Shown here: piece after piece, positions 1 to 64,000 of the stretch | Layout: the number at the start of each line of letters is the position of its first letter | Position numbering within the stretch: position 1 is the first letter of the stretch | From: Paenibacillus alkaliterrae | Lineage (GTDB): Bacteria > Bacillota > Bacilli > Paenibacillales > Paenibacillaceae | DNA length: 64,000 bases | Assembly (NCBI RefSeq): GCF_021532375.1 | Contig: NZ_JAKGAP010000037.1 | Span: 1 to 64,000, forward strand | Reading direction: 5' to 3' | Program-made: the position numbers and the translations under genes | The notes under the pieces: model-generated | What the model was told of the DNA's origin: nothing | The model's database searches: none | Seen by the model: only the letters and a program-made list of their open reading frames with translations

Positions 1-72
1 GACTTGCTCATTACTTTTTTATCGCTTTTCTCACAATCCGTTAGGATTGCAAGGGCAGTTTCACTCGTTGTT

Positions 73-88
73 CAGTTTTCAAAGAGCA
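73..88 (-). promoter_or_regulatory. rrn leader boxA
   Basis: The minus strand reads TGCTCTTTGAAAACTG, matching the boxA antitermination element of Bacillus-type rRNA operon leaders. It lies between a strong minus-strand promoter (133-162) and the left edge. A 16S rRNA gene should therefore begin just left of base 1, transcribed leftwards, as rrnO follows gyrA in B. subtilis. The rRNA gene itself is not visible. Confidence 0.75.
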
Positions 89-132
89 ATCTTTTCATTC
101 GTGTAGCCGTATGTTTCAGCGGCGACTTAGAT

Positions 133-162
133 AATATATCACATTAGCCCATACGATTGCAA
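133..162 (-). promoter_or_regulatory. Probable rrn promoter
   Basis: On the minus strand there is a -35 TTGCAA (157-162), an 18-base spacer and a -10 TATATT (133-138), followed about 45 bases later by the boxA element. Position and direction fit the promoter of the rRNA operon inferred to start left of the window. Confidence 0.6.
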
Positions 163-203
163 GTACTTTTTTTAATTCACACGTCATCCTATCAAATTAA
201 CAA

Positions 204-240
204 GAAAACAGCGAGCACCCATACTATGCAGGAGCTGGCT
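204..240 (-). terminator. Probable terminator after the HD-GYP gene
   Basis: An imperfect 10-bp stem (210-219 with 231-240, eight pairs matching) is followed on the minus strand by TGTTTTCTT. It lies just past the HD-GYP stop codon and before the rrn promoter, where the gyrA-side transcription unit would end. The mismatches lower confidence. Confidence 0.45.
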
Positions 241-282
241 TAGCCTCGATACAACGTATATTGGACCCGCTGATTGATTCGA

Positions 283-1353
283 TTATCTCAATACTTCTTT
301 TATATGAAGATGTCTTTCTATAGACAGGTTAATAATCGTTCCATTAATGGTTACCCATGGTCTGGTTAGGTGAGTGCGGTCCGTAAAAACGATTTCTCCG
401 ATACGCTCATCGCTCAGCTTAACTACGGTTCCATTATGGAACTGGGTTGCTTTCTCTACGAACGTACGAACGTAAGCAGGATCCAGCTTGCCGAAAGCAT
501 CGCTTTGAATTTGCTCCAAGACCAAATATGGAGAAACGGCTTTGCGATAGGCTTTGTTCAAGGTCATGGCATGAAAGATATCTGCTATCGCCACAATTTT
601 AGCATAAGGATGTATTTTGGTTGAGTCGATGCCAAGGGGATATCCTGTACCATCTACCTTCTCGTGATGCTGCAGCGCGGCTAACTTGACCCCTTCATTC
701 AGTGCGGGTACATTTTTAAGCAATTGATATCCAAGGACAGTATGCTTCTTCATTTCTTCCTTCTCATCTGGCGATAATGCGTTAGGTTTCGACAAAATCG
801 CTTTGTCGATACGTACGTTTCCTATATCGTGCAAAAGGCCGGCGAATGCGATTTGCATCCAATCCTTTTGCGGGAATCCGGTCCACTGCGCAATTTGATA
901 GGAAGTTAGTGCCGACGCGATACTATTATGAAGCAGATAGTCCTTCTCCATAAATTGCCGGGGCATAAAGGTCAACAAGTTATAGGTTTTTATATTCTCG
1001 AGCGTATTCTCGAGCTGCTTCCGAATATCCATAATTGGTAAGCTTGAGCCCGCAACGAAGGAGTTAAATACGTTGCGCAATACTTGAACCATTTTGTCAT
1101 ACTCTTCATGAAGCGAAGTGGTAACGAACGATACGTTCGTTACCTGCACGGCATCTTCATTTGTATTTTCGCGCGCTTTATTGGATGTGCCGCCTTCTAT
1201 ATCAACGCTCGCGACTAGGAATGCTTGCAATATTTCTATTTCTTTGGGGGTAATGACCTTCCCCTTTTGAAGTAGTATACTTCCCAGTGGAGTGAGGACA
1301 TCTTCACTGATTTTGTCGCCTGGATTTAGTTGTGATAACGTTACCGCTGCCAC
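283..1353 (-). CDS. HD-GYP domain phosphohydrolase
   Basis: This 356-residue protein has an HD-GYP domain in its C-terminal half. The metal-binding HD motif is in LLHDIGNVRIDK, and the HHEKVDGTGYP motif carries the GYP signature. HD-GYP proteins typically hydrolyse cyclic dinucleotides, classically cyclic di-GMP. The N-terminal 100 residues resemble the conserved leader of Paenibacillus HD-GYP proteins and show no receiver or membrane domain, so the protein is probably cytoplasmic. Translation starts at a GTG preceded by GGGGAGAGG. The gene is 42 bp downstream of gyrA on the same strand and may be read through from it. Substrate and signal input are not visible. Confidence 0.88.
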   Translation of the reverse strand: MAAVTLSQLNPGDKISEDVLTPLGSILLQKGKVITPKEIEILQAFLVASVDIEGGTSNKARENTNEDAVQVTNVSFVTTSLHEEYDKMVQVLRNVFNSFVAGSSLPIMDIRKQLENTLENIKTYNLLTFMPRQFMEKDYLLHNSIASALTSYQIAQWTGFPQKDWMQIAFAGLLHDIGNVRIDKAILSKPNALSPDEKEEMKKHTVLGYQLLKNVPALNEGVKLAALQHHEKVDGTGYPLGIDSTKIHPYAKIVAIADIFHAMTLNKAYRKAVSPYLVLEQIQSDAFGKLDPAYVRTFVEKATQFHNGTVVKLSDERIGEIVFTDRTHLTRPWVTINGTIINLSIERHLHIKEVLR

Positions 1354-1395
1354 GTGTGTCCTCTCCCCCTGTACCCGAAATATGACTTGCGAGCG

Positions 1396-3879
1396 TTATT
1401 CTAATGGCGTTTCACCGCTATCTTGCTCATCTATCTCATCCAATGCCTCATTATCTTCGCTGCGTGCTACACGAGTAACCGTTGCTACTGTATCGTCATC
1501 ACGCGTATTGATAAGCCTTACACCTTGCGTATTGCGGCCCATGGTTGAAATGCCTTCCATGCTTGTGCGGATCATCGTACCGGAAGCGGTCATAATCATA
1601 AGATCCTCATCATTCTCCACGACCTTAAGCGATACGATCGGACCATTCTTTTCCGTAACGTTTAGCGTCTTAATTCCTTTGCCGCCACGGTTTTGAATAC
1701 GGTAATCCGCTACTGGTGTGCGCTTTCCGTAACCCCTCGACGTAACGATTAGAATATCTTTGTCCGGGACAATAACATCCATATCGATAACCGAATCATC
1801 ATCGTCCAGCTGGATACCCTTAACGCCCGTCGCCGAACGCCCCATCGAACGGACATCCTGCTCAGAATAACGAATCGACATGCCTTGCGCGGTTCCCATT
1901 ATAATTTCTTGGTTGCCGTCCGTTAGCTTCACGCCGATTAAATCATCGTCCTCGCGCAGCGAGATTGCGATCAATCCGACTTTACGGATGTTGACGTAGT
2001 CATCAAGCGGCGTCTTCTTCACAACCCCTTGTCTCGTTGCAAAGAACAGGTAATGCTCCGAGTCGAACTCTTGCACCGGTATAACGGCATTGATCGTCTC
2101 GCCTTGTTCAATTTGAATGAGATTAATGATCGGTGTTCCGCGAGCTGTACGGCTCAAATCCGGAATCTCATAAGCTTTGAGTTTATATACCTTTCCTTTG
2201 TTCGTAAAGAACAAGAGAAAGTGATGAGTGTTGGAAACAAAGAGATGCTCGACAAAATCATCATCCTTGGTTCCCATTCCCACTACGCCCTTGCCGCCGC
2301 GTTTCTGGCTGCGGTAAGTCGTAACCGGAAGACGCTTAATGTAGCCGGAATGGGTAATGGAGATAATGACATCCTCGCGAGGAATCAGATCCTCGTCTAA
2401 AATTTCTTCATCGCTGGCCATAAGCTCCGTACGGCGCTCATCGCCGAAACGCTCCTTCACCTCTGCAAGCTCCGTGCTGATGATATCGAGCACAAGCTGC
2501 TCATCGGCTAGAATCGCTTTATATTCCGCAATTTTACGCATAAGCTCTTCGTATTCTGCTTCGATTTTGTCTCTTTCCAGACCGGTCAGACGCTGCAAAC
2601 GCATATCCAAAATCGCCTGTGCCTGTTCATGAGTTAACGAGAACCTGTTAATCAATCCTTCACGGGCCTGATCGGCTGTTTGGGAGCCGCGAATTAATGC
2701 GATAACCTCGTCCAGATGATCGAGTGCGATTCGCAAGCCTTCCAAAATGTGCGCACGCGCTTCGGCCTTCTTAAGGTCGAACTCGGTCCGACGGCGAATA
2801 ACCTCGATTTGGTGCTGCAAGTAATGGTAAAGCATATCGCGTATATTCAGCGTCTTGGGCTCACCATTCACAAGCGCAAGCATATTGATACCAAAATTAG
2901 ATTGCAACTGCGTATGCTTATATAAATTGTTCAGAATGACGCCCGGATTGACATCGCGGCGAAGCTCTATAACTACACGCATACCGTTACGGTCCGACTC
3001 ATCACGCAAATCGGTAATGCCTTCAATTTTCTTCTCGCGAACAAGCTCGGCTATTTTCTCAACCAGACGAGCTTTAATGACCTGGTAAGGAAGCTCATGC
3101 ACGATAATGCGCGCTTTGCCTCCGTTCTCCTCAATGGTTGCACGCGCACGCATCGTTACCGATCCGCGGCCTGTCAAATAGGCTTGACGAATGCCTTGGC
3201 GCCCCATAACGAAAGCAGCTGTCGGGAAATCCGGTCCTTTAATATAATCCATTAACTCCAGTGGCGTGATATCTGGATTGTTTATTAATGCTTGGACGCC
3301 ATCAATAACTTCGTTCAAATTATGCGGCGGAATATTTGTAGCCATACCGACGGCGATTCCTGTCACGCCGTTTACGAGCAGATTCGGATAACGTGCCGGC
3401 AATACAACCGGCTCCGATTCCTCTCCGTCATAGTTCGGAGCGAAATCAATCGTTTCCTTGTTGATGTCCCGAAGCAGCTCCATCGCAATTTTCGAAAGAC
3501 GAGCTTCCGTATAACGCATAGCAGCTGCAAAGTCGCCATCAATCGAACCGAAGTTTCCATGTCCATCAACGAGCATATAACGCATGGAGAAATCTTGCGC
3601 CATCCGAACCATCGATTCATACACAGCCGAATCGCCGTGCGGATGGTACTTACCGATTACTTCCCCTACGATTCTCGCCGATTTCTTGTGAGGCTTGTCC
3701 GGCGACATGCCAAGCTCTGACATCGCATATAAAATTCGACGATGTACCGGCTTAAGTCCGTCCCTAACATCGGGAAGAGCACGGCTTACTATGATACTCA
3801 TTGCGTAATCCATAAAGGAATCCCGCATTTCTGTACCGATATCCCGATCCTTTATTGATATACGTTGTTCTTCCGCCAT
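1396..3879 (-). CDS. gyrA: DNA gyrase subunit A
   Basis: GyrA (827 residues) is the breakage-reunion subunit of gyrase, which introduces negative supercoils with GyrB. The catalytic tyrosine is Tyr123 in [10 protein letters not shown]. In the quinolone-resistance region (HGDSAVYE) Ser84 and Glu88 are both the susceptible-type residues. The C-terminal beta-pinwheel holds the GyrA box (KRGGKG) and a second related motif (NRGGKG), and the tail is acidic. The ATG is preceded by AAGGAGG. Unlike in B. subtilis, gyrB is not directly adjacent: a convergent YheC/YheD-type gene lies between them, so gyrA needs its own promoter in 3880-4164. Confidence 0.98.
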
Positions 3880-4164
3880 GATTTACCTCCTTGACGCCAT
3901 CTATCGCTGCTCTTTAATCAACATAACCTTATATTACTTTCTCAAAAAGCGGGCATATAAACCTGCTTTGCCCAAGCTTTTGGAATTCCTTCGAAATTGT
4001 TGCAAAACGTGATGAAAAATAGGTGAATCGCCGCTTTCCACATGCGAAATACTTCCATAAAATAAACAGACCCAACTTCCATTATATCACTCAATCCAAA
4101 GTCTGTCTCCTGATCATTTGGAACCCTACCTAAACGAAAACGGTCTACGAGAGGAGAAACTACG

Positions 4165-4938
4165 TTGCGTATTCAACGCGTCAAGAGTAAATGGGCAAAG
4201 ACAAATATTATGCTTAAATCAGATTATTTACGCCAGTATATGCCCTCTACCAAGCTGTTTAGCCGCAGCAACGTACAATCTATGCTTGAAGAATACGGAA
4301 TGGTCTACGTCAAACCGATAAACGGAACCTTCGGTAATGGCGTTATTCGCGTGGAAAGAACAACTGTCCCTTCTCTCGGCTATCGTTACCAGCTAGATAC
4401 GGCGATTCGTTTCTACCCAACCTTCGAACAGCTTTATCAAAACCTTGTAAAGCAAAAGAAAAACCGAAAGTATATTGTGCAAAAAGGAATTCATTTGCTT
4501 CACCACCAGAAGCGGCGCTTCGATATTCGCGTAATGGTTCAAAAGAATCTTAGCAATGAATGGGAGGCTACCGGCATTATCGGACGCTTGGCACATCCGG
4601 CCAAAATCGTAACCAACTACCACAGCGGCGGAACTCCAATGGCGCTCGAGCGTCTTATGACCGATCATGCAACAACCTCCGAGCTGGCCTCCTTCAAAAA
4701 TAGACTAAGAAAGCTTAGCATCACGATCGCGAACAATCTGCAGTCCGCCTATCCGAACATAAAGGAAATTGGCGTGGATATTGCCATTGATACGAAACTT
4801 CATCCTTGGATTCTTGAAGTCAATACATTTCCTGATCCCTTCATCTTCCGAAAGCTGCCGGACCAGAGCGTCTTTCACAAAATATATCGCTATGCGGTTG
4901 GATATGGCAGGTTTAAAAAAAGAAGCAGTCGTCCATAG
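4165..4938 (+). CDS. YheC/YheD-family ATP-grasp protein (endospore coat-associated type)
   Basis: This 257-residue protein resembles the YheC/YheD family, ATP-grasp-fold proteins linked to the spore coat in Bacillus. Supporting motifs are VKPINGTFGNGV (nucleotide-binding loop type), the RRFDIRVMVQ strand, GVDIAID and the C-terminal WILEVNTFPDP, where Glu and Asn would bind metal-ATP. The TTG start is chosen because GAGAGGAG lies 8 bases upstream; the upstream ORF in another frame has no such site. The gene is plus-strand, while gyrA and gyrB on either side are minus-strand, so it interrupts the usual gyrB-gyrA pair. Its substrate is unknown. Confidence 0.8.
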   Translation: MRIQRVKSKWAKTNIMLKSDYLRQYMPSTKLFSRSNVQSMLEEYGMVYVKPINGTFGNGVIRVERTTVPSLGYRYQLDTAIRFYPTFEQLYQNLVKQKKNRKYIVQKGIHLLHHQKRRFDIRVMVQKNLSNEWEATGIIGRLAHPAKIVTNYHSGGTPMALERLMTDHATTSELASFKNRLRKLSITIANNLQSAYPNIKEIGVDIAIDTKLHPWILEVNTFPDPFIFRKLPDQSVFHKIYRYAVGYGRFKKRSSRP

Positions 4939-4955
4939 CGGGCGGCTGCTTCTTC
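4914..4955. terminator. Bidirectional terminator between the YheC-type gene and gyrB
   Basis: A 13-bp stem including G-T pairs (4922-4934 with 4940-4952) and a 5-base loop is preceded by seven A residues, giving a T-run for gyrB on the minus strand. TTCTTCTCT follows on the plus side. It overlaps the last codons of the plus-strand gene and can serve both convergent genes. Confidence 0.75.
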
Positions 4956-4968
4956 TCTAAACTGTCTT

Positions 4969-6885
<1,917 letters not shown>

Positions 6886-6925
6886 TCACTGCTCCTCTCA
6901 ACTGCTCTTCCTGATCGCCTTCACT

Positions 6926-7177
6926 CTACCCGTTCGCCGCAAAATGATGGGCTCGTTTCTTCAAAGTAGAGGACGAAATAGGCGAATAATATATTTTCTG
7001 CTTCGTCACTACGATCGATTTCGGCTCTTCCTCGCCTATCGTTTCGACGTCCTTACGCTTACGTGCTCCTGCAACGAATTGCTTGGATAGTTTAGAGGAT
7101 TGCTCGATCGAAATATCAAAAATGGCCACAAGCTCCGCAGCCCGAATAATTTTCTCGCCGCCTAAATGAATATACAT
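6926..7177 (-). CDS. remB: RemB-like extracellular matrix regulator (DUF370 family)
   Basis: This 83-residue protein starts MYIHLGGEK, the hallmark of the RemA/RemB (YlzA/YaaB) family. In B. subtilis RemA and RemB influence biofilm matrix gene expression. Its position between recF and gyrB is the conserved location of yaaB/remB. The GGAGG site lies only about two bases from the ATG, but no other in-frame start suits the family's N-terminus. Function is inferred from family and synteny. Confidence 0.85.
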   Translation of the reverse strand: MYIHLGGEKIIRAAELVAIFDISIEQSSKLSKQFVAGARKRKDVETIGEEEPKSIVVTKQKIYYSPISSSTLKKRAHHFAANG

Positions 7178-7206
7178 ATCCTCCGCTCACCTCTCCAATT
7201 CGCACT

Positions 7207-8316
7207 CTAACGCGTCACTCGGCCGTCTTGCACATAATAGATACCGGCATCCTGAAGCTTGCTCACATTCACGCTTTCAAGGCCGGTTGTTGTTATGAAA
7301 GTTTGTACTTTGCTTTGAAACGTCTCGATAAGCTGCGTCTGACGATTCTGATCGAGTTCCGACAACACGTCATCAAGCAACAAAAGCGGATATTCTCCGA
7401 TTTCTTCGTTAATGAGCTCTATTTCCGCTAATTTTAAAGATAGGGCCGTCGTTCGCTGCTGCCCCTGTGATCCGAATATTTGCGCCTCCTTGCCGTTTAT
7501 AAAAAACGCCAGATCGTCGCGATGCGGACCCACGAGCGTGACGCCTCTGCGAATCTCCTGATCTTTCACCTGTGTTAACTTTATCATAAATTGATCAAAT
7601 AAAACAGATTCATCTTGAAGAGCGTCCGCATCATACGAAGGACGGTACTCAATTGTGAGCGTCTCTGACCCGTTCGTAATACCCGAATGGATTTGTTCCG
7701 CATACGATTGTAATTTATGTATAAAGTGTTTCCTTTTTTTCATGATTTTAACACCGTGCTCCGCCAACTGCATATTCCACACCTCGAGCATTGTCAAATT
7801 CGCGCCGCTTGAGTAGGATGCCTTCAAAAAATTGTTGCGCTGCTGAAGAACTTTGCCGTATTGCTGGAGCGTATGCAAATAGCCGGGCTGCACCTGTCCG
7901 ATTTCCATATCAAGAAACCGTCTTCGCACACCCGGCGTTCCTTTTACAATTTCGAGATCCTCCGGCGCAAACATAACGACATTGACGGAGCCGATGAAAT
8001 CGCTCAGCTTACGCTGCTCGAGTCCGTTAATTTTCGCTTTCTTGCCTTGCGCGGAAAACAATAAATCAAGCTTGATCGAGCCATACCGCTTATCGACCCC
8101 GCCAGAAATGCGAGCGGAATCGCTTTGCCAGCCTATGAGCTCCTTATCCTTCGACGTTCGATGCGATTTCGACAGCGCAAGCACAAATATCGCTTCAAGC
8201 AAGTTTGTTTTCCCCTGGGCATTTGGTCCGAGAAAAACGTTAACCTTATTAGACGTATGCAGATCCAGCTCGATGTAATTACGATAATTTTGCAGCTGTA
8301 TGTTCGTTAAAAACAC
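7207..8316 (-). CDS. recF: DNA replication and repair protein RecF
   Basis: RecF (369 residues) is an SMC-like ATPase that helps load RecA at single-strand gaps. Walker A is GPNAQGKTNLLEAI near residue 30. The ABC signature region is GSQGQQRTTALSLKLAE, and Walker B is LLLLDDVLSELD. The N-terminus MFLTNIQLQNYRNY is typical. Translation starts at GTG with GGGAGG 7 bases upstream. It follows yaaA by 27 bp in the conserved dnaA-dnaN-yaaA-recF order. Confidence 0.97.
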   Translation of the reverse strand: MFLTNIQLQNYRNYIELDLHTSNKVNVFLGPNAQGKTNLLEAIFVLALSKSHRTSKDKELIGWQSDSARISGGVDKRYGSIKLDLLFSAQGKKAKINGLEQRKLSDFIGSVNVVMFAPEDLEIVKGTPGVRRRFLDMEIGQVQPGYLHTLQQYGKVLQQRNNFLKASYSSGANLTMLEVWNMQLAEHGVKIMKKRKHFIHKLQSYAEQIHSGITNGSETLTIEYRPSYDADALQDESVLFDQFMIKLTQVKDQEIRRGVTLVGPHRDDLAFFINGKEAQIFGSQGQQRTTALSLKLAEIELINEEIGEYPLLLLDDVLSELDQNRQTQLIETFQSKVQTFITTTGLESVNVSKLQDAGIYYVQDGRVTR

Positions 8317-8343
8317 GTTTTGACCTCCCGGTCCGTTTGGGCG

Positions 8344-8559
8344 TTACGCTCTGCCAACTGTAAATACGCCGCAGCCCTCAACCTCAACTTTATCGCCGCC
8401 ATACAGCTTTCTTCCACGGCGGTTATCCGTTTCCCCATTAATCAGAACTTTGTTTTCTTGCAGAAAAAACTTGGCATGGCCGCCTGTGGAAATACAATCC
8501 GACAGCTTTAGAAACTGTCCTAACGTTATATATTCGGTTTGAATGGCGATTTCTCTCAT
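8344..8559 (-). CDS. yaaA: S4-domain RNA-binding protein YaaA (RlbA)
   Basis: This 71-residue protein is essentially one S4 RNA-binding domain (TLGQFLKLSDCISTGGHAK, then VLINGETDNRRGRKL). It is the small S4 protein always found between dnaN and recF in Bacillales, implicated in ribosome large-subunit assembly. It begins 41 bp after the dnaN stop and precedes recF by 27 bp, so the three genes are probably one transcript. Confidence 0.92.
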   Translation of the reverse strand: MREIAIQTEYITLGQFLKLSDCISTGGHAKFFLQENKVLINGETDNRRGRKLYGGDKVEVEGCGVFTVGRA

Positions 8560-8600
8560 TGGAGCGATTCATTCCCTTCTTATGGTGGAATTTCGACCGA

Positions 8601-9743
8601 CTAGCCAGTCGTACGGTAAGGCAAGATCACGTACATGCTGTATGCATGATCTACCGGTCGGATGATAATTGGGCTCATGGCGCCGGTGAAGCCGATAAAG
8701 AGCTGCTCGCTATCGATAACCTTGAGCACGTCGAGCATATATTTTGAGTTAAAAGCAATGCGCAGCGGTTCGCCGTTAAATTCCTTCGCTTCAAGCTGCT
8801 CCGTTACACGGCCAAGCTCGGTGGAGCTGGATGATATCTCAATCGAACCATCCTCTAGCGTCATAAGACGAACGATATTCGTTTTTTCCTCGCGCGACAT
8901 CAAATAAGCACGGTCGATCGCGTCCATTACATTTTTTGTATCAAGAACAAGTTCTGTTTTGAACGTTTGCGGAATAATTTTAGAAGTATCAGGATAAGTT
9001 CCGTCCAGAATGCGTGTGTAGAACAAAACATTGCCAAGCTTAAATAGAACCTGATTGTCTGCTACTACGATATCGATAAGCGCGTTTTGCTCCGGCACCA
9101 GCTTTGACAGCTCTATAAGCGTCTTCGCAGAAATAACGACATTACTGAATTTGAAATCAGCTTCGATGTCGACTTGAGCGGTTCGGCTTGCCAGTCGATG
9201 GCGGTCAGTTGCAACGAACTTCAGCTCGCCTTCAAGTAAATGCCACAAAACACCGGTCAAAATTGGCGTTTGTTCGCTAACTGATGCGGCTAGCACAGTT
9301 TGACGAATCATCGCTTTCAATAAATCGCCAGGTACTTGCAGCAGCTCATTTTGTTCTATAGAAGGGAGAACCGGGAATTCCTCCGGATCAAGTCCGACCA
9401 TTTGAATTTCAGTTGAGCCGGAGCGAATGATCGTTTGGTAAGTGCTGCTTACTTCAATTGTGATTTGATCGGATGGCAGCTTTTTCACGATTTCGACAAA
9501 AAATTTGGCTGGCAATACGACGCTTCCGGGCTTATCCACATGTGCATAAACGAATTGATCCTTTTCCACAGGGATAAAGCTTTGAATAGAGATATCGGTA
9601 TCGCTCGCGGTCAGCGTAACGCCTAAATGAGTGACTTCGATTTTGATTCCGCCGAGTATCGGGATGGCTGGACGTGAGGATACGGCCTTCGCTACTTGTT
9701 GGATTGCATCATTTAGTTCATTTTTTGAGATCGATAATTTCAT
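8601..9743 (-). CDS. dnaN: DNA polymerase III sliding clamp, beta subunit
   Basis: The beta clamp (380 residues from the chosen start) encircles DNA and tethers the replicative polymerase and other enzymes. The sequence has the three-fold repeated clamp fold and ends MYVILPYRTTG, near the family's usual YVIMPMR/LR terminus. The start MKLSISKNEL is chosen because AGGAG lies 7 bases before that ATG; the ORF could extend 7 codons to 9764, but without a ribosome binding site. It lies downstream of dnaA on the same strand, with the origin-unwinding region between them. Confidence 0.97.
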   Translation of the reverse strand: MKLSISKNELNDAIQQVAKAVSSRPAIPILGGIKIEVTHLGVTLTASDTDISIQSFIPVEKDQFVYAHVDKPGSVVLPAKFFVEIVKKLPSDQITIEVSSTYQTIIRSGSTEIQMVGLDPEEFPVLPSIEQNELLQVPGDLLKAMIRQTVLAASVSEQTPILTGVLWHLLEGELKFVATDRHRLASRTAQVDIEADFKFSNVVISAKTLIELSKLVPEQNALIDIVVADNQVLFKLGNVLFYTRILDGTYPDTSKIIPQTFKTELVLDTKNVMDAIDRAYLMSREEKTNIVRLMTLEDGSIEISSSSTELGRVTEQLEAKEFNGEPLRIAFNSKYMLDVLKVIDSEQLFIGFTGAMSPIIIRPVDHAYSMYVILPYRTTG

Positions 9744-9840
9744 GGTTTCACTCCTAGCGTTCATATAGGTTTATCCAAGTATGGATAACGCGCGAATGTC
9801 GGTTGCTGTCAGGAAAAGGCGAATGCCGTTTTCCCCTTGT

Positions 9841-9960
9841 TTAGATGATGTTTTTTTAAAGATTTTTAGTAGTCGTAGTAGTAGGGGGCCTGAATATGTG
9901 GATAACCCCGTGGAATACCGATAAAGCAAGCCTATCCACATGTGCATAGCGTGTGCATAG
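9841..9960. other. oriC unwinding region (DnaA-trios, AT-rich element, DnaA boxes)
   Basis: Between dnaN and dnaA there is an AT-rich stretch (9841-9866), five TAG triplets plus one TCG (9867-9884), a GC-rich strip (9885-9890), and then DnaA boxes. The boxes are a perfect TGTGGATAA at 9897-9905 and near-matches at 9932-9940, 9941-9949 and 9952-9960. On the opposite strand this reads DnaA boxes, GC strip, CTA repeats, AT-rich DNA, the arrangement of the B. subtilis basal unwinding system where DnaA-trios direct strand opening. Confidence 0.85.
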
Positions 9961-9974
9961 GCTTGCTTGGTTGT

Positions 9975-11327
9975 TCACATATGATTTTTGATCTTTTCGG
10001 ACAGGTTTTGAACAATTTTGTACAAGTCTTGATCAATCTTAAGCTGCTGCGTAATTTTCTCATGGGCATGGATGACTGTCGTATGATCGCGGCCTCCGAA
10101 CGCCTCGCCGATTTTCGGTAAAGAGAAGTCGGTCAGCTCCCGGGATAAGTACATGGCAATTTGACGCGGATAAGCGACAGCCTTCGTACGTTTACGCGCT
10201 TTAAACTCCTCAAGCCGGAGACCGTAAAACTCGCCGACCTTCATCTGAATATCCTGGATGGTTATCATCCTTGGCCTGCTCGAAGGAATAATATCCTTAA
10301 GCGCTTCTGCCGCCAGGTGCGACGTAATATCGGCGTTTATCAAGGAGGAATAGGCGACGACCCGAATAAGGGCGCCCTCCAATTCACGAATATTCGTATC
10401 GATTTGGCTTGCAATATAGATCATCGCTTCATTCGGAATATCCAGATTTTCGGCCCTGGCCTTCTTGCGCAAAATTGCAATCCGGGTCTCTAGATCCGGT
10501 GGCTGTATATCGGTAATAAGTCCCCACTCAAAGCGGGACCGCAGCCGCTCTTCCAGTGTCGGAATTTCCTTTGGAGGCCGGTCACTCGAAATGACAATTT
10601 GCTTTCGTTCCTCGTGGAGAGCGTTGAAGGTGTGGAAAAATTCCTCCTGCGTCTGTTCTTTTCCCGCCAAAAATTGAATATCGTCAATAAGCAGAACGTC
10701 GATATTGCGGTATTTGGTCCGGAAGCTCTCGCCTCGATTGTCGCGGATTGCATTAATAAATTCGTTCGTAAATTTCTCCGATGAAATATAGAGAACCCTC
10801 GTATTCGGGTTATGATCCATGATGTAATGGCCGATCGCATGCATTAAGTGGGTTTTTCCAAGCCCTACGCCGCCATACAAAAACAATGGATTATAAGCTT
10901 TGGCCGGCGCTTCCGCAACGGCTAATGAGGCCGCATGCGCGAAGCGGTTATTTGCCCCAATGACGAATGTATCAAACGTATACTTCGGGTTAAGCATATG
11001 GGTATGCGTTTCTTCGTTCACGGCAGGCGAGTGTACCACCTTCGGCGGGAACAGCATAGCCGGCTCGGTGCTTCTAAGTTCTTCTATAGAGAAGCGAACG
11101 TCGACCTGTCTGCCCAAAAACTCATACAGAGTCGTTCTGATCAGCTTCGTATAGCGGCCTTCCAGCCATTCGGCCGCAAATGTTGTCGGCGCGGTTACTT
11201 CAAGCACGGATTCATCGACAAAAGAAGCTTTCGTTGCTTTGAACCAGGTGTCAAAGCTCGGTTTGCTTAGTTTAGTCTGGATGATCGACAATACTTGCTG
11301 CCATAAATCATAGGTATGGCTGTCCAC
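9975..11327 (-). CDS. dnaA: Chromosomal replication initiator DnaA
   Basis: DnaA (450 residues) is the AAA+ initiator that binds the 9-mer boxes and opens oriC. Domain I is at the N-terminus ([21 protein letters not shown]). Walker A is [14 protein letters not shown], Walker B is [12 protein letters not shown], and the C-terminal DNA-binding signature is [15 protein letters not shown]. Translation starts at GTG with AAGGAG upstream. It is flanked on both sides by DnaA-box clusters, the usual bipartite origin. Confidence 0.98.
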
Positions 11328-11396
11328 AGACTGTCACTCCTTATCCAAATCGCCGCCAAGGGCGCAGTTACGTAGAAAAATGTCGAAAACAAGGGT

Positions 11397-11425
11397 ATTA
11401 TAACGAAAGCATCCACATTATGAAG
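11397..11425 (-). promoter_or_regulatory. Candidate dnaA promoter
   Basis: The minus strand has a perfect -10 TATAAT (11397-11402) about 70 bases before the dnaA start. The -35 is weak (TTCATA-like). A partial DnaA-box sequence (TGTGGAT) lies between the two elements, which would suit autoregulation by DnaA. This last point is inference. Confidence 0.5.
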
Positions 11426-11461
11426 AGAAATAAGCGAATGAGTTATAAATAGGGGAAGAGT

Positions 11462-11739
11462 TTGTTCACAATTTTATCCACAGGCTGTTGATAAGATTGA
11501 GGCGATATTGCTGTAATCCACAATGAAAACATAATTATCATAGCAAAAGATGCCTTATATTTCAACGGATTCGCATATTTTATCCACATACTCAACTGCT
11601 TGTGCATAAAAGTTATCTACACCACTACATATTGTTTATATCTTGTTAAGATTTCGACAAAGTTCGTTTTCCGCATCTGTGGATTATTCACATGTTATTA
11701 GTTTTTGATTATCGAAGCCGTTTCATGCGTTTATCCACA
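11462..11739. other. oriC DnaA-box cluster upstream of dnaA
   Basis: This AT-rich intergenic region (11328-11789) contains many 9-mers near TTATNCACA. Perfect boxes are at 11474-11482, 11580-11588, 11684-11692 and 11731-11739 on the plus strand and 11601-11609 on the minus strand. One-mismatch boxes are at 11462-11470, 11514-11522, 11613-11621 and 11678-11686 (minus). It matches the dnaA-rpmH half of a Firmicute bipartite origin. Confidence 0.9.
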
Positions 11740-11789
11740 GACGTTACATCAAAATACATTGCAGGGAGGTGCTGCTGCGTGGGGAGTCA

Positions 11790-11818
11790 TTGACTTTTGG
11801 CGGCTGACGTGGTTTAAT
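11790..11818 (+). promoter_or_regulatory. Probable rpmH promoter
   Basis: A -35 TTGACT (11790-11795), a 17-base spacer and a -10 TTTAAT (11813-11818) lie about 55 bases upstream of rpmH. Spacing is ideal for the housekeeping sigma factor. Confidence 0.6.
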
Positions 11819-11874
11819 AAAAAAAGCGTTTTTTAACAGGATAGAGCTACACGCTATATAGGAGGTGCAGAACG

Positions 11875-12009
11875 ATGAGACCTACATTTAAACCGAATGT
11901 AAGCAAACGCGCGAAAGTGCATGGATTCCGTAAACGGATGAGCACAAAGAATGGACGTAAAGTTTTGGCAGCGCGTCGTCAAAGAGGAAGAAAAGTACTG
12001 AGCGCATAA
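11875..12009 (+). CDS. rpmH: 50S ribosomal protein L34
   Basis: This 44-residue basic protein ([20 protein letters not shown] at its start, ending GRKVLSA) is ribosomal protein L34 of the large subunit. The ATG is preceded by GGAGGTG. Its location between oriC and rnpA is nearly universal. A strong intrinsic terminator follows, so it may be made largely as its own transcript with partial read-through into rnpA. Confidence 0.97.
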
Positions 12010-12013
12010 GCAG

Positions 12014-12042
12014 AAGACCACGTCCGGTGGTCTTTTTTTTTT
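12014..12042 (+). terminator. Intrinsic terminator after rpmH
   Basis: An 8-bp stem (12014-12021 with 12027-12034) with a 5-base loop is followed directly by about nine T residues. Confidence 0.85.
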
Positions 12043-12043
12043 A

Positions 12044-12102
12044 GAAATATAAGAATGTATAAGTTTTACCCTTATACTTAGCTTATATTTCACCGCGAAA
12101 CG
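12044..12102. repeat. Dispersed 59-bp repeat, copy 1
   Basis: This segment aligns without gaps to 26424-26482 (copy 2), with 47 of 59 positions identical by hand count. Both share the run GTATAAGTTTTACC and the end CGAAACG. Copy 1 contains a perfect inverted repeat, GTATAAG and CTTATAC, around a 7-base loop. It lies between the rpmH terminator and rnpA. Neither copy is coding. It may be a structured RNA element or a short dispersed repeat. Confidence 0.6.
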
Positions 12103-12172
12103 AGCTTTTACCGCCTAAGGGTGGAGTCAGCCGTTTACGCTAGCATGAATAAGAGAACGGTGGCTGGCAGTC

Positions 12173-12544
12173 GTGCATAGAAAATTGCGTCTTCGCAACC
12201 GGGAAGACTTTAGCCGGATATATAGAGGCGGCAAATCATTTGCTAACGGGCAATTTGTCGTCTATTGGTCGAAGCAGCACTCGGCGGATCCTTTCCGCGT
12301 AGGGGTGTCCGCCAGCAAAAAGATAGGCAATGCGGTTGTACGCAATCGAATGCGCCGAATGATCAAGGAAATCGTTCGACAGCATGCAAACCGGATCGTT
12401 CCGAAGACCGACTTCATTCTAATCGTAAGAAAGCCAGCGACGCTGATGAAGATGAAGGAGATGGAGAAGAGCGTTCTTCATGTGCTGAAGAAGGCCGGTT
12501 TGCTGAAGAATGCGGGTCCTACCAAGGTTAAGCAGGCAGATTGA
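12173..12544 (+). CDS. rnpA: Ribonuclease P protein component
   Basis: RnpA (123 residues) is the basic protein partner of the RNase P ribozyme, which matures tRNA 5' ends. The family motif around RNRMRRMIKE (residues about 60-70) and the N-terminal LRNREDFSRIYRGGKS are clear. It begins at a GTG; upstream purine-rich sequence is weak as a ribosome binding site, and the family length fits this start. It keeps the rpmH-rnpA-yidC order. No yidD-like gene is present between rnpA and yidC. Confidence 0.95.
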   Translation: MHRKLRLRNREDFSRIYRGGKSFANGQFVVYWSKQHSADPFRVGVSASKKIGNAVVRNRMRRMIKEIVRQHANRIVPKTDFILIVRKPATLMKMKEMEKSVLHVLKKAGLLKNAGPTKVKQAD

Positions 12545-12649
12545 CGCTATACTGCAGGCTTGATTTTGCATGCCCGGAAAACTCATCTCTTATACGCTGA
12601 AGAAAGCGGATGCATGGACAGGCTCCATGTTTCTTTGTCCCATAAAATA

Positions 12650-12658
12650 TGGTATAGT
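12650..12658 (+). promoter_or_regulatory. Extended -10 promoter for yidC
   Basis: TGGTATAGT matches an extended -10 element (TGN-TATAGT) about 60 bases upstream of yidC. No good -35 is seen at 17 bases. Confidence 0.45.
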
Positions 12659-12718
12659 CTAGATTGAAAATATAAGCGAGTGAACGCTTGATGTAATGGC
12701 TCTCAGAGAGGAGTTTTA

Positions 12719-13498
12719 ATGTTGTTTCGGAACACGAAGAAAAAATGGATTTTAGTGGCTGGTTTAGTACTGTTGATGGGTTTGCTCGCGGGCTGTGGCG
12801 CCCCTACGGACCATACAACGGAAACCGCGGATTTGCTTGAGGGTAACTTTTGGGAAAAGAACGTCGTCTATTATTTCGCAATTACGCTCGATACGTTTGC
12901 CAGCTGGTTTGGTGAATCGTACGGACTTGCTATATTGCTTCTGACGATTATCGTAAGAACATTGATTTTACCTTTAACACTAAAGCAATACCGCAGTTCG
13001 AAAGCTATGCAAGCCTTACAGCCGGAAATGGCTGAGATCAAGAAGAAGCACAAGGATAACCCGCAGAAGCAGCAAGAGGAAACGATGAAGCTGTTCCAGA
13101 AACATCAGGTGAATCCGATGGCGGGCTGCTTGCCTTTAATTGTTCAAATGCCGATATTTATCGCATTGTACAATGCCATTTACATGAATCCGGATATTCG
13201 TGAGCATACGTTTCTGTGGCTCCAGCTTGGCGAGAAGGACCCGTATTATATTCTTCCAATCCTTGCTGCGGCAACGACTTATATTCAATCGAAGATGATG
13301 CAGAAGCAGCAAACGCAAATGATGCCTGGCATGGGTATGATGCTGGCGATCTTCCCGGTGCTTATCTTCGTCATGGCGATTTCATTCCCAGCGGCGCTTC
13401 CGCTTTATTGGGTATACAGCAACATTTACACCATCGTTCAAAACTACTTCCTGTACGTTCGTTCCTCTGACAAAGTCAAGGAGGTTGCTGTGAAATGA
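12719..13498 (+). CDS. yidC: Membrane protein insertase YidC/SpoIIIJ
   Basis: This 259-residue protein of the YidC/Oxa1 family inserts membrane proteins; the Bacillus paralogue SpoIIIJ is also needed in the forespore. The N-terminus is a lipoprotein signal (LLMGLLAGCG, lipobox cysteine near residue 26). The conserved core follows, with GLAILLLTIIVRT, MAGCLPLIVQMPIFIALY and later hydrophobic segments. AGAGAGGAG precedes the ATG. Its stop overlaps the jag start by 4 bases (ATGA), indicating translational coupling. Confidence 0.95.
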   Translation: MLFRNTKKKWILVAGLVLLMGLLAGCGAPTDHTTETADLLEGNFWEKNVVYYFAITLDTFASWFGESYGLAILLLTIIVRTLILPLTLKQYRSSKAMQALQPEMAEIKKKHKDNPQKQQEETMKLFQKHQVNPMAGCLPLIVQMPIFIALYNAIYMNPDIREHTFLWLQLGEKDPYYILPILAAATTYIQSKMMQKQQTQMMPGMGMMLAIFPVLIFVMAISFPAALPLYWVYSNIYTIVQNYFLYVRSSDKVKEVAVK

Positions 13499-14118
13499 AG
13501 AAAATCGTTGCATCGGGCAAGACGATAGACGATGCTGTACGTAATGGATTAACACAATTGCAAGTGACTGAAGACCGCGTTAAAAAAATTGTGCTTGAGC
13601 AGCCCACTAAAGGTTTTCTGGGATTGTTCGGCGCAAAGGAAGCGAAAGTTGAGCTTGAGCTAATACCCGATCCTGTGCTGGAAGCGGAGCAATTTCTCCG
13701 TGAGGTGGCTAGTACTATGGGGCTGCAAGTGAACATCGATCGAAAGCACACGAGGGAAGGGACTTTTCTGGCCGTATCGGGCAGCGGAGACCTGGGTATG
13801 CTGATTGGACGTCGCGGACAAACGTTGGATGCACTACAGTACTTAGTAAATATTGTGGCTAACCGTTACTCAAACAGTCATTTGCGGATCGTGCTTGATG
13901 CAGAGGATTTTCGTGAGCGCCGCCGCAAGACGTTAGAGGATTTATCTGAACGTTTGGCAGGGCGCGTCATTAGGACCAGGAAAGAGGTTATTCTGGAGCC
14001 GATGTCGCCGCATGAGCGCAAAGTGATTCATTCGCAATTGCAAAACCACCCTAAGGTGAAAACATTCAGTAAGGGCGATGAGCCGAATAGGCGAGTCGTC
14101 ATTGCGCTGAGGCAATAG
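13495..14118 (+). CDS. jag: SpoIIIJ-associated RNA-binding protein Jag (KhpB)
   Basis: This 207-residue protein has the N-terminal Jag domain (about residues 1-50, including TKGFLGLFGAKEAKVE), a KH domain (GMLIGRRGQTLDALQYLVN) and a C-terminal R3H domain (SPHERKVIHSQL). KhpB-type proteins bind RNA and affect cell elongation and division in related Gram-positives. It is coupled to yidC by a 4-base overlap, and an intrinsic terminator follows. Confidence 0.93.
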   Translation: MKKIVASGKTIDDAVRNGLTQLQVTEDRVKKIVLEQPTKGFLGLFGAKEAKVELELIPDPVLEAEQFLREVASTMGLQVNIDRKHTREGTFLAVSGSGDLGMLIGRRGQTLDALQYLVNIVANRYSNSHLRIVLDAEDFRERRRKTLEDLSERLAGRVIRTRKEVILEPMSPHERKVIHSQLQNHPKVKTFSKGDEPNRRVVIALRQ

Positions 14119-14158
14119 AAGACGCGGTAGAAATTTATAGGATACTATATGCTATACG

Positions 14159-14191
14159 CAGCAATGGCTCTTAATGGTCATTGCTGTTTTT
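14159..14191 (+). terminator. Intrinsic terminator after jag
   Basis: A perfect 8-bp stem (14159-14166 with 14179-14186) with a 12-base loop is followed by five T residues, between jag and mnmE. Confidence 0.75.
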
Positions 14192-14215
14192 CCATTTGAG
14201 AGGTGCTGACAGCTA

Positions 14216-15595
14216 ATGGTATACGATACGATTGCGGCCATTTCGACAGCAGTCGGAGAAGGCGGCATTGCCATAATACGAGTAAGCGGACCGGATGCAA
14301 TAGAGGGGATTGCTCGTATTTTTCGTTCGAAAATAAGTCTAAAGGATGCGGAAACGCATACGGTTCATTACGGTCATATTGTTGATTCCACGTCTGGTGA
14401 GCCGGTTGAAGAGGTGCTCGTAACATTAATGCGCGGGCCTCGCTCCTTCACCGCTGAAGATGTTGTTGAAATAAATGCGCATGGAGGCGTCATCGCCGTT
14501 AAGAAAGTGCTGGATTTGGTTTTGCAACTGGAAGGCTTTCGCACGGCAGAGCCTGGAGAGTTTACGAAACGGGCATTCCTGAACGGCCGTATCGACCTGA
14601 TGCAGGCCGAAGCGGTTATTGATTTGATTCGATCCAAATCGGACCGGGCTTTCTCAGTTGCGCGCAAGCAGGCGGAGGGAGTATTGTCCAAGCGGATCAA
14701 GGCGCTCCGCCAAACGGTTATTGAGCTGCTTGCGCATATTGAAGTGAACATTGATTATCCGGAGCATGACGTGGAGGAAATGACGAGTGCATTCATTCGT
14801 GACCAATGCGGCTTAGCTATTCATGAGATAGAGCGTTTATTAAAAACGGCGAATGAAGGCAAAATATTACGTGAAGGCATTGTGACAGCGATCGTGGGAC
14901 GTCCGAATGTGGGCAAATCCTCGCTGATGAATGTGCTTACGCAGGAGAACAAAGCGATCGTTACAGATATTCCGGGGACGACCCGTGACGTGATCGAACA
15001 GTTTGTTTCGCTTAACGGGATTCCGCTTCGATTGCTTGATACCGCAGGTATTCGCGATACGGATGATGTCGTAGAGCGAATCGGTGTAGAACGATCCCGA
15101 AGTGCGCTTGAAGAAGCGGACCTCATTTTATTCGTTCTTAATTATAATGAGAAGCTGCAGGCGGAAGACCGCGAGCTCCTTGAGCAATTAAAGGACCGGC
15201 CGGTAATAATTGTTATAAATAAGACGGACTTGCCGCATCAATTAGAAATTGAGGTGGTGGAGGAAGCGCTTTTGGCAGCTCCTGTCGTGAAGATGTCGGT
15301 TGTTAAGGAAAAGGGACTAGACCGTTTGGAGCATGAGATCAGCGAAATGTTTTTTGAAGGACAGCTGGAAGCGAATGATTTGACCTATGTCAGCAATGTT
15401 CGACATATTTCTTTGTTGAAGCGGGCGAGGCAATCGTTGGTCGATGCAATAGAAGCATCTGATATGGGAATCCCTATCGATGTTATTCAAATTGATGCGA
15501 GGTCCGCATGGGAATCGCTTGGTGAGATTCTTGGCGATGAGGCCGGAGATTCATTGATCGATCAGATTTTCTCGCAGTTTTGTTTAGGGAAATAG
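14216..15595 (+). CDS. mnmE: tRNA modification GTPase MnmE
   Basis: MnmE (459 residues) works with MnmG to modify the wobble uridine of certain tRNAs. The N-terminal folate-binding domain starts YDTIAAISTAVGEGGIAIIR. The G domain has GRPNVGKSSLMN (P-loop), DIPGTTRD, DTAGIR and NKTD. The C-terminus QFCLGK carries the conserved catalytic-type Cys in the C-x-GK ending. GAGAGGTG precedes the ATG. mnmG follows 22 bp downstream, so the partners are co-transcribed. Confidence 0.97.
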   Translation: MVYDTIAAISTAVGEGGIAIIRVSGPDAIEGIARIFRSKISLKDAETHTVHYGHIVDSTSGEPVEEVLVTLMRGPRSFTAEDVVEINAHGGVIAVKKVLDLVLQLEGFRTAEPGEFTKRAFLNGRIDLMQAEAVIDLIRSKSDRAFSVARKQAEGVLSKRIKALRQTVIELLAHIEVNIDYPEHDVEEMTSAFIRDQCGLAIHEIERLLKTANEGKILREGIVTAIVGRPNVGKSSLMNVLTQENKAIVTDIPGTTRDVIEQFVSLNGIPLRLLDTAGIRDTDDVVERIGVERSRSALEEADLILFVLNYNEKLQAEDRELLEQLKDRPVIIVINKTDLPHQLEIEVVEEALLAAPVVKMSVVKEKGLDRLEHEISEMFFEGQLEANDLTYVSNVRHISLLKRARQSLVDAIEASDMGIPIDVIQIDARSAWESLGEILGDEAGDSLIDQIFSQFCLGK

Positions 15596-15617
15596 ATGGA
15601 AGTGAAGGTGAAGAACA

Positions 15618-17507
15618 ATGGGATATATAGCTGGTGATTATGACGTAATTGTCATTGGAGCAGGACATGCAGGTTGCGAGGCGGCGCTTGCGGCTGCGCG
15701 TATGGGATGTGAAACGCTGCTGCTCACGATAAACCTCGATATGGTTGCCTTTATGCCATGTAATCCATCGATTGGCGGTCCGGCCAAAGGTCATGTCGTA
15801 CGTGAGATTGATGCGCTTGGCGGGGAAATGGGACGGAATATTGATAAGACTTTTATTCAGATGAGAATGCTGAATACGGGGAAAGGTCCTGCTGTTCATG
15901 CGCTTCGCGCGCAGGCGGACAAATTCGATTATCAGCATTTGATGAAGAAGACGATTGAGGAAACTCCTCATTTAACGCTTCGCCAGGGCATGGCCGAGGA
16001 ACTAATTGTAGAGGACGGAAAATGCTTAGGAATTGTGACAAAGACCGGTGCCGAATATCGCGCGCGCACAACGGTTGTCACCACAGGTACGTATTTACGA
16101 GGTAAAATCATAATGGGCGAGCTCATGTATGAGAGCGGTCCGAACAATCAGCAGCCGTCCGTGAGGCTGTCGGCAAGTTTAAAGGAGCACGGACTCGAGC
16201 TCGTACGTTTTAAGACGGGTACGCCCCCGCGCGTGCATAAGGATACGATTGATTTCTCGAAAACCGAGATTCAACCAGGGGATGAAAAACCTAAGTTTTT
16301 CTCGCATGAAACGGAGTCCTCCAATAACGAGCAGCTTCCATGTTGGTTAACCTATACGTCGGAAGCGACTCATAAAATTATTAACGATAATTTACATCGC
16401 GCTCCGATGTTTTCAGGCGCCATTGAAGGAACGGGTCCGCGGTATTGCCCTTCGATCGAGGATAAGATCGTCCGGTTCGCAGATAAACCGAAGCATCAAA
16501 TTTTCTTGGAGCCTGAGGGCAAAAACACTTCCGAATATTATGTGCAAGGGCTGTCAACCAGCATGCCTGAGGATGTTCAATTAGGTATTTTGCGATCTAT
16601 CCCAGGTTTGGAAAAAGTTGAAATGATGCGTAACGGTTACGCTATTGAGTATGACGCAGTAGTGCCTACGCAGCTGTGGCCGTCCTTGGAAACAAAGGTG
16701 ATTGACAGTTTATTCACCGCCGGACAAATCAACGGAACCTCCGGTTACGAAGAAGCAGCAGGTCAAGGTGTTATGGCCGGCATTAATGCGGCTCGCAAGG
16801 TGCAGGGCAAAGAGCCGATCGTTATTGGACGTTCTGAAGGATATATCGGTGTCATGATCGATGATTTGGTGACGAAAGGAACGAATGACCCCTATCGTTT
16901 GCTCACTTCCCGTGCTGAGTATCGTCTGCTGCTTCGTCATGATAATGCAGACCTGCGGTTAACGCCAACTGGCTATGAGATCGGATTGATCCCGGAAGAG
17001 AGATACAATAAATTTTTACGTAAAAAAGAGCTCGTTGAGCTCGATATCGAACGGTTGCGCAGCGTCAAAGTAAAACCTGATCAAGTCAATGCTATTTTAG
17101 AGGCTGCCGGTACGGCTCCGATGGTGAATGGTACGGATGCGTTGTCGCTGCTGCGCCGACCTGAAGTGACCTATGCCATGCTTGAAATGGTTGTTCCTTC
17201 CACTCCGGAAATGACGGAAGAAATGAAGGAGCAAGTTGAGATTCAAATTAAATATGCAGGCTATATTGAAAAACAGCTGGTACAGGTTGAGCGATTGAAC
17301 AAAATGGAGAAAAAGCGTATTCCGGATGACATTGATTATAGCGATGTTCACAGCTTAGCATCGGAAGCGAAGCAAAAGTTGACCTTAATCAGACCCCTAT
17401 CGATAGGGCAGGCATCGCGTATTGCTGGTGTTACGCCAGCGGATATCTCCATATTGCTTGTATACTTGGAGCATTACAACCGAGTAACGGCTGCGAGAGG
17501 TTCATAA
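15618..17507 (+). CDS. mnmG: tRNA wobble-uridine modification enzyme MnmG (GidA)
   Basis: MnmG (629 residues) is the FAD-dependent partner of MnmE. The FAD-binding motif [17 protein letters not shown] is near residue 13, followed by the family signature [29 protein letters not shown] holds the conserved cysteine. The C-terminal helical domain recruits MnmE. rsmG starts 1 base after the stop, so mnmE-mnmG-rsmG form one operon. Confidence 0.97.
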
Positions 17508-17508
17508 A

Positions 17509-18231
17509 ATGGATACTACTTTGCTTTGGTTCACGAAAAGGATGGAGGAGAGTGGTCTTTCACTCTCTCCCGTTCAACTCGATCAATTTGAGTTATATTA
17601 TCAATTGCTTGTCGAGTGGAATGAGAAAATGAATCTGACTGGAATTACGGAAAGAGATGCCGTTTACGAAAAGCATTTTTTCGATTCCGTGTCACTTTCA
17701 TTTTTCACGAATATGAATGCGGTACATAAGCTGGCCGACATCGGTTCAGGAGCGGGTTTTCCCAGTATCCCTCTGAAAATTTGCTTCCCGCATTTGCAGG
17801 TTATGATAGCAGATTCCTTGAATAAGAGAATTCAATTTCTTGCCCATTTAACGGCAAAACTCGGATTGAATGATGTTGTATGCCTTCATGGCCGAGCAGA
17901 AGATATCGCTCAATTACCCGCCCATCGAGATTGTTATGATCTAGTGACGGCACGCGCAGTTGCACGCCTTAATGTATTGAATGAGTTCTGTTTGCCCTTT
18001 GTCAAAAAAGGTGGATTATTCGCGGCTATGAAAGGCTCTCAATCAGATGAAGAGGTGCGTGAGGCTGCATTCAGTCTCCGGGAGTTGAAGGGGAGATTTA
18101 AGTCGCAGCATCAGCTAACGCTTCCAAATGAACAATCAGAGCGGCATATTGTTTTCATTGAGAAGACAGAGGTTACACCTCGAAAATATCCAAGAAAAGC
18201 GGGCATTCCTCTCAAACAACCACTTATCTAA
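17509..18231 (+). CDS. rsmG: 16S rRNA m7G527 methyltransferase RsmG (GidB)
   Basis: RsmG (240 residues) methylates G527 of 16S rRNA (E. coli numbering). The SAM-binding motif ADIGSGAGFPSIPLKI is around residues 72-87, preceded by the family motif WNEKMNLTGIT. The catalytic-side segment VTARAVARLNVLNEF is also present. The gene begins directly after mnmG. A perfect parS site lies 12 bases past its stop. Confidence 0.96.
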   Translation: MDTTLLWFTKRMEESGLSLSPVQLDQFELYYQLLVEWNEKMNLTGITERDAVYEKHFFDSVSLSFFTNMNAVHKLADIGSGAGFPSIPLKICFPHLQVMIADSLNKRIQFLAHLTAKLGLNDVVCLHGRAEDIAQLPAHRDCYDLVTARAVARLNVLNEFCLPFVKKGGLFAAMKGSQSDEEVREAAFSLRELKGRFKSQHQLTLPNEQSERHIVFIEKTEVTPRKYPRKAGIPLKQPLI

Positions 18232-18242
18232 TGACTATGAAT

Positions 18243-18258
18243 TGTTTCACGTGAAACA
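18243..18258. other. parS centromere-like site, perfect consensus
   Basis: TGTTTCACGTGAAACA is the exact 16-bp palindromic parS consensus bound by ParB/Spo0J, located between rsmG and noc. ParB loads here as a CTP-dependent clamp and spreads to organise origin segregation. Confidence 0.97.
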
Positions 18259-18610
18259 AAAATAGGTGTCAAGCAGGAGATCGTTTTGTAATAGTCGAAT
18301 GATTGTAGGTAGATGAATAGACTTACGATATAATAAATCGAATAGGATAGTTAAACGTGTTAGCGGTATGTTTGAATACCGCTAAATAACGGTTTAGCCA
18401 TATTTAAATGAATACAGTAACGCTTGAGATAATAATGATGTAGAATTCATTGACCGGGTGTGAAATTAAGCCTTATTCTGAAGCATGTTTATCGCAAAAA
18501 ACCTTGCAGCTGCTACTAACTGTATGAAATATAACCTGTGAAAATAGGAACGATTTCAGCGCAGATGCTATTCTCAAGGTTTATCTCATGATCGGGTGGT
18601 AATTATCGAT
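18259..18610. other. Non-coding stretch upstream of noc with a 10-bp hairpin
   Basis: No ORF with a credible start is seen. The notable structure is a perfect 10-bp stem (18360-18369 with 18376-18385) with a 6-base loop. It lacks a T-run, so it is not a standard terminator. The rest is AT-rich and probably holds the noc promoter, which I could not assign with confidence. Confidence 0.5.
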
Positions 18611-19429
18611 ATGAAAGAACAATTTTCTCGTTTATTCGGATTGTCCGATCAGCGCATTCCTCAAGATGAGGTTAGACAAATACCGATACATGAAATCGAT
18701 GCTAGTCCGTTTCAACCGCGCACTATTTTTGATGACGAACGGATAGATGAGCTATGCCAAACGATTAAAACGCATGGCGTCATTCAACCGATCGTTGTTC
18801 GTATGCGCAACGGGAGATATGAAATTATTGCTGGTGAACGTCGTTGGCGTGCCGTTACAAAGCTTGGCTATGATACTATTCCGGGTATTATTCGTGAATT
18901 CAATGATTCACAAACCGCTTCCATTGCTTTAATTGAAAACCTTCAGAGAGAAAACTTGTCTGCGATTGAAGAAGCGATTGCTTATCAGAAACTCATTGAG
19001 CTGCATCAATTAACGCAAGAAAGTCTAGCTCAGCGCTTAGGCAAAAGCCAATCTACTATTGCGAACAAATTGCGATTGTTATTGTTAAGTGATACTATTA
19101 AAATGGCGTTAATGGAACGGAAGATTACGGAACGTCATGCGCGTGCTTTATTGTCATTAGATAATGAAGAGCTTCAACTGAAAGTATTAGATGAAATTAT
19201 TACTAAGGATTTAAACGTTAAGCAAACAGAAACTAGAATATCCTTTTTGAAAGAATCGACGAAAATTAAAAAGGCGAAACGGGTGTCTTTTACAAAGGAT
19301 GTGCGTTTGGCTCTTAATACGATTCGGCAATCGATCGAGATGGTTTCAGGATCTGGACTGCAGATAAAAACAAATGAGAAGGATCATGAAGACCATTATG
19401 AAATCGTCATTCAGATTCCTAAACGATAA
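18611..19429 (+). CDS. noc: Nucleoid occlusion protein Noc (ParB family)
   Basis: Noc (272 residues from this start) is a ParB paralogue that binds its own sites and blocks division over the nucleoid. The N-terminus [11 protein letters not shown] resembles the membrane-targeting helix of Noc (MKHSFSRFFGL in B. subtilis), which favours the ATG at 18611 over the GTG at 18596. The CTP-binding core GERRWRAV and the helix-turn-helix ([19 protein letters not shown]) follow. The position between rsmG and parA is the conserved one, and the DNA-binding region differs from ParB as expected. Confidence 0.9.
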
Positions 19430-19468
19430 AAATTTAGTTACCAATGCTATTATTAATAGAAATTAAGT

Positions 19469-19489
19469 GCCGTCCTCATTGAGGGCGGC
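19469..19489. other. GC-rich hairpin between noc and parA
   Basis: A 9-bp stem (19469-19477 with 19481-19489, one G-T pair) with a 3-base loop lies 40 bases after the noc stop. No T-run follows, so it may be a weak terminator or an mRNA-stabilising structure. The rest of 19430-19674 shows no gene. Confidence 0.45.
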
Positions 19490-19674
19490 GATGCCATTTG
19501 TAGATAAGTTAATAGGTTAAACGAATTGGCTTCACACTTAAAACTCGGCTTAAATTTAACAGTGCAATAAGCTTTTTGCCCTCTAACGAATGCAAGAGCC
19601 GTTTGTGTTTGCCGTTGTCCATTCAACATGTAAAACTAGCATATTAAAGTTGCACACATAGAGGTGAGCCGGTT

Positions 19675-20448
19675 TTGTCGAAAATTATTGCAATTGCAAA
19701 TCAGAAGGGCGGTGTCGGAAAAACGACAACGTCTGTCAATTTAGCTGCTTGTTTAGCATCATTAGGTAAGAAGGTTCTGCTCGTTGATATTGATCCACAA
19801 GGGAATACAACGAGTGGACTTGGGATTAACAAAGGCGATGTAACGAACTGCATTTATGATGTGCTTATTAATGATGTGCATCCGAGGGATGCAATGTTCG
19901 AGACTTCTGTCCCTGGTTTGAAGATTATTCCCGCGACCATTCAATTAGCAGGTGCAGAGATAGAACTCGTACCTACAATTTCCCGTGAGCTGCGCTTGAA
20001 GAAGTCGTTGCATATGGTAAAGGATGATTTTGACTATATTTTGATTGATTGCCCGCCATCGCTTGGTATTTTGACAATCAACTCTTTAACAGCGGCAGAT
20101 TCCGTACTAATACCTATTCAATGCGAATATTATGCGCTTGAAGGATTGAGTCAATTGTTAAATACGGTTCGACTCGTTCAAAAGCATTTGAATACATCGC
20201 TTCAAATCGAAGGTGTTCTTTTAACTATGCTGGATGCCCGAACGAATCTTGGTATTCAAGTTATTGAAGAAGTTAAAAAGTATTTTCAGCAGAAAGTATA
20301 TCATACCATTATACCGCGTAACGTTCGTCTGAGCGAAGCGCCATCACATGGACAAGCTATTATCACATACGATCCACGATCTAAAGGTGCAGAAGTTTAT
20401 ACTGAACTTGCGAAGGAAGTGATCATGTATGAGCAAGCGGCTAGGTAG
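19675..20448 (+). CDS. parA: Chromosome partitioning ATPase ParA (Soj)
   Basis: ParA/Soj (257 residues) is a Walker-type ATPase that acts with ParB in origin segregation and also regulates DnaA. The deviant Walker A is KGGVGKTTT near residue 11, and Walker B lies in DYILIDCPPSLG. Translation starts at TTG with GAGGTGAG upstream. Its end overlaps parB by 20 bases. Confidence 0.97.
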   Translation: MSKIIAIANQKGGVGKTTTSVNLAACLASLGKKVLLVDIDPQGNTTSGLGINKGDVTNCIYDVLINDVHPRDAMFETSVPGLKIIPATIQLAGAEIELVPTISRELRLKKSLHMVKDDFDYILIDCPPSLGILTINSLTAADSVLIPIQCEYYALEGLSQLLNTVRLVQKHLNTSLQIEGVLLTMLDARTNLGIQVIEEVKKYFQQKVYHTIIPRNVRLSEAPSHGQAIITYDPRSKGAEVYTELAKEVIMYEQAAR

Positions 20449-21280
20449 AGGGCTGGATGCGCTTATTCCATCGCTTTCTGTTAACGATGATGATAAGGTT
20501 ATTGAAATTTCATTATCACAGCTTAGACCCAATCCATATCAGCCTCGTAAAACGTTCGACGAAGATTCCATCAAAGAGCTGGCGGAATCGATTAAACAGC
20601 ATGGCATCATTCAACCGATAATTGTTCGTACCGTTCTAAAGGGCTATGAAATTATTGCTGGGGAAAGACGTTTCCGTGCCTCGCAATTTTGCGGGAACCC
20701 AACGATTCCTGCTGTAGTAAGATCATTCACGGATCAACAAGTGATGGAGATTGCTTTAATTGAAAATCTCCAGCGTGAGGATCTGAATGCGATTGAGGTT
20801 GCGATTGCGTATCAAGCGTTAATTGACAAATTTAAACTTACGCAAGAAGAACTTTCGATGAAGGTAGGAAAATCAAGATCACACATCGCTAACTTCGTAA
20901 GGCTGCTAACTTTGCCAACTGAAATAAAAGATAATGTTTCACGTGGAACAATTTCAATGGGGCATGCCCGAGCTTTAGTAGGCATTAAAGATGTAAAGAC
21001 GCAGAAGGAACTGGCAGAGCTTACCGTTTCATTGGAATGGAGCGTTCGCGAGCTCGAAGAGGCTATTCAAAAACTTGATTCTAAACAGCCGGAAGATAAA
21101 GCAAAGGCAAAACTGAAAAAACGCGACCCGTATATCGATCACCTGGAGGAATCATTGCGTGAGCGCTTTAAAACAACGGTGAAGATTAAACAGCAAAAGG
21201 ATAAAGGAAAAATCGAACTGCAATATTATAGCAAACAGGATCTGGAGAGACTGCTGGAGCTGCTTCAATACATGGCTTAA
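20429..21280 (+). CDS. parB: Chromosome partitioning protein ParB (Spo0J)
   Basis: ParB/Spo0J (283 residues) binds parS and slides as a CTP-gated clamp. The N-terminus MSKRLGRGLDALIP is the classic ParA-interacting tail. The CTP-binding motifs GERRFRAS and ENLQREDLN, and the helix-turn-helix near KVGKSRSHIANFVRLL, are present. Its start lies inside the end of parA. A near-perfect parS site is embedded in the coding sequence at 20935. Confidence 0.97.
   Translation: MSKRLGRGLDALIPSLSVNDDDKVIEISLSQLRPNPYQPRKTFDEDSIKELAESIKQHGIIQPIIVRTVLKGYEIIAGERRFRASQFCGNPTIPAVVRSFTDQQVMEIALIENLQREDLNAIEVAIAYQALIDKFKLTQEELSMKVGKSRSHIANFVRLLTLPTEIKDNVSRGTISMGHARALVGIKDVKTQKELAELTVSLEWSVRELEEAIQKLDSKQPEDKAKAKLKKRDPYIDHLEESLRERFKTTVKIKQQKDKGKIELQYYSKQDLERLLELLQYMA
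20935..20950. other. parS-like site inside parB
   Basis: TGTTTCACGTGGAACA differs from the parS consensus by one base. B. subtilis also has a parS inside spo0J, so the intragenic placement is conserved. Confidence 0.88.
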
Positions 21281-21299
21281 TAACATATGTAATGCTCAT

Positions 21300-21360
21300 A
21301 CAATGGCATACCTAAGTTGTAATCTTGCTTTTGAAAGATTAAACTAAGGTATGCCATTGT
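21300..21360. terminator. Long inverted repeat after parB
   Basis: Arms 21300-21318 and 21342-21360 pair over 19 bases with one mismatch, around a 23-base loop. Only a short TTGTTG follows, so termination is plausible but not classical. It separates parB from the cysteine desulfurase gene. Confidence 0.55.
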
Positions 21361-21392
21361 TGTGGAATAACAGAAGTGGAGTGTGAGGTAAA

Positions 21393-22565
21393 TTGGTTAC
21401 TAATGAACAATCGGTTATTTACTTAGATCATGCAGCAACTTCATGGCCAAAGCCGCCAACGGTTACCGATGCGGTCGTACAGGCGATGCTTCATGATGCG
21501 GCAAATCCAGGCCGAGGCAGTCACGCGATGGCCGTACGAGCAAGTCGTATATTATTTGATACTAGGAAACAATTAAGCAAGCTGTTTAATATAAAGAACC
21601 CAAATGATATTGCATTTGCCTCTAATACGACGATGGCATTGAATATGGCAATCAAAGGCTGGCTTAAGCCAGGTGATCATGTCATTGCGACCTCAGTGGA
21701 GCATAATTCGGTAAGGCGTCCGTTGTATTATTTGGAGCAAAAGATTGGAATTGAAGTGACCTATATAGAAGCGGATGAGAGAGGGAATATTAAGCTGGAT
21801 GAAGTGGCGAATGCCGTAAAGACGAATACTACTCTTGCCGTCGTTAATCATAGCTCGAACTTATTAGGCACCATTATGCCGATTGCTGAAATAGCTGAAA
21901 TCACAAGGAAACATGGGATTAAGCTGCTTGTTGATGCGGCGCAAAGCGCAGGCATAATACCAGTAGACGTACGCGCGATGGGGATTCATATGCTGGCCTT
22001 TCCAGGTCATAAAGGATTACTTGGCCCGCAGGGCACAGGAGGGCTTTACATCGATCCTGAGCTTGAATTGGAACCTTTACTGCATGGCGGGACCGGAAGT
22101 CAATCAGAGGCACGTGAGCAGCCGCAGGTAAGGCCTGATCGATATGAGGCGGGTACGCAAAATACGCCGGGTATTGCGGGCTTAAAAATGGGTGTCATGC
22201 ATGTTTTGAATGAGACCGTGCAGAACATCCATACTAAAGAATGGACATTGGCGCAAAGATTAATACAAGGACTTCAGCAGATAAAGGCGGTCAGACTTTT
22301 AGGTCCAAAACTCGGGGAGCAGCGCACTGGTATAGTCGCTTTTAATGTGGAGGGTATCGATCCTTCGGAGTTATCGTTTATTTTGGATCAACATTATCAG
22401 ATAGCTGTGCGAGCAGGCTTTCATTGTACGCCATTAGCGCATGCATGTGCGGGCACTTCTGCGACAGGCGCTATCCGTGCAAGCGTAGGTATCTATTCAA
22501 CGGAAGCAGAGGTAGATGCCTTAGCAGAAGCGATCACAGAAATAACGAAGCAATATGGGGTTTAG
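21393..22565 (+). CDS. Cysteine desulfurase-like class V aminotransferase
   Basis: This 390-residue PLP enzyme resembles the Csd/SufS group, which removes sulfur from cysteine. The N-terminal IYLDHAATSWPKPP is typical. The PLP lysine is Lys207 in FPGHKGLLGPQG. AGFHCTPLAHACAG near residue 345 holds the cysteine expected to carry the persulfide. TTG is the start, with GTGAGG about 5 bases upstream. No isc or suf genes are adjacent, so the sulfur acceptor is unknown. Confidence 0.85.
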   Translation: MVTNEQSVIYLDHAATSWPKPPTVTDAVVQAMLHDAANPGRGSHAMAVRASRILFDTRKQLSKLFNIKNPNDIAFASNTTMALNMAIKGWLKPGDHVIATSVEHNSVRRPLYYLEQKIGIEVTYIEADERGNIKLDEVANAVKTNTTLAVVNHSSNLLGTIMPIAEIAEITRKHGIKLLVDAAQSAGIIPVDVRAMGIHMLAFPGHKGLLGPQGTGGLYIDPELELEPLLHGGTGSQSEAREQPQVRPDRYEAGTQNTPGIAGLKMGVMHVLNETVQNIHTKEWTLAQRLIQGLQQIKAVRLLGPKLGEQRTGIVAFNVEGIDPSELSFILDQHYQIAVRAGFHCTPLAHACAGTSATGAIRASVGIYSTEAEVDALAEAITEITKQYGV

Positions 22566-22592
22566 TTTTTATATGGGGGCGGAATAGCAACA

Positions 22593-23075
22593 ATGGAAGA
22601 TTGGACAACAAATCCGATGAATGCAGTAACGGCAGGTTTATTTTTATTAGTCATTATTTTATTCATCTGGATTGCAGTAATTGGCGGGCGGCTGAAAAAG
22701 CTTAGAAAACAATATACAGCGGTCATGGGGAATATGGGCGTGACGAACCTGGAAGATGTGATCATGGAGATTAAGGAAGGTCTTGCCGAACAGCAGCAGG
22801 AAACGAAACAATTGCAATCGCAGCTTAAAGAAATAAAAACCTCTTTGCCGCGGCAAAAAGGCAGAATAGGAATTATACGCTATAATGCATTTGCCGAGCA
22901 GGGCAGTGATCTAAGCTTTTCCATCGCCATTATTAATGACGAGAAGGATGGAGCCGTGTTCTCCGCTATTCATAACCGGGAAAATTCGTATGTCTATGCG
23001 AAGCCGCTTGCCAAAGGAGAATCTAATTATCCGTTAACGCCGGAGGAAAGAAAGGCGATTCTGGAAGCGAAATAA
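22593..23075 (+). CDS. DUF4446 family membrane protein
   Basis: This 160-residue protein has one N-terminal membrane segment (about residues 14-31), a coiled-coil-prone region (about 36-85) and a C-terminal domain with GIIRYNAFAEQGSDLSFS and GAVFSAIHNRENSYVYAKP. These are hallmarks of DUF4446, commonly found near parB in Bacillales. Function is unknown. It begins 27 bp after the desulfurase and converges with yyaC. Confidence 0.85.
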   Translation: MEDWTTNPMNAVTAGLFLLVIILFIWIAVIGGRLKKLRKQYTAVMGNMGVTNLEDVIMEIKEGLAEQQQETKQLQSQLKEIKTSLPRQKGRIGIIRYNAFAEQGSDLSFSIAIINDEKDGAVFSAIHNRENSYVYAKPLAKGESNYPLTPEERKAILEAK

Positions 23076-23094
23076 GATCCTCAACAATCGTCCA

Positions 23095-23700
23095 TCAGCT
23101 GTTATCCGCTACGGCCGTTTGTTCCCTTGCACGGCTTGCATTGGTATGGTTAACAATAGCCGTAAATAAGCTTATCGAAATCGTATCAGCCATCTTCATC
23201 ACGAGATGGAGCCGCGTATTTTGCAAAACGAAATATTCCATGAAGCCTCCTACGTTCACGATTCCGGTTATATGGATATCGCCGACAGGAGGCAGTTCTT
23301 TATTAACGCCTGCACCTGGGCGAACAGGGCCCATACCGACCTGAATGGAGCCAACGCTGGCAACCTGACCGAGGCAAGCATCAATGCCTATAATAAACGG
23401 CTTATGAAAACGGCGGTTAATTTCCATTAACGTGTCATCGAGATTCATAGCATGAACGGGTTCTTCCAATGTGCCAAACAGACTAAAATGAGGACTGCGG
23501 TACTTGGACAAGGACGTGCCGATGAGCGGACCAAGCGCATCGCCGGTGGAACGGTCGGTACCGATGCATACGACGACGATAGGACGGCCATCAGCCAATT
23601 CCTCAAGCATGGCAGTCAGACGATTGACAAGGATGCCAATAACGTTAACCGTAGTGTACGGTACCTTTAATGGTGTCTCTTTCATAAATGGAAGCTTCAT
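23095..23700 (-). CDS. yyaC: Spore protease YyaC
   Basis: This 201-residue protein matches the YyaC family, related in fold to the GPR/HybD-type germination proteases and expressed during sporulation. Motifs include VVVCIGTDRSTGDALGPLIG and GIDACLGQVASVGSI. The start at 23700 is chosen because GGAGGGG lies just upstream; the ORF extends to 23748 without a site. It is minus-strand within a plus-strand region, as in B. subtilis. The substrate is not known. Confidence 0.9.
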   Translation of the reverse strand: MKLPFMKETPLKVPYTTVNVIGILVNRLTAMLEELADGRPIVVVCIGTDRSTGDALGPLIGTSLSKYRSPHFSLFGTLEEPVHAMNLDDTLMEINRRFHKPFIIGIDACLGQVASVGSIQVGMGPVRPGAGVNKELPPVGDIHITGIVNVGGFMEYFVLQNTRLHLVMKMADTISISLFTAIVNHTNASRAREQTAVADNS

Positions 23701-23807
23701 AGAACCCCTCCAATAGAACAATATGTTACTAGTATATGGATGAGACAACCATTTTATACGTCCGATAGTTTAGAATAAAGATTTAGGCTGCAAAGGGGGA
23801 CGTACTC

Positions 23808-24047
23808 ATGTTAATTGCATTTGATTCGACACAGCAGGCGCTGCGAGCGGAGATGCTGCTCGAGTATGCAGAAGTTGAAATAGATATTTGCCCTACGCCA
23901 AAGGAAATAACGGCTGGCTGTGCACTTTCGATACATTTTCCGGAAGAGGATTTAACGATGGTGAAGGATGTCATTGTACAAGAGAATGTTGAGATAAGAG
24001 GCATATTTAAGCCCGTCGATAAGGGATATGAACAAGTAGATCTTTAA
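23808..24047 (+). CDS. DUF3343 family protein
   Basis: This 79-residue protein (MLIAFDSTQQALRAEMLLE, later CPTPKEITAGCALSIHF) matches the small DUF3343 family, which often carries a conserved cysteine in a G-C-G/A motif. In other bacteria such proteins accompany selenium or sulfur enzymes, and the desulfurase 1.2 kb upstream is suggestive. GGGGGA precedes the ATG. Function is unknown. Confidence 0.8.
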   Translation: MLIAFDSTQQALRAEMLLEYAEVEIDICPTPKEITAGCALSIHFPEEDLTMVKDVIVQENVEIRGIFKPVDKGYEQVDL

Positions 24048-24088
24048 GCAGGTTTGAGGTTCGACCAAGGGTATAAGGAGGAATAGGC

Positions 24089-24964
24089 ATGGCAATTGAA
24101 GAACTATATAAGGGTACGATTACAGGATTAACAGATAACGAGCTGTGGCTGAACTTCGGAAATGCAGCGCTTCGCGTTATTGTCATATTGGTTGTGAGCA
24201 GATTGATTGTATGGGCTATACATAAAACCATAAATCGAGGCGTATTAGAGCGTGAGATCAAGCGCTTGCCGAGCCATGTAAGACGTATGAGAACTGTAGG
24301 CAAGCTTTTGAAAAATGTTGCCTCCTATGTCGTATATTTTATTGCAGGCATGCTCGTATTGTCCGAGTTCGGAATCGATTTGGGCCCATTGCTTGCAGGA
24401 GCAGGCGTACTCGGTTTAGCCATTGGCTTCGGCGCTCAAAGTCTGGTAAAGGATATCATTACGGGCTTTTTCATCGTTCTTGAGGATCAGTTCGCCGTTG
24501 GTGACGTCATTCAGACGGGGCAGTTTAAGGGGACGGTCGAAATGATTGGGCTGCGTACGACTCGAATACAGAGCTGGACAGGAGAGGTGCATATCGTGCC
24601 AAACGGCATGATCAATGAGGTGACGAACTTCTCCATTAACAACACTTTGGCGGTAGTCGATATCTCGATAGCGTTCGAGGAAGAGGTAGACCGCGCTCTG
24701 GAAGTCATTCGATTTACGATGATTAGCATGCAGGATGAAAATTTGGTTAATGCGCCTGAGGTGTTGGGCATTCAGGCCATCGCTCCTACCGGCGTAACGC
24801 TTCGAGTGATTGCTGAATGTCGGCCGAACACGCATTCTATTGTTTCCCGTAAACTAAATATGGAGATCAAGAAAGCGCTGGACTCGAGCGGAATTGAAAT
24901 ACCATATCCAAGAATGGTGACTTATCATCGGAATGAAAAGGGAGGCGTGAAAGATGGAGCGTAA
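24089..24964 (+). CDS. MscS-family mechanosensitive ion channel
   Basis: This 291-residue protein has three membrane segments (about 30-48, 75-95 and 98-125). The pore helix signature GVLGLAIGFGAQSLVKD is followed by GFFIVLEDQFAVGDVI and the beta-domain VPNGMINEVTNFS. MscS channels release solutes on hypo-osmotic shock. AAGGAGG precedes the ATG. Its last 11 bases overlap the DUF951 gene, indicating coupling. Confidence 0.93.
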   Translation: MAIEELYKGTITGLTDNELWLNFGNAALRVIVILVVSRLIVWAIHKTINRGVLEREIKRLPSHVRRMRTVGKLLKNVASYVVYFIAGMLVLSEFGIDLGPLLAGAGVLGLAIGFGAQSLVKDIITGFFIVLEDQFAVGDVIQTGQFKGTVEMIGLRTTRIQSWTGEVHIVPNGMINEVTNFSINNTLAVVDISIAFEEEVDRALEVIRFTMISMQDENLVNAPEVLGIQAIAPTGVTLRVIAECRPNTHSIVSRKLNMEIKKALDSSGIEIPYPRMVTYHRNEKGGVKDGA

Positions 24965-25172
24965 GCAGTTTGAGCTCGGCGATGTCGTTCAAATGAAAAA
25001 ACAGCATCCATGCGGCTCTAATGAAATGGAAGTCATACGAATGGGAATGGACATCCGCATAAAATGCGTAGGCTGCAAGCACAGTGTCCTGATTCCGAGA
25101 GCGAAGTTCGAGAAGAATATGAAGAAGGTGCTTCGCTCCAAAGCATCCGATGAAAGCAGCATGGAAGCATAA
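24954..25172 (+). CDS. DUF951 family protein
   Basis: This 72-residue protein has the DUF951 pattern (GDVVQMKKQHPCGSNEMEV, then IRIKCVGCKHSVLIPR) with cysteines that could bind metal (C-x-x-C plus an upstream Cys). The gene is normally found near mscS and ychF/rpsF in Firmicutes. Here ychF is absent and a tRNA gene follows. Function is unknown. Confidence 0.85.
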   Translation: MERKQFELGDVVQMKKQHPCGSNEMEVIRMGMDIRIKCVGCKHSVLIPRAKFEKNMKKVLRSKASDESSMEA

Positions 25173-25246
25173 CAAGCACAATTTAAAAATTATTTGAGAA
25201 ACACTTGCATGAAGACAAGCTGTATGATAAAATAATTTTTACATGC

Positions 25247-25337
25247 GGAGAGGTACCCAAGAGGCCCAAGGGGGCTGACTCGAAATCAGCTAGGCGTGTC
25301 AAAGCGTGCGTGGGTTCGAATCCCACCTTCTCCGCCA
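25247..25337 (+). tRNA. tRNA-Ser (anticodon CGA)
   Basis: A 91-nt gene with a 7-bp acceptor stem (one G-T pair), an anticodon loop CTCGAAA giving anticodon CGA at 25281-25283, the long variable arm of serine tRNAs, a T-arm GGTTCGAATCC and an encoded CCA end. It reads UCG codons. A terminator lies about 100 bases downstream. Confidence 0.95.
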
Positions 25338-25433
25338 TAAATGAACTCCTTATTATATAAGGGTTTGGGACTAGCTATTATAATAAATCGTTGCAGGTAC
25401 ATACCTAGATGATTCCATACACCTAACTAATTA

Positions 25434-25467
25434 ACCTTCTACATGAAACCATGTGGGAGGTTTTTTG
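25434..25467 (+). terminator. Intrinsic terminator downstream of tRNA-Ser
   Basis: A 12-bp stem with imperfections (25434-25445 with 25450-25461) and a 4-base AAAC loop is followed by six T residues. It ends transcription from the tRNA before the acetyltransferase gene. Confidence 0.7.
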
Positions 25468-25491
25468 TTAAGGAGAAAGGGAAATGAAGCG

Positions 25492-26067
25492 ATGAAATTT
25501 ACTCAATTACAAGGTAACCGAATATCATTAATCCCACTTGAATTTGAGCATGCCGATTCGTTATTTCAATGCTCACGATTTCCTGAAATATGGGGGAGCC
25601 TCCCGATAAAAGTCCAAACAATAAAAGAAATGGAGAACTTCATTTATACAGCAATTTCAGGGAGAGAACGCGGAGAACAATTTCCGTATGCAGTTTTTGA
25701 TCATAAACTAAACAAATTTGTTGGGATGACAAGATATTTGCGGATTTCACAAATACACAAAAATTTAAATATTGGCTGGACATGGTATTCCCCTAAGGTA
25801 TGGAGAACAGCGGTTAATACAGAGTGTAAATACTTGTTATTAAAATATGCATTCGAGGATTGGAAAGCTGTTCGTGTCGAAATTATAACAACGACAACTC
25901 ATAGCCGTTCTCAAAAAGCTATCGAGCGGTTGGGAGCAAAAAAGGAAGGAATATTAAGAAAAAAATATAATGAATTAGATTACGTAATATACAGTATTAT
26001 TGATGAGGATTGGTACGAAGTTAAGAATCGACTTGAGGGATTTTTAGAACATTCATACACTGTATAA
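25492..26067 (+). CDS. GNAT-family N-acetyltransferase (RimJ/RimL-like)
   Basis: This 191-residue protein has GNAT features of the RimJ/RimL type, including the strand with WTWYSPKVWRTAVNTECK and the C-terminal motif SQKAIERLGAKKEGILRKKY. Such enzymes transfer an acetyl group to amines on proteins, antibiotics or metabolites; the substrate cannot be told. AAGGAG precedes the ATG at 25492; the ORF could extend to 25453. The gene is clearly more AT-rich than its neighbours, has its own terminator-bounded position, and lies next to a tRNA gene, suggesting horizontal acquisition. Confidence 0.85.
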   Translation: MKFTQLQGNRISLIPLEFEHADSLFQCSRFPEIWGSLPIKVQTIKEMENFIYTAISGRERGEQFPYAVFDHKLNKFVGMTRYLRISQIHKNLNIGWTWYSPKVWRTAVNTECKYLLLKYAFEDWKAVRVEIITTTTHSRSQKAIERLGAKKEGILRKKYNELDYVIYSIIDEDWYEVKNRLEGFLEHSYTV

Positions 26068-26130
26068 ATCCATCATAACGCGCTAAACGGGGCTTGGGAC
26101 CGAGAAGTTACTGTATATCTCCATCATAAC
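26059..26130 (+). repeat. Pair of 21-bp direct repeats
   Basis: Copies at 26059-26079 and 26110-26130 share 19 of 21 bases (ACTGTATA then TCCATCATAAC). The first copy spans the acetyltransferase stop codon. They may mark a small duplication or a past insertion boundary. Confidence 0.55.
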
Positions 26131-26568
26131 AAGAAGCTTGGCATGAATAAAAAAGAAGAGAGCTCTTGCGAGCCCGCTTCATTGACGGTGGTTGATAGTT
26201 GAGTCGATCAATTCTCAATAAAGCGTGTGAAACATTGGAGCTGTCATTCGTCAATTGGAGCAAGTCAGCAATCGCTTCGTTAAATCCTCTTGAGCACAAT
26301 CATACGTATCCGTTGAACGGTTTGACGTACGAATGGTCGAATGCGCGTGTGTTACAGACAAGTGTCTTTGGCACAACCCTCCGCTTCTTTCCTGAGTGAA
26401 CGAAATCCTCTGGAGTTCCTTTCGAAATACAAGGACGTATAAGTTTTACCTATATACGAGCCATATATTTCACAACGAAACGGTCCAACGGAACCACACC
26501 TCTCTTACACCGTCGAACATTAGATTGACCCGCAGAAGTCTTAAATATGCACGACCATTTACAAAATG
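26131..26568. other. Non-coding or decayed stretch
   Basis: A 66-codon open frame (26199-26399, plus) has no ribosome binding site and resembles no family I know. Apart from the repeat at 26424-26482 I see no gene here. The stretch may be decayed accessory DNA. Confidence 0.5.
26424..26482. repeat. Dispersed 59-bp repeat, copy 2
   Basis: This aligns without gaps to 12044-12102, with 47 of 59 bases identical. The inverted repeat is shorter than in copy 1 (GTATA and TATAC). It is outside any gene. Confidence 0.6.
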
Positions 26569-26751
26569 TTAATGTCCCATCCGCTTCCACTTGCGTTCAT
26601 GGTTGGTCGTTTGCGGGAAGCGCTCGCCTTTGCTGAGCGTCACCTTCTTTGGGTTTTGAATGCCCATGTGGTACGAATTTGCGCCGTCTTCAATATAAGT
26701 TCCGTCATTCGGTGCTCTGTCGCCTTGTTCAAATCTTGTCCATTCGCCCAT
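26569..26751 (-). CDS. yjzC: YjzC-like small protein
   Basis: This 60-residue protein (MGEWTRFEQGDRAPNDGTY at the start, then IQNPKKVTLSKGERFPQTT and a KWKR ending) matches the pattern of B. subtilis YjzC, with F-x-x-G-x-x-APN-G-x-Y followed by NP-K/Q-K-V/I-x-L and G-x-x-FP-x-TT. The start at 26751 is chosen because GGAGG lies 8 bases upstream; the ORF could extend 13 codons. It is isolated on the minus strand between accessory DNA and rpsF. Function is unknown. Confidence 0.8.
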   Translation of the reverse strand: MGEWTRFEQGDRAPNDGTYIEDGANSYHMGIQNPKKVTLSKGERFPQTTNHERKWKRMGH

Positions 26752-26899
26752 TCCAATCGCCTCCAGCTTATTCTGGTTTGTAGAACGCATGCAAATCAGC
26801 AGTCGTTCGAAACCTTAGTATTCGCAGCAGAGCATTATTGCATAAGTAGCAGAATACGGCTATAAACGTATGCGGCAAACCTTTTCGAAAAATCTTTAC

Positions 26900-26928
26900 T
26901 TGTAATAGGCAATTTGATTTGGTATAGT
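26900..26928 (+). promoter_or_regulatory. Promoter of the rpsF-ssb-rpsR operon
   Basis: A -35 TTGTAA (26900-26905), a 17-base spacer and a -10 TATAGT (26923-26928) with adjacent GG lie about 75 bases upstream of rpsF. Confidence 0.7.
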
Positions 26929-26935
26929 GTAGAGA

Positions 26936-26990
26936 TGCGAGCAGAAGCTCGTTCCTTGCTCCATTTATGGGGCCGTTAGTCCAAAAGGAG
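26936..26990 (+). promoter_or_regulatory. Candidate S6:S18-binding leader of rpsF
   Basis: The leader contains a CGAGC/GCTCG hairpin followed by a second possible stem (GCTCC with GGGGC) and a GGCCG segment. In many bacteria the rpsF leader binds the S6:S18 complex through a conserved CCG in a bulge for feedback control. The placement fits, but I did not confirm the consensus fold. Confidence 0.4.
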
Positions 26991-27000
26991 GTGAAACAAT

Positions 27001-27285
27001 ATGCGCAAATATGAAGTGATGTACATCATTCGTCCAGAAGTTGAACAGGAAAATGTTCAAGCTCTCGTTGATAAATTCAATGGCATCATCTCCAACGGCG
27101 GAGAGGTCACTAAGACAGACGTGATCGGCAAACGCCGCCTTGCGTATGAGATCAACAAGCTTCGTGACGGTTATTTCGTTCTGGTACACTTCAATGCAAC
27201 GACTGAAGTTGTGAATGAACTTGACCGCATCATGAAGATTACGGATGAAGTTATTCGTACGTTGATCGTCAGAGACGTCGCTTAG
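27001..27285 (+). CDS. rpsF: 30S ribosomal protein S6
   Basis: S6 (94 residues; MRKYEVMYIIRPEVEQENVQ at its start) binds 16S rRNA with S18 in the platform of the small subunit. AAGGAGGTG precedes the ATG. It leads the conserved rpsF-ssb-rpsR operon, which pairs S6 and S18 with SSB. Confidence 0.98.
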   Translation: MRKYEVMYIIRPEVEQENVQALVDKFNGIISNGGEVTKTDVIGKRRLAYEINKLRDGYFVLVHFNATTEVVNELDRIMKITDEVIRTLIVRDVA

Positions 27286-27321
27286 TCTACGCAGGATTGT
27301 TCGATTGGGAGGTCGGAAACG

Positions 27322-27849
27322 ATGTTAAACCGTGTTATATTGATTGGTAGATTGACGAGAGACCCCGAGCTGCGCTATACGCCTGCGGGTGTTGCAGTTA
27401 CACAATTTACGATCGCGGTAGATCGTCCGTTTACAAGCGGCGGCGGCGAACGTGAAGCGGATTTCATTCCGGTTGTAACTTGGCGTCAGCTGGCAGAAAC
27501 CTGCGCCAACTATTTGCGCAAAGGCCGTTTAACAGCGGTTGAGGGACGCATTCAAGTGCGGAACTATGAGAACAACGAAGGCAAGCGCGTCTATGTGACG
27601 GAAGTTATTGCTGATAACGTTCGCTTCTTAGAGTCCAATCGTGAAGGCGGAGCACCGCGCGAAGAGGGCGGAGGCAGCAGCTACAGCAGTTTTGGCGGCG
27701 GTACAAGCGGTGGCGGAGGCTACTCCGGCGGCAACGCTTCTAATGGAGGCGGAAACAAATCAAACAATAACTCGCGAAATGACAGCCGTGACCCGTTCCA
27801 GGATGACGGACGCCCAATTGATATATCGGAAGATGATCTGCCTTTTTAA
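27322..27849 (+). CDS. ssb: Single-stranded DNA-binding protein
   Basis: SSB (175 residues) has the N-terminal OB fold ([20 protein letters not shown], with [15 protein letters not shown]), a Gly/Ser/Asn-rich disordered linker (about residues 110-165) and the acidic C-terminal tip DISEDDLPF, which recruits replication and repair proteins. TTGGGAGG precedes the ATG. Confidence 0.97.
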
Positions 27850-27878
27850 ATTTTTCAACGAAACGGAGGATATGACTC

Positions 27879-28163
27879 ATGGCTTTCAAGCAAAGAGATA
27901 ACGGCGGCGACGAGCGTCCAGAACGTAAGTTCAGCGGACGTAAAGGCGGACGCAACAAACGTCGTAAAGTATGTTTCTTCACTGTAAACAAAATCGCTAA
28001 AATTGATTATAAAGATACAGATTTGCTGAAAAAGTTTATCAGCGAGCGCGGTAAAATCTTGCCGCGCCGTGTGACTGGAACAAGCGCGAAATACCAACGC
28101 TTGCTTACAATCGCAGTTAAACGTTCACGTCAAATTGCATTGCTTCCATATACAACGGAATAG
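27879..28163 (+). CDS. rpsR: 30S ribosomal protein S18
   Basis: S18 (94 residues) has a basic N-terminal extension of about 25 residues ([15 protein letters not shown]) before the conserved core [16 protein letters not shown] and [19 protein letters not shown]. It is the S6 partner in the small subunit. ACGGAGG precedes the ATG. A strong terminator ends the operon. Confidence 0.97.
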
Positions 28164-28174
28164 GTTATAGGAGC

Positions 28175-28213
28175 AAAGAAGCCTGTTGGGATCCTCCGAC
28201 AGGCTTCTTTTTA
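28175..28213 (+). terminator. Intrinsic terminator after rpsR
   Basis: A perfect 12-bp stem (28175-28186 with 28199-28210) with a 12-base loop runs directly into a T-rich tail. Confidence 0.9.
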
Positions 28214-28236
28214 TACTAACACAAGTTTTAACAATG

Positions 28237-28476
28237 TTAATTGGGCTCATTCTTCACCCGGTGAATGATTCTTATATATTCCCTTGGAGAGAAGGGATAG
28301 GAGCGGTCCATCGTATTCGTGGAGTATTTGGTTGAATAGATGGTGAACGAGTAATTGTAGGGGGCCAAAAAAGTTTCATTAGATCGCTGCCTGGCTATAT
28401 GATAGCTCCATACGCCTCCTGCGACGATAATAAGTATAAATACAAATGCGGAAACCGTTATTTTTCGCGCCAGCAT
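28237..28476 (-). CDS. Small hypothetical protein with one membrane segment
   Basis: This 79-residue protein has a short basic N-terminus (MLARKIT), one hydrophobic segment (about residues 8-25) and a polar, tyrosine- and serine-rich tail predicted outside the cell. The ATG at 28476 has AAGGAG 8 bases upstream, which supports real translation. I do not recognise the family. It is convergent with rpsR and divergent from the mrp operon. Confidence 0.6.
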   Translation of the reverse strand: MLARKITVSAFVFILIIVAGGVWSYHIARQRSNETFLAPYNYSFTIYSTKYSTNTMDRSYPFSPREYIRIIHRVKNEPN

Positions 28477-28560
28477 GAAAATCACTCCTTTCTTACTAAA
28501 GAGTAATCCCCTATATGGCCGAATTTCATTCCTGCAGGCGGTATAATCGTTCGATTTCTT

Positions 28561-28589
28561 TTGACAACGTAAGGAGAGGACGATATACT
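28561..28589 (+). promoter_or_regulatory. Strong housekeeping promoter upstream of mrpA
   Basis: A perfect -35 TTGACA (28561-28566), a 17-base spacer and a -10 TATACT (28584-28589). Transcription would begin near 28596, about 160 bases before mrpA, and meets an intrinsic terminator after roughly 60 bases. Confidence 0.85.
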
Positions 28590-28632
28590 TAGTAACAGCA
28601 TAAAAACAATATCATAATCGTTTTAATCGGAG

Positions 28633-28658
28633 GAGCCTGCCAACAGCGGGCTCTTTTT
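28633..28658 (+). terminator. Intrinsic terminator in the mrp leader
   Basis: An 8-bp stem (28633-28640 with 28646-28653, one T-G pair) with loop CAACA is followed by five T residues. It lies between the strong promoter and mrpA, so it either attenuates the operon or ends a roughly 60-nt small RNA. Confidence 0.8.
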
Positions 28659-28753
28659 GCGTTTTTTCTCGTAATTTATCGAAAAGCACGTACTTTTAGT
28701 TAAATTTGGGAATACTTAATAAGTACATCAAGCAGGATTAAGGAGGAAGAACG

Positions 28754-31630
28754 TTGTCTTTGCTGCATCTCGTTATTATTTTGCCTTTTATGTTCGCCGT
28801 AGTCAGTCCGTTTCTGCATAAAATGGCGCAGCGTATTCACACCGGTTGGTTGATTTTACCTGCTTCCGTATTTATGTTCATTTATTTTCTGGGACGGCTG
28901 CCTCAGGTGCAAGACGGGGAGCGGGTAACGTCATCCGTACCTTGGATACCCTCGCTGGGAGTCGACTTTACCGTTTATTTAGATGGGCTAGGGCTGTTAT
29001 TCGCGCTTCTCATTACGGGAATTGGCTCCTTGGTCATTCTTTATTCGATTTTTTATATGAACAAAACAAAAGAAGCCATTGGAATGTTCTACCTTTATTT
29101 GTTGTTATTCATGGGGGCTATGCTCGGCGTGGTGCTTTCCGATAATCTTATCGTTCTGTACGGCTTCTGGGAGCTGACGAGTATTTCGTCCTTTCTGCTG
29201 ATCGCTTTCTGGTATCAAAGGGAGAAGTCGAGGTATGGCGCACTAAAGTCGATGCTCATTACCGTTTTTGGCGGTTTGGCTATGCTCGGCGGATTCGTCA
29301 TGCTTTATTTGATGACGGGTACGTTCAGCATTCGGGAGATCATTGGAAATGCAGCAAGCATGACTGACCATAGCTTATTCGTACCGGCTATGCTGTTGGT
29401 TCTGCTCGGAGCCTTCACGAAATCGGCGCAATTTCCTTTCCACATTTGGCTGCCTGATGCGATGGAGGCTCCGACGCCAGTAAGCGCATATTTGCATTCC
29501 GCAACGATGGTTAAAGCCGGCTTGTATTTGGTCGCACGGTTCAGCCCCGTATTTGCGGGAGAAGCGGGCTGGTTTTGGCTCGTATCTGCAACGGGAATCG
29601 TGACGTTGACCTATGGATCATATCGGGCGTTAAAGCAGACCGATTTGAAGTCGATGCTCGCCTTCTCAACGATTAGTCAGCTTGGGCTCATCATGAGCTT
29701 GCTCGGTCTAGGCTCGGCGGCGGCCGTTTATTCGGGAACGAGCGAGTCTTTATTTTACGTGAAAGCGACGATGGCGGGCATCTTTCATCTCATCAACCAC
29801 GCGGTGTTCAAAGGCGCCTTGTTCATGGTTGCCGGCATCGTCGACCATGAGACGGGAACCAGAGATATACGCAAGCTTGGCGGTTTAATGTCGGTCATGC
29901 CCGTTACTTTCTCTATCGCTGTAATCGGAACCTTCTCCATGGCAGGCCTGCCGCCGTTTAACGGCTTCCTGAGCAAGGAGATGTTTTTTACGGCGGTTCT
30001 GAACATTATGGAGATGGACGTATTCCATATGCAGTTTTTAGGGGTAATCTTTCCGGTTATCGCCTGGGTGGCCAGCATCTTTACGTTCGTATACAGCATG
30101 CTGCTGCTATTTAAAACCTTTACGGGCAAGAAGCAATTTGAAAAGCTGGAGAAAAAGCCGCATGAAGCCCCTCTGGGGATGCTGCTTCCGCCAGTTGTGC
30201 TGGCATCGCTTGCCGTTGTGTTCGGTTTATTTCCTAATTTGCTGTCCTATACGCTGATCGAGCCGGCTATGGCGGCGATTCACCCGACGATGCTTCTGCC
30301 TGGACAACAATTCGATGCGGCCATTCATATTTGGCATGGGTGGACGACCGAAATATTTATGACAATCGGCGTTATCGCATTTGGAGTTGTCTTATTCAAG
30401 CTTCACCATCGTTTAAAAGTTCTCAACCAGCCGCTATTTAGCGGCATGACGTTAAATAAAACCTACGATGGCGGATTAAGCATGCTTGATCGAGGAGCAA
30501 AGGGTCTGACGGATCGTTACATGACAGGCTCTATCCGCCACTATTTGATTTATATTTTTATTTTCCTAATCGTTTCCATTGCGGTTACGATGGGCAGCTC
30601 CGCGAATATCCGGTTCGACTTTTCTGCATTCGCACCGATGTCGCTGTACGAGGCGGTTATTATTTTCGCGCTCATCGTGCCGGTCATCGCGGTTCCTTTC
30701 GCACGCTCGCGGATGATGGCCATTATTTTGACAGGTACGGCAGGGTATATGGTTACTTTGTTCTTCGTTATCTTCCGGGCGCCGGATTTGGCTCTGACCC
30801 AAATGATCGTGGAGACGGTATCCGTTACCTTGTTCCTTCTTTGCTTCTACCATCTGCCTAAGCTGAAGAAGGAGATTGTCGCTTTACGCTTTAAGCTGTC
30901 GAACTTTATCATTGCGCTCGGGGTCGGCGTTGTCATGACCTTAATCGCTTTAAGCGCAAGCAGCAGCCGTTCGTTTGAGTCGATTTCCAAGTTTTTCATC
31001 GAAGAAAGCTACAATCTTGCCGGCGGTAAAAATATCGTCAACGTCATCCTCGTTGATTTCCGCGGATTCGATACCATGCTCGAAATTGTTGTACTTGGCA
31101 TTGCGTCGTACGGGATCTACGCGCTAATCAGATTGAAGCTGCCCGGCGAGCAAGAGTCGGCCGGCGCAGGCTATTGGGAGAGCGGAAGCAAGCTGCCGAT
31201 CAATGGGATAAAGAGCAACGATGTCATATTGCAGACCATATCCAAGGTCGTTATCTTTATTATTTTGACGTTTTCCTTGTACCTGTTTTTTTCGGGCCAC
31301 CATGAACCGGGCGGGGGCTTTATCGGAGCTCTAATGACGGCTGCTGCATTCGTGCTGCTGGCTATGGCATTCGGCATCAAGACGATTCGGGAAGTGATTC
31401 CGATCGATTTCCGCAGGGTGAGCGCAGCCGGCATCCTTGTGGCTTTGCTGACGGGTATCGGGTCCTTCGTATTTGATGCTCCGTTTCTAAGTCATGCCTT
31501 TGGGTACTTTCCCTTGCCGCTGCTTGGCCAAACGGAGCTGGCAACCGCTCTGCTGTTCGATTTGGGCGTTTATTTGACGGTAGTAGGCATTACGATGACG
31601 ATTATCCTGGCGATAGGGAGGGATAACTAA
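28754..31630 (+). CDS. mrpA: Na+/H+ antiporter subunit A fused to subunit B
   Basis: This 958-residue membrane protein combines MrpA (about residues 1-800; NuoL-like, with LYGFWELTSISSFLLI, FPFHIWLPDAMEAPTPVSA and HSATMVKAGLY) with a complete MrpB domain at the C-terminus (from about residue 815; SNDVILQTISKVVIF and GHHEPGGGFIGAL). In B. subtilis these are two proteins of about 800 and 143 residues. Mrp complexes exchange Na+ for H+ using the proton motive force and support salt and alkali tolerance. Translation starts at TTG with AAGGAGG 8 bases upstream. mrpC follows after 2 bases, and no separate mrpB exists. Confidence 0.95.
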   Translation: MSLLHLVIILPFMFAVVSPFLHKMAQRIHTGWLILPASVFMFIYFLGRLPQVQDGERVTSSVPWIPSLGVDFTVYLDGLGLLFALLITGIGSLVILYSIFYMNKTKEAIGMFYLYLLLFMGAMLGVVLSDNLIVLYGFWELTSISSFLLIAFWYQREKSRYGALKSMLITVFGGLAMLGGFVMLYLMTGTFSIREIIGNAASMTDHSLFVPAMLLVLLGAFTKSAQFPFHIWLPDAMEAPTPVSAYLHSATMVKAGLYLVARFSPVFAGEAGWFWLVSATGIVTLTYGSYRALKQTDLKSMLAFSTISQLGLIMSLLGLGSAAAVYSGTSESLFYVKATMAGIFHLINHAVFKGALFMVAGIVDHETGTRDIRKLGGLMSVMPVTFSIAVIGTFSMAGLPPFNGFLSKEMFFTAVLNIMEMDVFHMQFLGVIFPVIAWVASIFTFVYSMLLLFKTFTGKKQFEKLEKKPHEAPLGMLLPPVVLASLAVVFGLFPNLLSYTLIEPAMAAIHPTMLLPGQQFDAAIHIWHGWTTEIFMTIGVIAFGVVLFKLHHRLKVLNQPLFSGMTLNKTYDGGLSMLDRGAKGLTDRYMTGSIRHYLIYIFIFLIVSIAVTMGSSANIRFDFSAFAPMSLYEAVIIFALIVPVIAVPFARSRMMAIILTGTAGYMVTLFFVIFRAPDLALTQMIVETVSVTLFLLCFYHLPKLKKEIVALRFKLSNFIIALGVGVVMTLIALSASSSRSFESISKFFIEESYNLAGGKNIVNVILVDFRGFDTMLEIVVLGIASYGIYALIRLKLPGEQESAGAGYWESGSKLPINGIKSNDVILQTISKVVIFIILTFSLYLFFSGHHEPGGGFIGALMTAAAFVLLAMAFGIKTIREVIPIDFRRVSAAGILVALLTGIGSFVFDAPFLSHAFGYFPLPLLGQTELATALLFDLGVYLTVVGITMTIILAIGRDN

Positions 31631-31632
31631 AG

Positions 31633-31971
31633 ATGGAACTATACATGTCACTAGCGATAGGCGTGCTGTTTACGGTCGGCGTATACCTGGTCTTAACCAA
31701 GAGCCTGTTGCGCATTATATTAGGCACCTCGCTTCTTACGCATGGCGTTCATTTGCTCTTGCTTACGATGTCCCGCTTAAAAACGGGAGCCGCTCCGCTG
31801 CTTGGGCAAGAGGCGGATGTCTATGTAGATCCGCTTCCGCAGGCGCTTATTCTGACTTCGATTGTCATTAGCTTCGGCGTCACCTCCTTCTTCTTCGTGC
31901 TCGCATACAAGGCGTATCAGAAGCTGGGGACCGACGATATGGAACAATTAAGGGGGAAAGAAGATGAATAA
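31633..31971 (+). CDS. mrpC: Na+/H+ antiporter subunit C
   Basis: MrpC (112 residues) is NuoK-like with three membrane segments. The segment [20 protein letters not shown] and the [19 protein letters not shown] helix are typical. GGAGGGA precedes the ATG. It begins 2 bases after mrpA and overlaps mrpD by 8 bases. Confidence 0.95.
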
Positions 31972-33442
31972 TCTGCTCGTATTTCCGCTTCTTATCCCAT
32001 TATGTACAGCCGCTATTCTTATCTTTTTTAAAAATAACATACCCGTACAAAGGTGGCTAAGCGCCCTGAGCTTATTGGCGACCGCGGCTGCTGCGTGGAC
32101 GATCCTGCATCAGGTGAGAGCGGAGGGCATTCAGACGCTGTATATGGGAGGTTGGCTGCCGCCTTACGGCATTGTGTTTGTCGCGGATATGCTCGCCGCG
32201 CTGCTTGTTCTTGCAACGACAGCGGTAGGTGCATTTTGTTTATTCTTCTCGTTCGGTACGGTAGGGGAGCAGCGGGAGCGTTATTACTATTATCCGTTTT
32301 TTCAGTTTTTGCTGGTGGGGGTTAACGGCTCATTTCTGACGGGTGATTTGTTTAACCTGTTTGTGTGCTTCGAGGTCATGCTCATATCCTCCTATGCGCT
32401 CATCGTATTAGGCGGCACGAAGCGGCAGCTGCGCGAAACGTTAAAATATATATTGATCAATATTTTATCGTCGACATTATTTGTTGCCGCCGTTGCGTAT
32501 TTATACGGCGTCACAGGCAGCTTGAATATGGCTGACCTGTCTCTGCGCGTAGCTCAGGCGGGCCAGGACGGCGTGTTAAACGTCATTGCCATTTTGTTTA
32601 TGATCGTATTTTCGCTCAAAGCGGGTTTGTTTCTATTTTTTTGGTTACCAGACTCCTACAGTGTTCCGCCTGCGGCCGTATCCGCGTTATTCGGCGCATT
32701 GCTTACGAAGGTGGGCTTGTATGCGCTGATTCGTACATTCACGCTTATCTTCTGCCACGATCCGCTTGTCACGCATAACTGGATCGCTTGGATGGCTGCC
32801 GCGACGATGATCTTGGGTGCGTTCGGTGCCATTGCCTATTCCGATGTGCAGCGCATCATGAATTATAATGTCGTCATTACGGTTGGCTTCATCGCCTTTG
32901 GACTAGCGGTGGCCTCGAAGGAAACGCTTGACGGCGTCGTCTTTTATTTGCTGCATGACATGGTTGCCAAAGCATTGTTGTTTTTATTGGGCGGTATGAT
33001 CGTCCATCTATCCGGTACAAGCAAGCTGAAGGAAATGGGCGGCATGATTAAGCGTTATCCGGCGGTAGGCTGGATGTTCTTTATCGCGTCGCTGGCAATC
33101 GCCGGCATTCCGCCGCTTAGCGGCTTCGCCGGAAAACTCCTCCTTATTCAAGGAGGCTTGCAGGAGCAATATTATTGGCTGACGGGCGTATCGCTTGCAT
33201 CAAGCTTTATTGTGCTCTATTCGTTAATCAGACTATTCATGAACGCCTTCTGGGGAGAAGAGAAGCAGCTGGCGAGTTCGCCGGCTGCGGTCCCCAAAAG
33301 CATGGTTTGGTCTGTGGCAGGCTTGTTTATTATCGTCATAATGATGGGCTTTGGTTCCGAGTGGGTATACCGGTTGGCGTCGGAAGCGGGAAATACGTTA
33401 ATGAACCCGGCTCTATATATAGATGCCGTGCTGAAGGAGTAG
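31964..33442 (+). CDS. mrpD: Na+/H+ antiporter subunit D
   Basis: MrpD (492 residues) is a NuoL/M/N-like subunit with about 14 membrane segments. Conserved features include LFNLFVCFEVMLISSYALIV (glutamate in the channel), FSLKAGLFLFFWLPDSYSVP and the later lysine-bearing helix YLLHDMVAKALLFLLGG. It overlaps mrpC by 8 bases. Its final codons form the AAGGAG used to start mrpE. Confidence 0.96.
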   Translation: MNNLLVFPLLIPLCTAAILIFFKNNIPVQRWLSALSLLATAAAAWTILHQVRAEGIQTLYMGGWLPPYGIVFVADMLAALLVLATTAVGAFCLFFSFGTVGEQRERYYYYPFFQFLLVGVNGSFLTGDLFNLFVCFEVMLISSYALIVLGGTKRQLRETLKYILINILSSTLFVAAVAYLYGVTGSLNMADLSLRVAQAGQDGVLNVIAILFMIVFSLKAGLFLFFWLPDSYSVPPAAVSALFGALLTKVGLYALIRTFTLIFCHDPLVTHNWIAWMAAATMILGAFGAIAYSDVQRIMNYNVVITVGFIAFGLAVASKETLDGVVFYLLHDMVAKALLFLLGGMIVHLSGTSKLKEMGGMIKRYPAVGWMFFIASLAIAGIPPLSGFAGKLLLIQGGLQEQYYWLTGVSLASSFIVLYSLIRLFMNAFWGEEKQLASSPAAVPKSMVWSVAGLFIIVIMMGFGSEWVYRLASEAGNTLMNPALYIDAVLKE

Positions 33443-33447
33443 ATGGG

Positions 33448-33927
33448 ATGGCCTTGCAAATATTATTAAACCTGATCATTGCCTTCGTATGGATGTTCTT
33501 ATACAACGACTGGTCAGTTCCAAGGTTTACGGTCGGCTATCTGCTTGGCGTCATTTGCATCGGACTGCTTAGCCGCTTTTGGCCGCATGATTTTTATATG
33601 AAGAGATTATGGGCGGTCATGAAGCTGCTTATTCTGTTCGTCAAAGAGCTGTTTATTTCGAGCTTTGCGGTCATGCTGCAAATTATTCGTCCAAGGTTGG
33701 AGATTCGTCCGGGGATATTCGCGCTGGAGACGGAGCTGACGTCCGATTGGGAAATCACCGTTCTTTCTTGCCTGATTTGCCTAACCCCAGGCACGCTTAC
33801 GCTTGACGTGGGACGAGACGGTCGTACGTTGTATATTCACGCGATGGATATCGAGGATGCGGCAGAGCTGTCCAAGCAAATCAAGGGCACGTTTGAAAGA
33901 GCGATTATGGAGGTGACGCGGTCATGA
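33448..33927 (+). CDS. mrpE: Na+/H+ antiporter subunit E
   Basis: MrpE (159 residues) starts MALQILLNLIIAFVWMFLYN, with membrane segments followed by the conserved LSCLICLTPGTLTLDVGRDG. The ORF is open upstream into mrpD, but the ATG at 33448 is chosen because AAGGAG lies upstream and the length matches the family. It overlaps mrpF by 4 bases. Confidence 0.93.
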   Translation: MALQILLNLIIAFVWMFLYNDWSVPRFTVGYLLGVICIGLLSRFWPHDFYMKRLWAVMKLLILFVKELFISSFAVMLQIIRPRLEIRPGIFALETELTSDWEITVLSCLICLTPGTLTLDVGRDGRTLYIHAMDIEDAAELSKQIKGTFERAIMEVTRS

Positions 33928-34217
33928 TGTCTAGTCTTCTGCTTATATCGTTGGCAATATTGTCGATAGCGGTTGTTGGCTGCATGTACCGGCTGCTGAA
34001 AGGACCGTCTATCTCGGATCGTATCGCAGCGCTCGACATGATCGGAGTCCTTCTATTGTCTATGATCGCCATCATATGCATGCTGCTCAAAACGTATGCC
34101 TATTTTGACATTATATTAGTCATCGGCATCTTAACCTTTATAGGAACAACTGCTTTTGCGCGATATATTGAAAGAGGTGTTGTTATTGAAAGCGGAGATG
34201 ATGAGTCAGACAGGTGA
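33924..34217 (+). CDS. mrpF: Na+/H+ antiporter subunit F
   Basis: MrpF (97 residues) has three membrane segments and the conserved RLLKGPSISDRIAALDMIG loop. It overlaps both mrpE (4 bases) and mrpG. Confidence 0.93.
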   Translation: MMSSLLLISLAILSIAVVGCMYRLLKGPSISDRIAALDMIGVLLLSMIAIICMLLKTYAYFDIILVIGILTFIGTTAFARYIERGVVIESGDDESDR

Positions 34218-34560
34218 GATTCTAATCGGACTGGTTGTCCTAATCGGAGCGCTTATCAGTGCGCTGAGCGCCTTTGGGCTAGTACGGTTGCCGGATGTTT
34301 ACCTGCGATCGCATGCGGCAACCAAAAGCGCGACGCTTGGCGTTCTTTTCATATTAGCCGGAGTTTTTCTGTACTTCGCGTTTTATTTGGAACATGTCAG
34401 CGCCAAGCTGCTGCTCGGAATTGTTTTCGTATTTATAACGGCGCCGGTTGCCGGGCATTTAAATGGGAGGGCGGCGTACCGGTCCGGTGTCCCCTTGTGG
34501 GAGCGCAGCGTACAGGATGATTGGTCGGTCTCGATTAAGAAGGAACGGGAAAAGCAGTAA
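34186..34560 (+). CDS. mrpG: Na+/H+ antiporter subunit G
   Basis: MrpG (124 residues) has three membrane segments and the family motif GLVRLPDVYLRSHAATKSATLGV. I chose the TTG at 34186 because GAGGTG lies 6 bases upstream, inside mrpF; ATG codons at 34198 and 34201 are alternatives. It ends the mrp operon, and a bidirectional terminator follows. Confidence 0.9.
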   Translation: MKAEMMSQTGEILIGLVVLIGALISALSAFGLVRLPDVYLRSHAATKSATLGVLFILAGVFLYFAFYLEHVSAKLLLGIVFVFITAPVAGHLNGRAAYRSGVPLWERSVQDDWSVSIKKEREKQ

Positions 34561-34589
34561 CCCCACAATCCGATCATTCGCCGGGGTAT

Positions 34590-34620
34590 GAAGCAGCTCT
34601 CATGCAGAGAGCTGCTTCGT
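34590..34620. terminator. Terminator between mrpG and the DUF4247 gene
   Basis: A perfect 11-bp stem (34590-34600 with 34608-34618) with a 7-base loop lies between the convergent genes. GTTTCT follows on the plus side. T-runs are modest, so efficiency is uncertain. Confidence 0.65.
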
Positions 34621-34628
34621 TTCTATCA

Positions 34629-35372
34629 TTACCTTCGCCGGGTTATTCGGCTTTTTCCGATCTTTATCTTTGGCTTTGAAGCTTTGGGCTTCGTGAAAAT
34701 TTTGCCCGTGCTGCTTTTTGGCTGATCGTCCTTCACGATTTTGCCGGTTGAGGCGGATGGTTTAGTTGTAATGGCTTTAGGCGAAGCTGATGTTGAAGTT
34801 GATGTATTGGCGTCTTTGGAACGCTTGAATATCGAGCCGGTACGGTCAACCGTAACCGGAGGCGCAAGCTTATGATCATCCGCCGTCGGAGTTCTGTAGG
34901 AGGATTTTGGCTTGTAGATATCCTTGGATGTGTATCCGCGATAATTGCCTCCATAATTGCCCTTATCGAACAGGTCATCAAGCAAGCTGGCAATTAAGTA
35001 ACCCTCAAGAAACCCGGGGCTGTAGTTTTGGCGCACATATTCCTTGGAGTCTATTTCAATTAGCGTATCTTCCGGCGCATCGGGCGCTTGCTGTAAATGT
35101 ATGATTTCGTCGGAGTAGACAAGAAACATCCGCTCGGTGCTTTCTTCACTTTGCTGGTCAGGCTTCCGCTGCTTCACAAATTCGGCAGCAACCTGGGGTA
35201 CCGTTTGATTTTCGGCACGATACACGTAGGAGGTTTGATTGCCTGAGCCATTGACCGATTCTAACGGATATTGCTCCTTTACGGTTTCCGATACGGTGCA
35301 AGCGGTAAGCAAAGGAACGATAAAGCTTAGCAGAAGCAGGTACTTAATCGATTGATGCCACCATTTGTTCAT
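34629..35372 (-). CDS. DUF4247 family lipoprotein
   Basis: This 247-residue protein has a lipoprotein signal (LSFIVPLLTACT, lipobox cysteine near residue 25). The DUF4247 region covers about residues 30-160 (VPQVAAEFV, later YIASLLDDLFD). The C-terminus is basic and rich in Ser/Thr/Lys with repeated STGKI motifs, ending RITRRR, probably disordered at the cell surface. AGGAG precedes the ATG at 35372. It is last in the pspA-DUF350-DUF4178-DUF4247 set, which recurs in Firmicutes and points to envelope stress. Confidence 0.82.
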   Translation of the reverse strand: MNKWWHQSIKYLLLLSFIVPLLTACTVSETVKEQYPLESVNGSGNQTSYVYRAENQTVPQVAAEFVKQRKPDQQSEESTERMFLVYSDEIIHLQQAPDAPEDTLIEIDSKEYVRQNYSPGFLEGYLIASLLDDLFDKGNYGGNYRGYTSKDIYKPKSSYRTPTADDHKLAPPVTVDRTGSIFKRSKDANTSTSTSASPKAITTKPSASTGKIVKDDQPKSSTGKIFTKPKASKPKIKIGKSRITRRR

Positions 35373-35382
35373 CGTTATTCTC

Positions 35383-35889
35383 CTATCCGCCGCGGAGCAC
35401 GCGTACATCGGCAGGCAGAACGCTTTCTCCTTCATAGAGCATGAAGCGTCCGTTCTGCCATTCGACCCGCAGCAGCTTCATATCGTCTGACTGATACTGC
35501 CAAACATGCTGTTCGCCTCCTTGCATGTAAGGCGTTTTGCCGCTTGCTGCAATTAATCCGGAGAATTGCTCCTCCATATGGTAAGAACGGTCATCCAGCT
35601 CCAAAATAGTCGGCACCTCGTCTATCGAATCCAGTCGGCCGTCAATCGGGCTATAGAGCGCATAGGTTGTTCTTTCCCGTTCTTCAATTGCTAAATAGCG
35701 AATATCAACGCCATCTTGCAGGGTAAGCACAACGGCGTTTCGCGCCCGATTGTTTGTTCGGCCTGTGACCTTGTACGTAACCAAGGAAACCTCGCATACA
35801 TCTCCAGGGGACAATGTCAAAATGCTTTTCTCAGCAACAGCCGGCTGGGAAGGCGTGAGTAGGTTTTTAATTCGTTTCAACAAGCTCAT
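35383..35889 (-). CDS. DUF4178 family protein
   Basis: This 168-residue soluble protein matches DUF4178 (GDVCEVSLVTYKVTGRTNNR and YLAIEERERTTYALYSPIDG). DUF4178 proteins recur beside PspA and DUF350 genes. It starts at 35889, 22 bases after the DUF350 stop, and ends 10 bases before the DUF4247 start, so translation is likely coupled. Function is unknown. Confidence 0.83.
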   Translation of the reverse strand: MSLLKRIKNLLTPSQPAVAEKSILTLSPGDVCEVSLVTYKVTGRTNNRARNAVVLTLQDGVDIRYLAIEERERTTYALYSPIDGRLDSIDEVPTILELDDRSYHMEEQFSGLIAASGKTPYMQGGEQHVWQYQSDDMKLLRVEWQNGRFMLYEGESVLPADVRVLRGG

Positions 35890-35911
35890 CTTGTATGCTC
35901 CTTATATAAAG

Positions 35912-36313
35912 TTAGACAGACCCGATGATCAGCGCGCCGGCAATATGAAGGGAGCCGACAAACAGCGCGTACCCGATCTTGCCTTCATGAATGCCTTGCT
36001 CCAGCTTCATACCGCTCATAGCGGTAACGATTTTCTCAACCATCCATTCCAATACAAGCAAGAGGACGAAGGAGATGAGGGAGATGACGAGCGCTTCCAG
36101 CATTTCACTGGATTTTGCGATGGAGTGAGCCAAAATATACGCTTGAGCAAACAGCTTTATGACGAAGCGGGTTGTTACTGCAGTGTTGCCGTTTTTTATT
36201 TCCTGCAAATCGTTGTACTTCGTGAAGCGGGAATCCAGAAACATGATGATGAATAATAAAACGGCACCTGCACCCGTCCACACGGGAATGCGAATAAGAT
36301 CAATCCACGACAT
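35912..36313 (-). CDS. DUF350 family membrane protein (YjfL-like)
   Basis: This 133-residue protein has four predicted membrane segments, typical of DUF350. The start at 36313 is supported by GGAGG 8 bases upstream; an extension to 36337 has no site. It follows pspA across a strong terminator-like structure. DUF350 proteins are membrane partners in PspA-type stress clusters; their activity is unknown. Confidence 0.8.
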   Translation of the reverse strand: MSWIDLIRIPVWTGAGAVLLFIIMFLDSRFTKYNDLQEIKNGNTAVTTRFVIKLFAQAYILAHSIAKSSEMLEALVISLISFVLLLVLEWMVEKIVTAMSGMKLEQGIHEGKIGYALFVGSLHIAGALIIGSV

Positions 36314-36340
36314 CGTAAATTCCTCCAAAATTTCCAAATT

Positions 36341-36397
36341 AAAAAAATGACCGCTTTCGGTTAAAACCGGGAGTCCGATTCGTAACGCCAGCGGTCA
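36341..36397 (-). terminator. Terminator or attenuator between pspA and the DUF350 gene
   Basis: On the minus strand, outer arms of 8 bp (36390-36397 with 36348-36355) enclose a smaller CGGTT/AACCG hairpin and are followed by seven T residues. It lies between two genes of one probable operon, so it may lower downstream expression relative to pspA. Confidence 0.75.
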
Positions 36398-36430
36398 TAC
36401 TATACAATATTTCCCAGTTAAAGGGTAGGG

Positions 36431-37099
36431 TTATTGCTTCTCGTATTGCTTCATGAGAGCTGCAAGCTCATCTTCGACCGCTTTGTCTTTGCCCAGCTTC
36501 GCGAATTCTTCATCCAAGGATTTGCCCTTGGAGGTCATTTCGTTGCTCGCTTCGGCTTGCGCTTCCATTTGCAGCATTTTCTCTTCCATTCGCTTCATGC
36601 CGGCCGACGCCGTATCGGATCCGAAGCCTGCGATCGCTTTATTGATCTCATTCTGAGCTTTGGCGGCATTATAGCGTGCGACAAGCGTTTCTCGCTTATT
36701 CTTGAGCTCGGTAAGCTGCTTCCGCATTTCATCGAGCTTCGCACGAAGGTTGTCAGCGAGAAATTTGTTTTGGTCGAAGCTCGCCCTGTACTCATTCACC
36801 TTCTGTTCAGCTGCTTTTTTCTCTTCTAAAGCACGGCGGGCCAGGTCGATGTTTTGAGCCTGAGCGGCAAGATGCGCTTGTTCGCCGCGTTTCTCGACTA
36901 ACTGTGTTTGCTCCTCGAAGAGCTGTTTGAATTTTTTCTCGATGGCGATTTGAGCGGCTACCGCTTTCTCCGCATCTGACAAGTCCTCTTGCATATCGCG
37001 AATATATTGATCTGTAAGTTTGACAGGGTCCTCTGCTTTTTCAATTAGAGAGTAAACATTCGATAATGTAAGGTCTCGCAGTCGTTTGAAAATAGACAC
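36431..37099 (-). CDS. pspA: PspA/IM30 family envelope stress protein
   Basis: PspA (222 residues) is a long helical coiled-coil protein (ESCRT-III-like) that stabilises damaged membranes. The N-terminal MSIFKRLRDLTLSNVYSLIE and the segment KLTDQYIRDMQEDLSDAEKAV are typical. It starts at GTG with GGAGGG upstream. A SigW-type promoter lies about 37 bases upstream, matching the sigma-W control of B. subtilis pspA. Confidence 0.95.
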   Translation of the reverse strand: MSIFKRLRDLTLSNVYSLIEKAEDPVKLTDQYIRDMQEDLSDAEKAVAAQIAIEKKFKQLFEEQTQLVEKRGEQAHLAAQAQNIDLARRALEEKKAAEQKVNEYRASFDQNKFLADNLRAKLDEMRKQLTELKNKRETLVARYNAAKAQNEINKAIAGFGSDTASAGMKRMEEKMLQMEAQAEASNEMTSKGKSLDEEFAKLGKDKAVEDELAALMKQYEKQ

Positions 37100-37135
37100 T
37101 TAAATCCCTCCTAAGGTATTTTTGACATATGTATA

Positions 37136-37164
37136 GATACGCAAAAGCGAAGGGCAAGGTTGCA
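37136..37164 (-). promoter_or_regulatory. Candidate SigW-type ECF promoter for pspA
   Basis: The minus strand has a -35 TGCAAC (37159-37164), a 17-base spacer and a -10 CGTATC (37136-37141), close to the sigma-W pattern TGAAAC and CGTA. In B. subtilis the pspA operon belongs to the sigma-W regulon, which supports this reading. Confidence 0.6.
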
Positions 37165-37264
37165 AGAAAATGGAAGGGAAATACCATTCGCGTTCTCTTT
37201 TAGTGAAATGTTACAATTAGTAAAAAAAGTACATCTGCATGAGAAGAAGAGAGGGATTGTCGGT

Positions 37265-38419
37265 ATGGAGAATGTCAGAACGGGAACCGGGCGGTTCAAA
37301 AAATTTATACTGAACAACAAATTCGTTTTGTTTCTGCTCGTATTGCTGCTTATTGGACTCAATATTATGGTATTGACCAAAATATCCTACATTTTCACTC
37401 CGTTTACGGTATTGCTTAAGACGCTGCTGCTGCCGGTTATTTTAGCTGGAATCGTCTACTATTTGCTGAACCCCGCCGTCGATTATTTGGAACGAAAGGG
37501 GATTAAGCGCGTTATTTCGATTATTGCCCTTTTTCTGCTTGCGGCGGGGCTGATCACGATCATACTCGTAGCGGTCATTCCTTTTCTGATCGAACAGGTG
37601 ACGGGGCTGCTGCAGAATCTGCCTGAATACGTGGAACAGCTTAGGGAGAAGTTTGAGCAGTTTATGGGAAGCGCGGGTTTTCTGCAAATTCAGGAATGGT
37701 TCAACCTAAATCCCACAGAGCTTACGGGTAATGTAACGGAGCAGGCTACCTCGATATTGAACGGTGTGCTTTTCAGCCTGGGCTCCATTGTAGGGGCGCT
37801 TAAAGAGGTGATCCTCGCTATATTGACGCTGCCGTTCATTCTATTCTATCTGCTGAAGGACGGGAAGCAGCTGCCGCAAAAGATTGTCGGCTTTCTGCCG
37901 AATAAGCTGCAGCCGCAATCGAAACGGATCATGGCAGAGATGAATAGCCAAATCAGCAGCTATATTAGAGGACAAATCATTGTCAGCTTTTGTATCGGCA
38001 TTTTGTTATATACAGGCTATTTGATTATCGGTCTTGAGTATTCGCTTGTTCTTGCTCTGGTTGCGGCATGTACAAGCATAATTCCTTATCTGGGACCGGC
38101 CATTGCGATTACCCCTGCATTAGTCGTAGCGATGGTCACGTCACCGGTTATGCTGCTGAAGATGATCGTCATATGGACGATCGTTCAGTTTATTGAGGGT
38201 AAGTTCATCTCACCGCAAATTATGGGCAAAAGCTTGCAAATTCATCCGATTACGATTATTTTCGTTATTTTGACGGCTGGCAATTTATTCGGCATCGCAG
38301 GCATCGTCCTTGCGGTCCCGGGCTATGCGGTACTGAAGGTTATCGTTATTCACCTGTTCGAATGGTTTAAGGATCATTCCTCCCTCTACCAGGAGGAGAA
38401 CAGCGGGAAAGATGCGTAA
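37265..38419 (+). CDS. AI-2E family transporter (PerM/YdbI-like)
   Basis: This 384-residue membrane protein has about eight membrane segments and the family pattern ([20 protein letters not shown], later [18 protein letters not shown] and [17 protein letters not shown]). The family includes TqsA (AI-2 export) and Na+/H+ antiporter-like members; the substrate here is unknown. The ATG at 37265 has AGAGAGGG upstream; the ORF could extend to 37160. It is divergent from pspA. Confidence 0.9.
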
Positions 38420-38433
38420 GCCTTCTGTATTCG

Positions 38434-38886
38434 CTAAAGCAGACGGAAACGCTCCAGAAGCTTGAAGTATAAAAATACACCGCCGAAGGCGATGACGTAG
38501 GAGAGGAATGTAAACCCAATATTCCAGTGGTTGCTATAAAATACTTTACCGAATAGCAGTCCTGTAAACTCCAGCAAGGTCGTAAACAGGATGAATAGAA
38601 ACATAATGAGCGCCGCCATGCTGCGATTGGTCATAATGGACTTTATCATGAAGCAGGCAAGTACCGGGTATAGTCCGAGATCCAGCGGCAGGGCAGAGAT
38701 GGATTCGTTATTCGGCATAATGGGGGTAAAGATCCAAAATTTGAAATGAAAGCCTATGTTGTTAATCGCTAATGAGAAGACAGCTCCGACCGGGAAAATC
38801 AATAAAAGCGTTTTTGGGCTTTTAAGCGCTAAATATATACCGAATATCCAAGGAATGATGAATCCGCCAATAAAGTTAAATAACAT
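38434..38886 (-). CDS. Uncharacterised polytopic membrane protein
   Basis: This 150-residue protein has about five hydrophobic segments and no charged active-site pattern. The arrangement loosely resembles the CBO0543 membrane family, but I am not certain. AAGGAAGGA precedes the ATG. It is convergent with the AI-2E-type gene, whose stop is 14 bases away. Confidence 0.65.
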   Translation of the reverse strand: MLFNFIGGFIIPWIFGIYLALKSPKTLLLIFPVGAVFSLAINNIGFHFKFWIFTPIMPNNESISALPLDLGLYPVLACFMIKSIMTNRSMAALIMFLFILFTTLLEFTGLLFGKVFYSNHWNIGFTFLSYVIAFGGVFLYFKLLERFRLL

Positions 38887-38952
38887 CAGAAATTCCTTCC
38901 TTGTTCATTTTTTTTAAGATTCCCCATGTTTTCAGCAGAATATGCTCGCAGG

Positions 38953-38990
38953 CAAAAAAAAGAGGACGGTGTCGACTGACACGGTCCTCT
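38953..38990 (-). terminator. Intrinsic terminator of the CorC/HlyC-type gene
   Basis: On the minus strand a long near-perfect stem (arms around 38961-38972 and 38979-38990) is followed by seven T residues (38954-38960). It lies just past the stop of the gene at 39000. Confidence 0.85.
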
Positions 38991-38999
38991 AATATGAGC

Positions 39000-40319
39000 C
39001 TATACGGCATCGATTTTGAGCAGATCCTCGCGCTGCTGAATTGTCAACTCCACCTTATTTACCCGATGCTTGCTTACCTCGCGGACAGTGAAAAGCAAAT
39101 GTTTATATTCAAATTGCTTACCGGGCCTTGCGTCATACATTTCACTGTACAACCAGCCGCCTACCGTATCCACCTCGTCATGCTTCAGCTCTACGCCGAT
39201 GAGGACGCTAAGCTCGTTGAGTGAAACTTTGCCATCCAGAAGATAAGAGTGATCGTCCAGCTTTTCAATATCCTTGCGTTCATCTCCATCGAATTCATCA
39301 CGGATATCGCCGACTATTTCTTCAAGAATATCCTCGATCGTAACGAGTCCCGATGTACCGCCGTACTCATCCACGACAATGGCGATGTGCATGCGCTCTT
39401 GCTGCATCCGCTTCAGAAGCGTCTTGACCGGCTGCACCTCGGACACGGTCATGACGGGATGAATAAGCGTTTGAAGATCGGTTTCTTTGTTTACTTGATA
39501 TTGTAGAAATAATTGCTTCGTGTTGATCATGCCGATAATATGGTCTTTGCTGTCGCCGGCAACCGGGAAGCGGGTGTATTGCTCCTTGCGAATAATATCC
39601 ATGTTCTCTTTCAAGGAATTATTTTTATATAAGACGGCCATATCGGTACGAGGGACCATGATTTCTCTTGCCAGCATTTCATCGAAAGCAAAGATGCGGT
39701 TTACGTAACCGTACTCGGTATTGTTAATTTTGCCGCTCTCCAAGCTGTCGCTCAAAATAATTTGAATTTCTTCTTCGGTGTGAGCATCTTCATGCTCTTT
39801 CGCAGGTCTTAGACCAAATAAACGAACCAGGAAGTTGGCGGAACCATTCAAGATCCAGATGAATGGATACATGACTCTATAGAAAAAAATAATCGGTTTG
39901 GCTACAGCAAAGCTTACGAACTCTGCTTTCTGAATGGCGATGCTTTTCGGTGCAAGCTCACCAATAACGACGTGAATAAAGGTAACTCCGATAAAGGCGA
40001 TTAGAAAGGCTAATACATGACTCAGACCGCTGTCTAAGTTCCACTGCTCGAATACGGGAAGGAGCATTTTCTCAACGGTAGGCTCTCCGAGCCAGCCAAG
40101 ACCGAGAGCGGTTATTGTAATACCAAGCTGACACGCGGATAGGTAACCATCCAAGTTGCTTGTTACTCGTTGAACGGCAAGCGCATTTTTCTTTCCTTCA
40201 ACGACTAATTGGTCGACACGGCTGGACCGAAGCTTGATAATAGCAAATTCGGTAGCTACGAAAAAAGCGGTTAACACAACTAGCAAAGCAACCATAAATA
40301 GATTAAATCCTATACCCAT
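39000..40319 (-). CDS. CNNM/CorC/HlyC-type CBS-domain transporter
   Basis: This 439-residue protein has an N-terminal CNNM membrane domain (about 1-190; FFVATEFAIIKLRSSRVDQL), a tandem CBS pair (about 205-330; IMVPRTDMAVL, IAIVVDEYGGTSGLVTIEDI) and a C-terminal CorC/HlyC domain. Relatives export Mg2+ or Co2+ or maintain ion balance; the old name hemolysin is misleading. The ATG is at 40319; the region upstream carries palindromes that may be regulatory. Confidence 0.92.
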   Translation of the reverse strand: MGIGFNLFMVALLVVLTAFFVATEFAIIKLRSSRVDQLVVEGKKNALAVQRVTSNLDGYLSACQLGITITALGLGWLGEPTVEKMLLPVFEQWNLDSGLSHVLAFLIAFIGVTFIHVVIGELAPKSIAIQKAEFVSFAVAKPIIFFYRVMYPFIWILNGSANFLVRLFGLRPAKEHEDAHTEEEIQIILSDSLESGKINNTEYGYVNRIFAFDEMLAREIMVPRTDMAVLYKNNSLKENMDIIRKEQYTRFPVAGDSKDHIIGMINTKQLFLQYQVNKETDLQTLIHPVMTVSEVQPVKTLLKRMQQERMHIAIVVDEYGGTSGLVTIEDILEEIVGDIRDEFDGDERKDIEKLDDHSYLLDGKVSLNELSVLIGVELKHDEVDTVGGWLYSEMYDARPGKQFEYKHLLFTVREVSKHRVNKVELTIQQREDLLKIDAV

Positions 40320-40515
40320 AATGAATGTTCACGATCCTTTTTTATTAGTTTTTAAATCACATACGCTAATAGTACGAACTTTTCGTATATTCATCAAACC
40401 TCCTATGCGTTCAAAATCGGTAGCATATCGTCATAAACGCTTGTTTTAACGGACGAGTAGAGTTTAATTAGCCAATACCTCACGTTTGCGGAGTCGTTCA
40501 CATGGTTTATTGAAT

Positions 40516-40529
40516 AGTTCATATGAACT
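40516..40529. promoter_or_regulatory. 14-bp palindrome (candidate operator)
   Basis: AGTTCATATGAACT is a perfect 14-bp palindrome in the 330-base non-coding stretch between the CorC/HlyC-type gene and the DUF4870 gene. No regulator is adjacent. The remainder of 40320-40651 shows no gene. Confidence 0.35.
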
Positions 40530-40542
40530 TATTATTTGAACG

Positions 40543-40571
40543 AAAAAGAACGGCAGTAAGCCGTCCATTTT
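40543..40571. terminator. Weak terminator downstream of the DUF4870 gene
   Basis: A 5-bp GC-rich stem (40550-40554 with 40560-40564) is flanked by an A-run on one side and ATTTTTT on the other, so it could act in either direction. Confidence 0.4.
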
Positions 40572-40651
40572 TTGGGAAATAAAATAGAGGGATGCGAAGC
40601 TGATCGAGATTTCGGTATAATAGAATCTGTCCGATGCGGGCGTTGGCCTGT

Positions 40652-41005
40652 TTAAAACCGATTAGCCTGCTGCTCTGACCAGTCTCCGATGATGGGAAGC
40701 TTATAGAGCCTGCCCTGGAGAGTAAGCAGCATAAGCCCGATCCATAAAACAAATCCGACCGGTAACAGCAGTAAGCCGAGAAGCCATCCGACCAAGGGAA
40801 TAAATCCGAACAAGATATTAAGGACAATAAACGCGGCAGACACGACGATCGATTGAAAAGCATGTAATCTCACGAAGCGGCTTTGTTTCTCAAGCACCAG
40901 AAAAATAATGCCGGTTATAAATCCCCCTAAATAACAAAGTAAGCCCGCTGTTTTAGGGTTCAGGCCGGTAGAGGACGGGTCCGGTTGCAGGAATGGAGGT
41001 TGCAT
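40652..41005 (-). CDS. DUF4870-family membrane protein
   Basis: This 117-residue protein has three to four membrane segments and the DUF4870 signature (GLLCYLGGFITGIIFLVLEK, then FVRLHAFQSI). Function is unknown. It stands alone on the minus strand. Confidence 0.8.
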   Translation of the reverse strand: MQPPFLQPDPSSTGLNPKTAGLLCYLGGFITGIIFLVLEKQSRFVRLHAFQSIVVSAAFIVLNILFGFIPLVGWLLGLLLLPVGFVLWIGLMLLTLQGRLYKLPIIGDWSEQQANRF

Positions 41006-41131
41006 AACGTACGATCACCCTTTCTATTTCACATATTCTTGCAATGATTGTATTCGGAACAAGCTGTCAGTAGACCTTTTTTCTATTCATTTTTAATTGA
41101 TGTAGCAAATGGAACGGAGTTGTTGGAAAAA

Positions 41132-41548
41132 ATGAACATCGCTTTTTTCTTATTGCCAAAGCAGGAGGTCGTATGCTTCACGCAAGATATGACGCTGAGG
41201 CAAACGCTGGAGAGAATGGAATACAACCGCTACACGGCGGTGCCTATCCTTGATGAGGACGGCGGCTATGCGGGTACGGTTACCGAGGGCGACCTGCTTT
41301 GGTTCGTCAAAAAATATGCCGATCTGACGCTTGAACATACGAATAAAGTGAAGTTGACTGACGTGCCTCTGAGGTTGAATAACAAGACGGTGCGGATTGA
41401 CGCGAACATGGACGATCTGATTTCACTTGCGAAGGTGCAAAACTTCGTGCCGGTCGTCGATGACATGAACCGGTTTATCGGCATCGTGCGCAGAAGCGAG
41501 ATTATCGATTATTGCGAGAAGATCATTATGGAGCAGCAAAAGGTTTAA
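41132..41548 (+). CDS. CBS-domain pair protein
   Basis: This 138-residue protein consists of two CBS domains (YNRYTAVPILDEDGGYAGTV and NFVPVVDDMNRFIGIVRRSE), which usually sense adenine nucleotides. The ATG at 41132 is supported by a GGAG-type site upstream; the ORF could extend to 41048. It precedes yybS and gdpP, where a nucleotide sensor beside cyclic-di-AMP metabolism is notable but not proof of a link. Confidence 0.82.
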   Translation: MNIAFFLLPKQEVVCFTQDMTLRQTLERMEYNRYTAVPILDEDGGYAGTVTEGDLLWFVKKYADLTLEHTNKVKLTDVPLRLNNKTVRIDANMDDLISLAKVQNFVPVVDDMNRFIGIVRRSEIIDYCEKIIMEQQKV

Positions 41549-41617
41549 CTTTTTATGCTATAATGAGTTGTAAAAGTTTCGTAAGAAACCAGATTATATA
41601 CGCAAGAGGTGAACGGT

Positions 41618-42523
41618 TTGAATACCGGCTTGAAACCAGTGCTATGGAGCTTTGCGGCACTCCTTTTATTATTGTCCTTAGTTGTGCCGTTGTTAAACGT
41701 AATATCCTTGCTTCTGCTGATGGTGCCCTACGTCGTCCTGTATACGACGCTTCCGCCAAAATTATTTGTGCTGCATCTCGTTCCGGTATGGGTGATCGCT
41801 TTTTTCGCAGGGGGGCCGGCAACGCTTATTATCGGGCTTTTCTTTCTCATCCCGTCCATTATCATGGGGCACTTGTATATGAAGCAAGCGCCAGCCTCGA
41901 GAGTCATTCGGACGGTAGGCGTCGTTTTTCTGGCTCAATTGATGCTGGAGCTGCTTATATTCGAGGTGTTTCTGGATATTTCGCTCATTCGCGAGATGAG
42001 CACGATGGTCAGAGATACGATGGATAATATGCTGGCGCAAGGCGTGCTTCCGAAGGAGTGGAATTCGGAATTTACCGATGCGGTCGTCCGCATGATGATT
42101 AATTCGCTTCCGATGACGTTCATTATGATTGCTGCCGGGTACACGATCATTACGCAATACATCGCCCGCAGAGCGGTGAAGTGGAGCGGTGGACCTGATG
42201 TGCCAAGTTTTATGCCGGCCAGGGAATGGCGTCTGCCGCGCGTGTTAGTGGTGATCTATTTGATCGTGTATGTCATTGAGCTATTCTCGTCCACGACAAG
42301 CGAAACCTTCTTCGCGGTCGCGGTTATGAACTTGGTGCCGCTGCTTAGTTTTGTATTTGCGTTTCAGGCTGTCGGATTTTTCTTCTTCCTCGCCCATCAG
42401 CGGGGGTGGAACCAGGCGGTGCCGGTGCTTATTGCGATTCCGGTGCTTATCTTCCCGCCGCTAAGCTTAATCGGCGTGCTGGATACCGCTTTTCCAATCC
42501 GCAAGTCTTTCACGAAACCATAG
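41618..42523 (+). CDS. yybS: YybS family membrane protein (DUF2232)
   Basis: This 301-residue protein has about eight membrane segments and the DUF2232 layout (LLVVPLLNVISLLLLMVP-like start). In Bacillales it lies directly upstream of gdpP and rplI, as here. The TTG at 41618 has AGAGGTG 6 bases upstream, so I prefer it to the GTG at 41609. Function is unknown. Confidence 0.85.
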   Translation: MNTGLKPVLWSFAALLLLLSLVVPLLNVISLLLLMVPYVVLYTTLPPKLFVLHLVPVWVIAFFAGGPATLIIGLFFLIPSIIMGHLYMKQAPASRVIRTVGVVFLAQLMLELLIFEVFLDISLIREMSTMVRDTMDNMLAQGVLPKEWNSEFTDAVVRMMINSLPMTFIMIAAGYTIITQYIARRAVKWSGGPDVPSFMPAREWRLPRVLVVIYLIVYVIELFSSTTSETFFAVAVMNLVPLLSFVFAFQAVGFFFFLAHQRGWNQAVPVLIAIPVLIFPPLSLIGVLDTAFPIRKSFTKP

Positions 42524-42541
42524 CACAGGAGCGGATCGGAA

Positions 42542-44503
42542 ATGCCGAAGTTTTTGGTTACACGATGGCACGGAATGCATCAAATTTGGGCCTTTATCGC
42601 AATGGCGCTCATGACGGTGGCGCTCGCATGGTTTCAATGGCTGCTTGGGCTGCTGGCACTCGTATTAACGGGCGCTTTGGGCGTCTATACCGTAATGGCT
42701 GAGCGGGCGTTCCGCAAGGATTTGAAATCTTATTTAGGCACGCTCTCCTATCGGGTGAAGAAGGCAGGCAATGACGTGGTCAGCGAGCTGCCCTTCGGTA
42801 TTATTCTATATAATGAAGAACGTACGGTGGAGTGGCATAATCCGTATATCGCGGGCATGCTGGAGCGGGAATCCGTGGTCGGCGTGCCGTTAGCGGAGCT
42901 GTTCCCGACGCTGCAGCAGGTGAAAGAGCGCGAAGGGACCATTGAAGCGACGATCGGTTCGCATGTGTACCAGCTTATATTTAAACAGAAAGAACGGATA
43001 TTGTACGTCAAGAACATTACCGATCTGTGGCAGCTGGGCCGCAAATACGAGGATGAGAAGCTTGTACTCGGCGTGGTCATGATCGATAACCTCGAGGAAG
43101 TTTCGCAGGGGCTGGACGATCATCAGCGCAGCTCGATGCTGTCGAAGGTGACGGCGGAAATTACGGAGTGGGCACAGAAGTACCATATTTATTTGAAGAG
43201 ATTGACAAGCGACCGCTTCCTCCTTGTCACGGATCAGAAGACGCTCAGGGTGCTGGAGCAGTCCCGCTTTATCGTCCTTGACGAGGTGAGGGAAATAACG
43301 GGCGATCATAAGATCCCCGTCACGCTGAGCATCGGGTTCGCGGCTGGGGCCGACCATATTATAGAGCTCGGGCAATGGGCGCATATGAGTCTGGACATCG
43401 CGCTTGGACGAGGCGGCGATCAGGCGTCGGTTAAGGTTGGCAGCCGTCAATCCTTCTACGGCGGCAAATCCAATGCGGTGGAGAAGCGAACGCGCGTAAG
43501 AGCAAGGGTCGTCGCTCATGCGCTGCGCGATCTCATCCGGGAGAGCCACAATGTTGTCATTATGGGCCATAAGATGCCCGATATGGATGCCATCGGGGCG
43601 GCGATTGGGGTTATGAAAGCGGCGCAGCTGTTCGGCAAAGAAGCGTACATCGTGCTCGAGGGCGTGAATCCGGCGATCGAGAAGATGATGGAGCTGATTC
43701 GCGAGGACGAGAAGCTGTCCAAGCGTTTCGTATCGCCGGAACAGGCATTCGCGTTAGTTACGCCGCAGACGCTCGCGGTCGTAGTGGATACGCATAAGGC
43801 TTCGATGGTGAAGGAGCCGAAGCTGCTAAATCAAACTGATCGTATCGTTGTAGTCGATCATCACCGCCGCAGCGAAGAATTCATTTCTAATGCGATATTG
43901 GTCTATATGGAGCCTTACGCATCATCGACCTGCGAGCTCGTAACGGAGCTGCTGCAATATATACATGACCGCGTTGTGCTTGATGTACGGGAGTCGACGG
44001 CGCTGCTTGCAGGCATAACGGTAGACACGAAGAGCTTCTCGCTTCGCACAGGCGCCCGGACGTTCGAGGCGGCTTCGTTCCTTCGCAGAAACGGCGCGGA
44101 CTCGATGATGATTCAGCGCATGCTGAAGGAGGATCTCGAGGAATATGTACGCAAAGCGGAAATCATTAAGCATGCTGAGGTGCTTTACGAGCATGTGGCG
44201 ATCGCGGTTACGGAAAGCGGACGGAAATATTCGCAGCTTCTCATTGCGCAATCAGCCGATACGCTGCTGAATATGACGGATATTTTGGCTTCCTTCGTTA
44301 TCGGGGAGCGCTCTGACGGACTTATCGGCATTAGCGCACGTTCGCTTGGCCATATGAACGTTCAGGTAGTAATGGAACGGATGGGCGGAGGCGGGCATTT
44401 GACGAATGCTGCCGCTCAGCTGGAAGGCACCGTTCAGGAGGTTGCAGATCGTCTGAAGAAGGTTTTGGACGAAATCGAATCGGAAGAGGGGTTATTTGAA
44501 TGA
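42542..44503 (+). CDS. gdpP: Cyclic-di-AMP phosphodiesterase GdpP
   Basis: GdpP (653 residues) hydrolyses cyclic di-AMP. It has two membrane segments (about 14-55), a PAS-like domain (about 75-160), a degenerate GGDEF domain (about 170-300) and a DHH/DHHA1 domain with [15 protein letters not shown] near residue 340, VVDHHRR near 438, and [13 protein letters not shown] in DHHA1. GATCGGA precedes the ATG. The stop overlaps rplI by 4 bases. Cyclic di-AMP governs potassium and turgor, which fits with the Wal and Mrp systems nearby. Confidence 0.96.
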
Positions 44504-44943
44504 AAGTGATCTTTTTGCAGGATGTTAAAGGACAAGGGAAAAAAGGGCAAGTGAAGGAGCTCTCCGAAGGCTATGTGCGCAATTTCTTGCTGCCGAAAGG
44601 GCTGGCGAAGCCGGCATCCGACGGGAACCTGAAGACGCTGGAGCTGCAGGCTGCTTCTGAGCAGAAGCGCAAGGAGAAGGAAAAGGAAGATGCCCGGGAG
44701 CTGGGCAAACGATTGGAAGAGATGACAGTTGTCATAAAAACAAAGGCCGGCGAGGGCGGAAGACTATTCGGCGCCATTACGAGCAAGCAAATTGCCGAGG
44801 CATTGTCCGCGCAAGACATTAAGATCGATAAACGTAAAATTGAGCTCGAGGATCCGATTCGTACGCTTGGCGTAACGCAGGTTGCCGTTAAGCTTCATCC
44901 CGAAGTGAAGGCGAAGCTGAGCGTGCAGGCGGCTGAGGAGTAA
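44500..44943 (+). CDS. rplI: 50S ribosomal protein L9
   Basis: L9 (147 residues) has the N-terminal domain [20 protein letters not shown], the long connecting helix and the C-terminal domain ending KLSVQAAEE. It overlaps gdpP by an ATGA and precedes dnaB, the conserved order. Confidence 0.97.
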
Positions 44944-44969
44944 GCGTATATATAACAAAGGAGAGACCC

Positions 44970-46331
44970 ATGAGTACAGAGCTGATGTTTGACCGTGTCC
45001 CACCGCAAAACCTGGAAGCCGAGCAGGCCGTCCTCGGGGCGGTGCTGCTGCAGGCTGAAGCGCTCATCACGGCGATGGAGAGGGTACGAAGCGAAGATTT
45101 TTACAGCGGTCCTCATAGACATATTTTTGAAGCGATGGTTGAGCTTGCGGAGGAAAACCAGCCGGTTGACCTCGTAACGCTGACCGCTCATCTGCAGGAT
45201 CAGCAATTGCTCGAGGATATTGGCGGAGTCAGCTATTTAGCCAGGCTCGCCAATGCCGTGCCGACGGCGGCGAACGTTGATTATTACGCGCAGATCGTAG
45301 AAGAGAAATCGATGCTGAGGCGGCTTATCCGAACGGCGACGAACATCGTATCCGACGGCTATGCCAATTCGGAGGATGTCGGCGTTCTGCTCGGAGACGC
45401 GGAGAAGAAAATTCTCGAAATTTCGAATCGCCGGGCAGGCGGCGGCTTTATCTCCATCCGCGATGTGCTGATGGAAGTGTTCGAGAAGGTAGAGCAGCTG
45501 TATTCGAATCGCGGAGGCACGACGGGCATACCGTCGGGCTTCACCGATTTGGACCGGATGACGGCCGGCTTTCAACGAAGCGATTTGATTATCGTTGCTG
45601 CCCGTCCTTCGGTAGGTAAAACGGCATTTGCGCTCAATATTGCCCAAAATGTCGGCGTACGCGCCCGCGAGACCGTAGCCATCTTCAGTCTGGAGATGTC
45701 CGCCGCCCAGCTCGTACAGCGGATGGTCTGCGCGGAAGGAAACGTCGATGCGCAGCGGATGAGGACGGGCCATCTCGAAGGCGATGATTGGGAGAAGCTG
45801 ACGATGGCCATCGGTGCCCTGTCAGAGGCTGAAATCTATATTGATGATACACCCGGCATTACCGTTGCCGAGATACGCTCAAAGTGTCGGCGTCTAAAGA
45901 AGGAACGCGGCCTGGGCATGATTCTAATCGATTACCTGCAGCTTATTTCCGGCCGCGGCAAAGCCGGTGAGAATCGGCAGCAGGAGGTTTCGGAAATTTC
46001 GCGTACGTTGAAGCATATTGCCCGTGAGCTCGAGGTACCCGTTATTGCGCTTTCGCAGCTCAGCCGGGGCGTTGAACAGCGGCAGGACAAGCGTCCGATG
46101 ATGTCTGACCTTAGGGAATCCGGATCCATTGAGCAGGATGCCGATATTGTATCCTTTCTTTACCGGGATGATTACTACGATAAAGAGTCGGAGAAGAAGA
46201 ACATTATCGAAATTATTATCGCCAAGCAGCGTAACGGACCGGTCGGTACCGTCGAGCTTGCGTTTCTGAAGCAATTCAATAAATTCGTCAGTCTTGACCG
46301 AACGCATGAAGAACCGTCACATGCTTCATGA
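44970..46331 (+). CDS. dnaB: Replicative DNA helicase DnaB
   Basis: This 453-residue helicase unwinds DNA at the fork (called DnaC in B. subtilis). The N-terminal domain starts around PPQNLEAEQAVLGA. The RecA-like domain has Walker A ARPSVGKTAFALNIA near residue 212 and Walker B in LGMILIDYLQLI, with the later signature SDLRESGSIEQDAD. AAAGGAG precedes the ATG. Confidence 0.97.
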   Translation: MSTELMFDRVPPQNLEAEQAVLGAVLLQAEALITAMERVRSEDFYSGPHRHIFEAMVELAEENQPVDLVTLTAHLQDQQLLEDIGGVSYLARLANAVPTAANVDYYAQIVEEKSMLRRLIRTATNIVSDGYANSEDVGVLLGDAEKKILEISNRRAGGGFISIRDVLMEVFEKVEQLYSNRGGTTGIPSGFTDLDRMTAGFQRSDLIIVAARPSVGKTAFALNIAQNVGVRARETVAIFSLEMSAAQLVQRMVCAEGNVDAQRMRTGHLEGDDWEKLTMAIGALSEAEIYIDDTPGITVAEIRSKCRRLKKERGLGMILIDYLQLISGRGKAGENRQQEVSEISRTLKHIARELEVPVIALSQLSRGVEQRQDKRPMMSDLRESGSIEQDADIVSFLYRDDYYDKESEKKNIIEIIIAKQRNGPVGTVELAFLKQFNKFVSLDRTHEEPSHAS

Positions 46332-46336
46332 ATTTC

Positions 46337-46375
46337 CGAACAATTGCATGGGCAGCTATGCAATTGTTCGTTTTT
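46337..46375 (+). terminator. Intrinsic terminator after dnaB
   Basis: A perfect 13-bp stem (46337-46349 with 46358-46370) with an 8-base loop is followed by five T residues. Confidence 0.9.
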
Positions 46376-46453
46376 AGTTTGACTTCTCGGAGTTGGACTG
46401 CTACACTATTAGTGCTGTCTTTTGACGTTATTATAAGTTAAGACGGTAATTTT

Positions 46454-47773
<1,320 letters not shown>

Positions 47774-47802
47774 AATAAGCTGATGCATTTAGAATATAGT
47801 CG

Positions 47803-47841
47803 AAGACCGCTCAGGCAGCTGCTGCCAAGGCGGTCTTTTCT
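47803..47841 (+). terminator. Intrinsic terminator after purA
   Basis: An 8-bp stem (47803-47810 with 47830-47837) surrounds an inner GGCAG/CTGCC hairpin and is followed by TTTTCTTT. Confidence 0.85.
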
Positions 47842-47951
47842 TTGTCCAAATGGAATGTACTGCCGTTTTGTTGACCATAATGATATGTAATAGATTATGG
47901 AAACTGATGCCGATGGATAGGGTTAGAATCGGCAGCGGTGAAGGGAATGGT

Positions 47952-48605
47952 GTGCGCGTGTTAAAAAAGATCGGATGGCTGTCAAAGCTGGTAGCGGCGG
48001 GGCTTATTTTAAGCTTCTTGTCGATCTGGACAACGGGATATATCGTGACGAGCTACGTAGAGACGCTATTAAAGCAGTTTAATTTGCCGCTGGAGGTACC
48101 TCCGATGGCGATGTCGGGCGTATGGGGAAAGCTATGGGGAGCAGATCCGTTAATGACAACGGATTTAGTAGATAAAGAGATTACGCCGCAAACGGATGCC
48201 GGAGGCGATGATTATGGCGAACCGCCGGTTGCGGTAGACGCTTTCGGCCAGGAATCTGATCTGCCCATCACGGACATCGGGGCAGGCGGCGGAACGCAGG
48301 CGAACGGCGGCGCTGCGCCGGGGGCGGAAGCAACAGAGGAAGGCACGGCAGGCATAGACGGGACCGAAACGGCCATTACGACGGATGATTTGACGGAAGT
48401 GAAGGACCAAATGAGCGATGAGGATAAGGAGGTATTATTCGGACTATTGATGAGCAAATTGCCGCAGGAGTCATGGCAAACGATCTCGCAATATGTCGAA
48501 AATGGTCTAACAGAGCAGGAGCTTACGTCCATTCAACAAATTATGGCACAGCATCTCGACAAGGCCGAATACGAGCAAATGATGGATATTCTGAAAAAAT
48601 ATTAA
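47952..48605 (+). CDS. Hypothetical membrane-anchored acidic protein
   Basis: This 217-residue protein has one N-terminal membrane segment (about residues 10-32), a long acidic, Gly/Ala/Thr-rich linker (about 75-145) and a C-terminal helical domain (MSDEDKEVLFGLLMSKLPQ to DILKKY). I do not recognise the family. GTG codons at 47952 and 47958 are both possible starts, with GAAGGGA upstream. It precedes the M23 peptidase gene by 140 bp. Confidence 0.7.
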   Translation: MRVLKKIGWLSKLVAAGLILSFLSIWTTGYIVTSYVETLLKQFNLPLEVPPMAMSGVWGKLWGADPLMTTDLVDKEITPQTDAGGDDYGEPPVAVDAFGQESDLPITDIGAGGGTQANGGAAPGAEATEEGTAGIDGTETAITTDDLTEVKDQMSDEDKEVLFGLLMSKLPQESWQTISQYVENGLTEQELTSIQQIMAQHLDKAEYEQMMDILKKY

Positions 48606-48745
48606 TATTTTAAACGTCGTGTAAAGGTTGCTCCAATTGTTGGGCATATGATAGGATATTAGGCGAGTGATCCGACAGGATAATTCGTCTTTTTTTATGT
48701 CGGAAACCGGAAAAATAGTTGCATAAGCGCGAAAAGGAGACAATC

Positions 48746-50320
48746 ATGACCGTTTTCAGGGACAAAGGTCGGATTCGGAAGATATGGAATCAAACGATTC
48801 AATATTTTCGCAGAGACCGGTCGCAACACTTGAATGGCAAGACGAAACCACAATCCGTAAGCGATAAGGCAGCCATCCCATTTTGGCGAAAAAAATCGGT
48901 TCAGTTGACGGGCGGAGCTCTCGTACTCCTCACCGTAACTGGATTTAGCGGCATCCAATATGTTCAAGCTAACACCGTGCAATTCTATAATGTATATATG
49001 AACGGAACTGCTATTGGGTCCGTAAGCGACCCGGATGCAGTCGAGCAGCTTGTTCTATTAGAAACCGAGGAAGTCCAGCAAGCTAATCCTGATGTCAACA
49101 TGATCCTTGACACGGGAACGATCACATACGAAGCCGACAGCGCATTCAAGGCAGAGCCTGAAACGGAAGCCACACTGCAAAAGCTGAAGGGCATGTTTAC
49201 CTCTTATGCGGTAGGCGTAGAGGTGAAGGTTGACGACAAGGTTATCGGGATTGTGAAGGACCAGAAGACGGCGGATGATGTATTGCTGCGTGTGCAAAGC
49301 AAGTTTGCTCCTAAGCTGGCAGTTGCGGGCAAAGAGAAAAAAGAGGTTAGGTCGCTTTCGTTTAATGCTGGCGGGCAAGCAGCGCCGGAGACGGAGAAGA
49401 AAGCCGCTGCGAAGGAGCCTGGACGCGAGGTGACGGAAGTCGCCTTCATAGAGGCTGTCATGACCGAGATGGTAGATGCCGAACCGGCTGAAATTATGGA
49501 AGCGGAAGCCATATATAAGATGCTGATACAAGGCAGCATTAAGCCGACGAAATACACGGTGCAAGCAGGGGATTGCGTAGGCTGCATCGCGCAGAAGTTT
49601 GATATATCGCCTCAGGTTATTTACGAGAACAATACATGGATTAAAGACGATAAGATTACGATCGGGGATGTGCTCGACCTGACAGTGCTTCAGCCGGAGT
49701 TGACGGTGAAGACGGTCGAAAATTTAGTCGAGATTGAAACGATTGATCCGCCGGTTGAAGTGAAGAAAAATGCGGAGATGCGCGTCGGCGAATCGAAGAC
49801 GTTATCCGAAGGTACGTCAGGCTCCACGCGTATGACATATCGCATCGTGAAGCAGAACGGTTACGTCGTTTCCGAAGAATTGTTAACGAAGGATGTTATT
49901 AAGGAGCCGACTCCGAAGATTGTCGAACGCGGTACTAAGGTTGTTTTGGGCGAAGGCTCCGGCCGCTTCGCAATGCCGGTAGCCGGCGCGAGACTTACGA
50001 GCAAGTTCGGCCAGCGCTGGGGACGCATGCACAATGGCGTCGATTTCGTCGGCAACAAGAGCATTCTTGCATCCGACACGGGTGTCGTTGAGTTTGTTGG
50101 AACCAAGACAGGCCTTGGCAAGACGATCATCATTAATCATAAGAATGGCTTCAAAACCGTATACGGCCACTTAAGCGCCTACAGCGTAAGCAAAGGCAAT
50201 ATTGTCGAAAAAGGCGAAAAAATTGGCACAATGGGCAGTACGGGAAATTCCACGGGCGTTCATTTGCATTTTGAAGTTCATAAGAATGGCGTTATACAAA
50301 ACCCTTTAAAGTACTTATAA
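48746..50320 (+). CDS. LysM-G5-M23 cell-wall metallopeptidase
   Basis: This 524-residue protein has an N-terminal membrane segment (about 52-72), a LysM domain ([18 protein letters not shown]), a G5 domain (about 325-405) and a C-terminal M23 peptidase. The zinc-binding residues are in MHNGVDF (H-x3-D) and HLHFE (H-x-H). It should cleave peptidoglycan cross-bridges at the cell surface. AAAGGAG precedes the ATG at 48746; the ORF could extend 9 codons. It lies just upstream of the walRK operon, which controls such hydrolases in related bacteria. Confidence 0.93.
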
Positions 50321-50343
50321 TTTCATAACCGGTTACGTTCAAG

Positions 50344-50383
50344 AAGATACACTTTCGCTTATGCGGGAGTGTTCTTTTTTTTT
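50344..50383 (+). terminator. Intrinsic terminator after the M23 peptidase gene
   Basis: An imperfect stem of about 11 pairs around a TTAT loop (50359-50362) is followed by a run of T residues. It separates the peptidase gene from walR. Confidence 0.75.
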
Positions 50384-50461
50384 CTGTCATTATCGCGGCG
50401 CGTTTAAGGAAAAACCTTGCTTACATGAAGGAAGTTTCATTGTGAACTCCGCATTAACGTG

Positions 50462-50470
50462 TGTTAAAAT
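50462..50470 (+). promoter_or_regulatory. Extended -10 promoter of walR
   Basis: TGTTAAAAT is an extended -10 element. Transcription would start near 50477, at or beyond an upstream in-frame ATG (50478), which supports translation starting at 50511. A weak -35 (GTGAAC) lies 17 bases upstream. Confidence 0.5.
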
Positions 50471-50510
50471 AGAAGGTATGACAAAGGACAAGCGACGGGC
50501 GGGTGTAGCG

Positions 50511-51281
50511 ATGCACGGAAAAATATTAGTGGTCGATGACGAACAGCCGATAGCAGATATACTTAAGTTTAATTTGGAGAAGGAAGGGCATCAGGTCATA
50601 TGCGCTTTCGATGGCGGCGAGGCGGTTCGGCTTGCTTTCGAGGAGAAGCCTGATTTGATTCTGCTCGATTTGATGCTGCCGGTGAAGGACGGCATGGACG
50701 TATGCCGCGAGGTGCGCACAAGGCTGCAAATGCCGATTATTATGCTCACTGCAAAGGATACCGAAATCGATAAGGTGCTTGGATTGGAACTGGGCGCGGA
50801 CGATTATGTGACGAAGCCGTTCAGTACGCGCGAATTATTGGCGCGGGTGAAGGCACATTTGCGCAGGCAGCAGAAGCCGGCAGCCGCAACTGCGGGCTTA
50901 AGCGGCGCTTCCAGCGGTACCAGCGCAGCGGATACTCCCGCCGAGCCGGAGCCGCAGGGCTTCAAGCTGTTTAATTTATTTATTGATACCGACATGTATG
51001 TGGTCTATAAGGACGGCGAACCGCTCGACCTGACCCATCGGGAATACGAGCTGGTCTATTATATGGCCCGCAACAGCGGTAAAGTGATGACGAGAGAGCA
51101 TTTGCTGCAGGCGGTGTGGGGATTCGAATATTTCGGCGACGTGCGGACGGTCGATGTGACGATTCGCCGGCTGCGCGAGAAGATCGAGGATGATCCGAGC
51201 CGGCCGGAATATATTATGACGCGGCGCGGGCTTGGCTATATGATGCGCAACTCCAAGACCGGGAGCTTCGGCCCAGGATGA
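50511..51281 (+). CDS. walR: Essential response regulator WalR (YycF)
   Basis: WalR (256 residues from this start) has a receiver domain ([20 protein letters not shown], phospho-acceptor Asp in [15 protein letters not shown]) and an OmpR-type winged helix (about 160-255). An Ala/Ser/Thr-rich linker of about 30 residues separates them, longer than usual. WalR controls cell-wall hydrolase genes in response to wall status. The ORF opens far upstream, but the N-terminus fits 50511. It overlaps walK by 4 bases. Confidence 0.96.
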
Positions 51282-53128
51282 AGGGCAAAAGCTTCTTCCG
51301 CACGATTCATGTCAAGCTCGTCATTATTTACTTGCTGCTCATATTGGTTGCGATGCAGTTAATAGGTGTTTATTTCATCAGCACGGTTAAGAATTCACTT
51401 ATCGACAGCTTCACGAACAATCTGAAGGAGCAAGCCGATATTTTGTCCAAGTTTGCGGCACCGAGCTTAGCTGCAAAGCCTGATCCCGAAGGGGATTCCG
51501 CAGCAAGCACGACGGAGGATCTGAGTTTGGTCGTTCGCAATTTGTTCAGCATAAGCGGCGCCGAGGTGCAGGTTCTCGATTCGAACGGCAGAGTTGTAGC
51601 GACATCGCTGCAGGGACATCAGTCTTATATCGGCAAGAAGAACAAATCGCTTGCGGTTAGCAGGGCGCTCCAGAACATATCGGACAATGAAGAAGAAATT
51701 ATAGACGAAGACAATATACGGAAGAAAATGATCGCGCAGCCGGTTACGGTCAATGACAATAAAGTCGTTGGCGCGGTATATGTTTTAGCGTCTATGGACG
51801 AGCTGTACGAAACGGTGAACCGGGTTAATCAAATTTTCTTCTCCGGAACCTTAATCGCGCTGGGCTTGACCGGCGTGCTCGGCATATTGCTGGCCCATAC
51901 GATTACGAGTCCGATTCAAGGATTAACGCGGCAAGCCGAGGCTGTCGCCGAGGGAAAATTCGATTTGCAGGTGCCGGTGCTGGGCGAAGACGAAATTGGC
52001 AGACTTAGCATGGCATTCAACGATATGACGAAGCGCTTGAAAGAAGCGCTGTCGGTTAATGAGGAAGAGAATGAGAAGCTGGCCTCCATTCTATCGAATA
52101 TGAGCGACGGAGTCGTAGCTGCGGACGAGCATGGCAAAATTATCGTATGGAATCGCCGCGCGCTCGAGCTGCTTGACGTGCGGACCTGCGAGGGCTGCGA
52201 GCTGTCCGAGCTGTTCGAGCTGTCGGAGCAGAAGCTGCATGAGCTCCAGCAGGGACGCGGCCAGACGCTAATAATCGAACGCGATTCCGATGAGCAGGAG
52301 ACCAATGACAGCAGCGAAGGCATTCTGCGGGCGACTTTCACACCGATTCACCGCCGTGACATAGGGATTACCGGAACGATTGCGGTGCTGCAGGATGTCA
52401 CGGAGCAGGAGAGGCTTGAGCAATCGCGGCGCCAGTTCGTTGCGAACGTCTCGCATGAGCTGCGCACTCCGCTGACGACGATAAAAAGCTATGCGGAGGC
52501 GCTTAATGATGGCGCGCTGGAAGAGCGGGAGCTGTCTGAACGCTTCGTTGGCGTTATTCGGAACGAGACCGAGCGCATGATTAGGCTCGTGACGGATTTG
52601 CTGCACCTGTCGCGGCTTGATTCGAATCAAGCGCCGCTCAGGCGGCGGCAGACCAATGTGCATGACATGTTGGATGAGGTCGCGGACCGATTCTCGTTCC
52701 AGCTTAGGCAGAAATCGATAAAAGCGGCGATTCGTGTGGATCACGGACTTCAGTCGGCTTGGCTCGATCGTGACCAAATCGATCAGGTGCTCGATAATCT
52801 ATTCTCGAATGCAATCAAATACACGCTGGACGGCGGAACGATTGAATTATCGGCGAGGAAGCCTGCCGATTCGGCACTCATGGCCATTAGCGTCAAGGAT
52901 ACCGGCATCGGTATTCCGAAGAAGGATTTAGACCGCATCTTTGACCGGTTCTATCGGGTAGACAAAGCACGCTCCCGCAACATGGGCGGAACGGGGCTTG
53001 GGCTTTCGATTGCCCGGGAAATTGTGAAGGCGCATGGCGGAACGATCTCGCTCCATTCCGAGCTGAATGAGGGGACGACGGTTACGTTTACCCTCCCGAT
53101 GCTGCAGGAAGGGGGGGAGTCGGCATGA
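51278..53128 (+). CDS. walK: Sensor histidine kinase WalK (YycG)
   Basis: WalK (616 residues) has two membrane segments (about 12-32 and 182-205) around an extracytoplasmic domain, then HAMP (about 207-260), PAS (about 265-365), HisKA with the phosphoacceptor His near residue 391 ([14 protein letters not shown]), and HATPase with [21 protein letters not shown] and [13 protein letters not shown]. It is co-transcribed with walR and walHI, which modulate its activity at the membrane. Confidence 0.96.
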
Positions 53129-54492
53129 AGGAGAGAATAAAGACGACGGCGCTTATTATGCTTGTTGCTCTAAGCCTTCTGCAGAGCTATCTGCTTGCCT
53201 ACAGCATGCCGGGGCTTGGCGCAACGATACGAAGCGACCAGGATTATGTGAATGCCGAGCCGATGGGGCCGGCGGCGAGTGTGGAGAGCGTTATTTTTCC
53301 GGAGGAGCTTATTATCCATCTTGGCGAAAATAAGCACACGGTTATTTATCCGGGCACGCAGTTCTATGAGATGATTTTGAATCAGCGCATTCAGGGGCGG
53401 GAGTTCAAAGGTTTCCAGCGCAGTCCGGTGAATGTGCTCGATTGGGAAGAGGTTAGAAAAGAAGACATCGGTATCGAGCTGCGGTTCGATAACGGCATCC
53501 CGGTTGAGCTGCTTCAGAAGCTGCTTAAGCTGGAGGGCGACCTGCTGTTCTTGAATGAGACGATCGACCGGATATGGATATTTAAGACGTCCGGTACGGA
53601 GGAGGTTCGTACGTTCTTCTTCAGTGCGGACGGTCAAATGGTATACGAGTCGGTCCGTGCCGATCTGACCGTGCGCGACGTGCAGGACTATGTGGGGTTT
53701 GGACAATTCCAGCCTGCATACACGATGACGACCGACGGGCTCTATATACCGGACGAACCCATTCAGTCGACGGATATGGTGTTTCCGTACGAGGTTTATT
53801 CGCCTGATCTAATGCAGCGCAGTTTGTTCTTCGATCCAAGCACGACAAGGGCGTTCGAGGATCGCAGCGGCTCGCAAATTTTTACGGACGGCAAGATGGG
53901 CTTGCAGGTGGAGCAGAACGGGATGTGGATCAGCTATACCGATCCGGCAGCGCCGCAAAGCATGGAAAATTTATTGAGCGACAACGTATATGCTTCCGTC
54001 GATTTCGTAAATCAGCATGGCGGCTGGGACGGCGTTCACCGGTTCGTGAATCCGATGCCTGAAGGCGCCGGTACGCATATTCGGTTCAAGCAGTATGTGG
54101 AGCAGTACCCGGTCATTGAAACGCCGCCATTCCGATACGGTTATATGAGGCTGAGGGTACAGCAAGGCGTTGTGACGGAGTATGCGAGATCATTGATCAC
54201 GCTGGGCGCGCAATCCGAATCTCGAACGGTCCGGTATTTGCCGGGCGGGGAAGCCTTGAAGGAAAGCTTGCTTGCGTATCCGAGACGCGGCGAGGTAACG
54301 GCAATGTTCCCGGCGCTGCAGGCAGCTCCGGTGGATGAGAAGCTGCTGCGTTTCAGTCCTGTATGGGCGGTTCGCCTGCTGGACGGCACGGAGGAAAAGC
54401 TGATGGACGCTTATCCTGGCAGTTACGAGCCCTCCCGGCAGAACGGGCAGGCAGATTCCGCCTCGGGAGAAGCGTTGGAAGCCAGCCGCTAG
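53125..54492 (+). CDS. walH: WalK regulator WalH (YycH)
   Basis: This 455-residue protein has one N-terminal membrane segment (about 7-27) and a large extracytoplasmic YycH domain. In B. subtilis YycH and YycI restrain WalK through membrane contacts. It overlaps walK by 4 bases, and walI follows. Confidence 0.9.
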   Translation: MKERIKTTALIMLVALSLLQSYLLAYSMPGLGATIRSDQDYVNAEPMGPAASVESVIFPEELIIHLGENKHTVIYPGTQFYEMILNQRIQGREFKGFQRSPVNVLDWEEVRKEDIGIELRFDNGIPVELLQKLLKLEGDLLFLNETIDRIWIFKTSGTEEVRTFFFSADGQMVYESVRADLTVRDVQDYVGFGQFQPAYTMTTDGLYIPDEPIQSTDMVFPYEVYSPDLMQRSLFFDPSTTRAFEDRSGSQIFTDGKMGLQVEQNGMWISYTDPAAPQSMENLLSDNVYASVDFVNQHGGWDGVHRFVNPMPEGAGTHIRFKQYVEQYPVIETPPFRYGYMRLRVQQGVVTEYARSLITLGAQSESRTVRYLPGGEALKESLLAYPRRGEVTAMFPALQAAPVDEKLLRFSPVWAVRLLDGTEEKLMDAYPGSYEPSRQNGQADSASGEALEASR

Positions 54493-54540
54493 TCTGTGGG
54501 GAGAACAAACGTTAAACATGACAATGGGGGGTGACGGCGC

Positions 54541-55290
54541 GTGGATTGGGGACGGGCGAAAAATGTGCTTATCATGTCGTTTTTATTGCTCAATATTTTG
54601 CTGGGGTATCAGCTTTGGCTGGATATTCGGGAGCAGTTGAACGTGAATGTAAATACGGCGGAGCTGCCGCAGGATAAGGTACTGCTCATGCAGCAGAAGC
54701 GCATTTCGCTGGAAGCCAATCTGCCGCTGGAAACGCCGAAGCTTGGCGATTTGACCTATTTGCTTCATTCGGAGAGCCGTAACAATGCGGAGCCGATTAC
54801 GCTGGATACTCCGGTTGACAGTAAAATTATTTTTACAAAGTCGGAATTGGTGAAGGCGCTCGGCGACCGAATACCCGAGCTTGATAATTACGCTTATGAC
54901 TCCCTTAACAGCAGTGTCGATGTGTTTGTTTTACACCGGGTGGTCGAGGGACACCCCATGTTTGATGTAAGGCTGATGCTTTATATCAGCAATCAGAAAA
55001 TAACCGCCTTTCAGCAGGATCGCGTTGAGCTGTTAGGATCTGGCGAGGCAAAACAGGTTTTGCCGGCGACGAAAGTCGTGGCAAGCCTGATTGAAACCTA
55101 TTTGCCCGACGGGGCGGTCATTACCGATATTCAGCTGGGCTATCACGGTCAAATCTTTGATTCGGAGAAGCAGGTGTCGTTGCCTTCATGGCGCGTATTG
55201 CTGGAGAACGGACCTCCGTATTATGTACATGCGATCAGCGGGGAAGTAGCGACGGATGAAGTGAACGAGAAAGCGGCGGCGAACGGTTAA
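54541..55290 (+). CDS. walI: WalK regulator WalI (YycI)
   Basis: This 249-residue protein has one N-terminal membrane segment (VLIMSFLLLNILLGYQLWLD, about residues 8-27) and the YycI extracytoplasmic domain. It starts at GTG with GGGGGGTG upstream. It is part of the walRKHIJ operon and acts with WalH on WalK. Confidence 0.9.
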   Translation: MDWGRAKNVLIMSFLLLNILLGYQLWLDIREQLNVNVNTAELPQDKVLLMQQKRISLEANLPLETPKLGDLTYLLHSESRNNAEPITLDTPVDSKIIFTKSELVKALGDRIPELDNYAYDSLNSSVDVFVLHRVVEGHPMFDVRLMLYISNQKITAFQQDRVELLGSGEAKQVLPATKVVASLIETYLPDGAVITDIQLGYHGQIFDSEKQVSLPSWRVLLENGPPYYVHAISGEVATDEVNEKAAANG

Positions 55291-55323
55291 CGGGAGCGGG
55301 AGAAGGGACAGGATAGAGCAGCT

Positions 55324-56130
55324 ATGGGATTGAGATTTACGGTGTTGGGGAGCGGATCGACAGGCAATGCGACGATCGTGCAAGGAAACGAGAAGACGGT
55401 GCTTGTGGATGCGGGGATGAGTGCGAAGAAGCTCGATGAGCTCATGCATGAACGAGGGGTAGCCGGCCATCAGCTGGACGCGCTGTTCGTGACGCATGAG
55501 CATTCCGATCATATAAAAGGCTTAGGCGCTTTGGCCCGAAAGTATGAGTTGACGATTTATGCGAACGAGGCGACTTGGGGGGCAATGGAGCGGCATGTCG
55601 GCACGATTGCTCCCGAGAAGCGGGTATATATTGAAACGGGCGAAGAGATATCGTTTGGAACGATGCTTGTTCAGTCGTATCCGATTTCGCATGATGCGGC
55701 GGAGCCGGTCGGATATTGCTTTATTGAGAATGGCGAGAAGCTGAGTCTGGCGACAGATCTCGGTTATGTAAGCGAGAAGGTGAAGCGTCAAATTATAGAC
55801 TCGGATGTGCTTGTGCTTGAATCGAATCACGATACGGAAATGCTCCGCATGGGACGATATCCTTGGAATACGAAACGCCGCATTTTAAGCGATGTCGGCC
55901 ATTTATCGAATGCGGCAGCGGGCGAAGCGCTGCTCGAGCTCATGACGGACCGAACGAAACGGGTCTATCTGGCTCATCTTAGCCTTGATCACAATGTCAT
56001 GGACTTAGCGATGCTGACCGTGAATACGATATTAGAGGATAACGGAATATTTTATAAGAAGGATGAGCATCCGCTGCGGGCAACGTACCACGACAGGCCT
56101 ACGCCATGGGATGAAGTGAGGCGGAAATAA
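55324..56130 (+). CDS. walJ: MBL-fold hydrolase WalJ (YycJ)
   Basis: This 268-residue metallo-beta-lactamase-fold protein has the metal motif THEHSDHIKG and the N-terminal FTVLGSGSTGNATIVQ. B. subtilis YycJ (WalJ) is a nuclease-like protein linked to mismatch repair and the wall operon. Its end overlaps the convergent small gene at 56099 by 32 bases. Confidence 0.93.
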   Translation: MGLRFTVLGSGSTGNATIVQGNEKTVLVDAGMSAKKLDELMHERGVAGHQLDALFVTHEHSDHIKGLGALARKYELTIYANEATWGAMERHVGTIAPEKRVYIETGEEISFGTMLVQSYPISHDAAEPVGYCFIENGEKLSLATDLGYVSEKVKRQIIDSDVLVLESNHDTEMLRMGRYPWNTKRRILSDVGHLSNAAAGEALLELMTDRTKRVYLAHLSLDHNVMDLAMLTVNTILEDNGIFYKKDEHPLRATYHDRPTPWDEVRRK

Positions 56131-56320
56131 GCGACTCCAGCTGCGCGTCAAGCGCATCGGCTTTGGAGCTTAGCTCTTCTCTTGTAATAATGCCTTTCTC
56201 TATGAATAGCTCTAGCATTGCGCTTAAGGTGAGAACGGTACGGTAATGGTCATCCTTCAAATCGGCGAGCTTTGCAGCGAGCTGTACATGCTCCCAGGCT
56301 GCTGGCGTTTTGGCTTTCAT
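56099..56320 (-). CDS. Small hypothetical helical protein
   Basis: This 73-residue protein is predicted largely helical (AWEHVQLAAKLADLKDDHYR, then LTLSAMLELFIEKGIITREEL), with no membrane segment. AAGGAG lies about 10 bases before the ATG at 56320; the ORF extends to 56350. It overlaps walJ at the 3' ends by 32 bases. I know no function. The ribosome binding site and steady codon use suggest it is real. Confidence 0.65.
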   Translation of the reverse strand: MKAKTPAAWEHVQLAAKLADLKDDHYRTVLTLSAMLELFIEKGIITREELSSKADALDAQLESLISASLHPMA

Positions 56321-56464
56321 ATCAGCATCTCTCCTTTGGTTGTGGGACAAATAGGCGGTGTTTTTCGTCCGAATCTATTATTATTTTAGTCATTTCTTCC
56401 GAAAACATTCCTAGATTGAAAAAAAATAGTCTTGATGTCTCAGGCATCGAGAGGAGCGATTGTT

Positions 56465-57814
56465 ATGGGCCTATTCGACGATGATTTCTATTCGACCAAA
56501 GTATCCCGGCGTGTCTCGCGCGAAAGTAAGAGGGAAGACTTTGCTTTTCCATATAAAAGCGGCGGACGCAAGTGGTCCAATGTACGCATTGCTTTCGTAT
56601 CCTCCTTCACGAGCGCGATTGCCGCAACGCTGTTGTTCGGCGCGTTTTTTGGCGGCGGCAGCGGAGTGATCGGCGGGGGAGGCGCCGCGCCGGCTGCGGG
56701 CGTCATTCAGACGGTAGATCCGCTTGAGCGTCCGATACAGGCGTCAGCGAAGGTGAGGCCGGCGGTCGTGAGCATCATTAATGAGCAGCTGTTTTCTTTT
56801 GGAAAGGGTAGTGAAGAGGCTGCGGGCGAAGAGAGCGGCTCGCTGCGCGAGGCTGGCGTTGGTTCAGGCGTTATTATTAATAAAATTGACGGAAAAGCCA
56901 TTATCGTTACGAATTATCATGTGATTGATAACGCGGCAGCGGTGAAGGCCGTACTGATGAACGGAGAGCGCCGAGAGGCTCGTGTCGTAGGCAAGGATCA
57001 AATTTCGGATCTCGCAGTACTTGAGATGGATGCGAAGGGAATTGACGTGGTCGCTGAAATCGGCGATTCGTCGACGCTTCGCGCTGCCGAATATGTCATT
57101 GCGATCGGAAATCCGCTCGGTCTCGGCGATTCCGTGTCCTCGGGCATTATAAGCAAGACGCAGCAAATCGTGCCGGTATCGCTGAATCAGGACGGCGTCT
57201 ACGATTGGGAGCAAGAGGTCATCCAAATCAATGCGTCGATTAATCAAGGAAACAGCGGCGGACCGCTGATTGATCTGAATGGGCGCGTAATCGGGATCAA
57301 CAGTATGAAAATTGCCGACATCGGCGTAGAGGGAATCGGCTTCGCGATACCGATTAATCATGCGATGCCGATTGTGGAGAGCCTGATGAAGCTCGGTTAT
57401 GTGCCACGGCCTTATCTCGGCGTATATACGCTGGATTTGGAGCAGTACTGGGAGCAGCAGGCGATGTCGGATGCATTCGGGGGTTCGGGTGAAGAAGGCG
57501 GCGGTTTGCCGGAGGAAGAGGAAGTTGGTGAGGATGCGGGCGCCGGGGAAAGCGGAGCTGAGCTTAAGCTGCCGGATGAGGTTTATGACGGCGTTATCGT
57601 GCTGGAGGCAGTCGGTCCGGCGAAGGAAGCCGGCTTGTCGTTCAACGATATCATCGTGAAGCTGGATCGCCAGTCTATCGGCAGCACGATGGAGCTTCGT
57701 AAATATTTGTACGGCAAGAAGAAGATCGGCGAGGAAATTGAAATTACCTTTTATCGCGATGGGGAATTGAAGGTAACGGCGTTTAAGCTTGGCGATAAGG
57801 GAACTGAGGAGTAA
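56465..57814 (+). CDS. HtrA/DegP-like serine protease
   Basis: This 449-residue protein has one membrane segment (about 45-65), a trypsin-like domain and a C-terminal PDZ domain. The catalytic triad is His in NYHVIDNA, Asp in ISDLAVLE and Ser in QGNSGGPLID. An acidic Glu/Gly-rich insert (about 340-365) precedes PDZ. HtrA-type proteases act on misfolded proteins at the cell surface; the B. subtilis counterpart beside walJ is YyxA (HtrC). GAGAGGAG precedes the ATG. Confidence 0.93.
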   Translation: MGLFDDDFYSTKVSRRVSRESKREDFAFPYKSGGRKWSNVRIAFVSSFTSAIAATLLFGAFFGGGSGVIGGGGAAPAAGVIQTVDPLERPIQASAKVRPAVVSIINEQLFSFGKGSEEAAGEESGSLREAGVGSGVIINKIDGKAIIVTNYHVIDNAAAVKAVLMNGERREARVVGKDQISDLAVLEMDAKGIDVVAEIGDSSTLRAAEYVIAIGNPLGLGDSVSSGIISKTQQIVPVSLNQDGVYDWEQEVIQINASINQGNSGGPLIDLNGRVIGINSMKIADIGVEGIGFAIPINHAMPIVESLMKLGYVPRPYLGVYTLDLEQYWEQQAMSDAFGGSGEEGGGLPEEEEVGEDAGAGESGAELKLPDEVYDGVIVLEAVGPAKEAGLSFNDIIVKLDRQSIGSTMELRKYLYGKKKIGEEIEITFYRDGELKVTAFKLGDKGTEE

Positions 57815-57870
57815 AGGGTTTGGCGGGATAGTTAAGGTTGGGCAGGTTGAGTGTTGAGTTCGGCTGGGTG

Positions 57871-57917
57871 CCGCAGGATGCGAATGGGAGACCGTTCGGG
57901 TGCTGCGGCTCTTTTTT
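57871..57917 (+). terminator. Intrinsic terminator after the HtrA gene
   Basis: A 7-bp GC-rich stem (57871-57877 with 57903-57909) enclosing a smaller CGAA/TTCG pairing is followed by TCTTTTTT. The stretch 57918-58216 beyond it is G-rich and shows no supported gene. Confidence 0.75.
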
Positions 57918-58216
57918 GTATGGGTTGGGGATATGAGGCTATGAGGATAAGTGGATATATGGGGATTGGAATTCTTTGGTCCACTATCCCCTTTACTCAG
58001 GATGAAATGGCGGGAAAAGTGGGGAGGAGACAGCTGCCGGCTATGGCAGGTTACCGGGGTGAAAAGCGCAGATATTAGGATGAGAGGAAGCCAGGAGGGG
58101 AGCGGGCATTTTTTTGAGGGGGAGGATTGGCGACTTCACATGGAGAGGCGTTTTCTGATATGCTGGTTGTAGACAAGCAGGACGAACATCAACTAGGGAT
58201 AGGAAGCGTGCAGACG

Positions 58217-58384
58217 ATGTATTGTGTATGTAAAACGGATATTGAGAAGGCATTGGATCGATTTGTGGATGAATATGAGGATGCGCCGGACGTGGTGGAT
58301 TTGAAGGAAACGCAATTTGCGGATTGGGATCCGCCCCGGAAATGCGATTTTTGCGAAGAAGCAGCTGCTTTTTTGGTGGTATAG
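58217..58384 (+). CDS. CxxH/CxxC family small protein (BA_5709 type)
   Basis: This 55-residue protein (MYCVCKTDIEKALDRFVDEY, later CDFCEEAAAFLVV) matches the small CxxH/CxxC family found next to rlmH in Bacillales. The CxxC (CDFC) is intact, but the CxxH position reads C-K-T-D, with Asp for His. AGGAAG lies upstream of the ATG at 58217; the ORF could extend to 58127. It may bind metal. Function is unknown. Confidence 0.78.
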   Translation: MYCVCKTDIEKALDRFVDEYEDAPDVVDLKETQFADWDPPRKCDFCEEAAAFLVV

Positions 58385-58453
58385 CGGACAGATCCGAATA
58401 GTGCAGAGCAAAGGGATTAAGAGAAAACCCGAAGATATAAGGATGTGTAGCGC

Positions 58454-58933
58454 ATGCATATACAGATAGCTGCCGTAGGTAAGCTGAAGGAAAAGTATTT
58501 GGCGCTTGGCATAGCAGAGTATGCCAAGCGGCTCGGGCCTTACGTGAAGCTTACGCTCACGGAAGTGCCCGATGAGAAGGCGCCGGAGACGATGTCGGCG
58601 GCGGAGGAAGCGATTGTGCGCGAGCGAGAGGGCGAGAGGCTTCTGGCGCAGCTGAAGCCTGAGGCGCATGTGGTCGCGCTCGCGCTGGAAGGCGAGCTCT
58701 GGTCCAGCGAGGATCTCGCGGGCCAGCTCGATAAGTTAGCCACGTATGGGCGGAGCCACGTGGCTTTTGTTATTGGCGGGAGCACGGGTCTGGCTCCCGC
58801 AGTGTTGAAGCGCGCCCAGCAGAAGCTGAGCTTTGGGCGCATGACCTTGCCGCACCAGCTGATGCGTCTGGTGCTGGTGGAGCAGATTTATCGGGCGGTG
58901 AAGATAAATCGGGGTGAACCGTATCACAAATGA
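58454..58933 (+). CDS. rlmH: 23S rRNA pseudouridine methyltransferase RlmH
   Basis: RlmH (159 residues; [20 protein letters not shown] at its start) is a SPOUT methyltransferase of 23S rRNA position 1915 (E. coli numbering). Motifs include [14 protein letters not shown] and [14 protein letters not shown], and the C-terminus ends GEPYHK. In staphylococci this gene (orfX) is the SCC insertion target, with the att site in the codons for the YHK end. Here the same end is directly followed by accessory DNA with recombinases. Confidence 0.97.
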
Positions 58934-58936
58934 GGC
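58918..58936 (+). other. Candidate SCC-type attachment site in rlmH
   Basis: The last rlmH codons read CCGTATCACAAATGAGG. Staphylococcal SCC att sites lie in the same codons (pattern TATCAYAA then the stop codon). A second copy should mark the far end of the element, but none was found in the window, so the element would extend beyond base 64000. Confidence 0.5.
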
Positions 58937-59097
58937 GAAATTTTTGACCTTACATGCTTGCGGGGCGAGGGAAGTTGTCCCGCAGGCACAGATCAGCAGA
59001 CATGGAAATAGTTTGTAATTGGGCTGAAACTTTTGATTTCTTTTTGCGTATAACTTGTTTGTAGGACAATTCTGTCCTTAAGTTAGGGTCAGCGCTA

Positions 59098-59114
59098 ATT
59101 GGTTCGAATCCAAT
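59098..59114 (+). other. T-arm-like hairpin (possible tRNA remnant)
   Basis: ATTGG-TTCGAAT-CCAAT forms a 5-bp stem with the canonical 7-base TTCGAAT T-loop of tRNAs. A separate AGGACA/TGTCCT hairpin lies at 59063-59078. No full cloverleaf or CCA end can be drawn, so it is not called a tRNA. Confidence 0.4.
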
Positions 59115-59220
59115 CGGGTTCGTAGCCTTAATTGCCTCTCTAGTCATCCTTTCGATGGTAAGATATTGGTTAGACAACACGCCACTTCGAAACGAAGATG
59201 TTATTAAGGAGGGGACGCCC

Positions 59221-59331
59221 ATGAAGAGTAAGAGCATGATGAAAAGTAGCAAAGGTATTCTCAAAGCAGTTGGAGAGACCGGATGGGCGGTAGCTACGAA
59301 CTTAGTTGCATCAGGTGCTACGCTGACTTAA
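59221..59331 (+). CDS. 36-residue peptide of unknown function
   Basis: This short ORF encodes MKSKSMMKSSKGILKAVGE and ends VASGATLT, with no cysteine. The N-terminal third is lysine- and serine-rich, the rest moderately hydrophobic with Gly, Ala and Thr. AAGGAGGGG lies 6 bases before the ATG, one of the strongest sites in the window, and an intrinsic terminator follows the stop by 15 bases. It precedes the kinase gene. It could be a signalling peptide, a small toxin or a leaderless bacteriocin. I recognise no family. Confidence 0.6.
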   Translation: MKSKSMMKSSKGILKAVGETGWAVATNLVASGATLT

Positions 59332-59346
59332 GTACAGAATTCCTGA

Positions 59347-59377
59347 CTGAGCCCTCGACAGGGCTCAGTGTTGTTTT
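59347..59377 (+). terminator. Intrinsic terminator after the 36-codon gene
   Basis: A perfect 9-bp stem (59347-59355 with 59360-59368) with loop CGAC is followed by TGTTGTTTT. It would end a short peptide mRNA, with read-through into the kinase. Confidence 0.75.
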
Positions 59378-59445
59378 GAGTAATTAGTTAGGTGAGTTTG
59401 CTTGCAGTCTTTATACAAGTGATAATCGTTTGCGAGGTCGAAATT

Positions 59446-60666
59446 ATGGCTATTCCAGTGCACGAAGTTGAGCAATATTTACATGTACAAGCCCGAAAGA
59501 TCAATAGTCAGTTCTCAAATATGAAAGATGCTTCTGCCCTCTACGATGACTACTATGAAGATGTTGAAAATGAAAGTCTTCGGCAAATATTTCCACTACT
59601 TCATGCCGTGATGAATAATTTATTTGCCTTCATGAATCAAAAGCTTTCACCTGGGTACGGCGGGCATTTCAATGCAGATCCTAGCCGAGACTTGATTGAT
59701 GTAATTGAAGCTTTTCAGAAGCTTCAGGCTAATCTAAAGAAATCATCTGTCGCCTTTGAACTGGATCAATATTACATGGATTTGATCACAAGATGTAATG
59801 TTTTTTTGAGTAAGAGTGGAGGTAGTACGATTCCATCGGATTTCCCGATGATTGAACTGATTGAACATCGGGCTATATTTAGTATGATGAACGTCGTGGA
59901 AGTCAAACGTTCACCAAGTAAAGAAGCCTTCCAAACCCGACTCATCGGTGGTGGATCTTATGCTCAGGTTTTCAAATATAAAGATCCACATTATAACCGC
60001 TGGTTTGCCTTGAAACGGGCAAAGGCCGATTTAACGACAAAGGAACTACAGAGGTTTAAGAACGAGTACGAAATCACGCGAAAGTTGAATTCACCTTATG
60101 TCATCGAAGCCTATAACTACAACGACGAAAAGAATGAATATACCCTTGAGTATGCTAATGGCGGGACGCTCGCTGATTATATTCGTGCAAATAATACAAA
60201 GCTTGATATGCAGGACCGGCTTAAGCTGATTGGTCAGCTATTTAATGCTTTTATCTACATCCATGAGAAAGAGATATTGCACCGGGACATTAGTTATCAT
60301 AACATATTGATTCAGCATTACGATGAACCGTGGACTGTACTCAAAATATCGGATTTCGGACTTGTCAAAATCCCGGAAAGTTCTTTAACAAGTATAGATT
60401 CGAGTGTTAAAGGTTCACTAAACGATCCGGACTTAACTAAGGTGGGATTTGCAAATTACGAAGTGCGTCATGAAATTTATGCTCTGACCCAGGTTGTAAA
60501 CTTTATACTTTGCGGAAAGAAACACGGAAATGGAATCTACAGTAAGCGTCAAGGTGTAAAGGAGTTCCTTTTACAAGGGTTGGCTGCAGATATCAATGAA
60601 CGCTTTAGCTCTGTTAAAGATATGGCCGAAGCATTTCGTAGTGTAAGACATGAATTATTAAAGTAA
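59446..60666 (+). CDS. Protein kinase with helical N-terminal region
   Basis: This 406-residue protein has a C-terminal Ser/Thr-type kinase domain from about residue 165. The glycine loop is GGGSYAQV (168-175), the ATP lysine is Lys190 (ALKRAK), the catalytic loop is HRDISYHN (His279-Asp281, Asn286) and the metal motif is DFG (303-305), all intact. The usual GT-x-x-Y-x-APE segment is absent, so substrate recognition is unusual. Residues 1-160 are helical and unfamiliar, with no membrane segment. The ATG at 59446 has GAGG upstream; the ORF could extend to 59392. It is convergent with the recombinase gene. Confidence 0.85.
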   Translation: MAIPVHEVEQYLHVQARKINSQFSNMKDASALYDDYYEDVENESLRQIFPLLHAVMNNLFAFMNQKLSPGYGGHFNADPSRDLIDVIEAFQKLQANLKKSSVAFELDQYYMDLITRCNVFLSKSGGSTIPSDFPMIELIEHRAIFSMMNVVEVKRSPSKEAFQTRLIGGGSYAQVFKYKDPHYNRWFALKRAKADLTTKELQRFKNEYEITRKLNSPYVIEAYNYNDEKNEYTLEYANGGTLADYIRANNTKLDMQDRLKLIGQLFNAFIYIHEKEILHRDISYHNILIQHYDEPWTVLKISDFGLVKIPESSLTSIDSSVKGSLNDPDLTKVGFANYEVRHEIYALTQVVNFILCGKKHGNGIYSKRQGVKEFLLQGLAADINERFSSVKDMAEAFRSVRHELLK

Positions 60667-60723
60667 CTGAAGGGAAGAGAGTGCCAGGCCTGATGAATAT
60701 GGCATTTATCAGATAGCTGCAAA

Positions 60724-62373
60724 TCATATAGCAAAGATTAGTTTATGATTCAGTGTGTGGGCTTTTCCGGGCAAAGGAAAAGCCCCTTCCGCCATGTTGT
60801 CGGCAGAAGGGGCGACGATTAAAAAATGCTGTTCGGTTGTTTCGTCGAAGGCCAGCTCGATTTTATCTATCTGGCGTTTTTCGTTCAGCGAGATTTTCTG
60901 GATGATGAGGTGCAACAGGGTTTTCCGTTGGTCGAAGGACGACTCTTGCAATAGGTACTCGAAACGCTCGATCAAGGAGCGTACCTGTTCGTAGCTGACC
61001 GTTTGGGAATTGTCGCCGTTCAGCTCAAACTCGATTTCGGACTTCCGCGAAAGCAGTTGGTCACGTTCCGCGTCAAGCTCGCCCAGCCTTCCCGAGAAAA
61101 GCTCCCGATCGAAGTCATCCAGCTCGTACAGCTCGAAGTATTTCTTGCGCTTATCCTCGATCTGAGAGAGCTTAGTCTGGATAGCCTCAAGTTCCTCCTG
61201 TAGGGGCTGGATTCGGTTCTTTTTCCGGCTGTTGATGCTGGCGACGATGCCCCGAAGGATGTGCGGCTTGGCAAGCACTGCGCGTATTCGATCCGTAACG
61301 AACCGCTCGGCGTCGTCCTTGCGGATGCTGTTGGCGCTGCACACCGCGCTTCCTTTACTGCGGAAGTTGCTGCAGGAGTAGTAGGTACGCACGATCTTGC
61401 TGCCGTCCTTGGCTGTGTTCTTCGTGACGCTGGCGGTCATGGCCGCGCCGCACTTCGGGCAGCGGAGGATGCCGGTCAGCAAAAACTTGCCGTCGAAGCG
61501 TTTTGTGGAGGTGAACGACTTTTTGCTTCGGAGAAACTGCACCTTCTCCCAAAGCGTCCCGTCTATGATGTGATCGTGAACGCCGTCGACCAGAATCGGC
61601 TCGGCGCTCTTTCCCCTGCGGCGCTTCTCACTCCAACATTCGTAACGGTTATACCTTATTTTACCGGTATAGAAGGGATTGTCCAGAATGTCCTTCACCG
61701 AGCAGATGGAAAAAGGCCGGTTCATCTTTGTTTTGTAGCCGTCGTGATTGAGCTGGTTTGCGATGGAACGGTATCCGTGGCCGTTGCTGAACATCTCGAA
61801 GATGCGCTTCACGACGGCAGCCTCCTCAGGGACGATTTCAATGACTGTCTTTCGCTTGTGAGCACCTGCGCTGCCGAGGTCCACGATCGTATAGCCGAGC
61901 GGCACCTTTCCGTTGTGTTTCCCCGTCTTAGCGCGATATTTGAGGCCCATCTTGACATTCTCGACTATCGTATTACGTTCAAGTTCTCCGACAGAGCCCA
62001 ACATGGAAAGAGCGAACTTGCCCATCGCTGAGGAAGTATCGAAGTTTTCGGAGAATGATCGGAACTCGACATTGTACTTCCGAAGTTCCTCGACGATCTG
62101 AAGCAAATCAATCGTGTTACGCGCCAATCTATTGAACTTCCACACCAATACAAGATCTATCATCCCCGCTTTCGCGTCCCGAATCATCTGCTGGAGCTCG
62201 AAGCGCTTTTCGATGCTCTTGCCGCTCACGCCACGGTCGGCGTACTCTTTGAACACCGTCATCTCATACATTCGGCAGTAGGTTCTAAGTGTCTCCAACT
62301 GTGCGTCTATGGAGTACCCATGTTCGGCTTGTTCCTCTGTACTCACGCGAACATATATTCCCACTCTCTTCAT
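60724..62373 (-). CDS. Large serine recombinase, CcrB-like
   Basis: This 549-residue recombinase has the N-terminal resolvase domain (RVGIYVRVSTEEQ, catalytic Ser11; NRLARNTIDLLQIVEEL), the recombinase domain (GHGYRSIANQLNHDGY, NPFYTGKIRYNRY) and a zinc ribbon (CPKCGAAM, YYSCSN, VCSANS), ending with a coiled coil. Motif for motif it resembles staphylococcal CcrB, the enzyme that moves SCC elements at rlmH. AAAAGGAATG precedes the ATG. It begins 19 bases after the gene at 62393-63961, as ccrB follows ccrA. Confidence 0.92.
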   Translation of the reverse strand: MKRVGIYVRVSTEEQAEHGYSIDAQLETLRTYCRMYEMTVFKEYADRGVSGKSIEKRFELQQMIRDAKAGMIDLVLVWKFNRLARNTIDLLQIVEELRKYNVEFRSFSENFDTSSAMGKFALSMLGSVGELERNTIVENVKMGLKYRAKTGKHNGKVPLGYTIVDLGSAGAHKRKTVIEIVPEEAAVVKRIFEMFSNGHGYRSIANQLNHDGYKTKMNRPFSICSVKDILDNPFYTGKIRYNRYECWSEKRRRGKSAEPILVDGVHDHIIDGTLWEKVQFLRSKKSFTSTKRFDGKFLLTGILRCPKCGAAMTASVTKNTAKDGSKIVRTYYSCSNFRSKGSAVCSANSIRKDDAERFVTDRIRAVLAKPHILRGIVASINSRKKNRIQPLQEELEAIQTKLSQIEDKRKKYFELYELDDFDRELFSGRLGELDAERDQLLSRKSEIEFELNGDNSQTVSYEQVRSLIERFEYLLQESSFDQRKTLLHLIIQKISLNEKRQIDKIELAFDETTEQHFLIVAPSADNMAEGAFPLPGKAHTLNHKLIFAI

Positions 62374-62392
62374 GAAGCATTCATTCCTTTTC

Positions 62393-63961
62393 TCATGCTC
62401 GCCATTCCTCCTGAAGTAAATTTGTCACGTCGATATGACCGATAGGGCCGCTGCCGTAGAGCCGTGCTTCCTGAATGCATCGATTAGGTGGGAGAGTGAT
62501 CTTGTCGATAAATAATCTCAAGAACTGCCGCTGCATGTCTGCATTTGCCGATTGAAGAACGGCACGTATTTGCTGGATGGCAGATTGGATGTGAGCGGGA
62601 TTGATGGCTTCTGTCTTCGTTGCCCGGATCTGTTGTTCCACGTTATCCTTCATGGTCTGAAGCTCTTGTAAATGGATTTGAATGCTGCCGATGAGATTTC
62701 TAAGTTCTTCCTTGGTGATTGCTCCGTCTTCATAAGTCTGAAACAGTTGTTTTCGTTCTGCTTCCAGCAAGGTTAGTTCGATTTGAAGACGATTCGCATG
62801 TTCCAACAATGGTGACGATGTTGCTGATTGTTTCGCATGGATTGACGTTGTGATCCGCTTAACTATCTGTGATGAACTAACGATTGCTTGAAGCAGGTTG
62901 AAAAGCCATTCCTCGATTTTATCAGCTCTTACGTAATTTGGCTTACAGGCAGCAATCCCTCTGGCCAGATAGTTCCCGCAAGCATAATAGTGATTCATCT
63001 TTATGGAACCGTTTTTTCGTAAGGCTTTGGTATGCATAGGTATCATGCCTTGTCCGCATTGAGGACACTTGAGCAGCCCGGTAAGGGGATAGAGCCGCTG
63101 GATCAGCCTCCGAGGAGGGCGGGACCTCTGGCTCAAAACGAGCTGCACCTGAATCCAGAGGTCTGCGCGAACGATGGGGTCGTGATCGCCCTTAGCCCAG
63201 CCTACAGCGTGCTTGCTGCTATCTTTTCGGTTCTTCGAGACGTCAAACCTTACTTTCGCGATATAGTTCTGATTTGTCAGAATTCCTCTGACCGCCGGGA
63301 CGCTGAACAAGTATCCCCTCTTGGTCCGATGCCCTTCCATATTCAATCGATTCGTGATGGCCTTATAGCCGTAGTCGCCTGTAGCATAGAGCTCGAAAAT
63401 GCGCAGAACGAGTTCTGCTTCCTTGGGCACGATCTCCACGCAGGAGTCTCCTGTCTGAGGATTGCGAGTCCATCGATACCCTAGCACATTGTTGCCGCAG
63501 TTCCATTTTCCTTGTTTTGCCTTATGTACAGCTCCGAGGCTTGCGTTCTCCACGATCTGGTCGCGCTCCAGCTGCGCGGCTGCTCCCATCATCTGAAGCG
63601 TGAACCGTCCGAGAGTCGTATGGGTGTCGAACTGTTCGGTCAGGCTGATAAGGGCTACGCTATGGTTTGAGAGCAGGTCGACAATTTCCAGCAGGTCGGG
63701 AAGGGAGCGGGAGAGGCGGCTGAGACGCCAGATGATGACGTGCTGAAAGCTGCCCAGCTTCGCGTCTTCCAGCATCATCTTCAGCTGATTCCGGCCTTGA
63801 ATGGATTTTCCTGATACTCCTGCGTCGACATAGGTTTTATATACGTGAAGACGGTTGGTGGAGCAGTAGGAGCGAAGGGCTTCCAGTTGGGCATCAATGC
63901 TGAAGCCGTACTTTGCCTGCTCCTCGGTGCTGACTCTGCAATACAGCGCGGCGCGATTCAT
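62393..63961 (-). CDS. Large serine recombinase (upstream partner)
   Basis: This 522-residue recombinase has catalytic Ser11 in RAALYCRVSTEEQ, the resolvase core (IIWRLSRLSRSLPDLLEIV, FTLQMMGAAAQLERDQIVEN), the recombinase domain (YGYKAITNRLNMEGH) and a zinc ribbon (CPQCGQGM and YYACGN), followed by a coiled coil. It is clearly a different protein from its neighbour. The ATG at 63961 fits the family start, but the open frame continues to the window edge, so an upstream TTG start at 64000 cannot be excluded. Confidence 0.9.
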   Translation of the reverse strand: MNRAALYCRVSTEEQAKYGFSIDAQLEALRSYCSTNRLHVYKTYVDAGVSGKSIQGRNQLKMMLEDAKLGSFQHVIIWRLSRLSRSLPDLLEIVDLLSNHSVALISLTEQFDTHTTLGRFTLQMMGAAAQLERDQIVENASLGAVHKAKQGKWNCGNNVLGYRWTRNPQTGDSCVEIVPKEAELVLRIFELYATGDYGYKAITNRLNMEGHRTKRGYLFSVPAVRGILTNQNYIAKVRFDVSKNRKDSSKHAVGWAKGDHDPIVRADLWIQVQLVLSQRSRPPRRLIQRLYPLTGLLKCPQCGQGMIPMHTKALRKNGSIKMNHYYACGNYLARGIAACKPNYVRADKIEEWLFNLLQAIVSSSQIVKRITTSIHAKQSATSSPLLEHANRLQIELTLLEAERKQLFQTYEDGAITKEELRNLIGSIQIHLQELQTMKDNVEQQIRATKTEAINPAHIQSAIQQIRAVLQSANADMQRQFLRLFIDKITLPPNRCIQEARLYGSGPIGHIDVTNLLQEEWRA

Positions 63962-64000
63962 GCGTATTCCACTTCTGTATTGATGTAGTTGAATGGCCAA

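Follow-up and report, generated by a model that had tools for sequence, protein, structure and literature searches.

What has entered the genome of Paenibacillus alkaliterrae behind rlmH, and how widely is the end of this gene used in the same way? The window analysed here, a stretch of 64,000 nucleotides, carries a structure resembling a distant cousin of SCC, the staphylococcal cassette by which methicillin resistance is spread. Very probably an SCC-like mobile element has integrated at the rlmH 3' end, with its left end inside the window; in this bacterial group the same att site also starts arrays of units that would be served in trans. The features concerned are collected in Table 1.

Table 1. 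Features at the rlmH end of the window.
Feature	Position	Strand	Basis	Remark
rlmH	58454-58933	+	NCBIfam NF000985, 232 bits (cut-off 172); PF02590	3' end is the integration site
att core (attL), GAACCGTATCACAAATGA	58916..58933	+	sequence	final codons of rlmH
att right arm, GGCGAAATTTTT...	58934..58955	+	sequence	element's left end; arm used for partner matching
Ser/Thr protein kinase (Pkinase domain)	59449..60666	+	PF00069, 4.3e-30	cargo gene
LSR1, large serine recombinase, CcrB-like	60724..62373	-	NF047343, 447 bits (cut-off 900); three LSR domains; tree	
LSR2, second tandem large serine recombinase, CcrB-family	62393..63961	-	NF047343, 281 bits; three LSR domains; tree	

The insertion behind rlmH

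The rlmH gene terminates in GAACCGTATCACAAATGA, which spells E-P-Y-H-K-stop, and accessory DNA begins directly behind it; an earlier note on this DNA had read the junction in the same way, and both the sequence and the NF000985 match confirm it. As in SCC, the insertion is at the 3' end of rlmH and att lies within the last codons. This accessory DNA is an SCC-like element of which one end is visible, because the contig stops before any second att: no further copy occurs between rlmH and the contig end, 19.8 kb past the gene. Relatives do not share the DNA downstream, since their blastn matches end within 148 bases (among the 28 listed of 64 matches). GC content was rejected as a marker of the island: inside the window it is 0.478 both before and after the rlmH end.

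The att pattern GARCCNTAYCAYAARTRR occurs five times in the host genome, and the four further copies sit on other contigs (C150, C27, C152 and C121). As candidate partners of the rlmH copy, C150 and C27 tie in arm match (12 each), followed by C152 (10) and C121 (8). Because of this tie, and because, starting at 258 bp, the DNA to the right of the C150 att aligns with DNA of G012, the nearest relative, no partner att is claimed. The kinase gene behind the C150 att was considered as a marker of the empty site and was not decisive: two relatives have a gene 46-48% identical to it some 112 kb downstream of rlmH, and the 84% identical kinase of G012 is on a different contig from that of the G012 rlmH.

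Two CcrB-like recombinases and their neighbours

LSR1 and LSR2 are intact and, as the earlier note had seen, lie in tandem; each carries the Resolvase, Recombinase and Zn_ribbon_recom domains. The open frame of LSR2 as listed runs to position 64000 with a TTG start; the ATG at 63961 is the more likely start. The top NCBIfam model is CcrB for both proteins, with scores for CcrB, CcrC and CcrA of 447, 337 and 122 bits for LSR1 and of 281, 258 and 102 bits for LSR2, against curated cut-offs of 900, 900 and 700. The second recombinase had been called strongly CcrB-like; its best model is indeed CcrB, but LSR1, the rlmH-proximal one, is the more CcrB-like. The pair is not CcrA plus CcrB, as LSR2 is a second CcrB-family protein and not CcrA. 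SCC is defined by CcrA plus CcrB, or CcrC, above the curated cut-offs, and neither combination is present. Since both recombinases fall far under these cut-offs and LSR2 is not CcrA, the element is not SCC proper.

In a phylogeny, as the earlier note had advised, both proteins group with CcrB, apart from TP901-1-type phage integrases, with moderate support (88/78, under the tool's 95/80 mark). LSR1 forms one clade (100/100) and LSR2 another (100/99), and the two join the rest of the tree at different points. In the six hosts that have both recombinases, the unrooted branching is identical in either clade.

Past the window, a Pfam scan of the same contig found DUF960, RadC, a primase-helicase, ParA and HsdM. 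The genes for DUF960, RadC and the D5-type helicase share the direction of the recombinases and sit upstream of them, and the DUF960 gene (PF06124, 78 bits) adjoins LSR2. A DUF960 gene close to ccr is a feature of SCC; in a Staphylococcus aureus plasmid copy it lies downstream of ccrB. The cch-like helicase sought at the suggestion of the earlier note is represented by a protein of 929 aa with D5_N and DUF5906 domains and an N-terminal Prim-Pol, which qualifies as a Cch or COG3378/D5-type helicase. Together with the tree, these three genes support the idea that a Paenibacillus-like host carries the end of an SCC-type island with different cargo.

Across the host's order, 74 matches to the CcrB model reach 240 bits or more. 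Of these, 62 share a contig with rlmH and sit at most 45 kb downstream of it, another 11 fall on contigs other than that of rlmH, and the last is far off, inside a secondary att array. Among matches of 200-240 bits, 4 of 14 are near rlmH; the 240-bit line was chosen after the scores were known. The pairing of CcrB-like recombinases with rlmH is not due to chance.

Arrays of att-bounded units in relatives

The rlmH-end sequence reaches up to 16 copies in a genome. In 25 same-genus genomes, 131 att copies were counted against 1 for a reversed control, and 24 of the 25 (the host's own included) hold at least two; class-wide, 227 of 299 genomes hold at least one. Array anatomy was studied in 42 regions that were picked for having arrays, not sampled. 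Of 20 retrieved stretches, ten that had only one strict copy were excluded; genomes G105, G127, G206, G005, G225 and G252 were added for their several att copies, as were four named loci with at least two copies, S. arlettae (L094, three copies) not being among them.

In these regions all 128 att copies are in rlmH orientation and 0 are opposite; opposite-orientation neighbours occur outside them, at G133:C1 (7.5 kb apart) and G521:C3. The copies bound 86 segments, and in 71 of these, the shortest being 777 bp long, no recombinase was detected; the strict att pattern may miss degenerate copies, so that some units are merged. Among the first units behind rlmH in relatives, 6 of 21 hold a large serine recombinase between two att copies. 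The EPYHK-stop is spelled by 97 of 118 array att copies. Non-coding copies differ almost solely at synonymous positions.

The ends of a unit match each other as inverted repeats to a degree above chance. Arm match within units is 13.41 against 11.24 when permuted (0/5000), in a test devised after the arms had been seen, and it persists in units that lack a recombinase and are shorter than 6 kb (12.81 vs 11.40, 6/5000). Because a control window 120 bases further inward also gives a small excess (10.23 vs 9.61, 19/5000), part of the arm signal may reflect composition. Concordance between the two unit ends at att position 9, which we take to be part of the staphylococcal crossover dinucleotide, shows no excess over chance (0.66 vs 0.64). 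With none there and a weak excess at position 6 (25/4000), att-position concordance was not used to place the crossover point.

Proposed mechanism and alternatives

From the anatomy and from Ccr biology, LSR1 and LSR2 would recombine the attP of a circular element with the end of rlmH, and integration would leave an att copy at either end and restore the E-P-Y-H-K-stop of RlmH. In this bacterial group the same att also starts arrays, in which successive, mostly recombinase-less units are stacked behind rlmH or at certain secondary sites, and enzymes of the LSR1/LSR2 type would move these units in trans. What was observed are the att copies, their orientation in the 42 regions, the matching arms of units, some breaks of homology at att and where the recombinases lie; excision, integration, trans-mobilisation and the order of insertion are matters that we infer. 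Tentatively, and with slightly less than even confidence, we extend this proposal: the rlmH end in Paenibacillaceae, and probably in other Bacilli, may be the platform of an integron-like serine-recombinase system, in which small, often single-gene units with inverted-repeat arms would be taken up, lined up one behind another and passed between genera in trans, each incoming unit supplying a working RlmH end. Such a supply would explain the near-synonymous-only variation of non-coding att copies. Our confidence is lowered because homology runs from the att core in only 3 of 7 related unit pairs, by the opposite-orientation cases and by G379, which has the DinB-like gene found in the smallest unit and no att core in the stretch examined.

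Alternatively, the arrays may be composite SCC-like remnants, in which whole elements were inserted serially and deletion later removed their recombinases and the bulk of their genes, the small units being debris. This is a serious possibility, although on the whole we regard it as doubtful. Composite and pseudo-SCC elements have been described before, and P. pinistramenti is reported to have composites in which the rlmH-end repeat occurs several times (PMC10061031). In 4 of the 7 related unit pairs, moreover, the shared stretch is internal and does not start at att, and the arm match is weak in recombinase-less units under 3 kb (104/5000). Debris, however, should lose its matched arms, whereas the 71 recombinase-less units keep them as a group (12.69 vs 11.28, 1/5000). 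The 777-bp unit, furthermore, recurs as an 834-bp unit in a secondary array of another genome (coverage 99% and 91%, about 81% identity), with homology confined to the unit, and units from two genera have 2.07 kb in common at about 90%, beginning at the att core.

It is most unlikely that the island is a prophage, or derived from a phage, with serine integrases that use rlmH by happenstance. Phage serine integrases are related to LSR1, at 29.6-33.4% identity over 84-95% of its length (among 30 listed of 953 matching records), but CcrB is the best model, the TP901-1-type integrases stand apart in the tree, and no virion gene was found by Pfam among the 15 downstream proteins, of which five were unmatched at E 0.05, the right part of the element being unseen. 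It is equally improbable that the att copies are scraps of the rlmH 3' end, left by gene conversion or duplication and owing nothing to a recombinase. In several secondary arrays the first att does have 20-27 bp of rlmH-like sequence upstream of the core, as scraps would; array arms, however, are of several types, and in 66 pairs without an rlmH-like left half at the left site their match (13.83 vs 10.86) spans the unit and not the junction.

Relation to known elements

With staphylococcal SCC carrying CcrAB, the element shares the rlmH site, the YHK-stop att core, tandem large serine recombinases, DUF960 near them (here upstream) and a type I restriction-modification gene. It differs in its sub-cut-off recombinases, in a CcrB-family LSR2 in place of CcrA, in a Prim-Pol fused to the D5-type helicase, and in relatives with many small recombinase-less units.

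That att and recombinase are paired beyond staphylococci and macrococci, as the earlier note held, is right but not new, having been published (PMC6222049, PMC10061031). Insertion at rlmH was reported in Enterococcus faecium in 2018, and transfer of the Enterococcus cassette chromosome was demonstrated (PMC6222049). This cassette shares recombinase-driven rlmH insertion, an att of about 50 bp with inverted repeats and variable cargo; it belongs to another host group, and in the portion of that source available, no tandem cassettes carrying several ccrAB sets had been observed, and there is no description of single-gene units (PMC6222049). In 2023, insertion at rlmH was reported in Paenibacillus pinistramenti, Bacillus cereus/wiedmannii and others (PMC10061031). 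According to the available sections, these islands with PolA-SSB primases (Bacillus, P. pinistramenti, Niallia, Listeria etc.) share large serine recombinases (two in several), a COG3378/D5-type helicase, the rlmH site for most, restriction-modification cargo and composites in which the rlmH-end repeat is present more than once; the present element has Prim-Pol and no PolA-SSB pair among the scanned proteins, and small-unit arrays are not described in those sections (PMC10061031). The CI-ccrDE islands likewise carry a Ccr complex on an SCC-related island, but use another site (rimL) and other recombinase types; their recombinases are cited, in the part of the source available, as acting on SCC at rlmH without moving with it (PMC10581047).

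What is new is the scale, with 62 of 74 recombinases by rlmH, up to 16 att copies per genome and units mostly devoid of recombinases; arrays of this kind form no part of the earlier note. This places the staphylococcal resistance cassette in a far larger family in other Gram-positive bacteria, where the same gene end gathers many small gene packets. In how they would work, and not in membership, the rlmH arrays resemble an integron run by serine recombinases. Integrons comprise tandem, same-oriented short cassettes with adaptive cargo at one fixed site, moved by recombinases encoded elsewhere; those are tyrosine recombinases, whereas the rlmH arrays would rely on serine recombinases and their att is a gene end. 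An integron proper is recognised by an adjacent IntI tyrosine integrase and by attC hairpins. Should single-gene units really be mobile in trans, they would represent a second route to integron-like gene capture, one based on serine recombinases.

Cargo of the small units

The idea that the units are a defence island was considered on 144 proteins of recombinase-less units under 6 kb, among which PADLOC matches are few: WYL (4), parts of MADS, AbiE, IetAS, Old and AriA (among 25 of 88 families listed). In Pfam, metabolism and regulators lead among the same proteins (25 of 144 families listed).

Anatomy of the Element at rlmH

The element behind rlmH is SCC-like, with an anatomy that works like that of SCC, and differs from it in failing the curated Ccr cut-offs. 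Both tandem large serine recombinases, LSR1 and LSR2, score highest with the NCBIfam CcrB model, at 447 and 281 bits; CcrC gives 337 and 258, and CcrA 122 and 102. None of these scores comes near the curated cut-off of its model (900, 900 and 700 in the same order), and for this reason the element is not filed as SCC. The cch-like helicase that the earlier note suggested seeking was found beyond the window, as the D5_N/DUF5906 helicase part of a 929-aa protein. A DUF960 gene likewise lies near ccrAB in a Staphylococcus aureus plasmid copy, but there it is downstream of ccrB. The kinase cargo gene was also compared with defence-system kinases, reaching 64 bits with MAD6 (cut-off 460) and 49 with PglW (cut-off 990).

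Features of the element and other sites discussed in the text
Feature	Position	Strand	Description
rlmH	58454-58933	+	intact; last codons E-P-Y-H-K, then stop
Protein-kinase gene	59449-60666		after rlmH
LSR1	60724-62373	-	three large serine recombinase domains; NCBIfam CcrB best
LSR2	62393-63961 if ATG start	-	three large serine recombinase domains; NCBIfam CcrB best
DUF960 gene	first gene past the window		PF06124, 78 bits
RadC gene	after DUF960, beyond the window		
130-aa protein	after RadC		no match
929-aa protein	after the 130-aa protein		N-terminal primase-polymerase domain and helicase part
Further genes	further downstream on C101		arginine-repressor-like protein, HTH protein, ParA, HsdM
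att, C152, same genome	L061:9420-9490		
att, C121, same genome	L060:1738	-	rlmH-like left half
att, secondary	L062:19549	-	rlmH-like left half
att, secondary	L065:17551	-	rlmH-like left half
att, secondary	L075:3260	-	rlmH-like left half
att, secondary	L066:6194	-	rlmH-like left half
att, secondary	L068:1988	+	rlmH-like left half
att, secondary	L074:1424	-	rlmH-like left half
Recombinase, Clostridium homopropionicum	L087:1545-3649		CcrB-like

The window makes up bases 1-64000 of contig C101 (78,747 bp, in a draft genome of 169 contigs). No second copy of att, the rlmH-end sequence, occurs up to the end of that contig with up to 5 mismatches to the consensus allowed. Four more copies lie in the same genome, on contigs C27, C121, C150 and C152, none of them a clear partner for the window's att. 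The C152 copy occupies the 3' end of an apparent malate:quinone oxidoreductase gene, judged by eye, and its left side resembles a common arm type of the units. The C121 copy closely follows a short frame that, by eye, resembles the terminus of a tyrosine integrase.

Recombinases and Their Link to rlmH

The recombinases belong to rlmH. Matches to the CcrB model at E <= 1e-60 were gathered from two overlapping sets and set against rlmH positions; they occurred in 8/40 relatives and in 57/296 genomes of an order sample. With a line at 240 bits, drawn post hoc when the scores were known, the 45 kb downstream of rlmH contain 62 of the 74 stronger matches, other contigs hold 11, and the remaining one is far from rlmH, yet within a secondary att array. 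Of the 14 matches at 200-240 bits, 6 are far away, and the neighbourhood of rlmH and other contigs account for 4 each. Counted per genome, 50 have a match of at least 240 bits; 41 of them carry such a match close to rlmH, and in the other 9 every such match is on other contigs.

Among the named loci, of which 18/80 were fetched, rlmH falls within the flank in eight: Paenibacillus whitsoniae, P. pasadenensis, P. sp. SY21-1, P. marchantiophytorum, P. tritici, Cohnella fermenti, C. caldifontis and Clostridium homopropionicum. Of the remaining ten, seven (L088-L091, L094, L096, L152) carry the att core with no rlmH in reach, and three (L093, L095, L145) have neither in the fetched flank. In C. homopropionicum, a single recombinase adjoins rlmH, whose end contains att; L088-L091, where recombinase and core occur without rlmH in the fetched flank, are clostridial or Bacillota loci.

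In a tree of 35 recombinases, the seven LSR1-type and six LSR2-type proteins each form one clade (100/100 and 100/99); the two clades do not attach to the remaining tree at the same place. The six hosts common to both clades show identical unrooted branching, in which the window and P. whitsoniae, then P. thalictri, stand against SY21-1, P. pasadenensis and C. fermenti; this match is consistent with joint transfer of the two genes. Staphylococcal CcrB and CcrA form separate clades, the latter on a long branch. The Ccr phylogeny proposed in the earlier note places LSR1, LSR2 and the Clostridium proteins with CcrB at 88/78, below the tool's 95/80 mark, and this group stands apart from TP901-1-type integrases. 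The data neither demonstrate a common origin of LSR1 and LSR2 nor reject it (AU p 0.235). Given the tree placement of LSR1, LSR2 and CcrA, the pair is not CcrA plus CcrB.

The main inference of the earlier note, that the pairing with rlmH is broader than staphylococci, is correct but already published. Prior work includes PMC6222049 on Enterococcus, PMC8407400, and PMC10581047 on rimL islands, which lists other genera with rlmH insertions. PMC10061031, on P. pinistramenti and others, places most of its pairs downstream of rlmH and describes some composites with several rlmH-end repeats.

Distribution and Codon Trace of att Copies

The GARCCNTAYCAYAARTRR pattern is present in 36/40 genomes. Across 25 same-genus genomes, including the window's own, 131 copies were counted vs 1 reversed-control match, with at least two copies in 24; the exception, with zero, is a 63% complete genome. 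A slightly wider pattern gave up to 16 copies per genome in 36 genomes, all with a CcrB-model match (control: 6 matches across those 36), and at class level at least one copy in 227/299 genomes. Clusters outside the family, among the matches listed, include four copies in 24 kb (G709:C11) and three in 5.5 kb (G653:C3). Neighbouring copies in opposite orientation exist (G133:C1, G521:C3).

When up to 4 mismatches to a single consensus are tolerated, the count is 144 in rlmH orientation against 3 opposite. Of 118 copies off the standard rlmH offset, a figure that includes two rlmH ends (C. caldifontis, P. pasadenensis), 97 spell E-P-Y-H-K-stop. The seven synonymous or stop positions have a substitution rate of 27% per site, the eleven others one of 2.6%. 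By rank behind rlmH, the share spelling EPYHK-stop is 26/26, 14/21, 14/16 and 10/12, then 16/22 from the fifth onward. A simple reading of these codons is that every att copy would once have served as an rlmH end; recognition by the recombinase could be an added cause of their conservation. Several secondary arrays or sites begin with an att whose left half, 20-27 bp long, is rlmH-end-like; the sequence before it is not rlmH.

Units without Recombinases and Their Matched Arms

Forty-two regions were picked for study, 26 beginning at rlmH and 16 being secondary arrays or named loci. All 128 strict att copies within these regions are in rlmH orientation, with none opposite, and in 21 of the 26 regions that start at rlmH the copy at the gene end is accompanied by one or more others. 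These copies bound 86 units (median 4.1 kb, minimum 777 bp, 57 below 6 kb), of which 71 lack a recombinase by tblastn with the 35 recombinases at 1e-6.

The arms of a unit match each other more often than expected by chance. In a test devised post hoc, after the arms had been noticed, the 22 bases right of the left-end core were compared as an inverted repeat with part of the 45 bases left of the right-end core. The mean over all units was 13.41 vs 11.24 after permutation (sd 0.35; 0/5000 as high), and the two sides of one junction scored 10.44. Units bearing recombinases reached 16.80 (n=15, 0/5000), and recombinase-less units 12.69 vs 11.28 (n=71, 1/5000); those below 6 kb gave 12.81 vs 11.40 (n=54, 6/5000), with a weaker result below 3 kb (13.04 vs 11.48; n=25, 104/5000). 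Control windows placed 40 and 80 bases further inward showed no excess (4964/5000, 939/5000), and a shift of 120 bases gave a small one (19/5000).

Small-unit rlmH arrays in Paenibacillaceae appear in none of the titles or abstract openings among the matches listed, most subscription journals and bioRxiv aside. What goes beyond published work is the array of recombinase-less units whose arms match, a reading put forward as likely, not proven.

In a comparison of seven pairs of related units, each with 400 bases of flank, homology starts at the att core in three, and in four the shared stretch is internal. G007 carries, behind rlmH, a DinB-like 777-bp unit that resembles an 834-bp unit of a secondary array in G021 over nearly its full length, with no homology beyond the unit limits in those flanks. 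From the core, a unit of G002 and one of G127, two genomes with different genus labels, have 2.07 kb in common at about 90%, and two G105 arrays 1.3 kb at 97%. When the 777-bp unit and its flanks were searched for in 295 family genomes, 8 had some match, the unit's own genome included, and of these only G021 matches across the entire unit; G379 has part of the DinB-like gene and no att core in the examined stretch.

Cargo was scanned in 144 proteins of at least 100 aa from recombinase-less units below 6 kb. Among the best 25 of 144 Pfam families, short-chain dehydrogenases (8), alpha/beta hydrolases (7) and AraC-type HTH (6) lead, and aminoglycoside 3-N-acetyltransferase and phosphotransferase (APH) occur 3 times each; defence families are few (among the best 25 of 88). 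Just one frame of at least 80 aa is present in 11/71 recombinase-less units. In the near-rlmH array of G105, a 1064-bp unit has one frame of at least 100 aa, by eye of the aminoglycoside 3-N-acetyltransferase family.
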